A stretch of 64,000 bases of DNA, from assembly GCA_950295325.1 (NCBI GenBank), contig OX485805.1, positions 11,160,501 to 11,224,500 of the forward strand, read 5' to 3'. Origin of the DNA: Polytrichum commune. Lineage: Eukaryota; Streptophyta; Polytrichopsida; Polytrichales; Polytrichaceae. The position numbers were made by a program, and so were the translations under genes. The notes beneath the pieces were generated by a model. It had not been told where the DNA came from. It searched no databases and saw only the letters and a list, made by a program, of their open reading frames with translations. Below are positions 1 to 64,000 of the stretch, piece after piece. Position 1 is the stretch's first letter, and every line of letters starts with the position of its first letter.

Positions 1-30
1 GAGAGACTGTAGTGGGGTAACGTGTGCCAT

Positions 31-540
31 GAGGCGACGGGCTGAAATCGGCCCCAACCCTTTTACACCTAGAGGCCGGGCCGATTCGTGGTGTAAGAGG
101 CTTGAGATCCTCACTTGTGATTGGCCAAAAGGTTGAAATCGGTCCCAACCCCTTTACACCTAGAGGCCGGGCCGATTCGTTGTGTAAGAGGCTTGAGATC
201 CTCACTTGTGATTGGCCAAAAGGTTGAAATCGGTCCCAACCCTTTTACACCTAGAGGCCGGGCCGATTCGTGGTGTACGAGGCTTGAGATCCTCACTTGT
301 GATTGGCCAAAAGGTTGAAATCGGTCCCAACCCCTTTACACCTAGAGGCCGGGCCGATTCGTTGTGTAAGAGGCTTGAGATCCTCACTTGTGATTGGCCA
401 AAAGGTTGAAATCGGTCCCAACCCCTTTACACCTAGAGGCCGGGCCGATTCGTTGTGTAAGAGGCTTGAGATCCTCACTTGTGATTGGCCAAAAGGTTGA
501 AATCGGTCCCAACCCTTTTACACCCAGAGGCCGGGCCGAT
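31..540. repeat. 91-bp tandem repeat array, about 5.6 copies
   Basis: The anchor ATTGGCCAAAAGG recurs every 91 bases (near 120, 211, 302, 393 and 484). Each unit contains AAATCGGTCCCAACCC followed by TTTACACCTAGAGGCCGGGC. Units differ at only a few positions (CCTTTT/CCCTTT, GTGGTG/GTTGTG), so the array is young or homogenised. The array is open in several frames on both strands simply because 91-bp copies are conserved, and I see no protein family in it. The core TTTACACCTAGAGGC reappears inverted at about 931-957, which suggests a subterminal array of a transposon rather than a satellite. Confidence 0.93.
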
Positions 541-544
541 TTGG

Positions 545-1190
545 TGGTATGAATCTTTTAATCAAAAAATGTATGGTCTGACACGGCCCGAGCTCGTTGA
601 ATTGGGTGCACCCAAAATGGAGGGCCAGTTCTTGGCCTCGGGGCCAATGTCACATTTCAGTTAAAAAAACTTAAAATAAAATAAAATATGATTTTTTCAA
701 CGAACTATATCCATTGGATTATGTGGAAATATGAACGGCTCTATGCTAGATTATGCTAGATCCGTTGGATTATGCTAGATTTATTGAATCAGCCTATCTT
801 CTTGGCCCTAAGGCCTTTTACATATGGGAAAATTGGCCCCCATTATAATCTTATTAGAATGTGTAGTTGAGGCCGGCCTCCAACCCAAAAGGGGTTGGAA
901 TTTCATGCAATTGGCCTCAAGGGGAATTGGCCCAGCCTCTAGGTGTAAAGCGGCCCTTGCTATGCATTGGGAGATGACCTAACTCACATCTGAAAAATCG
1001 ATTTCTACTTCATTTTTTTCCCACTGATTGCTTATTTCTTGAAAAGCATGTGAAGTTGTTGAGATTGATTATAAGTAAGAAGTTTGTTGACACCTGATGT
1101 GTGCTCTAGCTACTGATATATTGTGTGATGTCTTGGGGAGCATGGGCATAGGTGAGGACTTCTACTGCAAAGTGCTACACACAATTTGAA
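545..1190. other. AT-rich spacer with inverted partner of the 91-bp unit
   Basis: There is no gene here. At about 860-957 the sequence contains GGCCTCTAGGTGTAAAG-type words in the reverse orientation relative to the array at 31-540 (CAGCCTCTAGGTGTAAAG at 936-953), plus CCAACCC/GGGTTGG words. The short motif TTATGCTAGAT is repeated near 740-780. The stretch could be the interior and far end of a non-autonomous element whose near end carries the tandem array, but no target duplication was identified. Confidence 0.4.
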
Positions 1191-1560
1191 GAGATGCTAA
1201 CACCTATCAAGAATCCTATGAGAGGTTTTACGGGAACATTCTTTTGATAGTCGATCATCGTACGTGGTTTTGAGTACATGAAATAATGGCTCTCTGAATC
1301 TTAAACAATTTGAAGAGATGCTAACTCCTATCAAGAATCCTATGAGAGGTTTTATGGGAACAGTCCTTTGATAGTCGGTCATTGTATGCAGTTTTGAGTA
1401 AGCGAAGTAATGGCTCTCTAAATCTTAAACAATATGAAGAGATGCTAACTCCTATCAAGAATCCTATGAGAGGTTTTACGGGAACATTCTTTTGATAGTC
1501 GGTCATCGTATGCGGTTTTGAGTACATGAGAATAATACTCTCTGAATCTTCATAAGTGCA
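1191..1560. repeat. 124-bp tandem repeat, three copies
   Basis: GAGATGCTAACWCCTATCAAG begins at 1191, 1315 and 1439, giving a 124-bp period with about 90% identity between units (the third is partial). The units hold fragmentary open frames on the minus strand that match each other only because the DNA repeats. No protein family is recognisable. Nothing links it to the 91-bp array just upstream. Confidence 0.9.
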
Positions 1561-2189
1561 GAAATACTCCCAACCAGTCGCTGCTACAGTCCATCTCATG
1601 GACTCACAAAAAACATTGACGATCCTGGAGTACGAGGTTGGTTTGAGAGGTCCTATGTGGGCTTTCCTACACCTCCTGTTCATTGACGGTGTTAATTTCC
1701 TTTAATTTGCTAGTAAGCGGTGAGACTGTTTGTGAGAATGAGATCCGCCAGAATTGCACTGATGTTGAGGACTATGGAGTGTTTATCTCCGCATAATAGC
1801 AATTAGGCTTACTGCTTCTGCTTGCCCTTGTGAATCCAGGTTGGGATAAACTGATGACACTGATGATACTGAATGGAGTGGTTGGCGGTTCCATTCCCAG
1901 TTGTCAAATCTTTTGTCATTTTGACAGAATAACTAGCCAGGTGGCCACGGGCTTCTTGTGTTCCAAAATAAAATGAAATAAAATATGTTGAGCTCTAATT
2001 ATTGACCTAGTAAATATGGGATTTCCTTTGATAGATAGAAATTGTGAAGCAAGTATATTGTTTACTGACACATTATTTGGACCCGTCATTGATGGGATGT
2101 ATGTTGTCAATTAAAACTTACCTAATATGATTCTAAATAGAGATGACATGTCCTATTTAGACATGTAAAGGATCATGACAATATCATAT

Positions 2190-2191
<2 letters not shown>
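1561..2191. other. Non-coding spacer
   Basis: I see no recognisable gene, RNA or transposon terminus here. Base composition is mixed, and open frames are short and show no protein motif. Confidence 0.5.

Positions 2192-2222
<31 letters not shown>
2192..2222. repeat. (CT)n microsatellite
   Basis: An uninterrupted CT dinucleotide run of about 15 units. The arginine-glutamate stretches in open frames across it are artefacts of the repeat. Confidence 0.97.
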
Positions 2223-2224
<2 letters not shown>

Positions 2225-4634
2225 GTATAAAATGACTATTGTTAACGATTGAAAAGGGAATTTCAATGCATAAAAATATGCATTCCATGTGCAAATTGTA
2301 GTGTCGGAAGCTATCAACAATTGGGACCTTACCAATATCTTGGTCACATTTTTGTGAACCTAGACTCCCACCCAATATCCAAACATTCAAATAGTGTGTT
2401 GAAATCAATCTACACCCACTGCAAATCATTCTCAAACACATGCATCAATGCTCTAGTTAAAGATTGTCGTTCTCAAACATGTGCATCAATGCTCTAGTTG
2501 AAGGACCAATTGTTTGTCACAACTCCCACAAGCTCAAGTAGACACATAACCTCATTGTAGGTGTATGATGGGTGTGAATGAACTTGTCATTGTCGTAATC
2601 TACCTTGCATATAAACCTGAACACGTAACAAACGTGTTTGTGGGACATTATATGCAACAAACATATGGTGGTTACTAGTCATAATGTCACTGGAAAGTAA
2701 ATAAAGCCTCTCAACATTGCATTGGAAACATGGTAAAGGCACTTGTTGTGCTTGAAAAATGATATGAATGAATCATATCACAATACACAAACAATGAAAT
2801 AAAGTGACTTTCTTACTTAGACGCCTATAACCGTGAGAATTTCTTCATGTTTCCACTCATTGCTCACAATATACTGCTCACAACTCATATGTTACCGCTC
2901 GTTGCTTGTCACACACATCTTAGATTCCCTCGTAGATGACCCAAAACCTTATGAGAGTCTAATATTATGGCGGTGGACATTCTCAAAAATAATATGTAGG
3001 TTTTTGTGCAAGATTGTAGGGTGTTGGTTTGGATGGGGTATTGGCCTTAGCATGCTCTACCTTATAAGTTTGCAATTAATTCATCTCAAATCTGGCTCAC
3101 TATGTCACCTTGGGATCATTGTAGCCAAATTTATTGTCAAACCAACTAAGAAAAGCAACCTTTAGGTTGTAGACCATTTTAGGGCGTTTTGTTGGAGGAA
3201 TGAGAGGTGTGCTCGTTTGCAATAATTTCTCTCATCCTTCAACCTATCCAAAGCTGAAAACCCTTATGTATCCTTTTAGTTATAACGCCATAACAAGTAG
3301 TAAACTAAATATTGTATTTAGTGTCACCAACTTTTTCTTTTTGTCTTGCTCAATACTAATAGTAAACCGACCGTGTAGTGTCACCAACACTAAATGTAAA
3401 CCTAATAATATTTGTCATTTCATCTAACAAATTCTACATTATAGATTTATAATGTTGCAATTATTGTCACTAACTACACTAGACATGATATTTGGTGTCA
3501 CCAATTCTAATTGTCTTGCTCAACACTAATTGTAAACCACAGTATAGTGTCACCAACACTCAATGTTAACCCAACATTATTTGTCATCCCTTGTAAATTC
3601 TTTGGGGGATTATAGATTTACAATGTTGCAATGACTGTCACTTACCAAGTGATTATTCATCCAAATTTCAATCACCCATAACAATATTTCATCACAAGCT
3701 GCTGACAAGAGAAGGTAGGGTTTTGGCCAATGGATGAACTCATCCATCATCCATGACAATATTTGTCAGCTTTTTCATAAGAAGTGGCATCCAAAAAGTT
3801 ACCATAGTGACATCAAATACCATATGACACTAAATACCATATTTAGTGTAGTGATTTTTCATCCAAACTACAATCATCCATGACAATAATTCATTGCATG
3901 AATGGTAGGATGCAAAATACACCAAGCGTGGATTGATTGGCAACATTTATATACTTATTCATAAGAAATGTCATATGAAAAGCTACCAAAATGACATCGA
4001 ATACCATATGACACTAAATACAATATTTGGTGAAGAGATCTTGAATCACAATAGCGTGATTTGGTTGACATCAATCATCTATAGTAACCACAAACTTCGG
4101 GATGATTTACACCAAGACCATAGTGAGGGACCACATACCTTAACTTATGGCCACCAAAGGCCCCGTCACTCACTTGCTCGCTCCTCGAACTTGACACAAC
4201 ACGGCCCTCAAAAAACATGAAAAACTTGTGGACACTTTCCAAAGGGACAACTATGACACATTCGATAGCGTTTTCGTACACGATTCAAACATGATTGGCC
4301 TTGATAATGAAACGATGTCGAGCTAAATCCAAATCGGCGCCAAAAAGCCGTGCCCAAAGGCCTATTTCCATTTAGAGGTCGGATAAGTGTGTCCGAGATG
4401 TTACATCGGATGTTCTTTGGATCCGCTTTTTTGTCATTAATTCAGAGTTTATTATGAAATAAAGTTGTGAAGTACAACATTTGTTTTTGACTATGTCCAT
4501 ATGTCACTACAGTTGGAACATCAAGCATATCATTAGTCTCTATTAAATCATTTAGAAACCTATAGTTTTTTTTGTAAAGAAGCCATGTTTTCAACATGTA
4601 TTAAGTTTTTGTTTCATGGACTCAAATTGTGAGT
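2223..4634. other. AT-rich spacer with dispersed repeat fragments
   Basis: No gene was recognised. Local and dispersed repeats are visible. CATCAATGCTCTAGTT occurs twice at 2444-2500. A segment near 3060-3205 (ending GGGCGTTTTGTTGGA) has a diverged relative at about 9340-9470. The words AGTGTCACCAAC, CTAATTGTAAACCAC and CATTATTTGTCAT at 3340-3600 recur as a block at about 46190-46350. These are probably old non-autonomous transposon fragments, but termini could not be defined. Confidence 0.5.
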
Positions 4635-4642
4635 TGCAGAAC

Positions 4643-4938
4643 TAGGGGCGTCGTCAAGCCTACTCTAGGTCCGAAGGGCCCACCTGAAAGCCTAGGTCAT
4701 ATATTGAGCCTACATAAGCCTATATTGGGCAAGTGGAAGTAGGAACCAGCCCCGGCCCTCGGGAGAGACTCGAATTCCTTTGTAATACAATATACTCTTG
4801 AAAACGGGTTCAACAAGACGTTCTAAGTCCCAATAAGTGCACTTGATATAATGGAGTTTACCAAAAGAAATATGCACTAGATAAAATTTGATTTCCTGAG
4901 CAGGCCTACCCTGAAAATTCAGGTTGGCGACGCCCCTG
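4643..4938. mobile_element. hAT-type MITE, 296 bp
   Basis: The ends are inverted repeats: TAGGGGCGTCGTCAA on the left and, read inward on the other strand, CAGGGGCGTCGCCAA on the right. CAGGG ends are typical of hAT transposons. The flanks are TGCAGAAC (4635-4642) and TGCATAAC (4939-4946), an 8-bp target duplication with one mismatch, which is the size hAT elements make. The left end has a T where the canonical first C would be. The interior is non-coding, so this is a non-autonomous copy depending on a transposase elsewhere. Confidence 0.75.
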
Positions 4939-4946
4939 TGCATAAC

Positions 4947-7253
4947 ATGACGAAGCCTAAATAAGGAAATAATGGAAAGAGTCTCATTAGCTTTAACATT
5001 GTAGCATAGTTTTGAGCATAATAAATTGTTACTCTTAAATGCATTTGAGATCATATATGACCGTAATGTTCACTTGGAGAGGGTTTTTGAGGTTCAAAAA
5101 AACTGAAATTGCTAAGTTGCCTTATAGAAGTTGCATGTTCTTTAACATATCATCTTCACATGTTTAATTGTGATTTGAAAAAACTACAAAGACATGACAT
5201 TTTTTCTCCAAAATTTTAATGTGGACCCTTAAAGACCGTTTCATCCCCTTTCAAAGGTAAATGAGAAGCACCAAAGAACATTGAATATTTCCCCCTTTCA
5301 AAGGTTTGATACACCTTGAAAGGGCACGGGTTTGCACTTATTTTTTAACCTAATAATTAACTCATTATGATTTAATATTACAGTTCACCCACATACCCCC
5401 ATCATGATTGGACAAAGATCCAAGTGAAATATCCTTAAGAATACGCGCAATAACAAAATCACAAAGATCCTAGTCCCCCTGAAGAATTCGGCCAACTAAA
5501 ATATATGGATATCGGACCCTAACACAAAGATTTGTTTGATCACTCGCGAATGCCAATCTAATACTCTTGAAATAAATATGAAAATCTATGGCTAATACCT
5601 ACCCAACTAGAGAACCAAAATCCTCAATATTTTACAAGAAACATCATAACACTCTTGTACGCGCCACTGCCCTAGACATAGAATTTAGTGTGGTCCACAC
5701 TATTCATCATCGACCTTATTAATTGTCTTGCAATCATTAGGTGATAACTAAAGAAGGTGTCACATGAGACTTAGTGCTACATGACAAGTCATGAAGACCA
5801 CTCTATTACAACACGGCCCATCAATTTTGATGCCAAACTGAAACATATGTCTAGGAGATGTTTACTATACATACAGAAACCATTTTTACCATTTTGTCTC
5901 AAGATTATTCTTATAAATAATTTACTACTACATCATTTAGTTCAATAATGTGGATAATCGATGGAGTGTTTTCCATTAGTTTTCAAATGCTTAAAATCAA
6001 GGTGAAGCATGTTGTAATGCAAAATTTTATAAAATCACAACTCTTTGATGCATAGCATGGCTTGGGATGAATTGCATATTAATGAATGTGCAACAATGAT
6101 GGAAACGACATATGGATATGATATTAGAATTGATTGACTTTATAACACATCTTATTTGAGACACAAAATATTTCATGTCAATTGGTTTGGTGCGATGCAC
6201 ATTGATGATAACAAAGATGTCAAATGATACACATACAAGATTTTAAACATTTGTTGACTTCATAATACACCATATTTTGAGCACCTCAATAACTTGTGTA
6301 CTACACACGGGCCTCCATCCACTCTTTTGTGGCTAGAAGTTATTGTTGATTTTATAAATATTGTGGTTCATATCGGTATAAAGTAATGAAACGTTTGAAT
6401 TAGTGTGGACTACACTATTTGAAATTGATGGTTCATGAATGCTTTAGTTCGTTTGTGAAAAAAAAAACAATAAGAATACACAACACTAGAAACTATGAAC
6501 AACATTGTAGTAACATTATGATGTTTCCATGGACTTTGTTTCAAGTGAGATCTTCATGCCTCAAACAATATGTGTTGCATAAACACCAGTCAATATTGTT
6601 GCAATGGCAAAGTAGAAAGCTAATGAGCGAGTAATTGCAAGTTGTTTGTAAGTTCTCATGATGGCCATATATGTCATATAATGTAAGAGGCCCTATTGTG
6701 GGCACTTCCAACTCTACAAACAATTTTGGTTGTTTGGACTTGGATAAAAATGGGTGTTGATTATTTGGCCAACAATTGCAAATCACAAAGATCATCATTT
6801 CAAGTTTTAGATATAAAGCTGAAGACTTGCAAAACTTGTAAAATGTCAAAAGTGAAGATTCTCTAGAAGTTCATCTAAAGTGATCACATAGACTCTTCCA
6901 ATTGCGGTCTTACCTGTTGATATTAATGGTGTCTATATTTTGAGCACACAATCCAATCATATTGTGACACACATCTTCTTAGTGTTCATTTTTAACTACA
7001 AGCTTTCCTATATACCACTCAAATTTAGATGTCCTATTAAGGATAGTGACCTTGTAAAGCCCATACACTTTGTGACTCAAATGTGTTTGATGTAGTGTGG
7101 GAACAATGTATGATTTTGGAATGGCACCCCAAGAGAAGTTGTGAACATGATACTTGCAAAATGTCCAACACCCATAGAGAAAAGAATGGTGATGAGTTTT
7201 TATCAACATATAAAAAACACCCCATTGCCAACAACCATGTTAGAATGCGTATC
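4947..7253. other. AT-rich non-coding stretch
   Basis: About 2.3 kb without a recognisable gene, RNA or transposon end. Open frames are short and without family motifs. The phrase ACTTGCAAAA[A/C]TTG occurs near 6820 and 7150 in a weak local duplication. Confidence 0.5.
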
Positions 7254-7261
7254 CTAATGGG

Positions 7262-8374
7262 CAGGGGTGTTTTTTCACAAGGTCCCTAACATGTCTAGGG
7301 ACATGTTCATAAAAAAAAAACATTTCCAATGGACGGGTTCTTAGACAATGAACTGGTTTTGGGACGTGTCAAATTCACTTTGGACGGGTTCTAAAAATAA
7401 CATTTTTTTAATTTTAAAAAATGGTACAAATACCAATTACGTTATGTCATATATGACATGTGAATATAAGCATAATGCAATCAAACCACTAATACCCAAT
7501 CAAACTATCAATCTTGAAGTGCTTGATTCACCTGCATACATTAATTCATCAACCACAAAATTTAGAACCTTTTTAACATAATGTCAAAGATTACAATTGA
7601 AGGTAAACTTAGTAATTGAATAAGAATTAGTATATATAAACATGTTAAAAGGTTTAAAAATAAAGAGCTACTTACCCTTCAAAGAAGTGGATGAATTCTC
7701 CTATCCTTCATGTTTCTCCAAACAAGCATCACTGCATTCCAATCGATGTTTTCAACTGGAATATTTGCACATGAAATGCGCATCAAAGCATCCAAAGTTT
7801 CCAACTTCAAACAGGTACGTAGATGATTTTTGATTAGGTTTTGTTTAGAAAAACCCCTCTCACGTATGGCAGTGCTCACTGGAATCACTAGATTATAGTT
7901 CAAGATTGCAGGAGGAGATTGTTCCAGCGGCACTCTCCAACTTCTTGAATTCGAGTTAGTTTCAAATGAACCGGTTGAGTTTGAGTGACTGAGTCTAGTT
8001 CAGTTTCTCTGAACTAGTCTGTGGACAAACAAACAAAATGGGGCAGTGGCAGGCTGGCAAATTGGTAATTATAATAGAAAAAGCAGAAATGAACGAAGAT
8101 AGTAAGATACTATTGTTTCCAAGTGGCAAGTGCACCAATCACATGCCGACATCTTTTGGGTTATCTTTATCGATTTGTTTTTTCCTTTAACCTTTTCATG
8201 GACGGGTTGGTTTAGAAATTACCGGTTTTGGGACGGGTTGTTTTTCCTTCAACCTTTCCATGGACGGGTTGGTTTAGAAATTACCGGTTTTGGGACGGGT
8301 TGCAATTTTTTTTGCCTTTCAATTCGAGGTTTTGGGACGTGGACGGGTAAAAACTTTGTGAAAAAACAGCCCTG
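7262..8374. mobile_element. hAT transposon remnant, 1113 bp
   Basis: The left end is CAGGGGTGTTTTTTCACAA. The right end, on the opposite strand, is CAGGGCTGTTTTTTCACAA, so the inverted repeats match at 18 of 19 positions. Identical 8-bp target duplications CTAATGGG flank it at 7254-7261 and 8375-8382. CAGGG ends and an 8-bp duplication define the hAT superfamily. Subterminal copies of GGACGGGTT/TTTTGGGACG occur near both ends, including a roughly 68-bp direct duplication at about 8187-8305. Inside, on the minus strand, lies the last part of a hAT transposase (7679-7933). The element is internally deleted and cannot be autonomous. The perfect duplication suggests a fairly recent insertion. Confidence 0.9.
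7679..7933 (-). pseudogene. hAT transposase C-terminal fragment
   Basis: The minus-strand frame of 84 codons carries the sequence NLVIPVSTAIRERGFS, then KNHLRTCLKL and ETLDALMRIS. This is the conserved C-terminal dimerisation region of hAT transposases, where the usual pattern is IPVSTA.VERGFS...K..LR..L..ETL.ALM.I. The tail continues VENIDWNAVMLVW before the stop at 7679. The rest of the transposase (zinc finger, RNase H-like catalytic core) is absent between this fragment and the element end at 8374, so only a 3' remnant remains. It sits inside the 1113-bp hAT element bounded by CTAATGGG duplications, which fits its identity. It makes no active enzyme. Confidence 0.85.
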
Positions 8375-8382
8375 CTAATGGG

Positions 8383-9067
8383 TCGAAGAGGGCAACACTC
8401 ATAAATATAGTGTTGGCAACATCCACATAACTTGCCTATCTTTGTATGAGATATCAAGAGCCTTTTTTCAGTTTAGTATTAATGACCATCACACACAAGC
8501 CTCAAAGCCCTCATGACTCTTTTTAGTTGCATGGTGACATATTTTTCCATAGGCATTGTCATGTTTGTGATAGATAGGTAGACATAAATGTTGGGTTTGA
8601 TACGCAACAAGCATGAATGAAGCCTCTTTGTCCTCATGTTACTCATGGTTGCCTTGAATAAATAAAAATATATATAATTATGAAGCTCTTGTACCATCTC
8701 CACACACTACATGGATTGTGTGGTCTTACTAATGGTTCTCAATTACTCGATGGTTACAAAAATCTATCTACACACACACATATACATACATACACACATA
8801 CATACACACATACATGCATACATTTCACATGTGAAATATGGAATTAACTATCTTCATATATCATGAATCCATGTAATTCCTTTGGTGAGATTTCTCATGG
8901 GAACAAGTAATTCCATGCAATGTAGTGAGACCTTGATTTTTTCACTAATAAAAAGTTCTTTGACCACATGGGTTCAGTCACTAGATGTTGCCAAATGATA
9001 AACACAAACATGTTGCTCACTACGCTTAGGGTTGCATAGACCCAAACACCAGATGGGGTGCACAATG

Positions 9068-9099
<32 letters not shown>

Positions 9100-10100
9100 A
9101 TTGCCCATGTCAACAAATCGCCGATCTTCATGGAAAGGTCTCGATTATCTTTGGTTTTAGGATACCTTTTGAGTCTTAAGATCCCACTTGAGAATGTTGC
9201 CTCTAAAAGATCACGGCAAGGGAGTGGAAGAGGCAAACTTTGTTCTCTTTTTGCACACATGCAACATGTTCATCATAATATTTACCTCAAAAGTAGACTT
9301 CATATCTTCAAGCTAGAGGGAATTTCTTGCAAACCTTGCCCCTTCTAAGTTTGCGGTTAATTCACCTCACTTGTGCTCCATTAGATTATTTTGGTGTCAA
9401 ATCAACTTTTAAAAAAGCAACCTTCAAACCACATATTAGTTTGGGGCGTTTTTGTTGGATAAATGAGAGTTAGACTTGTATCCAACAATTTGATCTCTTT
9501 CTATCTTCGTGTTTGCTTGACTTTTAGAAATCACCACATCATGCTAATCAAATAGGAAGGCTCAATACTTCAAGGCTACGTGATCTCATGAGTAGGAAAC
9601 ATGTGATTCTTGGACATGGTCCTTTTGACACATGGCCATCCAAGTCATCTTTGTCTCCAAATGGTTGATTTCATAGACATTTGACACATACGATGTGGTT
9701 TAGTTTTCGATGGGTCTTAGGTCTTGAAATTTCAAATGGGGCATGTCAACAAGACCTTTGGTAATTCATATTGGTGTTGTCGTGACGAGAAACTACAAAA
9801 CCTTGTTACAAGTGCATGAGAATATCATAAACATTCAACTTTGTAGCCTTCTTCACTTCCAAACCTTCCAAATAAGCAACCTCATACACTCTCCCTCCTC
9901 ACCACAACCTCAATGTGTTTGACAATGCACATGCATGTAAAGGGTACACACACCCATACCCATCACATACGACTCTAAAACCAACATTGTGTACCATAAT
10001 CACATACAATTGGCGGCTTCCAATGTATGACCATGGTATATAACGATGCTTTTGAGTATGCAATCCTTCGTTTTGTATGCTCCAATGTTCTTACTAGCAA
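8383..10100. other. Non-coding stretch with microsatellites and dispersed repeat
   Basis: No gene was recognised. It contains a CATA/CACA-rich simple repeat at about 8766-8823 and a perfect (AT)n run at 9073-9099. A segment at about 9340-9470 is a diverged relative of 3060-3205 (shared CAACCTT..., GGGGCGTTTTTGTTGGA-type words). Confidence 0.55.
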
Positions 10101-10369
10101 GCTCTCCATAGGTGTCTCCTTGCACCTCTCGAGTGTTAAGACCTCAAAAAAGTTGCAATGCTATCCCTAAAGTGAATCTCCCTGTAACAATGTTCAGCCA
10201 AGTGCACATGTTTAGTTCCCAAGTACGTACAAGTTTCGGGATTATAGGTGTTACAGATTCTAAATCTTTGAGGCTGAGTCTTGTTGTGAAGATAGGGAGG
10301 GAGCACTGATGCTGTCTCTAATAACGCGATGAATCTAGTATGTATTAATCCTCTAGTTTCTCATTTGCC

Positions 10370-10627
10370 ATGGCCACACAAATAACGTTCATCAGCCTGA
10401 CCGCTCTCTCCCGGCTGCAGAAACTAGCTTCTCAAGGCTGCTCAATTCCAAGGAAGAGGTTGACGGTTCGAATCATGGCTGTGAAATCTCCTCTCTACTT
10501 GACGGAAAACTTGTCAAGTGGTCAACTGCCTCGTGTGCTTTGGCACTGGCTGTCGGCCTTCTATCTCGAAAAAAGAAAAAAGAAAAAAGGGGCTGCTGAA
10601 TTCAAGGTCCATAAAACAAACATGTAG
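10370..10627 (+). CDS. Unassigned small ORF, possible plastid-targeted exon or relic
   Basis: The frame codes for 85 residues and sits in a locally GC-richer patch. Its start MATQITFISLTALSRL is rich in Ser, Thr and Arg with few acidic residues, and TVRIMAVKS resembles the end of a chloroplast transit peptide. In another frame the same DNA reads a hydrophobic stretch (STASCALALAVGLL), so a frameshifted or spliced gene is possible. A purine-rich AAAAAAGAAAAAAG tract interrupts the 3' part. I do not recognise the protein, and no neighbouring gene supports it. It may be a first exon, a decayed gene, or chance. Confidence 0.2.
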   Translation: MATQITFISLTALSRLQKLASQGCSIPRKRLTVRIMAVKSPLYLTENLSSGQLPRVLWHWLSAFYLEKRKKKKGAAEFKVHKTNM

Positions 10628-10871
10628 GTAAAAACCGGACAAAATTCTGGGAAATATGGACACAAGTTTGTTCAGGAACTGAAAGAATTGCATGTGTAAT
10701 GAGGCTGTCTATCAAGAGCACCAGAAACTGTCTGAATATGAGAACCGGTTACTTGGAATTGTGGGGACTGGAGTTCAGAAGTTTCTTAGGGTTTTCTTGA
10801 GACAATCAGATGCCAGCCATGACATCATATGTTTGTGTTGAATCTCCAGCTCCACCCTTTGCGATTGCTTA

Positions 10872-11465
10872 GGGCCACTTCACACACAAGGCTGAAGGCC
10901 CCTGACCATGGCAATGTAAGAGCTCTCATTGGTCGAATAGGCGGAGACCGTCCAAGTTCACTTCACACTAGGAGGTGAAGGCCTAAAGGCCCAAAGAAAA
11001 GTTTGTGGATGAAAAGTCTACATGGAATCCTACATGGCACGTTGTGGATAAGGGTGCATCGTCTACTGAAATTTGCGACAGGCTCACCTCCAAGAGGTGG
11101 GCTTGACGAAAACTCCGGGAGACCATGACCTTTTTTTAATATTTTTCCCCCAGCAACACATATTTCAAGACAAATTCCAAAACAGATTCTAGGAGAGATT
11201 CTAGGACACACAAACACCACCAAGTAATTCTCTTAAATTGATAAAGATTGAGACATATTATATTAAACCAAATCCTCCCCTCTTTTTCCGCCAACATAAT
11301 ATGCAATGGTTCCGCAACATGGTCCATTCTCACTTCACACTATGCTTGAGGGCCCTTGACTACATAAAACGGCTTTCCCAACACCCATGGTACAACCTTT
11401 GGATGAGAGTCAAGGGTCCTCACCATTACAAGGTCACGGCTCTTGGCTCATGTGTGAAGTGGCCC
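10872..11465. mobile_element. PIF/Harbinger-like MITE, copy 1 (594 bp)
   Basis: The terminal inverted repeats are GGGCCACTTCACACAC on the left and, inverted, GGGCCACTTCACACAT on the right. TTA flanks both sides (10869-10871 and 11466-11468). A 3-bp TNA duplication and a GGGCC-type terminus fit PIF/Harbinger elements. The subterminal sequences repeat a related word, CACTTCACACTA, near 10960 and 11330. No transposase is encoded. A second member with the same termini lies at 45465-45931. Confidence 0.85.
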
Positions 11466-11469
11466 TTAA

Positions 11470-12165
11470 GGTATGCAAGGTGTTACTGTTATTTAGGTAC
11501 TTTTCTTAACCAAACACCTATATTTGATCGGTGTGTGGTGGAGGGAAGGATCCGAGAACAATATCATAAAGACACACCTTTAAATGAGGTTGAACTATAT
11601 TTTCAAACTTGATTAGCTACTCCACACTCAACATTGAACACAACTGGAAAGACCTATTCACTAGTTAAAGAATCAACCAACATACAGACACAGGTAGATC
11701 ACTTAGTGCATTTTAAAAATGATGTGCGGCATAATATAGAGAGGATTAAAATCATTGAAATAAAAATTATAAAGGAATTCCAAATAATGAAGGGGCCATT
11801 TCATGTAGACAATCCCATTATAAGTAAGTTAGATGGACATAAAACGTGGGCCATTATTTTTTTGTAAAATGAATATAGGGGCTGAAGATAAGGATCCTAG
11901 AAGGTATGTTTAGTATGTTATGTAAATAGGTTTAGGACTCACGGGGATGGATGATAATTGGGATTTCTGTATGTCCAAAAATGGCTTAAAAGGAATATAG
12001 AGTACAAAAAATTGCAGTGACTTGGACAATATAAGTAATGAAAGGGTGCAAACAAATGGGCCATTTTTGAAATTTAAGTAATTATAAGGAGGCTTTAATT
12101 CAGCCCTTGAAGGTAAATATCCCCAAAACAAAAAAACCCCCAACTGCACATTGTGCACAAAAATG
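11470..12165. other. AT-rich spacer
   Basis: There is no recognisable gene here. An open frame at 11634-11867 (77 codons) has no family motif. Confidence 0.4.
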
Positions 12166-12167
12166 CC

Positions 12168-12700
12168 TTAGAGTAATCTACCCGTGGTAATAACCTTGAC
12201 TTGGTATGGCAATCCTTTGAGATAAACCTGCCAGTCCCGGAACGCGAAAACAATACCTAATAATTCTTTATTGTAAATATCATAATTATGCTCCGCTAGT
12301 GATATTTTTGGACTTCGGTAGGCACAAGGATGTAAATGCACATCTTCTCCATATTGCAATAGAATGCCTCTTGTCGCAGTATTTGAGGTATTAGTTTCAA
12401 CCACAAAAGGTTTTTCAAAATTAGGAAGAATTAACAATGGTGCCTGAATAAAACATGACCGAAGTTCTTTAAAACCTCTTGTGTTGCAGATGTCCATTTA
12501 AATCATTGATCTTGTTGGGTTAATGCCTTAAGTGGTATTGCTATTCTTGAATAATCTTCAATAAAACGGCAATAAAATTTTGCAAACCCTAGGAATGCTT
12601 GGACGTCTTTAATTGTTTTTGGAATAGGCCATTCTTGAATAGCTTTAATTTTATCTTTGCATAGAGAGAAAAAAAGACAGAAAAACTTCAGTTTCCGGAG
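12168..12700 (-). pseudogene. Ty3/gypsy pol fragment (RT end to RNase H start)
   Basis: Two minus-strand frames, broken near 12500, together cover the connection between reverse transcriptase and RNase H of a Ty3/gypsy polyprotein. The first has [20 protein letters not shown] then [11 protein letters not shown], the usual 'thumb' pattern LGF.NFYRRFI with Cys for Arg. The second has FEKPFVVETNTSNTATRGIL, the RNase H start where the first catalytic Asp of the usual VTDAS is replaced by Asn, and then AYRSPKISLAEHNYDIYNKE. Both ends are truncated, with no LTR nearby. Its wording differs clearly from the Ty3-type element at 23161-32461, so it is another lineage, resembling the Tf1/sushi-like wording common in fungi. 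Confidence 0.85.
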
Positions 12701-12933
12701 GAGACCGACGTGAATTAAGTGTTTGTTCGATCCACCCCCAATCCGATGCCCACAGGACAAAGGTATGGAAGTAAAGATCTACTCCCCTCTTTCGAGAGTA
12801 AACACTATAGTCACAAGTAACCAGTAACAAGGACCAAAATGGTTAGTGTTTCAGGTATCATTAATACGAGTTTGGTCACCAGGTCCCTAGTTCATTATTG
12901 ATTACTTAAATGAAGTAGCTTTGGTTTTAGTAT

Positions 12934-13362
12934 TTGTTTAGCTTTAACTATGGGGGGTCTAGTGTTTGGGGTAGCGGTTGGTGGTTCTCTCTTCTTCTTT
13001 TGTGGAGGAGGATAGACATAGCATATTTTATAGCGATAGTATTGATGTTTTTAAAGGTATTTTTAATGGTAGGCATAGGTATTTTGAAATTATTTTCGAG
13101 TGATTTCATTGATGGAAAGTGTGTAGTGGCTCTAGCGCCTGCAATGATGATAATAAGGGGATCGACTTTCCACCCTCTAGCAACAATGCTAGCGATTAAT
13201 GGTCTGTATTTGTTATTTTTTGCTTCGAGTGTTTATGGTGAGAATCTGTCATTGCAGTATGTGAATTCGATAAATTGTATGGTGAGATTGGGGTCAATGT
13301 CTGTGGGGGGGTCACTTTGGTATGGTAAACCTTTAACACAAAGGATGTCAGGGTTTAGATAA
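12934..13362 (+). CDS. Unrecognised 142-codon ORF, probably not a gene
   Basis: A frame with a long hydrophobic middle (IDIAYFIAIVLMFLKVFLMV and following) that would make two or three membrane segments if expressed. I do not recognise any family. The sequence is AT-rich with runs of TTTTT that inflate hydrophobicity, and it lies next to a degraded retrotransposon piece. It may be chance or transposon debris. Confidence 0.12.
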   Translation: MFSFNYGGSSVWGSGWWFSLLLLWRRIDIAYFIAIVLMFLKVFLMVGIGILKLFSSDFIDGKCVVALAPAMMIIRGSTFHPLATMLAINGLYLLFFASSVYGENLSLQYVNSINCMVRLGSMSVGGSLWYGKPLTQRMSGFR

Positions 13363-13369
13363 ACCCTAT

Positions 13370-16300
13370 TTTTATGTAAAACCTAATGTATTGTAAGATA
13401 TTAGTATTGATCACAAGACCCACAATTTACGAAGCTCATATAGAGTGAATTTGTGGTACACATATTGAGACTACTCCCCTCTAAAATATTGTTACCCAAT
13501 AAGAGCACCCCTTATGTTTGTGTTTGGTGTACAATGTGTGAACATGCCCTTAAGAGTACAAATCTATATAGTTGGTGTTCTCGAATAACTTGGTGAACTT
13601 CATGATTGCATTTAAAAAAATCTAAATGAATTAAGTTTCTTGTGTCTCAAGTTTACATAGCGTTGAGACTCCTTAGGTGATCAAAGTATTTACGATGCAT
13701 CAAAACATGAGAGTTGATAATGACTATTTATGGGTGATTTGGAAAGAACTACTACATTGTTATGTGCAACTAGGTTGCCCCACACTAATTTATTGACATT
13801 CCACACTATTTTGAATACTTATTACAACAATATGAAATTCCATAACTATTATTTCACTATGGTTGCTTTACAAAGTCATAGGTTTTCATAATTTGGTTTT
13901 GACCCAAGGTAATTTGCACGGGGAAAGAGGCAACCAATTCACAAAGGCAACCTAATTGCACATACCAATGTAATTTCATTGAAAATATTACTAGTTATGG
14001 ACTTTTATACTTGTACATTATATCCTATATAAAATGATGATAAATGTCTATGTGTCAAGTTTCATTCAATTATGATTTGAGGTGCAGTTTTTTATGAACT
14101 AAGAACATGTAAATCAATTTAAATTGCCTTAGGGACATTGTAGGGTCCAAATTGTGTATAAATCGCATGAATGACTTCTACTAAAGCTTCTTTAGATCTA
14201 TGGTTTTTATGAGAAGTGATGTTTGGACATGGGGACCTATTATATTCAAGGATTTTGTGTTCCTATTGCATTCAATTGGTGGAAAATGTTCGCCAATTGC
14301 ACATGGATCTTTGACATATTTGTGATTTAAAAACAAAATGAATAACTCCTTTAAGAAAAAATGGATTGATGTTATTGATACTTTTGTCACAAGTGAGTAC
14401 ACATGGCATCCATCACCACAAAACATTATGAGTGAAAATGATTTCATTTGTATCCCCATCTACCCTTTGAAAATTTCTCATTTGGACAAACACCCCATAA
14501 TACACCATATGGTCATGGCTCCTTCCTTGCACATGCTACTCCCAAGATGTAGATGCCCCACTCACCTAGATAACCATATATACTATGCATCATGGGTACT
14601 TCCTTACATTAAAAAACAAAAAATCCTTCCCCATTTCTTTTGTCTTTCATACCGACGTAACATCTGATTCTAGTTAAGTACACGTCGAGTTAAGTCTAGT
14701 AGTCAACGTGAACGCGTAGTGTATAACTGAGGTACAAACCATAGACATTGGAGGCACAACATGCACACTAGAGAGTTTATTATTGTGGGCCACAATAATT
14801 TTCTAGAGCCCACGCTAAATCTCATAATCAAAATTAATGTGGGCCACATTAATTTTCAACCCATGCTAAATTTCTAGTAGAAAATTAGTGTTTTCAAATG
14901 TGTTGCATCAATTTGTTTTCCAAGACAATGTTTAGAACACTTGCTGTATAATATTTTCCAACCTAAATGACAAATGTTGCTGATGATAAATTGGTGAATG
15001 ATCTTAATTTAGGACATTTGTTCATCATCGTCATCATCATCATCAAGGTCAATGTAATGCCGATACACAATAAATTCAGATGACACAAAAGATCTGTTGA
15101 CGCAAAAGATATGACGAGGCACGACAAAATGTAGATGTCTTATTGTAACCATCCAAGTGACGCAAGTTGGTGTAACTCATCTCATCTATGTCCCGAGACC
15201 ACTCCATATGTTCACACATCAAGCAACTTCTGCAGAGTTTTCACATATGCCAACAATATATTATGTTATGTCATTGCCATTGTCAAAGCACTATGGTGAA
15301 GAAGTTATTGTAAAATTGACAAACTTGACATGTCTATCTTTAGGTATGTCTTCTTAACCAACCCTCCAAGTGGTAAAATGTCCACCATGTTTTTATGGCC
15401 AGCCTAAATCACAACAATATAATAACGGCTTAATATGATAATTTAATCAAGATAAAACATAATTCACAAGCTACAAATACTACTGCATACGGGTGGGTTT
15501 CCAATACTTATAACGTTGGTAGATACACTAGGTTTCTTGCACGGCTTAAACAAAAATTAGATACATATTTTGATTGATATAAAATGCATTGAACTAATGA
15601 ACGTTGCTGAATTGCTATGAATACAATTTTCTTTTGACATATCCTGCATTTAGGTTTCTAACATTCAATTTTTCAATTTCATAATATTTTTCATGTTGTC
15701 ACCAAAATGGAGATTTATTGCGAGAGAACACCTCTCACTTCTCCCAATTTTACATGGACACGTAGATCTTTCACTATGTACGTTAGCATGTAAGTTGCCA
15801 CATATGCACTTTGTCTCTTGAGTTATAATTCAAGGTGATAATGTGATCTTATGTGGACCTCTTACACCACAAGACAATTTGACATGGAATATGATTAGGT
15901 TATTCATTGTATCACATGTTCCAATCATAATGCTCCTTGGCCTCATCCCATTTAGAAGGTGATTAGATCAAGTATATCACTTTGTATATGGTTGCCCTAG
16001 TTTTAATTAATATCAATTTTTAATATTTTTAATATTTGTATGGTTTAATGTTTGTAGTTGATGCAATTTCTAATATATGCACAAATGATCCTAAATTTCA
16101 ATGATCTCACACATACTTTTTATAAATAGATCTTTCATGTCAATGTCGTTTGCAAGATGTTAAATACAATTCTCTTTCAATAATACACAACAATGTTATT
16201 TTTTGAGGACATGTATTCGCATTGTCAATCTCATCGTTGGCTAAGACCATCTGATGGTTAAGATCATTATCACATTCATCACTTCCACTTTTCTAATCAT

Positions 16301-16960
16301 CCACACATCTAACCATTATCAATATGTACCACTTTTCAACAACTCTTAATTCCACATCAACATAACATTGTTTGTGCATATCTTCTCCACATAAATAATA
16401 TTGTAGATTAGACCTCGTTCTACATGAACTTCTCATAATCCACATACATGACATATACTTATTTACAGTTGCCATTGTTCTTATGTATAACATAATGTGA
16501 TTTGCATGAACTTTGTTCTCATGCGGACTACATTATGGTTTATTCATGCATGACCTCAAATCTTTGTAGGTCCTCATGCCTATATTTAACTCAAATCAAT
16601 GTATTATTCTCTAGACACTATGAAATTTACATTGTTGCATCCCACATGGACTTCCATCTATTTTAATTGGTTTTAAATACTTTCACTCCAACGTCAATAC
16701 CCAATGTTTTAATCAAATGAATCACTACCTACCTGGATATAAATGAAATATTACTGGATATGTAAGAGGCTTTAGGAACCATTGGTTCTTAATGTTGCTC
16801 CACTTTCAATGCAAGGAGGAAACCTACCAAAATTCATAAACTGCATGTATACAAGGACATTAGTGTTCATGCGGTCGGCATTTGAACCTCTTTCTTGACT
16901 CTTATAGATGTGATTCAAACTGCATACAAACATAGCAGGTAATTACTCACCACCCACCTT
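13370..16960. other. AT-rich non-coding stretch
   Basis: About 3.6 kb with no gene recognised. A 50-bp segment at about 13462-13516 (GAGACTACTCCCCTCTAAA, then TTGTTACCCA, AGCACCCCTT) has a relative at 19600-19652. Near 14785-14885 GTGGGCCACA..AATTTTC and CCCA[C/T]GCTAAAT are locally repeated. Confidence 0.5.
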
Positions 16961-16965
16961 CTCTT

Positions 16966-17345
16966 TCATGTTGTATTTTGCCACACATTCAATCCAGAAG
17001 TGTAAATCACATACTTAAGCATGAAATTTAGAAACTTATTGCTTATTCCTCTTCCTCCAAGTTTGCCAAATTCGTGTAGTTGCCCTTCTTTAGCTGTGTC
17101 GTGGCTACCTTTATCCCGGCTTTGGAAGCCTTGTTGAAATCTCTGTTTCTCAACTCTTTTACTAGAATCTTCCATGCTTCGGATGCCCATCCATATTTTG
17201 GAGGGGCTACTACTCATGCTCTTTAATGTTTCCTTGCAGTGTTCATTGAATCTCTTATGTTGGATGCCACATCTTTTCAAAAAATCTTTATCATCCATCT
17301 CCAACCATACTCCTTTTGTAGCTTCCCAACATATTGCCATTTTTT
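16966..17345 (-). pseudogene. Possible En/Spm-type (Ptta) transposon protein fragment
   Basis: Reading the minus strand in the frame that contains APPKYGWASEAWKILVKE, then LRNRDFNKASKAGIK and TQLKKGNYTNLANLEEEE, gives a pattern resembling the plant Ptta/En-Spm 'transposase_24' region (P..Y...AW..FV......F...S..G...R). A competing frame of 124 codons across the same bases has no such pattern. At least two stop codons interrupt the matching frame. I see no CACTA terminus nearby. This is a tentative assignment. Confidence 0.35.
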
Positions 17346-17359
17346 ATATTGGGCATTGA

Positions 17360-18826
17360 TCTAGCCAATCCAAATGCCAATTAAAAGTCCTTGAAGCCAA
17401 GTCGAAAGTTTGCCCGTGATAGTATTGCCAAAAATTACCCACAGGTTCCTGTAGATAGTTTTTGGGTGTGGGTTCCAATTAAGAAAACCACACAGGGAAG
17501 ACCAAAGTCAGAGTTTTACATCTAGGGATCATTATTAGGTTGATTGATAGATTACACAAGTTATGAAATGAAATTAGTATGACAACCCCAGGGTAGACAT
17601 CTTCTTAGGTGAGTTTTGAGTCCTCTTAGATTGGGGTTTAGGCATTCAAGGTCGCTCAGTGCAGTACATATAATTACTAAGTCACTCCCTTACAACTCAC
17701 TTTTGACATTCTTATCCCTCTTATTATGGTTTTACAATACAGAGAGTTACGGCTCAACCATAGTCTTTTAAGTGAGCAATAGTCTCCTGCACCCAAGGCC
17801 AAGGCACCTTGTTTTAGTCCTTAGTCTCTTCCTTAGGTAGCTACATGTATAAGAATGTTAGTAAATGACATGCAATGGTTTGGGTGTTATAATAGAAATC
17901 AACAATGGCCGGTCCAAATTTCCAACCATCAGATGGCAATCCGACTGTAATTTTAATCTTTTGGCAATTAGCCGATGGACCAGAAAATGTCCCGGAAATG
18001 TAGCCGATTCTTCTTGTGAGTTACTGGATTTCAGCCGGAAGCATCCAGAGCGTTATTTGTCTGGGGCATTTGATGATGCACTTGAGGAAGTACCCTAAAC
18101 CTTAAACTTTTTGAATTATGCAACCTTTCCATGACCAAATCCAATTGCTTCTATGAAGAATTGGGGGACCCTTGGCCTTCAAGTGGTGAAGGCATTGCTA
18201 GGTTCAATTCCTGCCAAGGATATTAACTCTTCAAATTTAAAGTTTTGAACATGCCTTTCTTTTCACTTATTCACGATTTTGTACTAAGAAATGATTTCTA
18301 ATAACTTTTCATACATTTTTTAAACAATTAGTGCCGATATGAATTCCATTTAATCGGATATTGGCCAATGAAAATATAGGCAATTAGCCAATTGATTTTA
18401 CAAAAGACCGGCTGTTGCCGATGTAAATTGGAAAAAATCCGACCCTTCGTAGCAAGTTAGCAACTACCGACAATTAGTCACTAAGGCTTCAAAAACTTCC
18501 CGACCTCTGGTTGGGGCATCACATGGTTATATTATGAGGGCCCACAAGAACGAATGCACAGTGCTTAACAATGTTATGTTGGAGTCGTAGTACTTTTGCA
18601 GTACTTTTTTCCGTCCTATGTTTCAAACCCCTTGCTTGTGCTGACAATGCTCAACATCCACATCAGATTCTGTTGGGTCCCCGCAATGAGAATATGACAC
18701 GTGTTGGATAGTGCTGGTGCGGTCTTAGGTGAGGAAAGCCAAGTCAACCCTCATGTCACATGCACATGCGTGGTAGGTAGCATATCTACCGATCTGGGCA
18801 TAGGGAAAGAAAATGGGAAGCATGGA

Positions 18827-18858
<32 letters not shown>

Positions 18859-19595
18859 ATACTTAAGAGGTCCCTTTGTGGAGAAGGGGAGTCAACATCC
18901 TTGACATCGTCCATGCGGGTGACCTGGGAGATCCACGTAAATTGAATAAAAATATGTTGTTTGGAGTTATGGAAATCTTATGGTAAAGCAAATGATGTAA
19001 GCTCTTCTGGATGTAAAGCTTGTTCTCTAGTTTGACAAAATTTGGATTAAAAGTGCCGCACATGAAGAGTATTGTTGATTAAATTTTGTAATCCAAAAGA
19101 TTGAACCAAATTGATGTGTGTGTGTGTGTGTTGATCGGCTTTGTGTTAAGTGGTAGTTGAGACCATTGTATATTTGTTCATTGGATATTTTGTAGTCCCA
19201 TGTTGTTTCAAGACCCCCTTGCTCCACTTATTTTTGACTTCTCATTTGTTGCAACTTGGATGGTTACTACTTCTCTAATCAATGATACCTGATTCTCACA
19301 ATGGGTGTGCCTGGTTTAGCCTACGAGCTAGACCCACGCATTAGGCCCAACAACTATTGAACCATTGGCGCGGGGGGGGGGGGGGGGGGTCAGGAAGCCC
19401 CTCCCTTTAGGAGTGGCTTTGGTATAGTGTGACCCAGTTTTCAACTCCTTCACAAGAAGAGCAACTGTGAATACCACATAATCTTTGACCAAATAGAATT
19501 TGAACGTCAACTATTTCTATGTAGAACCTACGTATTATAAATGATTAGAATTATCATTGGACCGACTTTTATGAAACTCCTATAGACCGAACGTG
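17360..19595. other. Non-coding stretch with microsatellites
   Basis: No gene was recognised. It includes (GAAA)n at about 18825-18859, (TG)n at 19115-19130 and an 18-base G run at 19372-19389. The word GCCGAT/ATCGGC recurs many times between 17930 and 18500 without forming a clear tandem unit. Confidence 0.5.
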
Positions 19596-20233
19596 TGGGA
19601 CACATAACGAGACTATCCCCTCTAAATAATGTTACCCTATTTAGCACCCCTTTTGTGATCAAGCTCGCACCTGTTGCAAGTTTTCAGTGTAGATCCGGAG
19701 GAGGGGAGAAAATCACAGAAAGAAATGAGAAGGGAAAGAAGAGCCGCAAAGGAAAGCGTCAGTCTAACGGAGAGTGAGCTTCGTTTTCGCCGTTTGCAGT
19801 GTCATCGGCTACGTACTTTGTCGATGGATCTTCCGCTCGTGGCCTTCACCACTATACTTTCCACCTAAATCGCGTCGCAGCGCTCTTGTGACGCGCCAAA
19901 TCCTTTCAAGGACGGTGGGTTAAGTTAGTCAACTCTGAACCTTCGCTCGGAAGCTCACCATAAACCAACTCCATCGACAATTGAGTGCAGCTCATTTGCA
20001 GCTAAGGGGGCTCAAGCGATTTCAGCTCAAACGAAGGCAAATCCTGGGTTTAATTCCAGCAGCAGGAGAGAATTTTGGGTGTAGATTAATCAGACGTCGA
20101 CAGCCTGATCGGTGCCTGGAGTGCGGTTTGGCTTTGCGGTTTCGAGGAGGTAAGGAGGAGCTGGAATTGGCGTATCTAGGGAACGGAAAAAGGTTTCTAG
20201 CGTTGCAGCTTTGTTGGAATTGTTTTTGGAGCT
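19596..20233 (+). promoter_or_regulatory. AIM24 upstream region and probable 5' UTR
   Basis: GC content rises from about 19650 to the ATG. TTGCAG at 20202-20207 and AGGAGGTAAGGAGG at 20143-20156 are acceptor- and donor-like words that may mark a small 5' UTR intron, which I cannot prove. A 50-bp segment at 19600-19652 resembles 13462-13516, so a repeat fragment forms the upstream edge. Confidence 0.3.
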
Positions 20234-20974
20234 ATGGCGTACTCTGTTAGCCAGTTTGTGGCGGAAACGCGAGACGAGCAAGCAGCACAAGGGGCTGCGT
20301 TCGAGGTGGAGAAGGATTGTTTCTTGCAAGTGAACCTAGGGACGCCGAGCGGCACGGGCAGCATCTTGAACCAGGTATGGATCAAGACAGGCTCCATGGT
20401 AGCCTATCAGGGCGACGTGAAGTTCGAACGCGAAGGCATCATGGACCACGGGTTCGGCAACATGGTAAAGAAGCACCTAACAGGGGAAGGCGTAACACTG
20501 ACACGCGCAAGCACCAAAGGCAGGGCGCAGCTCTACCTCGCAGACGCAGGCAAGCGAGTGACGATCCTTTACCTTCAAGGCGAATCAATTGTGGTGAACG
20601 GCGATGATTTGTTAGCGTTCGAGCCAACCGTCACGCACAAGATCACGATGATGAGGAAGATGTCGGCCATTGTGTCTGGCGGCTTGTACAATGTCAAGCT
20701 CAAAGGGCAAGGGTTTGTGGCCATCCTAACACACGGGAAAGCTCTTACCCTCATAGTGGCCCCCAATTACCCGCCTGTGTACACCGATCCACAGGCAACT
20801 GTGGCTTGGTCTGGGGACCTCGTTCCGGATTTCAAGACAGACGTGGGGTTGAAAACTTTAATTGGTCGGGGGAGTGGCGAGTCCTTCCAGATGAAGTTCG
20901 ATGGCAACCGAGGTGTCTCGGGGTTTGTTGTGATTCAACCTTCCGAAGAACTCAATACCACTGCATCATCGTAA
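20234..20974 (+). CDS. AIM24 family protein
   Basis: The product is an intact 246-residue protein of the AIM24/TIGR00266 family, a single compact beta-rich domain. In yeast AIM24 is a mitochondrial inner-membrane protein linked to cristae organisation, but the role of plant members is uncertain. Family hallmarks are N-proximal FLQVNLGTPSGTGSILNQVW, then IKTGSMVAYQGDVKFER, a glycine-rich middle with VTILYLQGESIVVNGDDLLA, and C-terminal WSGDLVPDFKTDVGL with a GRGSGESFQMKF end. The length is typical for the family. The ATG is the first in frame and is followed at once by family-like sequence. There is no clear mitochondrial presequence or membrane helix. The gene is intronless here. Local GC is well above its flanks. 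A copia element begins 284 bp after the stop, and the 3' end is tandemly duplicated beyond it. Confidence 0.88.
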   Translation: MAYSVSQFVAETRDEQAAQGAAFEVEKDCFLQVNLGTPSGTGSILNQVWIKTGSMVAYQGDVKFEREGIMDHGFGNMVKKHLTGEGVTLTRASTKGRAQLYLADAGKRVTILYLQGESIVVNGDDLLAFEPTVTHKITMMRKMSAIVSGGLYNVKLKGQGFVAILTHGKALTLIVAPNYPPVYTDPQATVAWSGDLVPDFKTDVGLKTLIGRGSGESFQMKFDGNRGVSGFVVIQPSEELNTTASS

Positions 20975-21257
20975 CTTTCATCTCCGATGCCTCCTTCTTT
21001 ACATTGTATATAGGTCAAGAACTTGCCTGGACTCGCCTTAATAGAGTAATGGCAATGTGTGTCTGAACTCAAGCCATTGCATTGCAATGTATCCTGTGCT
21101 GCTGTCCTCCATACCATACCATGTGCGCATTGCGTTGACAGGGAACTAACATCTGTTTGTTGCAAAATTCGTCGCAGAGTTGGGTCTGCAGGCGTCGGAG
21201 TAGTCGCATAGTTTCCCCACATCTATTACAGGGCGCTTATTCTTTTTATGCCTGTTG
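20940..21257 (+). repeat. AIM24 3'-end duplication, copy 1 (left part)
   Basis: The last AIM24 codons and the 3' flank match a second copy at 36463-36885 (shared CATCTGTTTGTTGCAAAAT, TTTACATTGT, CATGCC/CATACC, GTCGCAGAGTTGGG). Copy 1 continues after the copia insertion at 36335-36460 (TAACTTGACAAACAATCTCC...). The insertion therefore cut an already duplicated block. The 5-bp insertion duplicate TGTTG ends this left part. Confidence 0.85.
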
Positions 21258-21466
21258 TGTTCGACATACATATAAGTATGTAGTTCAGTACTCCCTAAGT
21301 ACTCCTATGTATAAGTAGAAGTCGTATACAAGGAAAGAAAGATATGACTGTGCACATCTATTAGTCATGACTATTCACAATATATAAGAGGAGATGAATC
21401 TCAACATGATTCAATTAAAATCATGTATTCAACATGCGTTCTTGTCTCCCTCATACAATACTCACA
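21258..21466 (+). repeat. Copia 5' LTR
   Basis: It starts TGTTCGACAT and ends CTCACA. It matches 36123-36329 through long shared words such as AGTATGTAGTTCAGTACTCC and TTAGTCATGACTATTCACAA. TATATAAGAGGAGATGAA near 21380 could be the TATA box and transcription start region, since the same words are conserved in the other LTR. Confidence 0.93.
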
Positions 21467-21478
21467 TGGTATCAAAGC
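21467..21478 (+). promoter_or_regulatory. Copia tRNA primer-binding site
   Basis: TGGTATCAAAGC lies immediately after the LTR end. It differs by one base from TGGTATCAGAGC, the complement of the 3' end of plant initiator methionine tRNA, which primes minus-strand DNA synthesis in most plant copia elements. Confidence 0.9.
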
Positions 21479-21902
21479 GATTAGTTTTTTTCACATGGTC
21501 GAGAGTTCTGGGAGGAGATTGTGTTGTAAGTATTATGTGCTGTAATTATTGCGGTAAGCATGTGTGCCGTTGGTGAACAAAGATCGACTTGGAAACAACA
21601 CAAAGCATGCTCGAATTCCCACTCTCTCGGTGGAAAAAAACCATGCTCGAAATCCCACTCGATGAATCACGTGCTTGAAATGCACATGATTCATTTGCTG
21701 AAACTACGGTTTGGTACAACAATCTCTCTTGCCTTATATAGGCAAGACGCACTTAGAATTTGATGCCGCAATGGCCACCATTTGAAACATAATTTGGTAA
21801 TTTCCACATTCAACTAAATCACATAAAGGATTGGAGAAATGATTATTCTGGATCATTAAATGAAATCATGAAAATCAAATTCTTGATTTGTCAACAATAA
21901 AT

Positions 21903-23160
21903 ATGGCAAGCCAAGGAAAAATAGATATTAGCCATATACCAAAATTTGATGAAACATATTTTTCATATATGGAAGCATAGGTTAACATTATTATTCATAT
22001 CTAAGAAACTTTGTTCAATTGTAAGTGGGGCGGAGGGTAAACCTGTTCAACCCTATGCTACTAAATTTTTGGCCTGGACTGTAGTACTAATTGTTAATGA
22101 AACAGGTAGCATCATGGATTGGGAAGGAAAGGATACTAATCACTATATTCAGTAATTGGAGATTTTTTCATGATTTTGGGACTATTTAAGGACATGGTTT
22201 TCAAATAAAAACAAGAAAAACACAAAAATATACTCATTGTGACTTCATAACGTGATTTGCATGGGCAACACTAACCAATTTGGCACAAATACATGTCATC
22301 AAAATGAGGATATTGGACCACATAGTAAACCATTTGCATTTATTTTGGGACTTTCCAAAGTTTCCAATTAACGAATATAGTGATACTATCACATTAACAA
22401 TTATAACCAATTGCTTAGATAATAATGTTGTCTCACACATTCAATCCAAGTTAACTGTTAACCTCAAACGAGGCTTGGCAAGAATTCATAAGGATTTTTT
22501 GATTCCCATGATGATGTCACCAAAATGTATCTAAAAGACAATATTTATAATTTGAAATTGAAAGAGGAAGAAAGTACGGTTAGACATATTCACACATTTT
22601 GTTCAATGTGTGAACAATTAGCTGCCACATGTGCAACATTGTCCGATGACGATGCGGTGCTCCACTTGATGAGGAGCATCCCTCATATCGGAATTTCATT
22701 TCTTCCATGAGAAGACAACCTAGCTTAACCTTACAAACCCTAATCACATATTTACTACAGGATGAGACTCTTAATAAGAGCATAAATGCTATGGCAGATA
22801 GCACGTCCGCCCTATACATAGGTAAAAGATCTTATGTTCTGAAAGGAAAAATACAAAAACATTGGCCAACAATCATCTAGAGGAAGGGGAAAATGCCCAC
22901 TACTTCCTCGAAGTTTCATAATAATAATTTTAGGCCTAACATGAAAAAGAAACAAATTCGGTGTTTCAAGTGTAAGAAACTTGGTCATGGCATTAGAGAA
23001 TGTCAAGTAAGAATTGGAAAAGATAAGGCGATTGCAATTCAATCCAATGTGGTCATGAAAACCCCTAAATTATATGTAGTTGCATTAGAAGAAGGGAGTG
23101 ATGACTATGGTATTTAGATACCGGATCAATGAATCACATGTCTTATGACATTACCTCCTT
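21903..23160 (+). pseudogene. Copia gag and start of protease, broken
   Basis: The start is an ATG at 21903 (MASQGKIDISHIPKF), the usual plant copia gag opening. A frameshift near 21960 moves the frame to KHRLTLLF. A stop at about 22153 is followed by further shifts. A copia gag middle is recognisable (EEESTVRHIHTFCSMCEQLA with YLLQDETL later). The nucleocapsid zinc knuckle CFKCKKLGHGIREC lies at about 22959-23000, with the CX2CX4HX4C pattern intact. The protease opening LDTGSMNHMSYDITSF at 23115-23160 carries the catalytic DTGS motif, and the frame is cut by the Ty3-type insertion immediately after. Continuation of the same protein is at 32466. Confidence 0.9.
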
Positions 23161-23550
23161 TGTCGTGTAAATAACGATCATGTGTCACTGCAGCTCGAGT
23201 ACCAACCACCACTAACAAACAACACTAAAATATAGCAAAGTCACACATAAACAACACACCTCGACATGCCCCCTCTCAGCTGACTATGGAGTCCCGCCAA
23301 GCAGCTAGGACCAACGCCAATCTAAAGGGCATGGATAATAAAAGATTGCTCCGCAACTAACTAGTGTGGTAAACGTTATTCCAAGGAACTGTAGGCTGGG
23401 TGCAAGGTGAGCCCCATCTTTAATCGCCTCTGATGTTTGGCCATCAGATCCCAAAGAATTAAATTCACCGCCTCATGTTGATTGCGTATCTAAGCCATAA
23501 CTCCTCATTTTCCATTTGGGCAGACACAAGATGATGAAAACCACACAGGA
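23161..23550 (-). other. 3' non-coding end of the Ty3-type element, with polypurine tract
   Basis: On the minus strand the sequence GCTGAGAGGGGGCATG (about 23267-23280, reading downward) looks like a polypurine tract, directly followed by TGTCG at 23266. From there to 23161 the strand ends CGACA, giving a TG...CA-bounded 106-bp segment that would be the 3' LTR or what remains of it. It does not visibly match the other end of the element at 32461, so a deleted or highly diverged 3' LTR is the likely reading. Confidence 0.5.
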
Positions 23551-23765
23551 TCATTGAGTACGATTGGTGGAAGCACCAAGTACCGAAGATCCTCGACAGC
23601 GAGGACAACTCCACTGTCCAGATGGTAGAGAAGTCAAGGGTGGCCTCAAGTATGCCATGTGCCAATCGCGTTGACACTGATCACACAAGAGCATAGTAGC
23701 CGCTCATTTCTTCTCTCCACACACAAAACATGGAAGACCCTCTGGCACAACGGCCAGTTCATGAT
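23551..23765 (-). pseudogene. PHD finger at the C-terminus of the Ty3-type polyprotein
   Basis: After the integrase tail the minus strand encodes PCFVCGEKK, a stop (TGA at 23704-23706, probably from CGA Arg), then MLLCDQCQRDWHMAYLRPP and SGQWSCPRC, ending at TGA 23551-23553. Spacing fits a PHD zinc finger: CX2C, 11 residues, CX2C, X4, H, X2, Cys (here Tyr), then W-X-CX2C. The sixth ligand has changed TGC to TAC. PHD fingers read the histone H3 N-terminal tail. Placed after integrase it could occupy the role that the chromodomain has in chromoviruses, steering integration. It is inactive now because of the stop and the lost ligand. Confidence 0.85.
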
Positions 23766-23926
23766 GAACTGTACCCTCAATAGGTAGATGACATGGAGCA
23801 CAATTTTTGGAATGTTCGCGACATTCCCTGCCATCCTTGCCTTCCAACAACAACAAACCACTCGGCAACACCTCCTTCACCCGAAGGATAGTGCGCCCCG
23901 CCCTGACATCCAATGTCGTAGGCGCC

Positions 23927-24870
23927 TCACGTTGAAGATAGACATAATCCCTCTGCCGGAATCTCCGCAACTGAGGTCACGTTTAGATTTAGATTTAGAC
24001 TCGGGAGAATAGGCTCACGTCCATACAATAACTGATACGGGCTGTAGGATGCCAAAGAGGCCTGCCTACTAAATCGATAGCCTATAGCAATCCAAGGCAA
24101 CATAAGGTCCCAATCCCGGTGGCTTCCCCGAGGTAATCCATACTTCCTCAAGCCACGCTTAGTTGTCTGAACAACCCGTTCAGCCAAGCCATCTGCCTCC
24201 GGATGATTCCGAGAGGTGGTACGGTGATCTATGAGTGCCTTAGTGCACAACTCCTCAAAAACACCAAGGAACTCCCTCCTTTGGTCTGTCAACACCTCAG
24301 CCGGTGCTCCAAAACGTGCTAACACATGATCCAAAAAGGCGGCCGCGGCCAACTCTGCCGAGTTTTGGGGTAGAGCAACAAGCTCAATCCACTTGCTAAA
24401 ATGGTCCACCATCACCAAAACGTACTTTGCTCCACGTGGTGTAACCACCAACAGCCCTGCAAAGTCCAGCGACCAACGGTAGCCCAATCCCATAATAGGT
24501 AAGGGCTGTAACTGAGGTGATAAGGTGTTAAAGCTAGACTTGACCCGGTCACAAACTTCACACCTCCCGACATAGGCAGCCACCTGCTGATACATGCCAG
24601 TCCACCAATATTGGCCACGTAACATCGAATGTGTCCTGCGTATGCCAAAATGGCCAAGTTCCTCGTGCACTTGTCGCACCAAGGAGGCCCTCTGATCCGG
24701 CCTAGGAACAATACGCCTTGTGCCATCCGGCCACAATCGAAATAACAAACTGTTCTCCCAACGGAACCTTGTTACTCGATGTCCAATCCAATCCCTTTCC
24801 ATTGCCGAAATAGACAAAAGAAAAGTACCCTGTTGAAGCTTATGCAATACGGGAAGATCCTCCCATATAT
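23927..24870 (-). pseudogene. Integrase of the Ty3-type element
   Basis: The N-terminal HHCC zinc domain is present (HEELGHFGIRRTHSMLRGQY, then CEVCDRVK). The catalytic core follows, with SLDFAGLL carrying the first Asp, VLTDQRREF the second Asp (Arg where Gly is usual), and HPEADGLAERVVQTTKRGLR the Glu. The core is otherwise long and readable. GREPILPSLNLNLN is the usual end of the core, after which a frameshift near 23970 moves to the frame RRFRQRDYVYLQREA, the start of the GPY/F-like C-terminal segment that leads into the PHD finger. The frame is continuous with RNase H upstream. Confidence 0.92.
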
Positions 24871-25019
24871 CCGCAATAGCTTGAGGCCGATCGGTCTCAT
24901 TATCCAAGCCCTGTATCGGAATCACAACAGATGCACTAGAAAATAAAGTGAGGTAGGCAGCCGCGTGCCAACCTGGAACCGCCTCTCGATCATAATCTCC
25001 ATACCACCTGGCCCCAGTC

Positions 25020-26535
25020 AAGTCCTCATCTGAAGGACTTGGATTGCATGAGAGTCCATTTGCATCCATGTTGGTAATCCCAACACGGTGTACCACCTCA
25101 AAGTCATATTCCTGGAGTAACAAAGCCCACATAGCAAGCTTGCCAATAAGCTTATCCGACTCCTTGAGCCACCGTAACGGCTGATGGTCAGTTACTAAAG
25201 TAAAGTGTTGACCATAAAGATACGGCCGAAAATGGGCAATAGCCCATACCGCCACCAATGTTTCTCCCTCGTATGATGAATAATTAGCCTCCGCCGTGTT
25301 ATTGCTTCGCGAAGCGTAAGCAACAACATACTTCCGGCCAAAATCATCCTTCTAAGTGAGAACTGCTCCCAAACCCAATGAACTCCAATCCGTATGCAAT
25401 TGGAAAGATTTGGAGACATTTGGACGTCGAAGCACTGGAGCCGTACCCAGTTTCTGCTTCAATGTCTCAAACGCCTGTTGTTGCTCACGACCCCAAGTCC
25501 ACGGTTGGTCCTTGCTCGTGAGAATGGTGAGAGGCTTGGCGATCAAGCTAAAGTTCTTGACGAATCGCCGATACTAATTCGCCAAGCCCAAGAAAGCACG
25601 AAGTCTCGGCACATCAACCGGTGCCGGAATCTTCTGCAAAGCGTCCACCTTAGCTTGTTGTACCCCAAGACCTCCTGGAACAATCATATGCCTTAGATAT
25701 GCCAGCCAGTCATAGAAAAACTTACATTTGCCGTGGTGCAAGCGCAATCCCCACCGCTGCAACCGTTCAAAAACGGCTTGCAGACGCCTCACATGCTCAT
25801 GTGGTGTTGTGCTGAAGATGATCACATCGTCTATGTAATACTGAGCAAAGGGCAAGCCAGAGAGAACCTGATTCATCATCCGCTGAAACTCAGCGGGTGC
25901 ATTCTTCAGGCCAAATGGAAGAAACTTCCAATGATAAAGTTGATATTTCCCATCTTGATCAACTACCCAAAATGCGGTCTTCACCCGATCTCCCGTAAGT
26001 AATGGAAGTTGGTGATATCCGGATCTCAAGTCCAAGGTGCTAAAGACCCGAGAAAATCCGATGACATCGAACAACTCCTCCGGGATCGGCATGGGATACC
26101 GATCCGATTTGGTCTTCTGATTAACTGGACGGTAATCCCCACACATCCGCTTCTCCGTCCAATTGCCAAAGATATCCTTCTTCGATGACATAACTGTAGC
26201 ACAAGCATATTCCCCGTTGGAAAGTTCGATTAACCCTGATGCCAAGAGCTCTCGGCAACGAGCCTGAACGCCAATCCGCTCGGAAACACTGAGCCTGTAA
26301 GGTCTCCGAAAAATGGGATGGTCGTCCTCCAAGTGAATGTGGATGGGTTTTCCTTTATAACCTTCAAGATCCTGAAGGCTAAAAACAAAACATTTACGGT
26401 ACGAGCGAATAAATGCTCGTACCTTCCGGGCCTCAGCACTAGTGAGACAAGGGCCTAATTCAAGTGGCCAATCATCAAACTCTGTGGTCTCCCTTTCCAC
26501 TAGAAGAGAGCCACCTGGTGCTGGCACGGACTCTA
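25020..26535 (-). pseudogene. Reverse transcriptase and RNase H of the Ty3-type element
   Basis: The RT contains RMCGDYRPVNQKTKSDRYPM, FSTLDLRSGYHQLPL, LPFGLKNAPAEFQRMMNQVL and the catalytic YYIDDVIIFS, followed by LRAFLGLAN and, after a TAG at 25574, YRRFVKNFSLIAKPLT. RNase H begins FQLHTDWSSLGLGAVLT, where the first catalytic Asp is retained. A TAG near 25352, probably from CAG, precedes KDDFGRKYVVAYASRSNN. YSSYEGETLVAVWA supplies the Glu and TDHQPLRWL the Asp. All these are standard Ty3/gypsy landmarks. Two stops break the frame, and otherwise it is highly readable. Confidence 0.95.
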
Positions 26536-26539
26536 ACTG

Positions 26540-27800
26540 CTAATGAGAGGAGGGGGCATTAACCATGCCCCCAACCTCCGTGCTAGCAATAGAGTCCATC
26601 CCCTCTTCATCACCACCAATATGTGATGATGAAGCCACCACCGGAGGTGAAGAAGCCAAAGCAGTATAAACTCGTTGAGCTTGGAGCTCCTCCATTACCT
26701 GCTGCTTGAATCGAAAGATTCGTTCGGCTTCTCCAACCCTGACATCAATTCCCTCCTTCATGGATGTGGACCGTTGTGCCCCCTGACCAGAATCCTCTGC
26801 CCCCAGAGACAATAACTGGTCACCATGATGCCGTTGCAATGCAAGGCATAAACTAACAGTCCACACCATGCTATGGAGATCCATGGCTTGGCCCAATACG
26901 AAGCGTCGTTGGCCCTCAGAAAGGCCAGGAGCTGCGGTGGTACTAGTGCGGAAGCCCATGGCACGATCTCGTTTATATCGGCCAAGGGTTCGGTGTGGGT
27001 TTTGGTGTTAGCATCCCACACCATACCTGGCCCCTGATCGCGGAAGGCGAATGATTGTGGAAACGTCATAAAGGTGGGAAAGGCCCTCCGTGGTGCCCCC
27101 ACTTTGTTGACTAATGCCTATGGGGGTAAATCATCTCGAACAACCGGCAAAGAGGTCCGGTTTGGATCCAAGATGTGATCAAAAGGTGGAGTTACTGTAG
27201 AAATTGTTGCGGCCAAAGTAGATGACGGTGTGAGGTTGGTCTAAATCCACCGAGGCCGGTGGGCATAAGAACCAATGCTCGCAGCATCCACAAAAATGGG
27301 ATCTCCAAGGTGTTGATGAACATAATGATCGCTTTCCAATACCTTGTCCCGAGAGTCTCCCAACAATGGTACATTCTCGAAGATATACCTTGGCGGGGTA
27401 TGTTGGTGGGAAAACCACCACTGTATGAGGCGGATGAGGTCCCAAAATAGACTAGACCTGGGATCCTCTAGACCTCGGCCGGCTCCAGCATGTGAATGGC
27501 CCTGGCATGGTCATCCTGCAATTACCATATCCACCGGACCCAAGTGTCGTAAGTCGGCCTCACTGATGAGTGTAACATCACGAGGGAGACGTGAAAAACA
27601 CCCACGAATGGCAGTTGGAGGTAACTGCTGGGGGTACAATACCATCAATTGGTGAAGATGGTGACGAGCCACACGGGTGGACACTTGAGAGTTGTCCACA
27701 TAGACATACCGTCTAACCGTGAGGCCAGCCTCCAATACGGCCGCTAAGCTTGTGCCGATGCCCCCAAACAGTTCCACCAAAGTAATCCCCGCGTCTGGCG
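26540..27800 (-). pseudogene. C5-cytosine DNA methyltransferase domain inside the Ty3-type polyprotein
   Basis: Between protease and RT the minus strand encodes the cytosine-C5 methyltransferase motifs in order: motif I LVELFGGIGTSLAAVLEAGL (SAM binding), VYVDN (motif II), DMVIAG then PCQGHS (motif IV with the catalytic Cys), YIFENVPLLGDS (motif VI), HRPRWI (motif VIII), PTFMTFPQSFAFR and MGFRTSTTAAPG (motif IX region), and LGQAMDLHSM (motif X). The wording is nearest to DNMT3-type enzymes. The Trp before PCQ is now TGA (27511-27513) and the Trp after RPRWI is TAG (27241-27243), both single G-to-A changes. A third TAG lies at 27118-27120 and a one-base frameshift near 26980. The catalytic Cys codon itself is intact. 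A low-complexity linker to RT follows, ending at TAG 26540. Confidence 0.92.
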
Positions 27801-28149
27801 ACTGCCATAAAATGGGATGTGCCAATGCCGAGAGGACACCCGGTATGACCGGTGTCCTAGGACTGAGAGAGTGAACAATATCCTCGCACCTCCGAAATAG
27901 CTCGGCGGAATCACGCCAAGGAGGAAGGGGATCCTTGGGTTGGCGCACCAATGCACCCTTAGGTGCCATATCCCGTTGATCGTCTGTACTCCCCATGAAT
28001 GCCAATGACTCCTCCAACAATGCGGAACCATAAGGCAATGTGTCCACCATAGCACCACATCCAAAAACCATAGATAATGGTACTATGGTTGCGGCCGCCG
28101 CGAAAGCCACGGGAATAAGTTCCTTGCGGCCATCCCCAGCCGACCAACC

Positions 28150-28580
28150 TGGTCGGATCCACGCCTTCTCAGTCCAGTTGGCCAAACCAAAACCAAGAGG
28201 GTAAAATGCTTGCTGACCAACTAAAATGTCATAGTTGGTCGCATCCGTCACCGCACACCTAAGAAGAAGAGGTGCGGGTGAATCTCCATGCTTCACTCGG
28301 AAACTAAGCTGTAATGGCTCCCGAGTATAACACATGGCCCACTCCACGTGACCAATGGATGTGACAATGGTGAATGGACAGGGAGCCAAATCCTCGGCCG
28401 TCAACCTCAACTCTTGGGCAAACCTCTTGCCGATCATAACTGGCTGTGCCTTTGAATCCATCATCACACAACGGGGAGCAACCCGAGTAGCCTTGCTCCC
28501 AGTGCGACTGACCACCAAAATTCTGGTATCATTCACCATACGCACAACGCCGGGTCGAATGCCGCGGCGCTCGCGGACAG
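28150..28580 (-). pseudogene. Aspartic protease of the Ty3-type element
   Basis: The segment VAPRCVMMDSKAQPVMIG shows the retropepsin active-site region, where the usual DSGA is DSKA, so the conserved Gly is lost. Downstream TDATNYDILVGQQAFYPLG corresponds to the conserved flap-to-C-terminal pattern D.ILLG. It lies in the same uninterrupted 903-codon frame as gag and the start of the methyltransferase (30222-27511). A Gly-to-Lys change at the active site would disable it. Confidence 0.8.
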
Positions 28581-29299
28581 GTCTAGCAGCGACATCAGAC
28601 AGATAGGCTGCACCCGCGGATACTGGTGAATCATAAGACGTGGTCGGTGCCTTGTCATTTGAGGCGTGTGCGTCAAAAGACGCAATGGTCTCTGCCGCAA
28701 GTCTCGCTCGCCGTTTGGCCACACCCTCAGGATCTTCAGAAGCAGGGATGTCCGTAGTGGCTTGAGCCACGGTCAGAGAAGGTAAGGATGCCTTCCCTTC
28801 CAAAATCCTACCTGCTAAGTAAAAAACCTTAGCAGGTTGGAACTCTGGCGATGACCACTCCATGGCCGTGAACAAAGGTGTGTGCAACACTTTGGATGCC
28901 AACGTGTGCGCCACATCGGTCGCTGAATGTGAAACTTCATCGTTCGGATGACGACCACTGACAGATTGGACGACATCGGCCAATCCAAAAGATAATGGTA
29001 GTTGTGCCTGAACAATTTGGTCCGCGGGCGTATTGTCCCGAGCTCGCGAGCTTGCCACATATTCATTTGTGGTCGAAGGTATGGATTGTGACACGGCTTG
29101 AGCACGTGTCACGGCCGCGGAACTCACCACCTCGCCCGAGGCTCCGAACATATAGTAATCTGGAGTGGAAGAACTAACCTGAGCTCCGGAGGAAGACGGT
29201 GAGGCCAAGATTTGGCCGGATGACACCAAGCTTTGGAACCTCTCCTTCATAGCTCCAATCTTCGCCTCCAACGTCTTCTCCCGGTCGGAAGAAGGATGT

Positions 29300-30615
29300 T
29301 TCTCAGGATGGAGAGCAAAGCAGTTCTCTACCGCGTGATTGTTCCGCCCACAATGGGAAGACTTCAACTGCTTGGGTAACTGATTACCCGTCGTCCCCTT
29401 CGCCGAGCCCTTAGCGGGAACAAATGGTTTCCGCTTCGGAGTAGTGACGGTCTGGGCTTGCCTTTGCTTCGAAGGACAGTCCTTCTTAGCATGGCCGGCC
29501 TGGCCACAAGACCAACAATACATGGTCTTGTCTACCTCGGCCTCCGCCAATCCTGCAGCCGCAACCGGAACTCTTCGGGATTTGCTAGAATCTACTAGTA
29601 GGGATACCAAATCAGTGGCGTCGTGCTGACACAATGCACGATCACACTGCTCCACAATGGCGAATGCCTCTGCGAGTGTCGCCCGACTACCATAATCCAT
29701 GATGATCATGGGCAACGCCAAGTCAAGGAGGCGTTTGTCAATCTTGGACAAAAATACCTTCATCAATTGACTTTCCGCAAACACACCTCCAGATTCTCTG
29801 GCAAACCTCGCCAACCTCGTATACATGGTACGAGGTGTATCGTCATTTTTCCGTCTAAAATCTTGTGTCCGCTGCATCTGGTCCCGACGGAAACCTCTGT
29901 ACTCCTCATGTAGATGCAGCTCAAATGCCCGCAACGGCTCAAAAACTGGCGGAGCCCCCAAAGAGGCTAAAGCCACCTGGGTAGCCTGGGCATAACGGGA
30001 GAGTGGAAGAATGGGGCTCGACGTACTCGCCACAGCGGGAGCAGAATCCTTATCCTTGGGTTCACCAGAAGAAGCTCCCTCCACGTCCACCACAAATACT
30101 CCCTCCGGCACCTCCGATTTAACCTCAGGGACGGCCATGAAACTGGAAGCTGCGCCTTCTTTCAATGCGGATACCAACTCAACCCGAGTCTCCCAGTACC
30201 GCTCCACCTGGCGCAGCTCCATTCAATGAGCCTCCGTCCACTGCTCATAAGTTTGGAGAGCTTCATGCTCCAAATGCTGAGGCAGAAGCTCGAACGCATA
30301 CCAATCGTTAAAATTGGTATTGCATTGGCGTTTCTCTCGCATCCACGTACGAAACCGGATTTTCCAGTCTTGCAGAGAAATGGTCCCTCCTCGACCGGAA
30401 AACCGGTCCCGTATCCCTCCCCTAGTCTCCTCCTCCATATCGTCAAAGGTTCCCACCCACAGGACGTGAGACCGAGTAATAGTCCCCCACGCCGAAGTAG
30501 GCTGAAAAACCTCGTTGGGTGCTACCACTGGTTCAACGTCCGAGAGATCCGAGGGATGACCTTCCGATGCTCCTGGGGACGGAGAACGATAGTGTTGAGT
30601 ACGAGTTGTAACCAT
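29300..30615 (-). pseudogene. Gag of the Ty3-type element
   Basis: ATG at 30615 opens MVTTRTQHYRSPSPGASEG, a usual Ty3 gag opening. A TGA at 30223-30225 (after EQWTEAH, probably an original TGG) interrupts it, and the frame resumes with MELRQVERYWETR. The capsid-like region includes FELHLHEEYRGFRRDQMQRT and MYTRLARFA. Two zinc-knuckle-like motifs follow, CWSCGQAGHAKKDC (about 29476-29520, CX2CX4HX4C intact) and SHCGRNNHAVENC (about 29310-29355, first Cys lost). Gag and pol share one frame apart from the breaks, consistent with a single polyprotein. Confidence 0.88.
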
Positions 30616-32461
30616 AAACCCACAATGGGATGGTCACCCAATCAACAACCCAAATGAATTAGTATCCAGGTACAAAGAAAAAAAAAAGTCAAATGCAACC
30701 TACACCTGCAACCACCACCAAAACTTATGGTCTGCTGGTCATTAACCCAGCCTCACCACAAGTGAAAACAAGCACTGCCCACTTGGTGCACAAACAAAGG
30801 TCCCGTCGGTCATTAATCCGACCTCACCTCCACATTACCCTATCACAATCTAGGACTATACAAAATGGGGCAGTACTAGAACACTTCAGCACTACAGCCT
30901 GCCACAGGGGAAGGTACCAAAACAAAATACAAGAAACAATGCAAGAACAGCACTGGATCCTCTTCCCCAAAACAACATTCAAGCAAAAATTGAAAATGAC
31001 CGCAACCAACTGGCACCCGCCTGCAGTTGGTGGTCAAAATGAAGAGTCCCTATTGCTTAAGAAAAAAAAAATGCTACCTATGCACATCTCTCATCTTCCC
31101 ACTACAACCTAAGAATCCCTCCTCACAAGAATGCCGGGAATATGTGTTGACAAACACAATTCGACCCTAATAATAATTTATTTTAGGCCGAACGGAATTC
31201 CATATGCCACCCAATTTCCAATGACACACCTCATAAATTTCGTGCAACACAATCTCTAAAAGCAATCCCAAACACCTTAATATTTCATAAGAAATTTGGT
31301 TTCATCTTGTATTCATGATTAATGAAAACAAGAAATTGACCCCTTAGAGAGAAAAGAAAAATGAGAAGTTGAAGGAAAACATAAATTAATAAATTAATGT
31401 AATTAAAAATAATGCCTTAATTAATTTAAAATAAAAATAAAAATAAAAATAAGACGGATTGTCACTACGTAACCGGTTGGAATTGCACACACCCGGGTCT
31501 CAACCGCTTACGCCCAAAGAATCTCCCCGATCCACGTATTAGTTATGTGGGGGGGGGGGGGAATTAATTAACCCCAGCTGAGGGAGGGAGTTAATCAATT
31601 AAATAAACCTAGCTGCAGGCAGCCAGGTACAAGCAAGCCGGCAAGTACAGGTAGCAGCAGGCAGGTACAGATAAGCAGTAGGCAGTATAGGCAAGCAGCC
31701 GGCACATACAGATAAACAGCCACCGAGGGCCGGCAGGTGCCACAGGCGGCCTTCTACACAGGGGCCTGTGCAGACAGCAGAGGGAGGCAGGCCGCCTTTT
31801 TTTTTTTTTTTTTTTTTTTTTTTGGGTCACAACTGTGATCCCCTTTGAGGATCAAAAATGCCCCTACAACTCTCACTTCACAAAATCATGCTTGTGAAAA
31901 ACTCATGACAAGAAATTTCGTGTAGTATTTAGAGATTTCTCACCACAATTCAAAGTGATGTGTAAACTTCACAAGCACACCTCTTTCTTCTTGTTTCTCC
32001 GCTAATCCGCGATGTTTGTCATTCTCCACTCCAAAATTCCGCAACCACTTGTCCTCACATTTTTTCTTGAATGTTGGAGCTCAAAATTTGAAGAAAAGAG
32101 AAGGAATCATGTACATTCTTGCCAAGTGAGAAGGAAGAGAGTAGAACATTCATAATAGCTCTAAATCTCTCTTCAAATGCATACAACTAGTCAAGCTATC
32201 TCTCACTCCACCAAGGGAGAATCCAAGAGTGTAAGTAAGGGAAGAAGATTTCAAGATTTATTGCAAAATCATGCAATCTACACCTCACACAAGCTCTCTC
32301 CACACACTAACTCACAAGACTTGACTTGGCAAGAATGCCAAGCCAAGGAGGAGGTTCCTCACTTAGGAGCCTTCCTCTCCACATCTAGATTCATTCATCC
32401 AAATCTAGATGAATGAAATCCAACGGATAAGGTGCGGCCGTCGACGCCGCATACCGTGACA
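30616..32461 (-). other. 5' leader and presumed 5' LTR of the Ty3-type element
   Basis: About 1.85 kb without coding potential precedes gag. A TG...CA-bounded segment at about 31147-32461 (plus strand TGTTGACAAA ... CCGTGACA) could be a 1.3-kb LTR, but no counterpart is visible at the other end, and no convincing tRNA primer site follows it. Within it are a G12 run (31549-31560), a degenerate CAGGTACAG/CAAGCAGGCAG-rich purine-pyrimidine stretch at 31613-31790 and a T run at 31797-31823. Between about 30748 and 30828 GGTCATTAA..C.ACCTCACC occurs twice. Confidence 0.45.
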
Positions 32462-32465
32462 CCTT

Positions 32466-35400
32466 TGTTACCTATAAAAAATGGGACAAGGTGATGATAC
32501 CACACATGCAATTGTTGGTTAAGGCGATGCATGTATTTCACTTAATGATGGCCAAGTTAGAGAGATAAGCAATTTGCTACATGTGCCAGACATCCAGAAA
32601 ACCTATTCTCAGCCAAACAATTTTGATATTGCGGGTGGCAAAATTTTCATTAAAGATGGTAATTGCATTCTCCGCAATTCTAGTGGTCTGGTGATAGCCA
32701 AATGCACACTAGGAACAAATTTGTATAAACTTGGTATGACCCATAGACAAAAGGAAAACAATCCCATTAGCCAAAATATATCCAGTCTCAATTTGGCCAG
32801 CCTTTGGCACAAAACATTGGGTCACATTAATAAAAGATGCTCGGGGGGGCCACTGTGTTAAAAAGTTAAGGATATAGGTGCGAACAACCACTATTTTATA
32901 GGGAAGTATTACTTTCAATTTTTTTTTTTTCACATGCTATCATTATGTAAATTTCTACTTTGGGTCAATAGAAAAATGGCTTGCATTACTTATAATTTCA
33001 AATTACCTATTATTCCATACCCTACTGTACTTTAAAGATGTCCAGTGCCATTTTTGATACCCTATATTATTCTTAAGCCCAATTATAAATTTTTGCTCCC
33101 ATGTTTTTAAAATACCCTATCATTTGTTTGCACGTATATTGCTACTCCAACCAATGACTATCCCCCCCCCCCCAAGAAAAGATGTCTATATGAAGTTCAA
33201 AGTGCATCTAAGGGGATAGGTCGTTTTGATGCAAGTGCTTTGTCATTATGTCCATGGTGTTTGAAAGGGAATCAACACCGAGAGAAATTCCCTAAAGTAG
33301 ATGCTACAAGAGCACAAGAACTTTTGGAGATACTTCATAGTGACATTTGTGGCCCCCTGTGGACTTCACTTTTTCCAGGATGCACTCACTTTCTAACATT
33401 CATTGCTGACAAGTCTTACTATACAAAAGTTTATCTTCTCACATACAAATCCAAAGTTGTACAAAAAATTTCAAGAATATAAAATTGAAATGGAAAACCA
33501 GATTAGGAAGAAGATCAAAGTTTTGAAATGTGATAATGGGGGTGAGTCCAAAACCATAAATTATAATTTGTTTTGTCAAACTCATGGAATCAGATGCCAA
33601 TTCACTACACCCTATACCCTACAACTAAATGGAGTTAGTGAAAGGAAAAATCAAACCCTTTAGGAGCAATCTTAGCCATGCTCTTTGGTTCTGAATTGCC
33701 AAATCGATATTGGAGTGAAGCAATCCAAACTGCTAATTATATACAAAACAAGGCCCTTACTAAAGCCTTGAGTAACAACGCAACTCCTTTTGAAGAACGG
33801 TTTGGGATTCCACCTCAACATTGGAATACCAAATCTTGTGGGAGTATTAATCAACCCACCCAATCAACAATCAATCATGTCACAAGGTAACCCTTACAAA
33901 GGAGATTGTAGATTTAAATCACACTATTCTTGAAGAATTTTCAAGGTTAGGTGTTCATGATGAAGATACTAACTTAAATCATGAGGCTCCAAATACAAGT
34001 CAACCAAGGCAAAGTTCAATTGCACATCTACGAAGTCATTTAAGGAAAAATCCACAACCCCATTCACGTCCCCAACGAGAAACTAGAAAACTTACAAACT
34101 TCATTGAAACTATAGAAGGTCGTAAAATACCACGAGCTTTAATTTATCATAGTTGTATCATTATTGAGCTTAATACTTACAAATATTGGGCCTAATGCCT
34201 ACCATTGGGCCTAATGCCCACCATTGGGACGAAGCCAACCAATATGAGTTGAATTCACTTAAGGAAAATGATACATGGACCATGTTAGTTCCTTTGCTGA
34301 GTGAACATAAGTCCATCATTTGCAAATGGATCTTCAAAATTAAAACAAAGTTGATGGCAATGTAGCTAAGTATAAGGCATGTCTAGTTGCTCGCGGATTT
34401 GGCCAAATCTATGGTGTGGACTATGAAGGGACCTACTCCCCTATTGCCAAAATCACCTCAATTTGGGTCTTACTAGCTGTAGCTACCCAATTTGATCTTG
34501 CAATTCATGAGTTTAATATCAAGACTAGTTTCTACATGGTTTCTTAGAAGCATAAATTCATTTGGAATTACATGAGGGTCTGAAAGAATGGGGCAACAAT
34601 GATTTGGTCCGTAAGTTACTTAAGGCATTATATGGTCTACATCAGTCTTCACGGGCTTGGTACTACAAACTAAACACCTAGTTAGTCGCACAAAGTTTCC
34701 TACACACAAATGTTGACTCGAATATCTATATTAAGACTTACAAAGACTCCACTTTCATTATCGTAGTTGTTTATGTAGATGACTGCATTGTTATAAGTCA
34801 ACACCTCCATTTTTTTATATGAATTGAAACGTACTTTGGGAAAAGAGTTTGAAATGATCTATGTCTTGGTATACAAATCATCCGTAATCGAGCTAAAGGA
34901 TGGATGATGTTACGCCAAGAAAAATATTTGAGAGGATTTTACATTGATTTGACAAGGAGAATTGCTATCCCATTGCTACCCCAATGGAAGCTAGTTACAC
35001 GTTGTCCCAACTTCATCTCTTTCAACAAGATGGAATCGACCAATTTTCCAATATTATGCCATATCCTCATGTTGTTGGATGCCTTATGCATGCCATCATG
35101 CAAACAAAACCCTATTCTGCATTCTTTGTGTGCAACTTAGCCCAACATTTATCTAAATTTGACTCCACTAATTGGGAAAGTGTTGAAAGATTGCTGAGGT
35201 ATATTAATGGCACCTTCTTTTTTGGAATAAAATACTGCAAGAATCCCAATGGTTGTATCTTGCTAGGCTACTCCAATGCAGATTGAGTTGGTGACAAGGA
35301 TACCCGACGACCAACATTAGGTTATTATTATCTACTTGTTGGCACTATAGTGTCTTGGGCGAGCAAGAAACAAATACATGTGGCATTATCCAGTACCAAA

Positions 35401-35660
35401 TCAGAATACATGACTTTATTCAAAGCCACTACCAAAGCCACCTCGCTATGTTGTTTACTTCAAGACCTAGGCTTCCCTCAACTCCAACTGGCTTCAATAT
35501 ATATAGATAATCAAAGCGCTATTGCCTTAATTGCTAACTCCAAGTTCCATTCTTGAGGTAAACACATTGACACTCAATATCATTTTACACGAGACAAAAT
35601 TTTAAATAAGCACATTACCGTAAAATATGTTTCAACCACGTAAATGGTTGCCAACATTTT
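32466..35660 (+). pseudogene. Copia pol, remainder after the nested insertion
   Basis: Protease resumes as TYKKWDK and then LNDGQVREISNLLHVPDI. The pre-integrase region is LWHKTLGHINKRC, and after an insert CPWCLKGNQHREKFP. Integrase has LHSDICGPLW (first Asp), KCDNGGES (second Asp) and LNGVSERKNQTL (Glu). The RT begins near 34230 with ANQYELNSLKENDTWTMLVP, then YKACLVARGFGQ and VVYVDDCIVIS at about 34755-34800. RNase H carries SWASKKQIHVALSSTKSEYM and IDNQSAIALIANSKFHS with KHIDTQYHFTR. Many stops and frameshifts occur (for example at 33482, 33663, 35556), so it is inactive. Confidence 0.92.
32845..33176. mobile_element. About 330-bp non-coding insert in copia pol
   Basis: Copia coding sequence breaks off at a G7 run (32843-32849) and resumes after a C11-13 run near 33162-33173. 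The word AAAAGATG stands on both sides (32832-32839 and 33177-33184). The interior is AT-rich and repeats ATACCCTAT. It looks like a small insertion, possibly a MITE with G/C-run ends, but the termini are too simple to assign a superfamily. Confidence 0.5.
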
Positions 35661-36122
35661 TACAGAAAACTTGCCCCATGTACGACATGTAATGTGCATG
35701 TAGGCTCTTGGCCTCCAATCAATATTCCAAATGAAGGCATAACCATAACACACGCCATAACATTGACACAACCACCAATGGAGACAATGACTCCTCTAGA
35801 CACTTCAAGTCTCCAACCTCAAGTATTATTGGCTAAAGTGGGAGCTTTTGCCTCACCTATCCATCTATCATGTCTCACATGTCATTACCATTTATATCCA
35901 CATGGACCTGATCCTTTGGAATGTTAGTAGACATGACAATATGTAGTCTTAGGTTCACGACCTTACAAGTCAATGTCAAAACCAGAAGCATTGCCGAATG
36001 CAAAACTACACTTTGTTTTCACAAAGTTCTCAATGGGCAAAGTTTCATACAAAGAATGATGTTCAAAAAATTGAAAGACAATAATTGAAGAAATTACTTA
36101 GTGACTATTAAACTAGTGGAAG

Positions 36123-36329
36123 TGTTAGACATATATAAAAGTATGTAGTTCAGTACTCCCTAAGTACTTATATGTATTAGTAGAAGTCATACTTATAGAA
36201 ATGATATGACTATCCACATCCATTAGTCATGACTATTCACAATATATAAGAGGAGATGAACCTCAATATGAATATAGTTAAAGTCATGTATTCAACATGT
36301 GTTCTTGTCTCCCTTATACAATTTTAATA
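36123..36329 (+). repeat. Copia 3' LTR
   Basis: It starts TGTTAGACAT and ends TTAATA (the canonical CA has decayed to TA). It matches the 5' LTR along its whole length with scattered substitutions and one or two small indels. CGTTG follows, the second copy of the target duplication. Confidence 0.92.
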
Positions 36330-36334
36330 CGTTG

Positions 36335-36460
36335 TAACTTGACAAACAATCTCCACTCCAAGATTAGCGCCATGGTGTCCAAGGTTGTCCTTAATTTGCA
36401 TTGTTACGCTACATTTTCTGGTTTGTAATTGCAAATGCAAAGGTTATGTCGAACCAACTG
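36335..36460 (+). repeat. AIM24 3'-end duplication, copy 1 (right part)
   Basis: TAACTTGACAAACAATCTCC and the following GCCATGGTGTCCAAGGTTGT match 36775-36885 (AACTTGACAAGCAATCTC, CCATGGTGTCCAAGACTGT). This is the continuation of copy 1 displaced 15 kb by the copia insertion. Confidence 0.85.
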
Positions 36461-36462
36461 CT

Positions 36463-36885
36463 CAAAGAATTCAACAGGACAATGCATCATCATAACGTTA
36501 ATGCCTCCTTTACATTGTTATTCAAGAACTTGACTAAATTCACCTTTCCATATTGATGGCAATGTGAGTTTGAACTCAAACCATTGCGGTGTAAAGTATC
36601 ATGTGGTGCTACATTCCATGCCATGACGGAGCGCATTGCGTGGACATGGCACCAAAATCTGTTTGTTGCAAAATTTGTCGCAGAGTTGGGACTTCAGGAT
36701 TTGAAGTAGTCGATTAATCACCCCACATGTATCACAAGGTGTTTTTTTATATTTTTATACACTTAGCAACTTGACAAGCAATCTCTACTCCAAGATCATT
36801 TCCATGGTGTCCAAGACTGTCCCTAATTTTCATTGTTATGCTACATTTTTTTAGTTTGTAATTGCAAATGCAAAGGTCATGACAG
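36463..36885 (+). repeat. AIM24 3'-end duplication, copy 2
   Basis: A diverged copy of the AIM24 stop-codon region and 3' flank (about 80% identity by eye) with several small deletions. Shared words include CATCTGTTTGTTGCAAAAT, GTCGCAGAGTTGGG and GAGCGCATTGCGT/GTGCGCATTGCGT. It contains no AIM24 coding sequence beyond the last few codons and so is a flank duplicate, not a second gene. Confidence 0.85.
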
Positions 36886-38125
36886 CCATAACTCACTCCC
36901 CTCCACGCATGCCTTCGAGAAACGAGCCACTCCCTCTACAATAAGCTCTTGCTCAGCTGACATTGAAAGTGCAGGTTAGACACAATTATTTGTAAAACAT
37001 AAAATCGGTGCGTTGCAAATAGCACAGAAGTATGGCCAAGTTTTATTCCCTTAGATGCTGAATACTTCTCAACTTAAATAAGTATGTAAAATGGAATGGT
37101 TACTCGATTGTTGTGGCTGCCTCACTTCAAGCTATGATCACTTTCCAAGGAAATCAATGCATTCTGATCCCCCCGCAAAATTGCAGATATCTCCACGTTC
37201 CTCAATTGCAGACACTGAATGTGAGTCTTGCATGGAGTGGGCGATGTAAGGTAGAACTAGATTTAGAAAGTGAGTTCCTCCCTCTGTCTGAACAATGTTA
37301 GGTTTGATATAAGAGTGTTTTGGTACTGAATTGTGATAGGTAGACTTATACAATCTCTTACATGGAATTGGCAATAAGTTAGAATTAGATCTAGAAAGGG
37401 AGCACCTCCCTCTTGTTGAACAATGCTAGGATTGATGCCCGTTTGGCGCAAGAAGTTTTGTAATGAAGTGATAGACTTGCATACCATCTTGCGTCCCATG
37501 TGAAGAATGGGCATCAATACATACTTCACACTTTGCACTGCCAATCTCACTACCCACTTCACAACCACGTAATTTGTATTTTATATCAAGAATCATTGAG
37601 GTTTCTGGAATTCTTCAAGGATCAACATCCGTTAAAGATGCACCTTCATTCATAAGGTGTGTGGGACTTACTATGTGGTCACTCTTCTTAGTAGAGTATC
37701 TAGATTCAATTGGTATATGGTAGTAAATCTTGGCTAGGGATTCGTGGTGTCTACGAAAACTCATCCATTGTGTACGTGAGATGCAATGAATTAAATTCAA
37801 GCATGTAAATGCCTGTTTTATGTGTTTTTACTCCGAAATTTGCTCCGAAGGCCCCAATTTAGTTTAGGAGTGTCTGTAATAGTTGAAATGATACAGCCCT
37901 CAATCTTGTAAAGGACTCGTTTTTACTAGAGCCCCTTGATCCACGATGGACGTGTAGGAAATTCGAAACGCAATGGACACGGAATCGACATAACCACGGA
38001 GACAAGCTTTTAGAAAGTGTTCACCGACTACTTCCATAGGTTTCTCTGTAACGGTTAATGCCTCTAATGCAAGCCTCTGTAATGCCATGGGAATCGACTT
38101 CAAATTCTTGAGACAGTCCTTGACC
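36886..38125. other. Spacer with a 127-bp direct duplication
   Basis: No gene was recognised. AGAACTAGATTTAGAAAG and following bases at about 37246-37310 recur as AGAATTAGATCTAGAAAG at 37373-37436 (GAACAATG.TAGG.TTGAT shared). A 75-codon minus frame at 37900-38127 (LKNLKSIPMALQRLALEALT) looks somewhat gene-like but matches nothing I recognise. Confidence 0.5.
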
Positions 38126-38129
38126 ACCG

Positions 38130-38425
38130 CGCAAGCTTTTCGAGGGCTTTCCGTGGGGCTAAGCTAGGAATATCATCTTCACAGCTTGTAATTAAGCTGG
38201 AATCCCCACGGCCTCAACACCTTCTCGTAAGCTGAGAGAGAGACAGCGTATGGCGGCCCGCGTTCGTGGTCAGCGATTGGAAAGATGAGAGTGATGAGCT
38301 CCCCGTCCAGCGTAAGGAGATCAGCCATCTTCTCCCCCCACTGCGGCCTTAAAACTTGGCTGCATTGCACAAAAGAACGTGTAATCGAATATCACGTCGA
38401 ACTTGTGTGGCGAATTTATGATGAA
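38130..38425 (-). pseudogene. Thiol methyltransferase pseudogene, 3' third only
   Basis: The minus strand aligns closely to 42350-42660 of the intact methyltransferase. Shared text includes DGELITLIFPI, GPPYAVS and AYEKVLRPWGFQL, and the plus strand words AAAGAACGTGTAATC and ACGGCCTCAACACCTTCTC are identical. Similarity stops near 38425, so the first two thirds, including the SAM-binding motif, are missing. A small insertion after the GFQL codons brings in an early TGA (YKL then stop), and the PQW.EKM segment has been shortened with Leu-Leu changes. It could not encode an active enzyme. It probably arose by partial duplication from the gene 4 kb away, both in the same orientation. Confidence 0.88.
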
Positions 38426-38429
38426 AAAA

Positions 38430-39200
38430 ACAATTCCAAGAAAAGTCGACATATTCTAAAAGACGGTGCAAGTGATGACAGTGCAAGTAAGTGGTATTGA
38501 ACAAGCGATTGTCTAATTTTAAAAAAAATTGATAAAATTACATTAAATTGATGGTTTTCTACACCCAAAAAAAAGAAAAAAGAAGAAGAAGATTACAACT
38601 TGGTTGTGCAACTTAATTAACCCAACAACCCGGCTATGATACTTAACCCAACAATTTGCCAAAAAGTAAAAGTAACCTCGCTCAAAATGGCTCCTTACTC
38701 GTAAGTATTGTTGTCAAATCTTATGGTCATTTATGTGACCACTATGTGAAAATCAACTCTAACAATGTCAAGTGATTTGATGAGACCTCAAAAGGAGATT
38801 CGACAATCAAGTCTAACATTGAGAGCTTGAATTATATGTTGAATGCAACAAGGATTCATAATATGGTCATGTAATGATTCCATAGATGGTCACATAATGG
38901 AATTTAGAGTTCAGGCAAGTACCGAGGCAAAGCAAACAGGGAGATCCGGTGATTACTGTAAAATCAAGAGAGTAAAATTGGTAAATTGCCGGCTTAATTT
39001 CAGTATTTTAGGCCGTACAACCGAAGGAAAATTTAAGCGTACAGGTAATCAACTGCTTCCGTAAACTTAATGACGGATTTTCATCCCTACCTGTTCAAGA
39101 GTGGGTGGATATTAGCTGCCCCACATCATCTCCCACCGGTTCCTAGTTGGCTCACCTGAGGGTATCTCAGGCTATAACCGGCTCTCACACACCTTGCCTT
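38430..39200. other. AT-rich spacer
   Basis: No gene, RNA or transposon terminus was recognised. A purine-rich AAAAAAGAAAAAAGAAGAAG tract lies near 38570. Confidence 0.45.
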
Positions 39201-39243
39201 GAACCTTCATCCGCCTCTATATGTGGTTTAGGGTTTAGGTATG

Positions 39244-39575
39244 CGGCTATGGCAACCCCAGAGCAAGACACAGACACCGACACCGACAGATCCACATTTC
39301 CTCGTGCTTGAATCATCAGCCACCGATTTGTTCCATTTTCGCAACTTCCTCGAAGCTTTTGATCGATCGACCGGTTGATCGGGTGATTTGCCAAAGTTCT
39401 GCAAGGAGTTTATTTCTACACTCGAATTTGAAACATCTATGGTGAAGATAACCATTGCGGGATCCGAGACATGAGTGCCACCAGTGGGCGGCAAATGGCG
39501 GTGGTGGTGGGAAGCATCATCAGTGAGAAGTTTGCTCTGGGCTGAAATTCGACTTGGGTTCTAAGGTAGAAATAC
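39244..39575 (+). pseudogene. Gene-like fragment, unrecognised, frame broken
   Basis: An ATG at 39244 opens MATPEQDTDTDTDRSTFPRA and then stops. One base out of frame the text continues LESSATDLFHFRNFLEAFDR, a stop (TGA), then SGDLPKFCKEFISTLEFETS and MVKITIAGSET. Amino-acid composition and the local GC rise look like a genuine exon that has gained a frameshift and a stop. TTCTAAG|GTAGAAA near 39560 could be a splice donor. I cannot name the family. Both the reading and the coding status are tentative. Confidence 0.3.
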
Positions 39576-39579
39576 CATG

Positions 39580-42230
39580 AGCAGTTAATATAACCACCCT
39601 CTAGCCGTGCACTAGATTGCCGTCATAATGGTGAAGTGCCATTTTTAAAACCGATCATGGTTCGGCGGCCACTTCAATGCGTGTACACTTAGTGTAGCCA
39701 ATGCATGGGAGCCAAGTGTTAATGTACTCATGAGGTAACTGATTTAGACGATGTTTTGTATGGAAATGCGGATTACCGTGTTCAGTGTAAGGAGAATCTA
39801 GTGAACGAGTAGGGGGTTGGACAACTTTCCACTTTGAAAAATTGTAGCATTTTTTGTACAGGGCAGAAAAATATGAAACAACTTACAATCTTTCTTCATG
39901 AATCCTTCTCGTCTATCTTGGAAAATTATCTCATGATTGTCAGACCAGATCTTCAAAGCAAATCACCTCATTTTCACGGGTTATGGTATTTCTACCTTAC
40001 ACCATCACCCACCCCGTGCACCCCCTCCACCGAGTGGCTGCCAAAGAGAGGGTTGTGAATGTCAAGGTCACTGCCACATGTACGAGTTTTCTCTCCAGAT
40101 CTCACAATGTACTCCCCGGCGATGTTTAATTTGTGATGTAGGGCAAACTGCAGGATTACTGTAAATAAGATCGTAAAGCATTCTTAAGTGCATTCTTTTG
40201 GCAAGTCCTTAAGTTGGAGGAGAGTTTGATTTGTCTGAAGTTTTGTAACAATGCTGATCTCACATATATAGCATGTGCTACATGTTAGAATGTTACATAA
40301 GTTGTGTTCAGAAGAATGAATGTTAAAATGTGCCAAATGTAGATCTCATGTATAATAGCATTCTTAAGCATGTGTAGGACGTTCTCTTCTATCCTAGTTT
40401 CAAAGAATGATTCGTAGAAACAAGTGCCTTGATTACATGGATGACTGCCAATAATCCAATGGCAAGTGGGATCAAGCTCTCATTAGTTGACACCTCATTG
40501 TTACGTATCTTCGGGCAAAAGTCTCCTCTCATCTACCTAGATTCAACCTAAAAGGACTTGCCAAAACGAAAATCATCAAGTGTGTACTTTCCAAGATGCT
40601 TCTCAAGGGCGAACACTCACTATAGGAATTAAGGGAGAAGATCGGCAAAATTGGATTGCAACTCAACAACTTGGATCCACAAAAGTGCAAAGTTATTTAT
40701 TACAATTTTGAGATTGTGCACAACATCGAAAGGAGAGGACAAAGGGAATACAATTCTACCTACATAGATGTTTTTCTTCTTAAATAGTATATCTTCCTAA
40801 ATAGATGTTTTTCTTCCTACATATTACATCGTCCAACATAGATGTTTTTCTTTCAACTCACTTGTCTTTGTTTGATAGATGTAAGGTTGCATCAAAAGTA
40901 TCATTCTTTCTTCGTTTGTGAAAATTCCGGCTTCATTTTGGGACCCATATTTATTCCTTCAAAACAAATTTCATTAGTCACCAAGTGTATTTAGACATGC
41001 AAATTTCATGTCATGACATTGTATTGCTTATCAAGTTCTAAGGACATTTGTACAAATATAAGTACGAACATTTGGAAGTTCCTTCTGATTTGCTTGGATC
41101 AGATGTTTGTCAACTCTTTTTAAGTAAAGTTGGTGGTACGATTTCCAATGAGAGGAACTATGATGGGTGTGATCTTGTGGGAAGTTCATGAGCATTGGCA
41201 TGCATTGTTGAATTTGAGGCTAATTCTACTGGTCCAAACTTTGTAAGGGCTCAAAAGAAGCAAATGCACATATGGACAAAATTGGAGAAGCAATGTGGAT
41301 TGGGAGTAGCCGATTTGGGGGACTACTCTTGTGTGGAAAATGATGATCTTATCATCTTAGCTTTGAAGTTGGGATTTCAAGAGGCTCAAGAGATGTGCAC
41401 CGGATTAGGTACGAAACCCGATGTTGTCACAAATAGTAGTTGGTAGACGGAGCCATGCGTACATGAAGAAAAATTTTGAGGCTCATTTATTTTGGAAGTA
41501 TAGAGAAGGATGAAGTGTGCAATTATGATCACACATTGATTGGTGATTCTAGTGCACAAGGTGATGACAAGGAAAATTATAGTGTTGGAGATCGAAGACA
41601 ATTCAAACATGTGCAAGAATTTTGTCATAAAGATGAAATCGATGTAATCACAAGTTGAAAATGATTTGCATGAAAATGTGGAGTTGCAAAGTGAGCTTCG
41701 ACATGTCTTGGATGTTCTGATTGATGAACATGAAAATGTTGAAATGTCCTCTCAATCTAATGTAAAGTCCATTGTAGCTTATATGTAAAGGTCGGGGAGT
41801 CTAGAATTTTCAAAAGTACACTTGTTAATTTGGGGGATGAAGAAGTCTTCAATGACTTTATAATGAATGCTACGCTTTTAAATTATGCATATGATAGGAG
41901 TTTATTATCAATCAAAAGTATGTATGTATACTTATGTTGATGACTATATATGAATGTCAATACATATTATTATTGATATTTTTATCATTGAAATTGTATG
42001 TGTATTGCTTGATTTTACAACAAAAAACTTGTATATAGGGGGGTTTTAGAGTATATAGGCGAACACACACGGTTCTTGGTTTTTAGTGAAAGGTGCACCC
42101 CGGGCACTATGGCAAACCATCACAACACATAGTTGAAAGTGAAGAACAAATTCTTGAGTAGGAAAATGGAAACACCATGGCCCACAGCAACCGGCCTTAG
42201 AAAGTTCATTTGCGCTCACAGAAGGAAATT
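39580..42230. other. Spacer with a degraded ORF (about 41090-41790, +)
   Basis: From about 41090 the plus strand reads SDVCQLFLSKVGGTISNERN, then a frame MACIVEFEANSTGPNFVRAQ with HIWTKLEKQCGLGVADLGDY and LALKLGFQEAQEM, then DVVTNSSW and a stop, with further coding-like text to about 41790 interrupted by stops. It resembles a decayed transposon-borne gene, but I do not recognise it. The rest is AT-rich and featureless. Confidence 0.35.
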
Positions 42231-42335
42231 ACACTTCAGGTTTGACACTTCGAGAATTCAAATCGAGGAACATTACACTTTGACATAGACAGCAACTTAA
42301 AAAATGTATAGGAATTTGAATCGCACCGTGACAAT

Positions 42336-43031
42336 TCAAGCTCTTGAGACGGCCCTTGCCCATCGCGCGAGTTTTTCTTGGCCTTTCCGTCGGGCCAAGC
42401 TAGGAATATCATCCTCACAGCTTGTAAGTTGGAATCCCCACGGCCTCAACACCTTCTCATAAGCTTCGACAGAGACAGCATATGGTGGCCCGCCTTCGTG
42501 GTCACCGATTGGAAAGATGAGAGTGATGAGCTCCCCGTCCAGCGCAAGGAGCTCTGCCATCTTCTCCGCCCACTGCGGCCTTACACTCGGCGGAAATGCA
42601 CAAAAGAACGTGTAATCAAATATCACATCGAACTTTTGTGGCGGATTGTATGTGAAGAAATCAGCATTCAGAAATTCTACAAACTCAGAGCTGGAACACT
42701 TCGAAGCATGTGCCTTGGCAACCTGGAGAGCCGTTTCCGAAATGTCTAGGCCGACAACTCGCCGATTTGGACTGGCCATGGCCACGACATCATAGCCAGA
42801 GCCGCAGCCGGGAACCAGAACCCTCCCTTCCCGAATTTGATTCTCCTTCACCAATTGAGCAACCACAGGGTTCACCCCCTGTGCATCCCACGGGCTAGTG
42901 CCCTCCTTCCACAACTGCTCCCATGCTGTTTCCATAGGTTGAGCCGCCGTGACTTCGCGTAACCTCGCTTGTAACTTCTGATGAGGTGTTAGCTCGGCAG
43001 CCTTCGTATCCATGTTCGGGAATGGTTCCAT
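42336..43031 (-). CDS. HOL-type thiol/halide S-methyltransferase
   Basis: The product is a SAM-dependent methyltransferase of the plant HARMLESS TO OZONE LAYER / TPMT family. Members methylate bisulfide, thiocyanate, thiols from glucosinolate breakdown, or halide ions, usually in the cytosol. From the ATG at 43031 it has 231 residues, close to the usual 227. Landmarks in order: AWEQLWKEGTSPWDAQGVNP near residue 40, motif I GRVLVPGCGSGYDVVAM near 67, VVGLDISETAL (acidic SAM-ribose contact), FDVIFDYTFFCAFPPSVRPQ and the C-terminal YEKVLRPWGFQL. The same frame is open 19 codons upstream to a TTTCAG acceptor-like site at about 43103, so an upstream exon adding N-terminal residues is possible. A truncated pseudogene copy lies at 38130-38425. 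Confidence 0.9.
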   Translation of the reverse strand: MEPFPNMDTKAAELTPHQKLQARLREVTAAQPMETAWEQLWKEGTSPWDAQGVNPVVAQLVKENQIREGRVLVPGCGSGYDVVAMASPNRRVVGLDISETALQVAKAHASKCSSSEFVEFLNADFFTYNPPQKFDVIFDYTFFCAFPPSVRPQWAEKMAELLALDGELITLIFPIGDHEGGPPYAVSVEAYEKVLRPWGFQLTSCEDDIPSLARRKGQEKLARWARAVSRA

Positions 43032-43034
43032 GAT

Positions 43035-43793
43035 CCCGTAATTCCAAGATCCTGGCCCTGGTGCTGTGTACGTGCGACCCTGCCACAAGAAACTGAAACA
43101 AAGTCAACCACATAGACAAGGAATGTTATCGACCTGTCCACGTACCTATCATTCCTGAATTCAATTGCGCACTACCAAAATGGCATCGACCTCAAATCAC
43201 CAGACAGAGCGACAATTTCTTCCGCACACTCAGACTCCGAACAACCATGAGATACGACAATTGAACCAATATCACTTCTAGCGAGAATTGAGTATCCGGA
43301 AAGTAAGATTGCAGACAAGAAACGGACACATATGCAGTCACATAAACCAGCCATTTAGCCAAAGTAAAATGACCAGCACCTATCCATTCACCTCAACCCC
43401 TAACTCCACTTGCGCACAACCTAAAAGCCTCATCAACCAAACCTTGCAAGCCATAAAGATCCAGACGCCCTTGGAACTCACGACGAGCGACAATCAAACC
43501 AATACAACTTCCCTCAAACCAATATTTTCTGCAAAACGCCGAGGCTCAAGATTGCAGAATGGCACTGCACCTGTGTTCGGAGAGGCGCAAAATACGACCC
43601 GGTGAAAGAGTGTGTTCGGGTCGCGCTTACAAAGTGCTGCCGCAACATTGCCTTCTTGGCAGAACCCCGAGAGATCTGCTTCCGCTAGAAAGGCTCGGCA
43701 TATACATAGCCTCGGCCGAAGGTCAAGAGGCCGTCGAATTTCCTCCAATCATATTGCAAGAAACCAAGAGTTCGGCCTCTCGACCCTTCACAC
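43035..43793. other. Region upstream of the methyltransferase gene
   Basis: The minus strand here should hold the promoter, 5' UTR and possibly a leader exon of the methyltransferase. GATAG|GTACGTGG (about 43144, minus) is a donor-like site and TTTGTTTCAG (about 43102) an acceptor-like site. No convincing coding exon joins in frame, because the local frame MAGLCDCICVRFLSAILLSG ends in TAG before the donor. No TATA box was assigned with confidence. Confidence 0.3.
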
Positions 43794-43795
43794 TA

Positions 43796-44889
43796 TTGTT
43801 CTCCCTCTTTAGAATGACACGTTTGGGAAACACAATAAACGTTGTATTATCGAGGTCTCGTCTTCTCCTTAATATGACAAATAATATGGCGTAAAATTGT
43901 CATACTATCGAGGGAATACAAAAACATAAGTCAAAATGTATACAATGAGTTTAAGTAATATAGATTGTATGAAATAATAACTTATAAGTCCAAACAAATT
44001 CCAGTATTCTCAAGAAGTCTTGAAATAAGAGTTCAAAGATCTTTGGTGGTGCCTACTTAAGTTAGTATTTGTCATCTTATCTAAATTTCATACTAGCTTG
44101 TGAAAACTGATGATTTCATTAACATCAGAATGGAAAGAGTTTTTTTTAATAAGAAATTAGAAAACAATGGTGCACGATGTTTAGCGTCACTAAGCTTTAC
44201 TGCAGGTGGAGCAACATCATCCACATCTACTGAATGTAGGTCAATATTAAGATCACCTTTTGATTTTGGCCTTTGAATTGTTTGTTGAGCTGCAAAATCC
44301 AAGCTTCAAATATATCCCCCTTCATCCAAGTTGTTTTATTTTAGTGCCACCAAACATACTCATGAGGTTGCCACCTTCCGAAACATTGTGGTTGCTTAGA
44401 CATATAAATCACAAGCAACTTCAACTTATTAGTCCCAGTTGAATTAACAGCAAGAGCAAGTGTTACACGGTCCTTCTGTAACTTCCGACCCTCGCCTTCC
44501 CTTGTGCTAATGTTTTATTAGGATGTGCTCTAAAATACAATACAGTCTCATCCATGTTATAAACATCTTCAGGCTCATAATCTGACAAAAGAATAGGAAA
44601 GAGGCGACTCTAACCCTAACCAAGTCTATTATACACTAGTAAACCTAATAATCATTAAGTTCCCAAGTGAAAATGGATGTATTTTAGATGTAAATAACAT
44701 AGATGAGGGGAATTGTAACATTAATTCCCTCTTTAATATGACAAAACAGAGATTTTAAATGTTGTAAAATCAACGGTCGTAGTCGTATAAGAGAGGGAGT
44801 TTTGAACTAAAATTGTTTGGTCTCGCAAAAATGTGTTATAATATCGAGGGTGTTGTATAAACAAGTGTCGTATTAACGAGGTTAAACTG
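43796..44889. mobile_element. pogo/Tigger-like Tc1/mariner element, decayed
   Basis: The left end reads TTGTTCTCCCTCTTTAGAAT and then GACACGTTTG. The right end, inverted, reads CAGTTTAACCTCGTTAATAC and then GACACTTGTTT. This is an imperfect inverted repeat of about 27 bp with the CAGT..AACCTCG..AATACGAC wording of Tigger/pogo elements. TA lies on both sides (43794-43795 and 44890-44891), the duplication expected for Tc1/mariner. Additional TCGAGG/CCTCGATA words form a second subterminal inverted pair. A transposase relic lies inside on the minus strand. Confidence 0.7.
44093..44590 (-). pseudogene. CENP-B/Tigger-type transposase relic
   Basis: Minus-strand text from about 44590 reads EDVYNMDETVLYFRAHPNKT then LAQGK, the DDE_1 transposase start in which NMDET carries the first catalytic Asp. 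A frameshift leads to TLALAVNSTGTNKLK-like wording and then CFGRWQPHEYVWWH with stops, followed by an open frame (44302-44093) without a clear catalytic motif. The N-terminal DNA-binding half and the second and third acidic residues are missing. It is related to the relic at 47753-48790. Confidence 0.75.
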
Positions 44890-44894
44890 TAAGG

Positions 44895-45460
44895 CCAAAG
44901 TTCAAAAGCTGTCATAATTTTAAATGATTACTTTTTGAAGAAGGCAACGGACTCTCGAAGGAAGTTTGGGTAGGACAGGAATGGAAACCCAAACTATGGT
45001 CGAGAGGCCGTCGGTTTTTTTCATTAAAATTTCAAACATTGACAAGATCTTGGCCGTCAAATTGGAGGGGTTGTTTTGGGCAAGGAATAAAGTGGGATGC
45101 TCCTTTGGGTTTAAACTTTGAACTTGGCCTTTGGAGGCTTCACACTATGGCCATCCAAGTTGAGAGGCCATGGGAGTTCATAGCCAAAGGTTTGGACTTT
45201 GGGCTTGGCCTGTGGAGGCTTCACACTATGCCTAGCCAAAGGCTCCAATTACTATATTTTATTGGCTATTTTCAACCCATTTCTTTGGACCGTCAACAAA
45301 GTTTGGCCACTCAATCCAACGGCCTCTTGACTTGGACAGCCATAATGTTAATTGGCCCTAAAGGGCTCCTCAAAAGGGCACCAACACCTCTGCCCGCCCG
45401 GCTTGGCCCCACAAATGTAATGTTTTTTTAAAGGCCTCTTGCTTGTCCACGAAACCCTTA
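44895..45460. repeat. Two imperfect 86-bp direct repeats
   Basis: TTTGAACTTGGCCTTTGGAG followed by GCTTCACACTATG (about 45115-45147) recurs as TTTGGGCTTGGCCTGTGGAG and the same GCTTCACACTATG (about 45199-45229). The rest of the interval is non-coding. A 130-codon open frame spans it but shows no family motif. Confidence 0.6.
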
Positions 45461-45464
45461 TTGA

Positions 45465-45931
45465 GAGCCACTTCACACACGAGCCAAGAGGTGTGACCAT
45501 GAAATTGTGAGAGCCCAAAAGAAAGTGTCCAAAGGCCGTCCCAACACACCTCCAAAATCATGTAGTGTGGTCACGGACCCTCAACCAAATGCCATTTCAA
45601 TGAAATTCCATTCACGCGGGTCCTCACACATGATAAAATAGAATAAATCAACAGTTTGTGAACGTTTGGAGTGACATGATCTCTTGGTTTTGTGTTAGGC
45701 CTACTTCCAAGAGGTGGTTTTTGAAAATTATAGTCCAAGTGACCATGAAACATGATCCATTTGATGCCAAGTAGGAATCCATGTAGACTTTACATCCATC
45801 TTGCATTCACATACTCCATTGGTCCCTCAAGCATAGTGTGAAGAAACTTGGACTGGCTCCGGTAGTTCCACCAATGAGAGTGCTTGAAGTGTAATGGTCA
45901 CGGGCTCTCAGTCTCGTGTGTGAAGTGGCCC
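45465..45931. mobile_element. PIF/Harbinger-like MITE, copy 2 (467 bp)
   Basis: The left end is GAGCCACTTCACACACGAG and the inverted right end is GGGCCACTTCACACACGAG, with one mismatch. TGA flanks both sides (45462-45464 and 45932-45934), a 3-bp TNA duplication. Termini and subterminal words (CCAAGAGGTG, CACACTATG, AATGAGAG) are shared with the copy at 10872-11465, so they form one family. No coding sequence is present. Confidence 0.85.
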
Positions 45932-45934
45932 TGA

Positions 45935-47400
45935 GTGCACTCACCTTCCATGTCCAGTATACTGTAGGTATATATACCTTCACTTTCGATTATATAAAAA
46001 AGTAATGGATTGAAATTTCATCTGTCAATTAAGAATCTAATCGACATGAAAGCAAGAAATATGACGGAAATTCCTCATCAATTATGAGTTTACAGCTTTT
46101 GTGACTTACCATTTTGAAATGGCCTTTATCGACTTTCAGTTGAAGTTCAAATCTTAGCCACCTTCACGTTTTGTTTTTGAATTGACTGCACTAAATATGA
46201 TGTTTAGTGTCATCAATTCTAATTGTCTTGCTCAATACTAATTGTAAACCACAGTATAGCGTCATCAATTCTAATTGTCCTGCTCAATACTAATTGTAAA
46301 CCACAGTATAGTGTCACCAACACTAAATGTTAACTCAACATTATTTGTCATTAATTCACAAATGACAAGTGAATTAGCCTAAGATTTTAGGCTTAATTTA
46401 AAAACAACAAAGGCCATTCAAAGGATAAAATGTCACAAAAACTATACCAATGAAGATGTCTATTCATTTTCGTACTCCCAAGTTGAATATATGCTTTTCT
46501 AATGTGTGCTACACTAATAATGGAATCCCTATCAATTTCTTATACAACATGTTCAAGTGAACGTGTGTATATTGGATCTTGAAGAGTATGCATTCAATAT
46601 GGTATATGTGGCCATTGTTTTTTGAATTTGGGTGGGGCTATCGGCCAACCATCTCGGGGCAAGGCGGACAAAGGTGTCAACCCTCTTTTGAGGAGCCTTT
46701 AGTGACCATGCATGGCCTAGGCTTCCGCATCCTAGGCAACCCTTCAAGACTTGAATTGCAACAATAAAAAATAAAAATGTATTTGAATGCGACAATAAAC
46801 ATGTGTAGTAAAAAATGATTTATACCTTTGGGTAAAAACACATCCAGTGTGTTTATTGCATTGGGGTAAAATGCAAGCTAGATTTTTACTACATTCGGCA
46901 ACCTACAGAGTGTTTGCTTTGGCGGTAGTCATTTTTTTGTTTTTTTGTACAACTACTCTCTAGGTTGCCATGCCACCTTGGCAACTAAAAATAGCTTTGG
47001 GCCAAAGCTAGGTCGTGTGCCCAACCCATTTATCCACAATCTAGAGAACAATCATATCGAAATACTTCCACCACTAGAAGGAAGGCCAAACAATTTGACT
47101 TGAAAACGGTAGGGCCCCATGACATTAAAAATTTGTGTCGAAACCAACGAGGATGAATGGTGCTAAGTGATTTTTCTTCCCTATATGGGAGTTGTGTTAC
47201 TTCTTTGTCTTGCAAAAGGTGCATGGAGATTTTCTTATATTTTTGGCTACTCAATAGATCTACATATTATATTATGTTTACTCATTAGATGTAGATTCCA
47301 TGTATACTATTGAATGCACATAGAGGAATGTTCTCTTTTGGTTTAGTTTAGGGTTCTTTTTACAATAGTCTATTTTCCCTCTTTTAGATTGTTATATTTT
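45935..47400. other. Spacer with a dispersed repeat block
   Basis: No gene was recognised. At 46190-46350 the block CTAATTGTCTTGCTCAATAC and CTAATTGTAAACCACAGTAT occurs twice in tandem and matches 3340-3600. Everything else is AT-rich and without motif. Confidence 0.5.
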
Positions 47401-47752
47401 GGCTACTTTTCTCCCCCTTCAATTTGACACATTTGGTCGCACAAGAAAGTGTTGTATTACCTAAATGTCATATTCTACATAATACGACATTTTGGCCTCA
47501 ATGTTGTACTATCGAGGTTTTTCAAGAAAATGACCTCTTTCAATGTAAATTGACATTGTATATATACACAAAGAAGATACATAGGTATGAAAGGACATTT
47601 TGTTTAAGAATTGTGCTCACAACGTCATACAATATGGAGTTTAAAAAAAATCCCATGATGATCTACACGCTAAGCAAGTAAGAATTTATTGTCTTCTTTT
47701 GATGTTTGTTGATATTGGAAATTGACACCTTGTTCAATTTATTCATAAAAGA

Positions 47753-48790
47753 TCACATGTTCATCGCAGCTACAATTGAAAGCTTTAAATGATGCTCCAC
47801 TACAAAATTTGATAATAATTGGGCACACTCACAGGCTTCCACATCATTCCCCTCCATAGGCTCTTCATTTAAATCTAAACCCAAATGGATCTCTTTACTC
47901 CGTGCCAAAGCCACCAAGTCAACCATGTTACACTCTGCATCAACAAATTTTCTCTCGTGCCAATTGCACATATACTTCAATAAGCATTTCTTTAATTCCA
48001 AGATACAAAGAGAAATGAGACATGCCAATTCAATTGCTTTTTTTTCATTTTTTCATTCTTTCATTCTCACGTTCACCATCCATGGAAAAATCGGCGCTCT
48101 AGTCTGCAAGCAAAATCTTGGACATCGTGTTGTTTCATATGTTTTGTGAATTCATCTATGTCCACATTTGAGAGCACCACACAATAGCATGCTTTACATT
48201 AGGCATATTTGAATCAAGTCATGATGAGTAGTAGAATAATCAAATTGAGAGAAAACCCATTCCAAGAACTTCTTCTTATATTGAGCTTTGAATGAAGCAA
48301 TTATTCCTTGATCCAAGGATTGTACCACACTTGCAACATTAGGTTGTAAGAAAACAATAGTAATATTGCTCAACTACAAGGTTGAAAAACCAAAGGATTC
48401 ATAACTACCAACATGCTTAAGGGAATGGGTAGCAAAATTGTCCATAATTAGAAGAATCTTCCACTTTTGAGATTTGAAATTATGTACATTGAGGCTCATC
48501 GTCCAACTCTCAAATACATTTTGAGGTCATCCAAGCTGTTTGGTTTGCAAACCACCACATATAGTTTGTTCGGCAACCACCTTCCAAAGTATCTTGGGCA
48601 TAGAGAATTGTAAATAATCATAGATTTCAACTTGTCAGGGCATGTTGTGTTTAGATCAAGAGCAAGAATGAGACGGTCTTTCGGAATTTTGCACTCATAG
48701 ATTCCTTGCACAAGTGTCTTGTTTGGTTGGGCATAATCCAATAAACCAATCTCATCCATATTGTAAACATCATTCATCTAATATTTTTGT
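47753..48790 (-). pseudogene. CENP-B/Tigger-type transposase, second relic
   Basis: On the minus strand the DDE_1 domain can be followed almost continuously: MNDVYNMDEIGLLDYAQPNK (first Asp), KDRLILALDLNTTCPDKLK, PRYFGRWLPNKL, then after a frameshift KWKILLIMDNFATHSLKHVG (second Asp in MDN), TIVFLQPNVASVVQSLDQGI (third acidic region), and FKAQYKKKFLEWV. A C-terminal frame with LGLDLNEEPMEGNDVEACEC closes it. Stops and frameshifts near 48380, 48490 and 48170 kill it. Left-end-like sequence TTTTCTCCCCCTTCAATTTG at 47408 (TA at 47404) resembles the element at 43796. The other end was not found. Confidence 0.88.
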
Positions 48791-49372
48791 GCTTCTATAT
48801 TGGATTGATGGCTAACATAGATGGCCTCAATGAACCACACATGCTTGGCCATTTGTGTCTTATTAGTGTTGGAAAAGGTGCCATAAGGACCCGGCTTTCC
48901 TACTACACCGTTTATGGTATTTAGTGTCACATGTGTGATAGTGCCACTTACCCTATTTTGAGGTGTATGTTAGGTTATAGTGATGATTAGCAACTTCACC
49001 ATAAGTGTCACCTTATGACACTTGGGATTCAAGTGCGCTTACTAATATCTTGTCATGAGTATGTTCAATAGTGTTATGAGGTGCATGCCTGTCTTACACA
49101 TTGGTCTACAAATTCACTAAAGTGTACACAAACAACACTTGCCATTAGTATGCTCGAGAATATCTTCCTCTTGCATACCAAAGTATAAACACATGACACT
49201 CGCCATTAGTACGCTCAAAAAGTGTCTTCCCCTTGCATACTAAAACACATGACTATTATCTAAAGTATCTCAATGTGCTACTCTGAATGTCATAATACAA
49301 ATATTGTTTTCACCTTTAAAAAATTACTTATGTTGACAAATGATATCATATAGACAATTAGCAAGTGTGACA
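48791..49372. other. AT-rich spacer
   Basis: No gene was recognised. CACTTGCCATTAGTATGCTC and CACTCGCCATTAGTACGCTC with following ...TCTTCC(T/C)CTTGCATAC form a direct repeat of about 68 bp at 49137-49240. Confidence 0.5.
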
Positions 49373-49381
49373 CTTTGAAAT

Positions 49382-50060
49382 GGGGGACGTTAAACTCCCC
49401 CCCCAAAAAAAAAAACTTTTAGGGGAGGTAGATTTGGACAGGGGTAGCCGCCCGTCCAAGAAATCCAGATTTTCTAGACCCAACCAAAAATTGTTGCTCG
49501 CCCGCCCGACTTCGAAAAAATCATTGCCCTTACATTCTTGAAGGCCACTTATCCACAATTCCCATATTGAGTGCACTTCACCTTCAAGGTCCAAAATCCA
49601 ATATATATGTTCACTTCCATTGAGTAAATAAGCAATTGACCGGGATTTCACTTTCAAAGTGAAACCACCAAAAAGGCATGTAATTAACTTGGAAGTAAAA
49701 AATGTTATAGAATCCTCATTAGCACTGAGGTTATAATTTTTGTGACTAACCACTGAAAGGGTCTTTGTCATTCTAAAACTGAACTAAAATTAGTGATTTA
49801 TTTTTATAATATTTTGGTTAATATGTTCTACCTTCACGAAGTTTTCATATGCATTTAAACTAATTAAGTGTGATTGAATGTATCTAGTTCTAATTAATCA
49901 AGATTAATTCTAATTAAGCCCAATTAAATCAGAAAGCATGCTTACTAGATTAATTAAGCCTAATTAATTATAAAATATACTTACGGAATAATTCATAACT
50001 TAATTCACCTCTCGAATCTACCTCCCCCAAAAACTTCGTGGGGGGAGTTTAATGTCCCCC
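49382..50060. mobile_element. Mutator-like MITE with about 55-bp inverted repeats (679 bp)
   Basis: The left end begins GGGGGACGTTAAACTCCCCC and continues through a poly-A and AGGGGAGGTAGATT (to about 49436). The right end, inverted, begins GGGGGACATTAAACTCCCCC and continues ACGAAGTTTTTGGGGGAGGT (50008-50060). The flanks are CTTTGAAAT (49373-49381) and CTTTGAAAC (50061-50069), a 9-bp duplication with one transition. Long inverted repeats beginning with G runs and a 9-bp duplication fit Mutator-like elements. The interior is AT-rich and non-coding. Confidence 0.8.
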
Positions 50061-50069
50061 CTTTGAAAC

Positions 50070-52900
50070 CTCTAGGCATCTAGTTTAGGCCCTTCACAAA
50101 TAGTGTATGTGCCACTAGATGCCATAAGTTAAACGGTGCAGTGCACGGAATTGTGACAATCGCTGGCTTTCTCGAGGTTTTAAACATTGCAACAACGTCG
50201 CATCATCATCGAGAAGTTGCATAAGAAATTGTCAACTCCCACCAAAGCATCAAGGAAGGAAAGTATGCATGAATTCATGGAATTCATGACGTTTTGGTCA
50301 AGTCAACGAGTAAAATGTGTTTTTTAAAAACCCGTTCCTATCTACATTTTGCATTGTTAGATCGTGAATCGAGGAAAGGAAATTGTATGGGAAGTTGATA
50401 GCACCAACATCAAAGAAGCGGATCCCACATGGATGATGATGGATGGTGGAGTTTGATGAATTCAAACTAAGAACATATTCTCATCCAAATCTCTCTCCTA
50501 CGCCTTCACTCCCATTGATCATTCTACATAAATGTCAGGCCTGGGTGACATCATGTTCAGCTTCCAAATAAGTGAAAGCCAACTTAGGCATCCATAATCA
50601 TGTCATTGTTTTAATAACCAATGTTAACTCACAACCCTTTCATATGTAGCCTTTTTGATGGATGGAAATGACAAAAGAAATTTTCATATATCAGCCCAAG
50701 TCGAATTTTACCAATCATAAGGCGGAAAAAATTGTGCAATAATTGTTGTGTTTATATGGGGACTGCCTTGATAATGTTTCAATAAAATAAACATAAAAAA
50801 CCATATGTTATGACATTTTAGTATTGGCATTTTAATTCTTAGTTAATTAGTAATTCAAATTTACATGTGTTGGAATCTTAAAAAGTTAGGGGCAAGTTAG
50901 CAAGATATTTAAAGAGTATATCATATATGTTAATATGATTTATGTTAATTTTCCACAATAACATGTGGACATAGTTTATAGTGTAATTCATTTTGTTTTA
51001 ACAACATTATTGTTACACCAACTTAGTCAAGATCACTATATTAAACATTTTGGGACTTTTGGGAGTCCCAAAATTGCAAAAAATGTATACTTTGGCCTAA
51101 TGGAAACATGAGAATGTGTGTTGGGAACGTGCTTGGGTGTATGTGCTTGGAAACATAGGAACATATTTGGGAACATGGGAACATGTTTGGGGACGTGCTC
51201 GTAGGATCGTGTGTAGTTGGTGAGTCATGGATATGGGAACAAGGATTTGTGCACGGGGGGATCACACCCCCTTACATTTTGTAACCACGTGCGATAATGG
51301 GGTATTTTATGGGGGGGTATTTATGCACCTCTCGGTATTTTTTCCCTCCCTATTTGTAGATATAAAGTTGCTTTGACATGTTTTTAAGCACCCTATGTTT
51401 ATTTGTAATTTTTTGGAGAGACCAATTTTTAGCATCATATTTTTTTTTATAAATTGTACAAGTACCAAATAATGAACAGAATACTATAGCATTGCAAAAT
51501 CGACTAGATGAGCAACAAACGTTCCATACCATCTATCTTGTCATTTAATCGGTTTCAATTAGTTATATCAATGCTAAAGCATTCAAAGTACCATTCAAAA
51601 CACAATCAATAACACTTGGAGTTTAGTTAAAAAAATTACCAATGAACATGGAGATGACAAAATGTACAAGCTAACATAGACAAGTTGTAAACATGGATAG
51701 AACAAAACAATAAATATAATCAATTGTCATAAGACATGAAAATTTTGCATAATTATCTACTCCAAAACAAAAGATTGCATTCAATTGAAAAAACTAAATA
51801 CACAAATTGAAAACATTTACTTTAATTGTGTTCACAAACACATTCAACCTTGTACCAAATATTTACAATGTGAAGGGTTAGGATATAACTATGCACCCTC
51901 CAATACATTTCAAGGTACATATCAATATCCTCTCTTATGTCATGATAAGACAAATTTTTTGGAGAGGTTAAACACCAATGATGACAAAGAACTAAAACTA
52001 ATTGTTGGCATGAGGCGGACATACCTCATGAGAGCCGAGCAAGCCAAATGTTTGGCGCGTGTTAAACACCTTGTGTGAATGTTGTGAATGCTATGGAGCA
52101 AAGAAGAAAGCTCCAAAAAATGTGTCTTACCTACCACCTTTGTGTCACGCTTCACCAATGCAAGACCTCCTACCCAAATGCTTCACCACCCTTACACCAC
52201 TATGCTTGTCCAAACCCTAAGCAAACCCAAGGGCCGTTGAGAAGTCACAACATTCCTTCCCCTAAAAAAATCCACAACGTTTCCCTCCAAACTAACGCGT
52301 TTCATTCAAAATTGGACAAAATTACACAATTCTTCATCCAAGTAGTCTAACTCATAATTATTCTATTGATTCTACTACACACATTTGGGGGGATCCAATA
52401 TTTATAATCCTTTTTTTTTCTACTGATTACTAAAATGGAGGAATTATTCACCGCCTTATTTTACATATAAACATGTAGGGGACATATTTCCAAAGCTATG
52501 GTAGATCTAATGAATGTAAAAATTTTACCCTCAATGAATTAAATTGACCTTATTTTTTTATTTCACGTGATTTCTAAAATTCCAATAGTCACCTCCCCGT
52601 GGATTTGTGCTAATACTCACATCCATGTTGGCCTCCATAACATGCATCATGTACACATCTTACATACAATATTGATAATACTCAATATTAGTTTAATATA
52701 CAACATTACACAATACATATGTGGACAAATGCATGACACATCTTTGAGAAGCCTTCCATTAAGGTTGTGTATACACCACACATGGAGGTACATCATGCAA
52801 GTGTTAGAGTTTGAATGTGCATGTAAAGGAAGTGTCAAAGTTTGAACAAAAAATATTTCATTTGTCAATTTTGGCCCACCCCGTCACCTACCAAAAAACA
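50070..52900. other. AT-rich stretch with GGAACATG repeat cluster
   Basis: No gene was recognised. GGGAAC(A/G)TG/GGAACATA words recur irregularly at 51105-51245. Open frames at 51785-52078 and 52075-52350 (97 and 91 codons) lack family motifs. G runs at 51257 and 51313 and TTTTTATTTT tracts are present. Confidence 0.45.
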
Positions 52901-52949
52901 ACGAGCAAGTTTGTGTCATCTAATTTCGTATGCCTTATGTATTTCCTTG

Positions 52950-55630
52950 TGTTTGATCATTAGGAAGGGCGTCCACTAGCTGGACGTTTGCCGGTTACAT
53001 GTCCATGGCCTCCCTGTTGCGCACTAGAGTCTAAAACGTGAGCCTCAACTACCCTCCGTCCACGCTCTTGTGTTGAACAACGACGAAGATTATATTTGGC
53101 AAATCAAATTTGCTCTGGTGGAATAGTAACCTTTAGGGGTTCAACATCTTGATGTTGTGGTAGAGGCCAAGCTGACAAAATGCAATCGATTGGTTGCCAG
53201 TCAAGAATGGAGTATTTCAAATCACGTTTCCACTTGAACTTGGGGTTTGAGTCTTACCCATTTCATTTCTTTGATAGGCCTTTGGTTGTTGAAGTGAGAG
53301 TGAACCACTGTACAAGAATTTGACGTGGATGTTCTCCCGTGACTGCCAAGTTAGTTGGAGACAAAGCACAACAAACCCAAATGGGTTTATCTATATCTTG
53401 TTATTGGGGACGTAGTATGAGGAAATGCCCCTCATGCACATTATTGGCGATGCGAAAAACAGGTGCAAGACGAAGGTTTGATGACCAACATATTGGTCAT
53501 CCGGTTGGTGCTCTTCCCATAGCTCTCCATTATGCAAGAATGAATGTGCATTTGCTTCAATTATACTCCGTGGCCATAATCCTTCGGACAGTGGCAATCC
53601 AACAATGTTTATATTTGTAAGAGGTGTTTCTAATGCCTCCATCACCCCTATCCAATATTGCAAAATATGCTTGTGTGAACCCATATATCCTCATGTCTTG
53701 TCGTGATCACATATTGATTGCCAATAGTCAATGAGCCCTTGCAAACCCACAAGAACATCTTCCAGTTTGACCATACCTTGAGGTGGTGCAGGAAAGGGGT
53801 CCCCGGATAGAATACATGGCTCCCCTATTATGTTGGATTTCCACATCAATATACCCTCTTTGGGAAACCACTCCTCGTATGTGCTAAGCACTTTGTATTG
53901 CATAACATGCCAACCATCATCTCGGACATAGAATTTGAATTGTTGGGCCTTTGTGTGCTCAATGAGTTTGTCCTTATCATTGGGAATGTTCTCACTAACA
54001 AAAGCCCTCCAGTCGGAAAGTTCATCTATCATATGTGGAATGACATGAACCTTTTCCATATCCATGTACGACTTCATGAGGAGGGGGATAGTGGGGTAAT
54101 CGTGTTCACGTAGGTCCATATTCCATCTTCCAAATGATGCATCGATGTTATGGGTATGACCAAGCAATAGGTAAGACACATGCACCTTTATGAATATTCT
54201 TTTCGCCATGAGCATAGACCAAAATCCCTTTACAAACCTGCACTTGTTGTTCTCTCAACAATTATCAAGCTAAACATGCAGAACATGTGGAAGAAGAATA
54301 GTTGAGATGGGCTCCGTGGTGGAGCTCGTAATCCCTCCAAACATATATCCCTCCTACAAAAAATAACATGATAAAAAGGTGACCGCCCAACACCGTGGAA
54401 AAAACGGCGAGATGATGACATTGGGGATTCCTTCAAATTACGGAGAAGTCTCGCGAATGAACCTACAATATGGTTGCAATCTCCAGGGTACATGTCCAAT
54501 GCATAGTGGGCATATCTTTCATCTCCATGTCCATGAGCCATCATGCATGTTATAGAAAGTAGTAGTGTTGTAAATATATATATCAATATCTTTGTTCTTG
54601 GAAGCAAAACAAAGAGATATAGTTTTGCCATGGTCCATTTTGTCCTGAATGATAGTCAACACCTTTCGGGGGTGTTCAATTGAAAGAACCATTATGCAAT
54701 GGTAAGCATTGCGAGCAGATTTTTGCTACGCTTGGTGCTTCTCCAGTTGTTTCGAAAAACGAATGTAGGCAGTTGAACCTTTCACATGCTGAAAGAATAA
54801 TTGCGGCAAACAAATCATACTTCTCACAATAAGCAAATTTGTTACCAATCCTCTTCTTTATCTAGTGCTTAAAAAAATTATTCCTTATTTTGCTCAGAGT
54901 TGAAGAAAAAAATTGGTTGCAAACTGCATTTGTCATTCACCTACAAATATGCGAGATGCAAAACATTAATGACACCTCTCACAAACATCACTTCAAGAGT
55001 CGGCTTGGTACCATAATAACAAACCATTCATTTTATGTTTACTGATCGACACTTATACCAAGCATATAAGTCAACTATATCATATGCTTACCTCGTTGAT
55101 TGTAATCAAGAATTTCTTCCATTTTGTTTCACGTGGCAACACCGTTTCAGCAACATGTGTATCATTTGGCAAAGCGTGGGCCTTGTGAGACATTATGTCT
55201 ACTTTATCTTTCAATAATATCGAAAGTGTGGCAGTAACTTGCTGGGTGAATATACTATTCCGTTTCATGTTTAGGTTCCCATGGTTGCGTGGATGCATAC
55301 CGCACTTGAATTCTAAACGGTTTCTATAGAATGTCGTTTTTGAGATGGCAAATATGTGTCTTCATGTTTTTTCACATACATTGCGACCACTCAAAGTGAC
55401 AACCTTCCCAGAGACTCCCGGAAGTGTATGTAATTAGCCATGGACCTTGAGTTGTTTAGCATGTTTCATCCTTGTTGAACAAATATAAAACTTGGTTTGC
55501 AACACAAATGTCTCATCCCTGGGAAAGTACCTCATGCACTCGCAATCACAACATAGAATCGAAGAAAGTTGATAAATGCTGATATTATTAAGTATTTGCA
55601 ATTTTTTGGTCAATCGAATATGCAAGGTTA
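52950..55630 (-). pseudogene. Decayed transposase-like gene with LDN and GHTH motifs
   Basis: Coding-like minus-strand text runs through about 2.7 kb in broken frames. Near the 5' end is a cysteine-rich piece (CCDCECMRYFPRDETF), then ITINEVSI, HALPNDTHVAETVLPRETKW, a region with HRIK-like and CEKYDLFAAIILSACERF, then HGHGDERYAHYALDMYPGDC, HVLHVQLDNC-like text (Asp), and an unbroken 174-codon frame at 54215-53691 with VSYLLLGHTHNIDASFGRWN, LREHDYPTIPLLMKSYMD and KAQQFKFYVRDDGW. LDN followed by GHTH.(D/N)ID is the pattern of a plant repeat-encoded RNase H-like family (DUF7869-like). I infer a transposase. More than ten stops or shifts occur. No ends or duplications were found. Confidence 0.7.
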
Positions 55631-55634
55631 TGCA

Positions 55635-56500
55635 TGATGAGACATATGCCTTCTTTCCTTCTTTTCATCGTCTCTCTAGTAATTTGATTTGCACACGTAA
55701 CCTACGTGTGCCTATGAGAAGGTGGTGTGCAAGAATACACCTCTGGTGGAAAACACAAGTAAATGGCCACATTTTCAATGAGAACATCGATCCCATGTCC
55801 ATCACTCGCTCGAGTGGTAACATAATAAAGACACCAATGTTATCTACTCCAGAACATTTGTCTTACACACAATTCATTGGGTTGACATTACAGCAAATTC
55901 ATTTTGCCACATTTTGTTCATTTGCATTTACAAGCATCACTGGAATATTCACCCATTTCTCCCTTTTAAGCCCATTGCATTCTACATCAATATCCTCAAT
56001 GCCAACTTTGGTCTTTTTTTCTTGAACATTGCTTCAGTTAGAGATAATCCTTGCATCGTATAATGATGTGAATACATGTTCAAATCAATAATTCATATCA
56101 CAATATACGGTTACATGACATAGCAATGTATGACAATAAACAAATCACCTCCTTGGCAGTCGCAAATTTTGGATCCATTTGCTCCATTACCCTAAAGACA
56201 AAACGATAGGTAGATTCATTAATCACATGTCAATTATACAAACTAAATAACCATAAAGAAATGTTCCATTGCGAGTTTTGTATTCTGGAAATTGCATTTG
56301 CTCTACTGGAACTCTTCATCTGCCAGACCATAATACACCCACAAGAACGATCCCCATTCCCAAATACATGATCAACTAAATTGACCTTCAAATCCATCTT
56401 CACGTTTATTTATATGTCATCACGGTAAATTCATCATGTTGATTAAGGCAAAATGTAGTGGAACCTCCAAAGGGCATCCCTTGGGCAAAATCCACAATAT
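55635..56500. other. Spacer
   Basis: No gene was recognised with confidence. A 149-codon plus-strand frame (55576-56025) is mostly antisense to and beyond the decayed transposase-like gene and has no family motif. Confidence 0.4.
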
Positions 56501-56503
56501 CAG

Positions 56504-56760
56504 GTGGAAACCCTTAGAGGTTCCATAAGAAGGAAGTGGATCCCCTCTGAGAGGTTCCACTTGATCTTGTGGATCCTTTATGAGAAGTTGCACTAGATCA
56601 AGTGGATCCCCTCTAAGAGGTTTCACTTGATCAAGTGGATCCCCTTTGCATGACACCAATGCTAAAAGTATATAGATCCAAATACATATATCTAGAAAAC
56701 TTGGTATACACGGCAAGGAGGTTCCACTCGGTCGAGTGGATCCGCGTGGCACAATACCCT
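56504..56760. repeat. 33-bp tandem repeat
   Basis: GTGGATCC followed by CCTCT(G/A)AGAGGTT.CAC and TTGATC recurs every 33 bases, with three clear copies from 56536 to 56634 and partial copies on both sides. A further copy-like segment lies at 56720-56750. Since 33 is a multiple of three, the minus strand stays open and reads an 11-residue repeat (GDPLDQVKPLR). No known protein matches, and the frame is probably a by-product. Confidence 0.85.
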
Positions 56761-56764
56761 ATAC

Positions 56765-57586
56765 ACCACCCACGTTTGCAAAGTGAAACTGCCTAGAGGT
56801 GTCCATATAGTTGTACGGATAAGGGAGTGCATACCTAACGGCATGTGCAAAACCTGCACTACATGGACCGGCACCTGAAAGGAGAGAATGTATTATATTA
56901 TGGAATAGGCAATGGCAACAAAGGTAGAGTTTTTTTTAGGAGGGGGGGGGGGGGCAGTGTAAGAGTGAGCGAGAAAAACGAAATTGGAGGTATGGACCTT
57001 ATATAGAAGTCTCAATATGATTTGGTGGGAGATTCCATAGTCAGTCCAATACTGAAAATTTGAAGGTTCCCTCCCTATTGTACAAGGTCCTATCTTGAAA
57101 GACATGTTATTATTTGGCAAGGCGAGGTAATAGAGAATGATTGCTTGGCAAGTTGATGTGCTTCGTAGTTGATGGGAGTACTCTAGATCATGAAACCGAG
57201 TTTACACTCCTATGAATTCATCTTATCAAAGGAGTTTTACTATTTCAATCAATGTGGACTTTAGTAGACTAATGTAGATCATGAATTGTTTGAAGTGAGG
57301 CTCCCCACTTTAGATTTGAAATGCTTAGAATTACAAGGAGCATGTGTGATCAATAAAGGGTGAATGTTCTTAATACCTACCGAGGGGGAGGACAAACCGG
57401 TGGCGGGACCAGTGGATGGAGGGTGAAAGCATTAATTTCTATCGTAGAGCCCATGGATTTTTATTTGAAGCTAACTTAATTCCTAAATGAGGGTAGAAGA
57501 TCCTGAATTAGCGGTGACATGCCATATGAAATATTGCCACCTTCATGAATGTTTACATTTTAATTGTCACTTCCTAATGCACCTTT

Positions 57587-57636
<50 letters not shown>

Positions 57637-58670
57637 CATCCATAAACAATGTAGTGTGATGCATACAATGACCTCATTGGTGCCACATGACAAACAATGA
57701 CTTCACAATACACCCAAATATTTCCTAGGGATTCCGGAATTTTTAAAATCTGGAGTGAAGTGATTCATACACAATATTCATGTATATCAAGATTCTAATA
57801 TGTGCACGAGCTATTGATATTGTGAGATTGAATTGTGGCTAGGAGCATGCAGTTACTATGTACGTGCCAAAATGGACGTACTATTATGGTATTTTTTAAT
57901 TGAACATGTTTATGGTATTATGCTACATTGTTTTGTCTAATTCATGTGTTTTAGCGTTCGGAGTTACGTGTTCCTATAAGTTTTTACTGATGTTATTGTT
58001 TTTACCAACCAAGTTATACTATTATTTGCGGTGTGAATACTAACTACATTAAATATGAAGTATTTTGTACAATATGTATTGATAATTAAGATGTCATAAT
58101 AACTCAAATAGGTTAACTAGTTAGAAACTTTGTAGTTTTTGAAAATATTCTATCTTACTATGGTCATCTATATATTTCAACTCATCTCTTGTATTTTTCT
58201 CTTATTTTTCATTTATTGAAAAATCTATATTTACTTTGCTTTCATCACCTTATATATCAAAAAATCATGATTTAAATCTTATAGTTGAGAAGGCAAGATA
58301 TATAGCTAAATTTTACTTTAAGTAACTAGTTTTAAATCCATTGCTAATGAGATTTGTATCTATTTTACTTATTTTATGATTATTTATCAATATATTTTAT
58401 ATGATTTTTTCATCCCCATCAATTAAACAATGTGTAGTTATAAGGCCATGGACTTAGGATGCTATTGAGGTTTAGACAAAGTTTGACATATAAACACAAA
58501 GAATGTGTATAGGTTTATTCAAAGCATGATGAAATTATGTCAAAGGAGATATGTTATTGCACATGGAAATTCAAAAGTATGAAATTTGAGCCCTCTAGTG
58601 TCTTACAAGCCCAAAAGTGGTTGCAATTATTTTTCATAGTACATTTTGTAAGCTCAAAAATTTAAGTGTT
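56765..58670. other. AT-rich stretch with microsatellite
   Basis: No gene was recognised. A G12-14 run sits at about 56941-56954 and a perfect (TA)n of about 22 units at 57589-57632. Confidence 0.55.
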
Positions 58671-58731
58671 ATTATTTCATTTTACACTTTGATTTTGCTC
58701 GAGTGCAACTATATATGGCTTTGAGGGTCAA

Positions 58732-58990
58732 GTGGAAATATTTCTCTGTGGCACAAAATCCTTTTATGCATCTTATAATGTAGTTGGAAATGAGGCACAT
58801 TTTGTGTTGGAGTGTCCCCTCTACAACTCTATTAAAGTAGTGCCATGGAGTGTAAAATCTTTCTTCAGATTGGATCATCAGATCGAAATTAGACTCTTAT
58901 CACAAAGAGGCCACTGCAGTCTATCATTGCAAGGAATTAGCTCTTTTTGTCACCATCTTGATGTATGTTGATGTATGTTCAGTCCCATTA
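58732..58990 (+). pseudogene. Possible LINE reverse transcriptase tail
   Basis: The plus frame reads NVVGNEAHFVLECPLYNSIK and then SFFRLDHQIEIRLL. The pattern G.E.HF(L/V)..CP.Y...R is common at the C-terminal zinc-knuckle-like end of plant non-LTR retrotransposon polyproteins. Nothing of the reverse transcriptase core is readable upstream, and no poly-A tail was located, so the assignment is weak. Confidence 0.35.
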
Positions 58991-58999
58991 GCCTTTTGG

Positions 59000-61445
59000 C
59001 TTCTCAGACTTTCAAATCAATTTCATTTCATCAAATTCGTTGTTTTAAGGAGGAAATTGTAGCGCAAATTTTTCTCAGGATGAAGGTTTGGGCAGTGAAT
59101 CTATCCTCAAAGCTTGTCAATTACATGTGACTTGATGTGTCCTCGCTTCAAAGTTTCAGTGTTTCAAAGTTCAGTGGAAAATCTGTTTGTTTCACAGTGA
59201 CCTTTTGTGGCCTCAACATCCCAAGGTCCCCAAGGATCTTGATTCTCGTGTGGCAAGTTGTACAGTGCTCGTTGAGCTAGTTCTTGTGATCTGGGTGGGG
59301 AGTAATTCCCTTGACTGGTGATTGCATGATGGTTGGGTTGGAATTCTTCAGTCTGCGATTTCTTGTGCTCATCATTGTTTAGATCATGATCTTGTTGATT
59401 AAAGTTTAGGCTGTGACAAGTATCTAGGTATGAGTCTTACTAAGCGATGTTATCTTTCATAATGTGGGTATTAAATGACAGTGACGATCATTTTTTTAGC
59501 GATAGAGTTTGATCTGGTTGTGGCGATTCACCTGTGATCCTTGCACGGAGACTTATGCGACATGTGAGATGTGGAGGACTCGTAGGTTTTTCAACTAAAA
59601 TGCTCTCCTTGATGAATCTCAATGAGTGTCAAACCCTCTACTGACGGCTTGTATGAGTTTATACAGATGTCTAAGGATCGATCCGTACTTTGTTGAAATT
59701 ACAGTAGAGTAGTGTCAGAGCCCTGACAAAAAGACCAACATTGATTTCAAATACCTTCGTACAACCCTTCGCGTTGATATTCAAAGCTCCACAGAGAAAA
59801 TACTACATTTGTCAACCTCAAGAGTCATCGACGTTTAGATCTCAACCTCAATCTCCTAAGAACAAATCAGACCACACTGAAGGAATTCTCATCGACATGT
59901 CACGAAGACCTTCTCAAACCACAGTCAATGCTCCATCCTTGTTCATTGAACTGGACAGTTCACGGTGAAATAACATTTTCTAGAAAGAAAAATAAATGGG
60001 GAGCCCAGTGAATAGGAAAACATCATTAATACATCATCAAAACATTATATGCCGTTTGTGAACCATGAATCAGTAACAACATGAACCTGCATGGTAGGGC
60101 CAACAGCAGGAGAGAAGGGTGGACGATTAAAATCAAAGCCCCTCCGCATACTGAGACATTCAAGTTCACAAATTTCACCTCTCGCCTCTCACTCACTCCA
60201 CAACATGCCTCTCTCCTCTCGCAAAAGACTCGAGGGCTTGACGCTGGGAGCAGATGGGTAAAGGAGATGAGCACAACTGTGGACTCCACTGGGCATAACT
60301 CAAACGAAGAACCTACTGTTACAGAGTCCACAACCTATGTGTAGGGTCCAACTTTGTCCATTAAGTATATAAACTTCTGTCTGTTTCTTTTGGCCTAAAT
60401 TCTGATCTTGTGTTCTCTTTGTTTCGGGATGGAAGCAAAAGCATGAGCCCTCAACAAATGAAAATACTTGAGTGCCACAATTGCCCAGCCCAATTTGTGT
60501 ATGAAAACCATAAATGTATACAACCCGTACCTGCAATACTAATAAAAAAACCTGAAAGGATTAAAAGTCTATACCCTTGACAACAAAACTCGGAGTCAAC
60601 CTAGTCAAGACTCAACATGAGATCTCATGTGGGAGAGGATAAATGTCCTCTTGTGGTGGTATGACCTTCCACTTATTCTTGAACCCCGTATGTCCTCTTA
60701 GCTACACCAATTATGTATTTAGTGTGGCCACCCCAATAAAAGGAGAGAGAGAGAGAGACTATACGCCAGTGAGTTGATAATCTGAAACTCTCATGCGATT
60801 ACTTTGCCCTGGTTCACTTGATATTGGTTGGCAGGTTTCCGGTGTTTCTTTCTCTTTTGGGATCGGGGGTCTGTGGAGGATTCGTAGTGAACTTCTCATT
60901 CAGAAGGGGCATGGCCGAGAATAATTTGCATATGTAACTGACCTATTTGAAGGAATCACTCATATTCGATCATCATATTTCCAAGACGACTCTGTTCAAA
61001 TGCCTCCAGAAGATTCTGACAGATGCAGGAAACTAAGTAGCCACACTCACGTTAAGCCTGAACTCGATCAGTAGACGCGGCCTCCTTTTGAATCTTCATT
61101 CCTGTATGCACAGGATCCTCTCTGGTTCAATATCCATTCACAAAGGTAGCACTTTGCAAACATTCTACATGTCAAGAAGCTATCTGACACATTTGATCTT
61201 CATTGGTATGTAAGGTATACTGTGGGCCTTATGTGGTCACGAAGCTCGAAACGGACATTCAAGAGGCACGTGTCAAGGACTATGTACAATGTTCTCAATA
61301 AACACCATTCTAGTTGACTCAGTTGCTGATCCAACAGTCTCCGAAAGACGAAGCTCGAAGGCGGTTAAAGTTCCGAAGTTGATCTCCATGGCTATTGTAT
61401 CCTCAGAAAAAGCTGATCAAACACATTCTCTGAAAGATGAATATT
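59000..61445. other. Spacer downstream of the FAD oxidase gene
   Basis: No gene was recognised. Open plus-strand frames at 59741-59968 and 60081-60344 (75 and 87 codons, the latter LSLTPQHASLLSQKTRGL) have somewhat coding-like composition but no family match. A GA-rich repeat lies at about 60740-60757. Confidence 0.4.
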
Positions 61446-61450
61446 GAAGG

Positions 61451-63454
61451 TTAAGATGCCGAAGGTTGTAGACGGCAGGTCTCAATGTTTTGTTGCAAAT
61501 CGCTGCCGACACATTTGCGACACACAAAGAGACCGAAAGGATCAACGCGGATCTTGGTCGCAAGCAACCTCGCGTAATTCTTCTTCCCCCAAAAGGATTG
61601 CTTCCACCTCGGCTCATCGCTGTCGGCTTCGTTGAGATAAGCCCCCGAGTCCGGGTACGCTTTGTGCAACACATGGACAAACACCTGCTGCGACTTCCGA
61701 GCCGCATCTTCCTCCGCCTGCGTAGAATTCCACGACCACGTACCTATGACATGCCAGATGCCTCGTCGCCATGCGGGCGTTACCGAGGTCACACCATGAG
61801 GATCGGCTCCGCGTACGCCTGGCCCGAGCACCATGAGGCCTTCGATTTCTGCCGTGCCTGACTTGGACATGGCAGACACTAGGGTTTTGGCGAGAGCGTT
61901 AGGGTTTCGTAGAGCGGAGTAAGGGACGATGCGGGAGCCTAGTATGGCCCTTCCCCCGGTGGAGTCCGTCCCCGTTTTGCTTGTTTGGTAGACTAATGCA
62001 TGCCAAGCCTGGAACGAAGGAGTTGTAGATATAAAAGTCGTGACGGTGACGTTGTGGAGCTGTGAGAAAGCTTGTGCTACAGGGGTGAAGGTTTTATTCG
62101 CTGCCTCTTCGGTCTGGGGAGCGAGGAAGAACGCTATAAAGCTAGTGGATCCAAATGTCCAGTATCCTCCCCAGTGTGCTGTGTCGATTGCAACCGTGCT
62201 TCGTGACCACACTGTCAAGATTTCCTCTTGTTGTGCGGTGCTCCACATTGTTCCGGTTGAGGGATACACTACGACGTATGCGAAGACGAGGTGAGATGGA
62301 TTGCGGTGGAGTTTGTAAGTTACTGAGGTGACGATCCCGAAGGTGCCGCCCCCGCCCCCGCGGAGGGCGAAGAAAAGCTCCGGGTCTTTGCTGCATGCAT
62401 TTAGGGTTTGGAGCCTCCCGTCTGCGGTGATGACTTGAATTTCCAGAACGTTGTCCACAGCCAGGCCGAAGGAAGGGCCAAGAGCGCCATGGCCACCTCC
62501 TTGGACGTAACCCCCGGTGGCACAAATGGTGAGCGCCATGCCACCAAGCACGATGTAGTCTGTGTTGTTGAGCTTGTCATAAACCTCGCCCCAATTCACA
62601 CCTCCGACAACGGTGATCGCAGGCACAAAATCAGTATGTTTGCATTTACCACCAGCTGTGGGAAATGTGTAATCGATGGTTATGTTCTTCATCTTGTGCG
62701 TCCAGATGAGGAAGGAGCCCGGTGCCGTGCTCCGGCCCATGTAATCGTGGCCGCTGCTCTTCACCGCAATGCGTAGCTTGTGCTGAGCTGCGAATTTGAC
62801 GGCCTTTTGAATGTCGCCAACGCTTTCGACTTGCAAGCCCAGGACCGCCACACTCCCTTGGCGGCATGGCGAACTCTTAGGGGCCTGGAAGTCGCAACGT
62901 TGCGCGCCTTTGTCTTCCCAGTTGTCCAGCTGCATGCTTCCCGCGTTGTCTGCTCGCATGTAGGCGTCTCCAGAATTGGCCTGGATGAATTCGCACCTTG
63001 TTGCATTGAAGTGCGGGACGTGGCAAGGGTATCCTGATGTTGCAGAAATTTCGAAGTCAATTCATCAGTTCGGACGCCACGACAAAGCACAAACAGGATC
63101 TTTTATCGACACACCCTAAATCTCGATTAAGCCGCTCGATGTGTATCAGCGCAGATTAATGTGGATCACGGCAGTCATGTGAACTTCACATGAAAAGGTG
63201 GAGAATCCCTGTAGATACAAGGTGAGAGAATTTTTATTAAAATTGATCGATGCGTGCATAAGTAACCCACCTGTTGGTTTCGGAGCAATCAATCGACCAC
63301 CGACGGTTTTGTTGAACGCATCCCATTCCGTGTCATTTGGCCAACAGTTGTCCGAAGCCACACAGCGACATTCGTGTAGATTCCCACTTGCAGCTCCAAT
63401 CAGAACTACAAACAAAGTTAAGGCTGAAACCGCTAAAACCTCGATGCTATACAT
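61451..63454 (-). CDS. Secreted berberine-bridge-enzyme-like FAD oxidase
   Basis: Two exons: 63454-63271 and 63033-61451, with a GT-AG intron of 237 bp (ACAG|GTGGGTT ... CATCAG|GATACC). The joined frame codes for about 588 residues. An N-terminal signal peptide (about residues 1-24, SALTLFVVLIGAASG) points to secretion or the wall. The family oxidises alcohols, sugars or alkaloids with a covalently bound FAD and passes electrons to oxygen. Visible: ECRCVASDNCWPNDTEWDAF start, VKSSGHDYMGRST with the His that links FAD, ICATGGYVQGGGHGALGPSF with a Cys at the second attachment site, ELFFALRGGGGGTFGIVTSV, and the C-terminal BBE segment YLNEADSDEPRWKQSFWG, YARLLATK and DPFGLFVC. The cysteine-rich N-terminus, GGGHGALGPSFG wording and length look closer to fungal-type than to flowering-plant members. 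No frame breaks. Substrate unknown. Confidence 0.9.
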
Positions 63455-64000
63455 CTTTGCTGAAGTTACTTCTTCCGAGTGATCAGATCAATTTGCGGTC
63501 TGGTATTGACTCGTCTTGGCACCTAGTAAGTGATTGAAATAACTCAATGTAAATGGACATTCGAACTCTGTAGAGACGAAGAAAGAGGACATGATCATCA
63601 CTTGTTTACACACTTTCAATTCTACGTACATTGATGATATTGTCAGGATCACATAGATTCACCTAAAGGACCAAACCAGAATTATTCAGACCATCCTGAG
63701 CTGAGAGGACTCCTCATCAAAGCTGATCTATCATGTGTATCTTCAGTGTCGATCCAGTCAAATATTATCACAAATTGAACAACTCACAGATCAATGGAAT
63801 ACTAAGCAAGCGTATTATGAATTAAGGTAAGTCTACAACTTGGTGGGCAAGCACCTGCATGCACCGAAAGCGGACTCACACCATGAATCTCCCGTGAGCA
63901 TCTAATCATTAGGAATTGGTTCAAGATCTCGAAAACGAATTGCACTATACATTCACAAAACAACAAGCAATCTCAGGGAACCTTCAGATCTCCATCCGCT
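63455..64000 (-). promoter_or_regulatory. Upstream region of the FAD oxidase gene
   Basis: About 545 bp upstream of the ATG at 63454. No other gene is visible, so the promoter and 5' UTR should lie here on the minus strand. I could not pin a TATA box or named element. Confidence 0.3.

What the first reader, a model, noticed from the sequence alone, without database searches (positions are those of the whole stretch)
26540..27800. A Ty3/gypsy-type retrotransposon carrying its own cytosine DNA methyltransferase
Sequence: between the protease (DSKA) and reverse transcriptase (YIDD) of one minus-strand polyprotein remnant lie methyltransferase motifs I (ELFGGIGT), IV (PCQGHS), VI (ENV), VIII (RPRWI) and X (GQAMDLH) in the correct order, in frame with gag-protease up to one mutated codon. 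Knowledge: capture of C5 methyltransferases by retrotransposons has, to my memory, been reported in a charophyte alga and in dinoflagellates; a land-plant case inside an LTR element would extend this. Inference: the element could methylate its own or nearby DNA, as self-restraint or camouflage from other silencing signals.
Basis: partly seen in the sequence, partly recalled or inferred. Interest (0 to 1): 0.93.

Follow-up and report, generated by a model that had tools for sequence, protein, structure and literature searches.

The report
Moss retrotransposon carrying a DNA methyltransferase
A jumping gene with some two hundred known places in this plant genome (probably a moss) carries its own DNA-methylating enzyme of the DNMT3 type, kept by selection and fused to the element's presumed particle-forming protein, so the element may chemically mark its own DNA before it lands.

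Summary
The window holds a decayed minus-strand Ty3/gypsy element (23161-32461), nested in a copia element, with a DNMT3-type cytosine methyltransferase after its protease. It is no chance fragment: of 124 scored reverse-transcriptase matches in the same 408-Mb genome, 111 have methyltransferase sequence upstream, 2 lack it, 11 were not examined. 21 loci have an open gag-protease-methyltransferase frame. The domain is under purifying selection (dN/dS 0.22; adjacent tail 1.06). Host: land plant, probably a moss. Related elements occur in Marchantia, Closterium and, by polymerase, Klebsormidium.

Three features go beyond the published description of the Klebsormidium element. (1) The methyltransferase ends ORF1, behind gag and protease; a stop codon in the tobacco-mosaic-virus leaky context (UAG-CARYYA; 52 of 56 loci, two subfamilies) separates it from an in-frame pol, predicting Gag-level methyltransferase. 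(2) The integrase ends in a PHD finger (also in a Klebsormidium pol). (3) It is abundant and very young in a land plant. The split A-coding-B-A-B repeats match the Klebsormidium description. Best mechanism (inferred): the enzyme methylates the element's own cDNA in the particle; activity is untested. New variant of a known kind.

The parts
23161..32461 (-). whole element as it stands (TGTCACGG...CGACA ends, target duplication AAGG at 23157-23160 and 32462-32465), inserted in a Ty1/copia element
32128..32461 (-). repeat A1 (5' end); three full copies carry a second A between two B repeats at the 3' end
32113..32127 (-). primer-binding-like stretch, 14 nt complementary to a segment of A near +124 (self-priming suggested); position approximate
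30223..30615 (-). start of ORF1 (gag N-part, MVTTRTQHYRSPSP), ending in an in-frame TGA in this copy
29470..29520 (-). gag zinc knuckle CCHC; a second cysteine-histidine knuckle-like stretch follows
   Evidence: E=0.0022, below the curated cut-off
28170..28480 (-). aspartic protease region (DSKAQPVMIG here, DSGAQPVMIG in many relatives); borders approximate; Pfam finds the protease in relatives, not in this copy
26840..27800 (-). DNMT3-type C5 methyltransferase domain, broken by TGA 27511-27513, TAG 27241-27243, TAG 27118-27120 and a frameshift
26543..26839 (-). ORF1 tail after the methyltransferase, evolving without detectable constraint
26540..26542 (-). ORF1 stop TAG followed by CAGTTA (UAG-CARYYA leaky context); pol open in the same frame
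25574..26539 (-). start of ORF2: reverse transcriptase (RVT_1 E=2.5e-27)
23927..25573 (-). RNase H, integrase zinc domain and rve integrase core
23596..23730 (-). PHD finger at the integrase C-terminus (one zinc ligand Cys>Tyr and one stop in this copy)
23267..23278 (-). polypurine tract directly before B1
23161..23266 (-). repeat B1 (106 bp, 3' end of this copy; A2 and B2 absent here)

Best explanation
A long-lived streptophyte lineage of Ty3/gypsy elements captured a DNMT3-type methyltransferase and keeps it. ORF1 encodes gag, protease and methyltransferase. Most ribosomes should stop at the UAG-CARYYA leaky stop, and a minority read into RT-RNase H-integrase-PHD. The methyltransferase is therefore made at Gag level and should be packed in many copies in each particle. 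Most likely it methylates the element's own double-stranded cDNA there or during integration, so that the insert arrives already methylated, which limits damage to the host and hides the insert. The PHD finger would tether the integrase to chromatin with a particular histone H3 tail state. Shown: domain content, copy number, selection, stop context, youth of three copies. Inferred: readthrough, packing, enzyme activity, target and benefit.
For: 149 scored methyltransferase matches of 514 candidates in the same genome and 123 scored PF00145 matches of 352; 70 of the 123 are places, so 202 distinct places on seven contigs. 21 distinct loci with an ORF1 frame of at least 1,340 codons and no stop in the match (hand count). 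93 of 124 RT matches pair with a listed methyltransferase match; of the 31 unpaired, 20 were read and 18 hold it. dN/dS in 12 copies chosen of 30 for open frames: gag-PR 0.295, methyltransferase 0.217, tail 1.058, RT 0.114; five single pairs p 1e-8 to 2e-7 for the domain, 0.3 to 1 for the tail. Catalytic Cys in 88 of the 89 rows that cover it. Profile best with DNMT3A/B/C (1.5e-16; HaeIII 6.7e-9, DRM 6.9e-8); the 50 PDB fold matches shown are all DNMT3. TAG-CARYYA in 52 of 56 loci; TAG in all 55 loci that hold the junction. ORF2 has no Met before codon 116 in 3 of 3 full copies. A1/A2 and B1/B2 98-100% identical in 3 of 3.
Confidence: 0.5

Rival explanations
1. The methyltransferase acts in trans on the host genome or on rival elements (for example methylating competing elements or shifting the methylome), rather than mainly on its own cDNA.
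For: Gag-level expression from many copies would give much free enzyme; the domain sits in ORF1 and could be released by the protease (inference).
Against: Selection on a replicating element acts most directly in cis; no trans data here.
Confidence: 0.17
2. The enzyme protects element cDNA (against nucleases or deaminases) and the methylation as such carries no silencing meaning.
For: Proposed for DIRS elements in PMC5890265 (Discussion); particles would hold the cDNA.
Against: No such deaminase barrier was looked for here, and none in mosses is known to me.
Confidence: 0.15
3. The domain is kept for nucleic-acid binding, dimerisation or RNA methylation, not DNA methylation.
For: It is a Gag-linked domain and Gag binds RNA; activity untested.
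Against: Catalytic and SAM motif residues are kept across very divergent members; the closest profile and fold are DNMT3, not DNMT2.
Confidence: 0.13
4. Chance fragment or contamination: the domain inserted only in this copy, or the contig is chimeric.
For: The window copy is broken.
Against: 202 distinct scored places on all seven large contigs, some with intact frames; relatives in named Marchantia and Closterium records.
Confidence: 0.01

Closest known systems
KnitGypsy-Dnmt3 of Klebsormidium nitens (de Mendoza et al. 2018, PMC5890265)
   Same: Ty3/gypsy pol with DNMT3-type domain under purifying selection; DIRS-like A-coding-B-A-B repeats are described for it and found here; Klebsormidium pols fall in the same 32-row clade, and one of them (P0186) has a PHD finger too.
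   Different: Described as within the Pol ORF in an alga; here the domain ends ORF1 behind gag and protease, before a conserved leaky stop, in a land plant. The words PHD, Gag and readthrough do not occur in that paper's text (figures not held).
SymbioDIRS-Dnmt3 and SymbioLINE-Dnmt of Symbiodinium (PMC5890265)
   Same: Retrotransposon with a captured C5 methyltransferase; A-coding-B-A-B repeats in the DIRS one.
   Different: DIRS with tyrosine recombinase, or LINE; here DDE (rve) integrase with 4-bp target duplications.
Host DNMT3 (DNMT3A/B, plant DNMT3)
   Same: Catalytic domain profile and fold.
   Different: No PWWP or ADD domain hit in the ORF1 proteins scanned; the catalytic domain is fused to gag-protease.
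Tobamovirus type I leaky stop (TMV; passages of PMC2754532)
   Same: UAG followed by CAR YYA; CAAUUA in 30 of the 52 loci that fit, CAGUUA in 9, CAAUCA in 13.
   Different: Used here between gag-protease-methyltransferase and pol; not assayed.
Tf1-type self-primed elements (recalled)
   Same: Primer site complementary to a stretch of the element's own leader region.
   Different: Split repeats; only sequence complementarity was tested.

Membership tests
DNMT3-type C5 methyltransferase domain | C5 methylase motifs with catalytic PC, ENV, RxR, motif X | tested here: met
   (Cys in 88 of 89 rows, the window copy counted twice); in the window copy broken by stops
DNMT3-type C5 methyltransferase domain | closer to DNMT3 than to DRM, DNMT2 or bacterial enzymes | tested here: met
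   by profile and fold, no tree with host DNMTs was made
DNMT3-type C5 methyltransferase domain | DNA methylation activity | not testable with these tools
   needs an assay
Ty3/gypsy LTR retrotransposon | PR, RT-RNase H, DDE integrase in that order; RT clade | tested here: met
Ty3/gypsy LTR retrotransposon | TG..CA ends with 4-6 bp target duplication | tested here: met
   4 of 4 copies with 4 bp
Ty3/gypsy LTR retrotransposon | the same complete LTR at both ends | tested here: not met
   A at 5' end, B-A-B at 3' end in 3 of 3 full copies; so called gypsy-type by its coding domains, with atypical termini
Ty3/gypsy LTR retrotransposon | Gag capsid fold and zinc knuckle in ORF1 | tested here: inconclusive
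DIRS order | tyrosine recombinase, no target duplication | tested here: not met
   rve integrase and 4-bp duplications
KnitGypsy-Dnmt3 | DIRS-like A-coding-B-A-B repeats with gypsy domains | tested here: met
   against the legend of Fig. 4
KnitGypsy-Dnmt3 | DNMT in the same uninterrupted ORF as pol | tested here: not met
   TAG at the junction in all 55 loci that hold it; met in kin P0127, P0130, P0131, P0190
KnitGypsy-Dnmt3 | methyltransferases share one capture | not tested
   no Klebsormidium methyltransferase sequence was recovered
Type I leaky stop | UAG-CARYYA with downstream frame open | tested here: met
   efficiency not tested

The most novel reading that the evidence does not exclude
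The element is a self-contained epigenetic cassette: a DNA methyltransferase is built into every Gag molecule, so that each particle is a methylating compartment for its own cDNA; a viral-type leaky stop sets the ratio of methyltransferase to polymerase; and a PHD reader on the integrase picks the chromatin. The lineage may have kept this since before mosses, liverworts and zygnematophyte algae parted, and it may integrate through a circle opened at the B-A junction.
Probability: 0.35. Interest if true: 0.92.

Novelty: new variant of a known kind. Interest (0 to 1): 0.78.

Why it matters
It answers whether methyltransferase-carrying LTR elements reached land plants. [quoted passage not shown] liverwort and probable moss copies bear on that account, though they are not tracheophytes. 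It also makes the open question of why a transposon would methylate DNA testable in bryophytes: three full copies are nearly unmutated in their repeats, ORF1 is open at 21 loci, and the domain is under selection. A Gag-level methyltransferase behind a leaky stop makes sharp predictions about particles, and the PHD finger suggests how new copies are placed.

Full report
What was checked. The minus strand of 27800-26540 holds a cytosine-5 methyltransferase: PF00145 at 2.1e-9 for one open fragment and 5.6e-14 for the domain read with X at its stops. Around it lie a gag region with zinc knuckle, an aspartic protease region (found by Pfam in relatives), RT, RNase H, integrase zinc domain and rve core. 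This copy is dead: an in-frame TGA in gag, three stops in the methyltransferase, a frameshift before motif X, and stops in pol. It differs at 45 of 3,325 sites from all of 13 compared sister copies, 32 of the 45 being C>T or G>A.

Borders. Comparison with three full copies sets the ends at 32461 and 23161, TGTCACGG...CGACA, with a 4-bp target duplication AAGG; the other copies have TGTC, TACA and GATG. The element sits inside a Ty1/copia element whose LTRs lie at 21257-21459 and 36122-36322. Full copies are built A1(333-335)-ORF1-TAG-ORF2-B1(106)-A2(335)-B2(106). The window copy has A1 and B1 only. The same A-coding-B-A-B order is stated for the Klebsormidium DNMT-gypsy in the legend of Fig. 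4 of PMC5890265. A polypurine tract stands directly before B1, and 13-15 nt after A1 are complementary to a segment inside A, against a maximum of 9-10 in 200 shuffles; this suggests self-priming. One reading of the split repeats, inferred only, is that a circular form is opened at the B-A boundary.

Family-wide, not a chance insertion. In the 408-Mb genome of the window the methyltransferase query has 149 scored matches of 514 candidates, and PF00145 has 123 of 352; 70 of the 123 are among the 149, so 202 distinct places are known, on all seven large contigs. The 53 others were not checked one by one. Counting by hand over both lists, 21 distinct places have an open frame of at least 1,340 codons without a stop inside the match. 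The RT query gave 124 scored matches of 1,635 candidates, 29 of them by hand count with an open frame of at least 1,040 codons and no stop inside the match. 93 of the 124 have a listed methyltransferase match upstream on the same strand, median distance 1.56 kb. Of the other 31, I read 20 (all 12 among the first 85 rows, at 85% identity or more, and 8 of the remaining 19): 18 carry methyltransferase sequence, whole or in part, and 2 lack it within 2.6 kb (L054, L056). Eleven were not examined. Three full copies have A1/A2 identities of 332/334, 333/333 and 334/334 and B1/B2 of 104/106, 106/106 and 106/106, so the family moved very recently.

Selection. Among 12 copies with open frames, chosen from the 30 loci for being open (one, L018, has a TGA), the mean dN over mean dS is 0.295 for gag-protease, 0.217 for the methyltransferase, 1.058 for the 91-codon tail behind it in the same frame, and 0.114 for RT (pairs with almost no synonymous change were dropped). 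In five single pairs the domain departs from neutrality at p between 1e-8 and 2e-7, while the tail does not (p 0.3 to 1). Between two subfamilies the domain gives 0.087-0.133 with dS about 2 to 3 and thus saturated, and RT 0.060-0.074. The unconstrained tail is an internal control: the domain is kept, not merely carried.

What kind of methyltransferase. A profile of 18 ORF1 proteins hits PDB chains of DNMT3A, 3B and 3C first (1.5e-16), then M.HaeIII (6.7e-9), DRM (6.9e-8) and M.HhaI (1e-6). A model of one homologue (P0012, pLDDT 82.5) matches DNMT3 chains in all 50 rows shown, best E 9.2e-15, target TM 0.78. The catalytic Cys is present in 88 of the 89 aligned rows that cover it, the window copy being counted twice, and it is one of only two invariant columns among 39 diverse rows.

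Leaky stop. In the 30 loci and 26 more, the junction reads TAG-CARYYA in 52 of 56: 25 CAATTA and 4 CAGTTA of L001-L030; all six of L031-L036, five as CAATCA; 17 of 20 of L046-L065. L046 and L051 have TAGTAATTA, L055 has a small deletion after the TAG, and L021 lacks the junction. No locus of the 55 with a junction has a sense codon in place of TAG. Copies share descent, so these are not independent, but two subfamilies differ within the hexamer and both still fit CARYYA. CAR YYA next to UAG is the published requirement for tobacco mosaic virus readthrough; 32% was measured for the TMV context in a plant reporter (passages of PMC2754532). Pol is open in the same frame and has no Met before codon 116 in 3 of 3 full copies. 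So the methyltransferase should be made with every Gag, and pol with a fraction.

PHD finger. The integrase tail of the window copy matches PF00628 at 1.3e-9 and chromatin-reader PHD fingers in the PDB, such as CHD4, PHF12, KDM5 and UHRF1. A strict pattern finds it in 32 of the 120 pol homologues listed (of 3,836 hits), including the two nearest; many of the rest are partial. A Klebsormidium pol (P0186) carries the Pfam PHD as well, so the finger is not special to land plants. Of three full copies only L039 meets the strict pattern; L037 (His to Tyr) and L038 (Cys to Tyr) have each lost one zinc ligand. What it binds is not tested.

Kin and host. Named records with the domain: Marchantia polymorpha (Mp_8g15430, Mp_2g26090, MARPO_0091s0058) and Closterium sp. 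NIES-54; Calypogeia, Riccia and Klebsormidium appear by pol. In an RT tree of 38 rows these form part of a clade of 32 (100/100) apart from six other gypsy pols, with the Klebsormidium rows in a group of seven (98/96); Riccia was not in that tree. Trees of methyltransferase and RT agree on all four supported pairs. The host is most likely a moss. It has LEAFY genes, one with Asp and Cys at the sites that I recall as marking the moss type II. The sites are named in PMC6588583, but the residues are from memory; the same passages report one liverwort with a type II gene. Seven chromosome-size contigs would fit Polytrichopsida, also from memory. The land-plant claim does not depend on this, as Marchantia carries relatives.

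Reading. I take it as a variant of DNMT-carrying gypsy elements, not a member of KnitGypsy-Dnmt3 as published, since the domain lies in ORF1 and not with pol. The most likely job is methylation of its own cDNA; this is inference. The lack of extra CpG loss and the negative, inconclusive yeast assay of the Klebsormidium enzyme (PMC5890265) speak for caution.

Noticed in passing
21257-36322: A Ty1/copia element (LTRs 87% identical, gag at about 22250-23117, pol at about 32523-35556) into which the methyltransferase element is nested.
   Followed up: partly
L037-L039 with L040-L042, both ends; window 23161-23266 and 32128-32461: Split repeats A...B-A-B with a DDE integrase and 4-bp target duplications; the window copy has A...B only. 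A circle opened at the B-A junction would explain both forms.
   Followed up: partly
just after A1 (about 32113-32127 in the window): 13-15 nt complementary to a segment within A, suggesting self-primed reverse transcription of the Tf1 kind.
   Followed up: partly
L031-L035, L058-L065: A second subfamily in the same genome (about 65% identical in the methyltransferase, junction GAC-TAG-CAATCA), several places of which have open frames of 1,386 codons.
   Followed up: partly
L054 and L056 (C4 near 58.3 Mb): Two copies with RT and leaky stop but no methyltransferase within 2.6 kb upstream; they may be one deletion duplicated.
   Followed up: no
contig C4, about 42-58 Mb: Many of the matches with stops lie in this stretch, perhaps a non-recombining or heterochromatic region.
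   Followed up: no
38099-38429 and 42335-42660: 87% identical direct repeat covering part of the TPMT-like gene, perhaps a partial gene copy.
   Followed up: no
40-548: Tandem repeat of about 91 bp at the window start.
   Followed up: no
57583-57636: Near-perfect palindrome of 54 bp.
   Followed up: no
L043-L045: At least three LEAFY-like genes in the host, one with the residues that I recall for the moss type II.
   Followed up: partly
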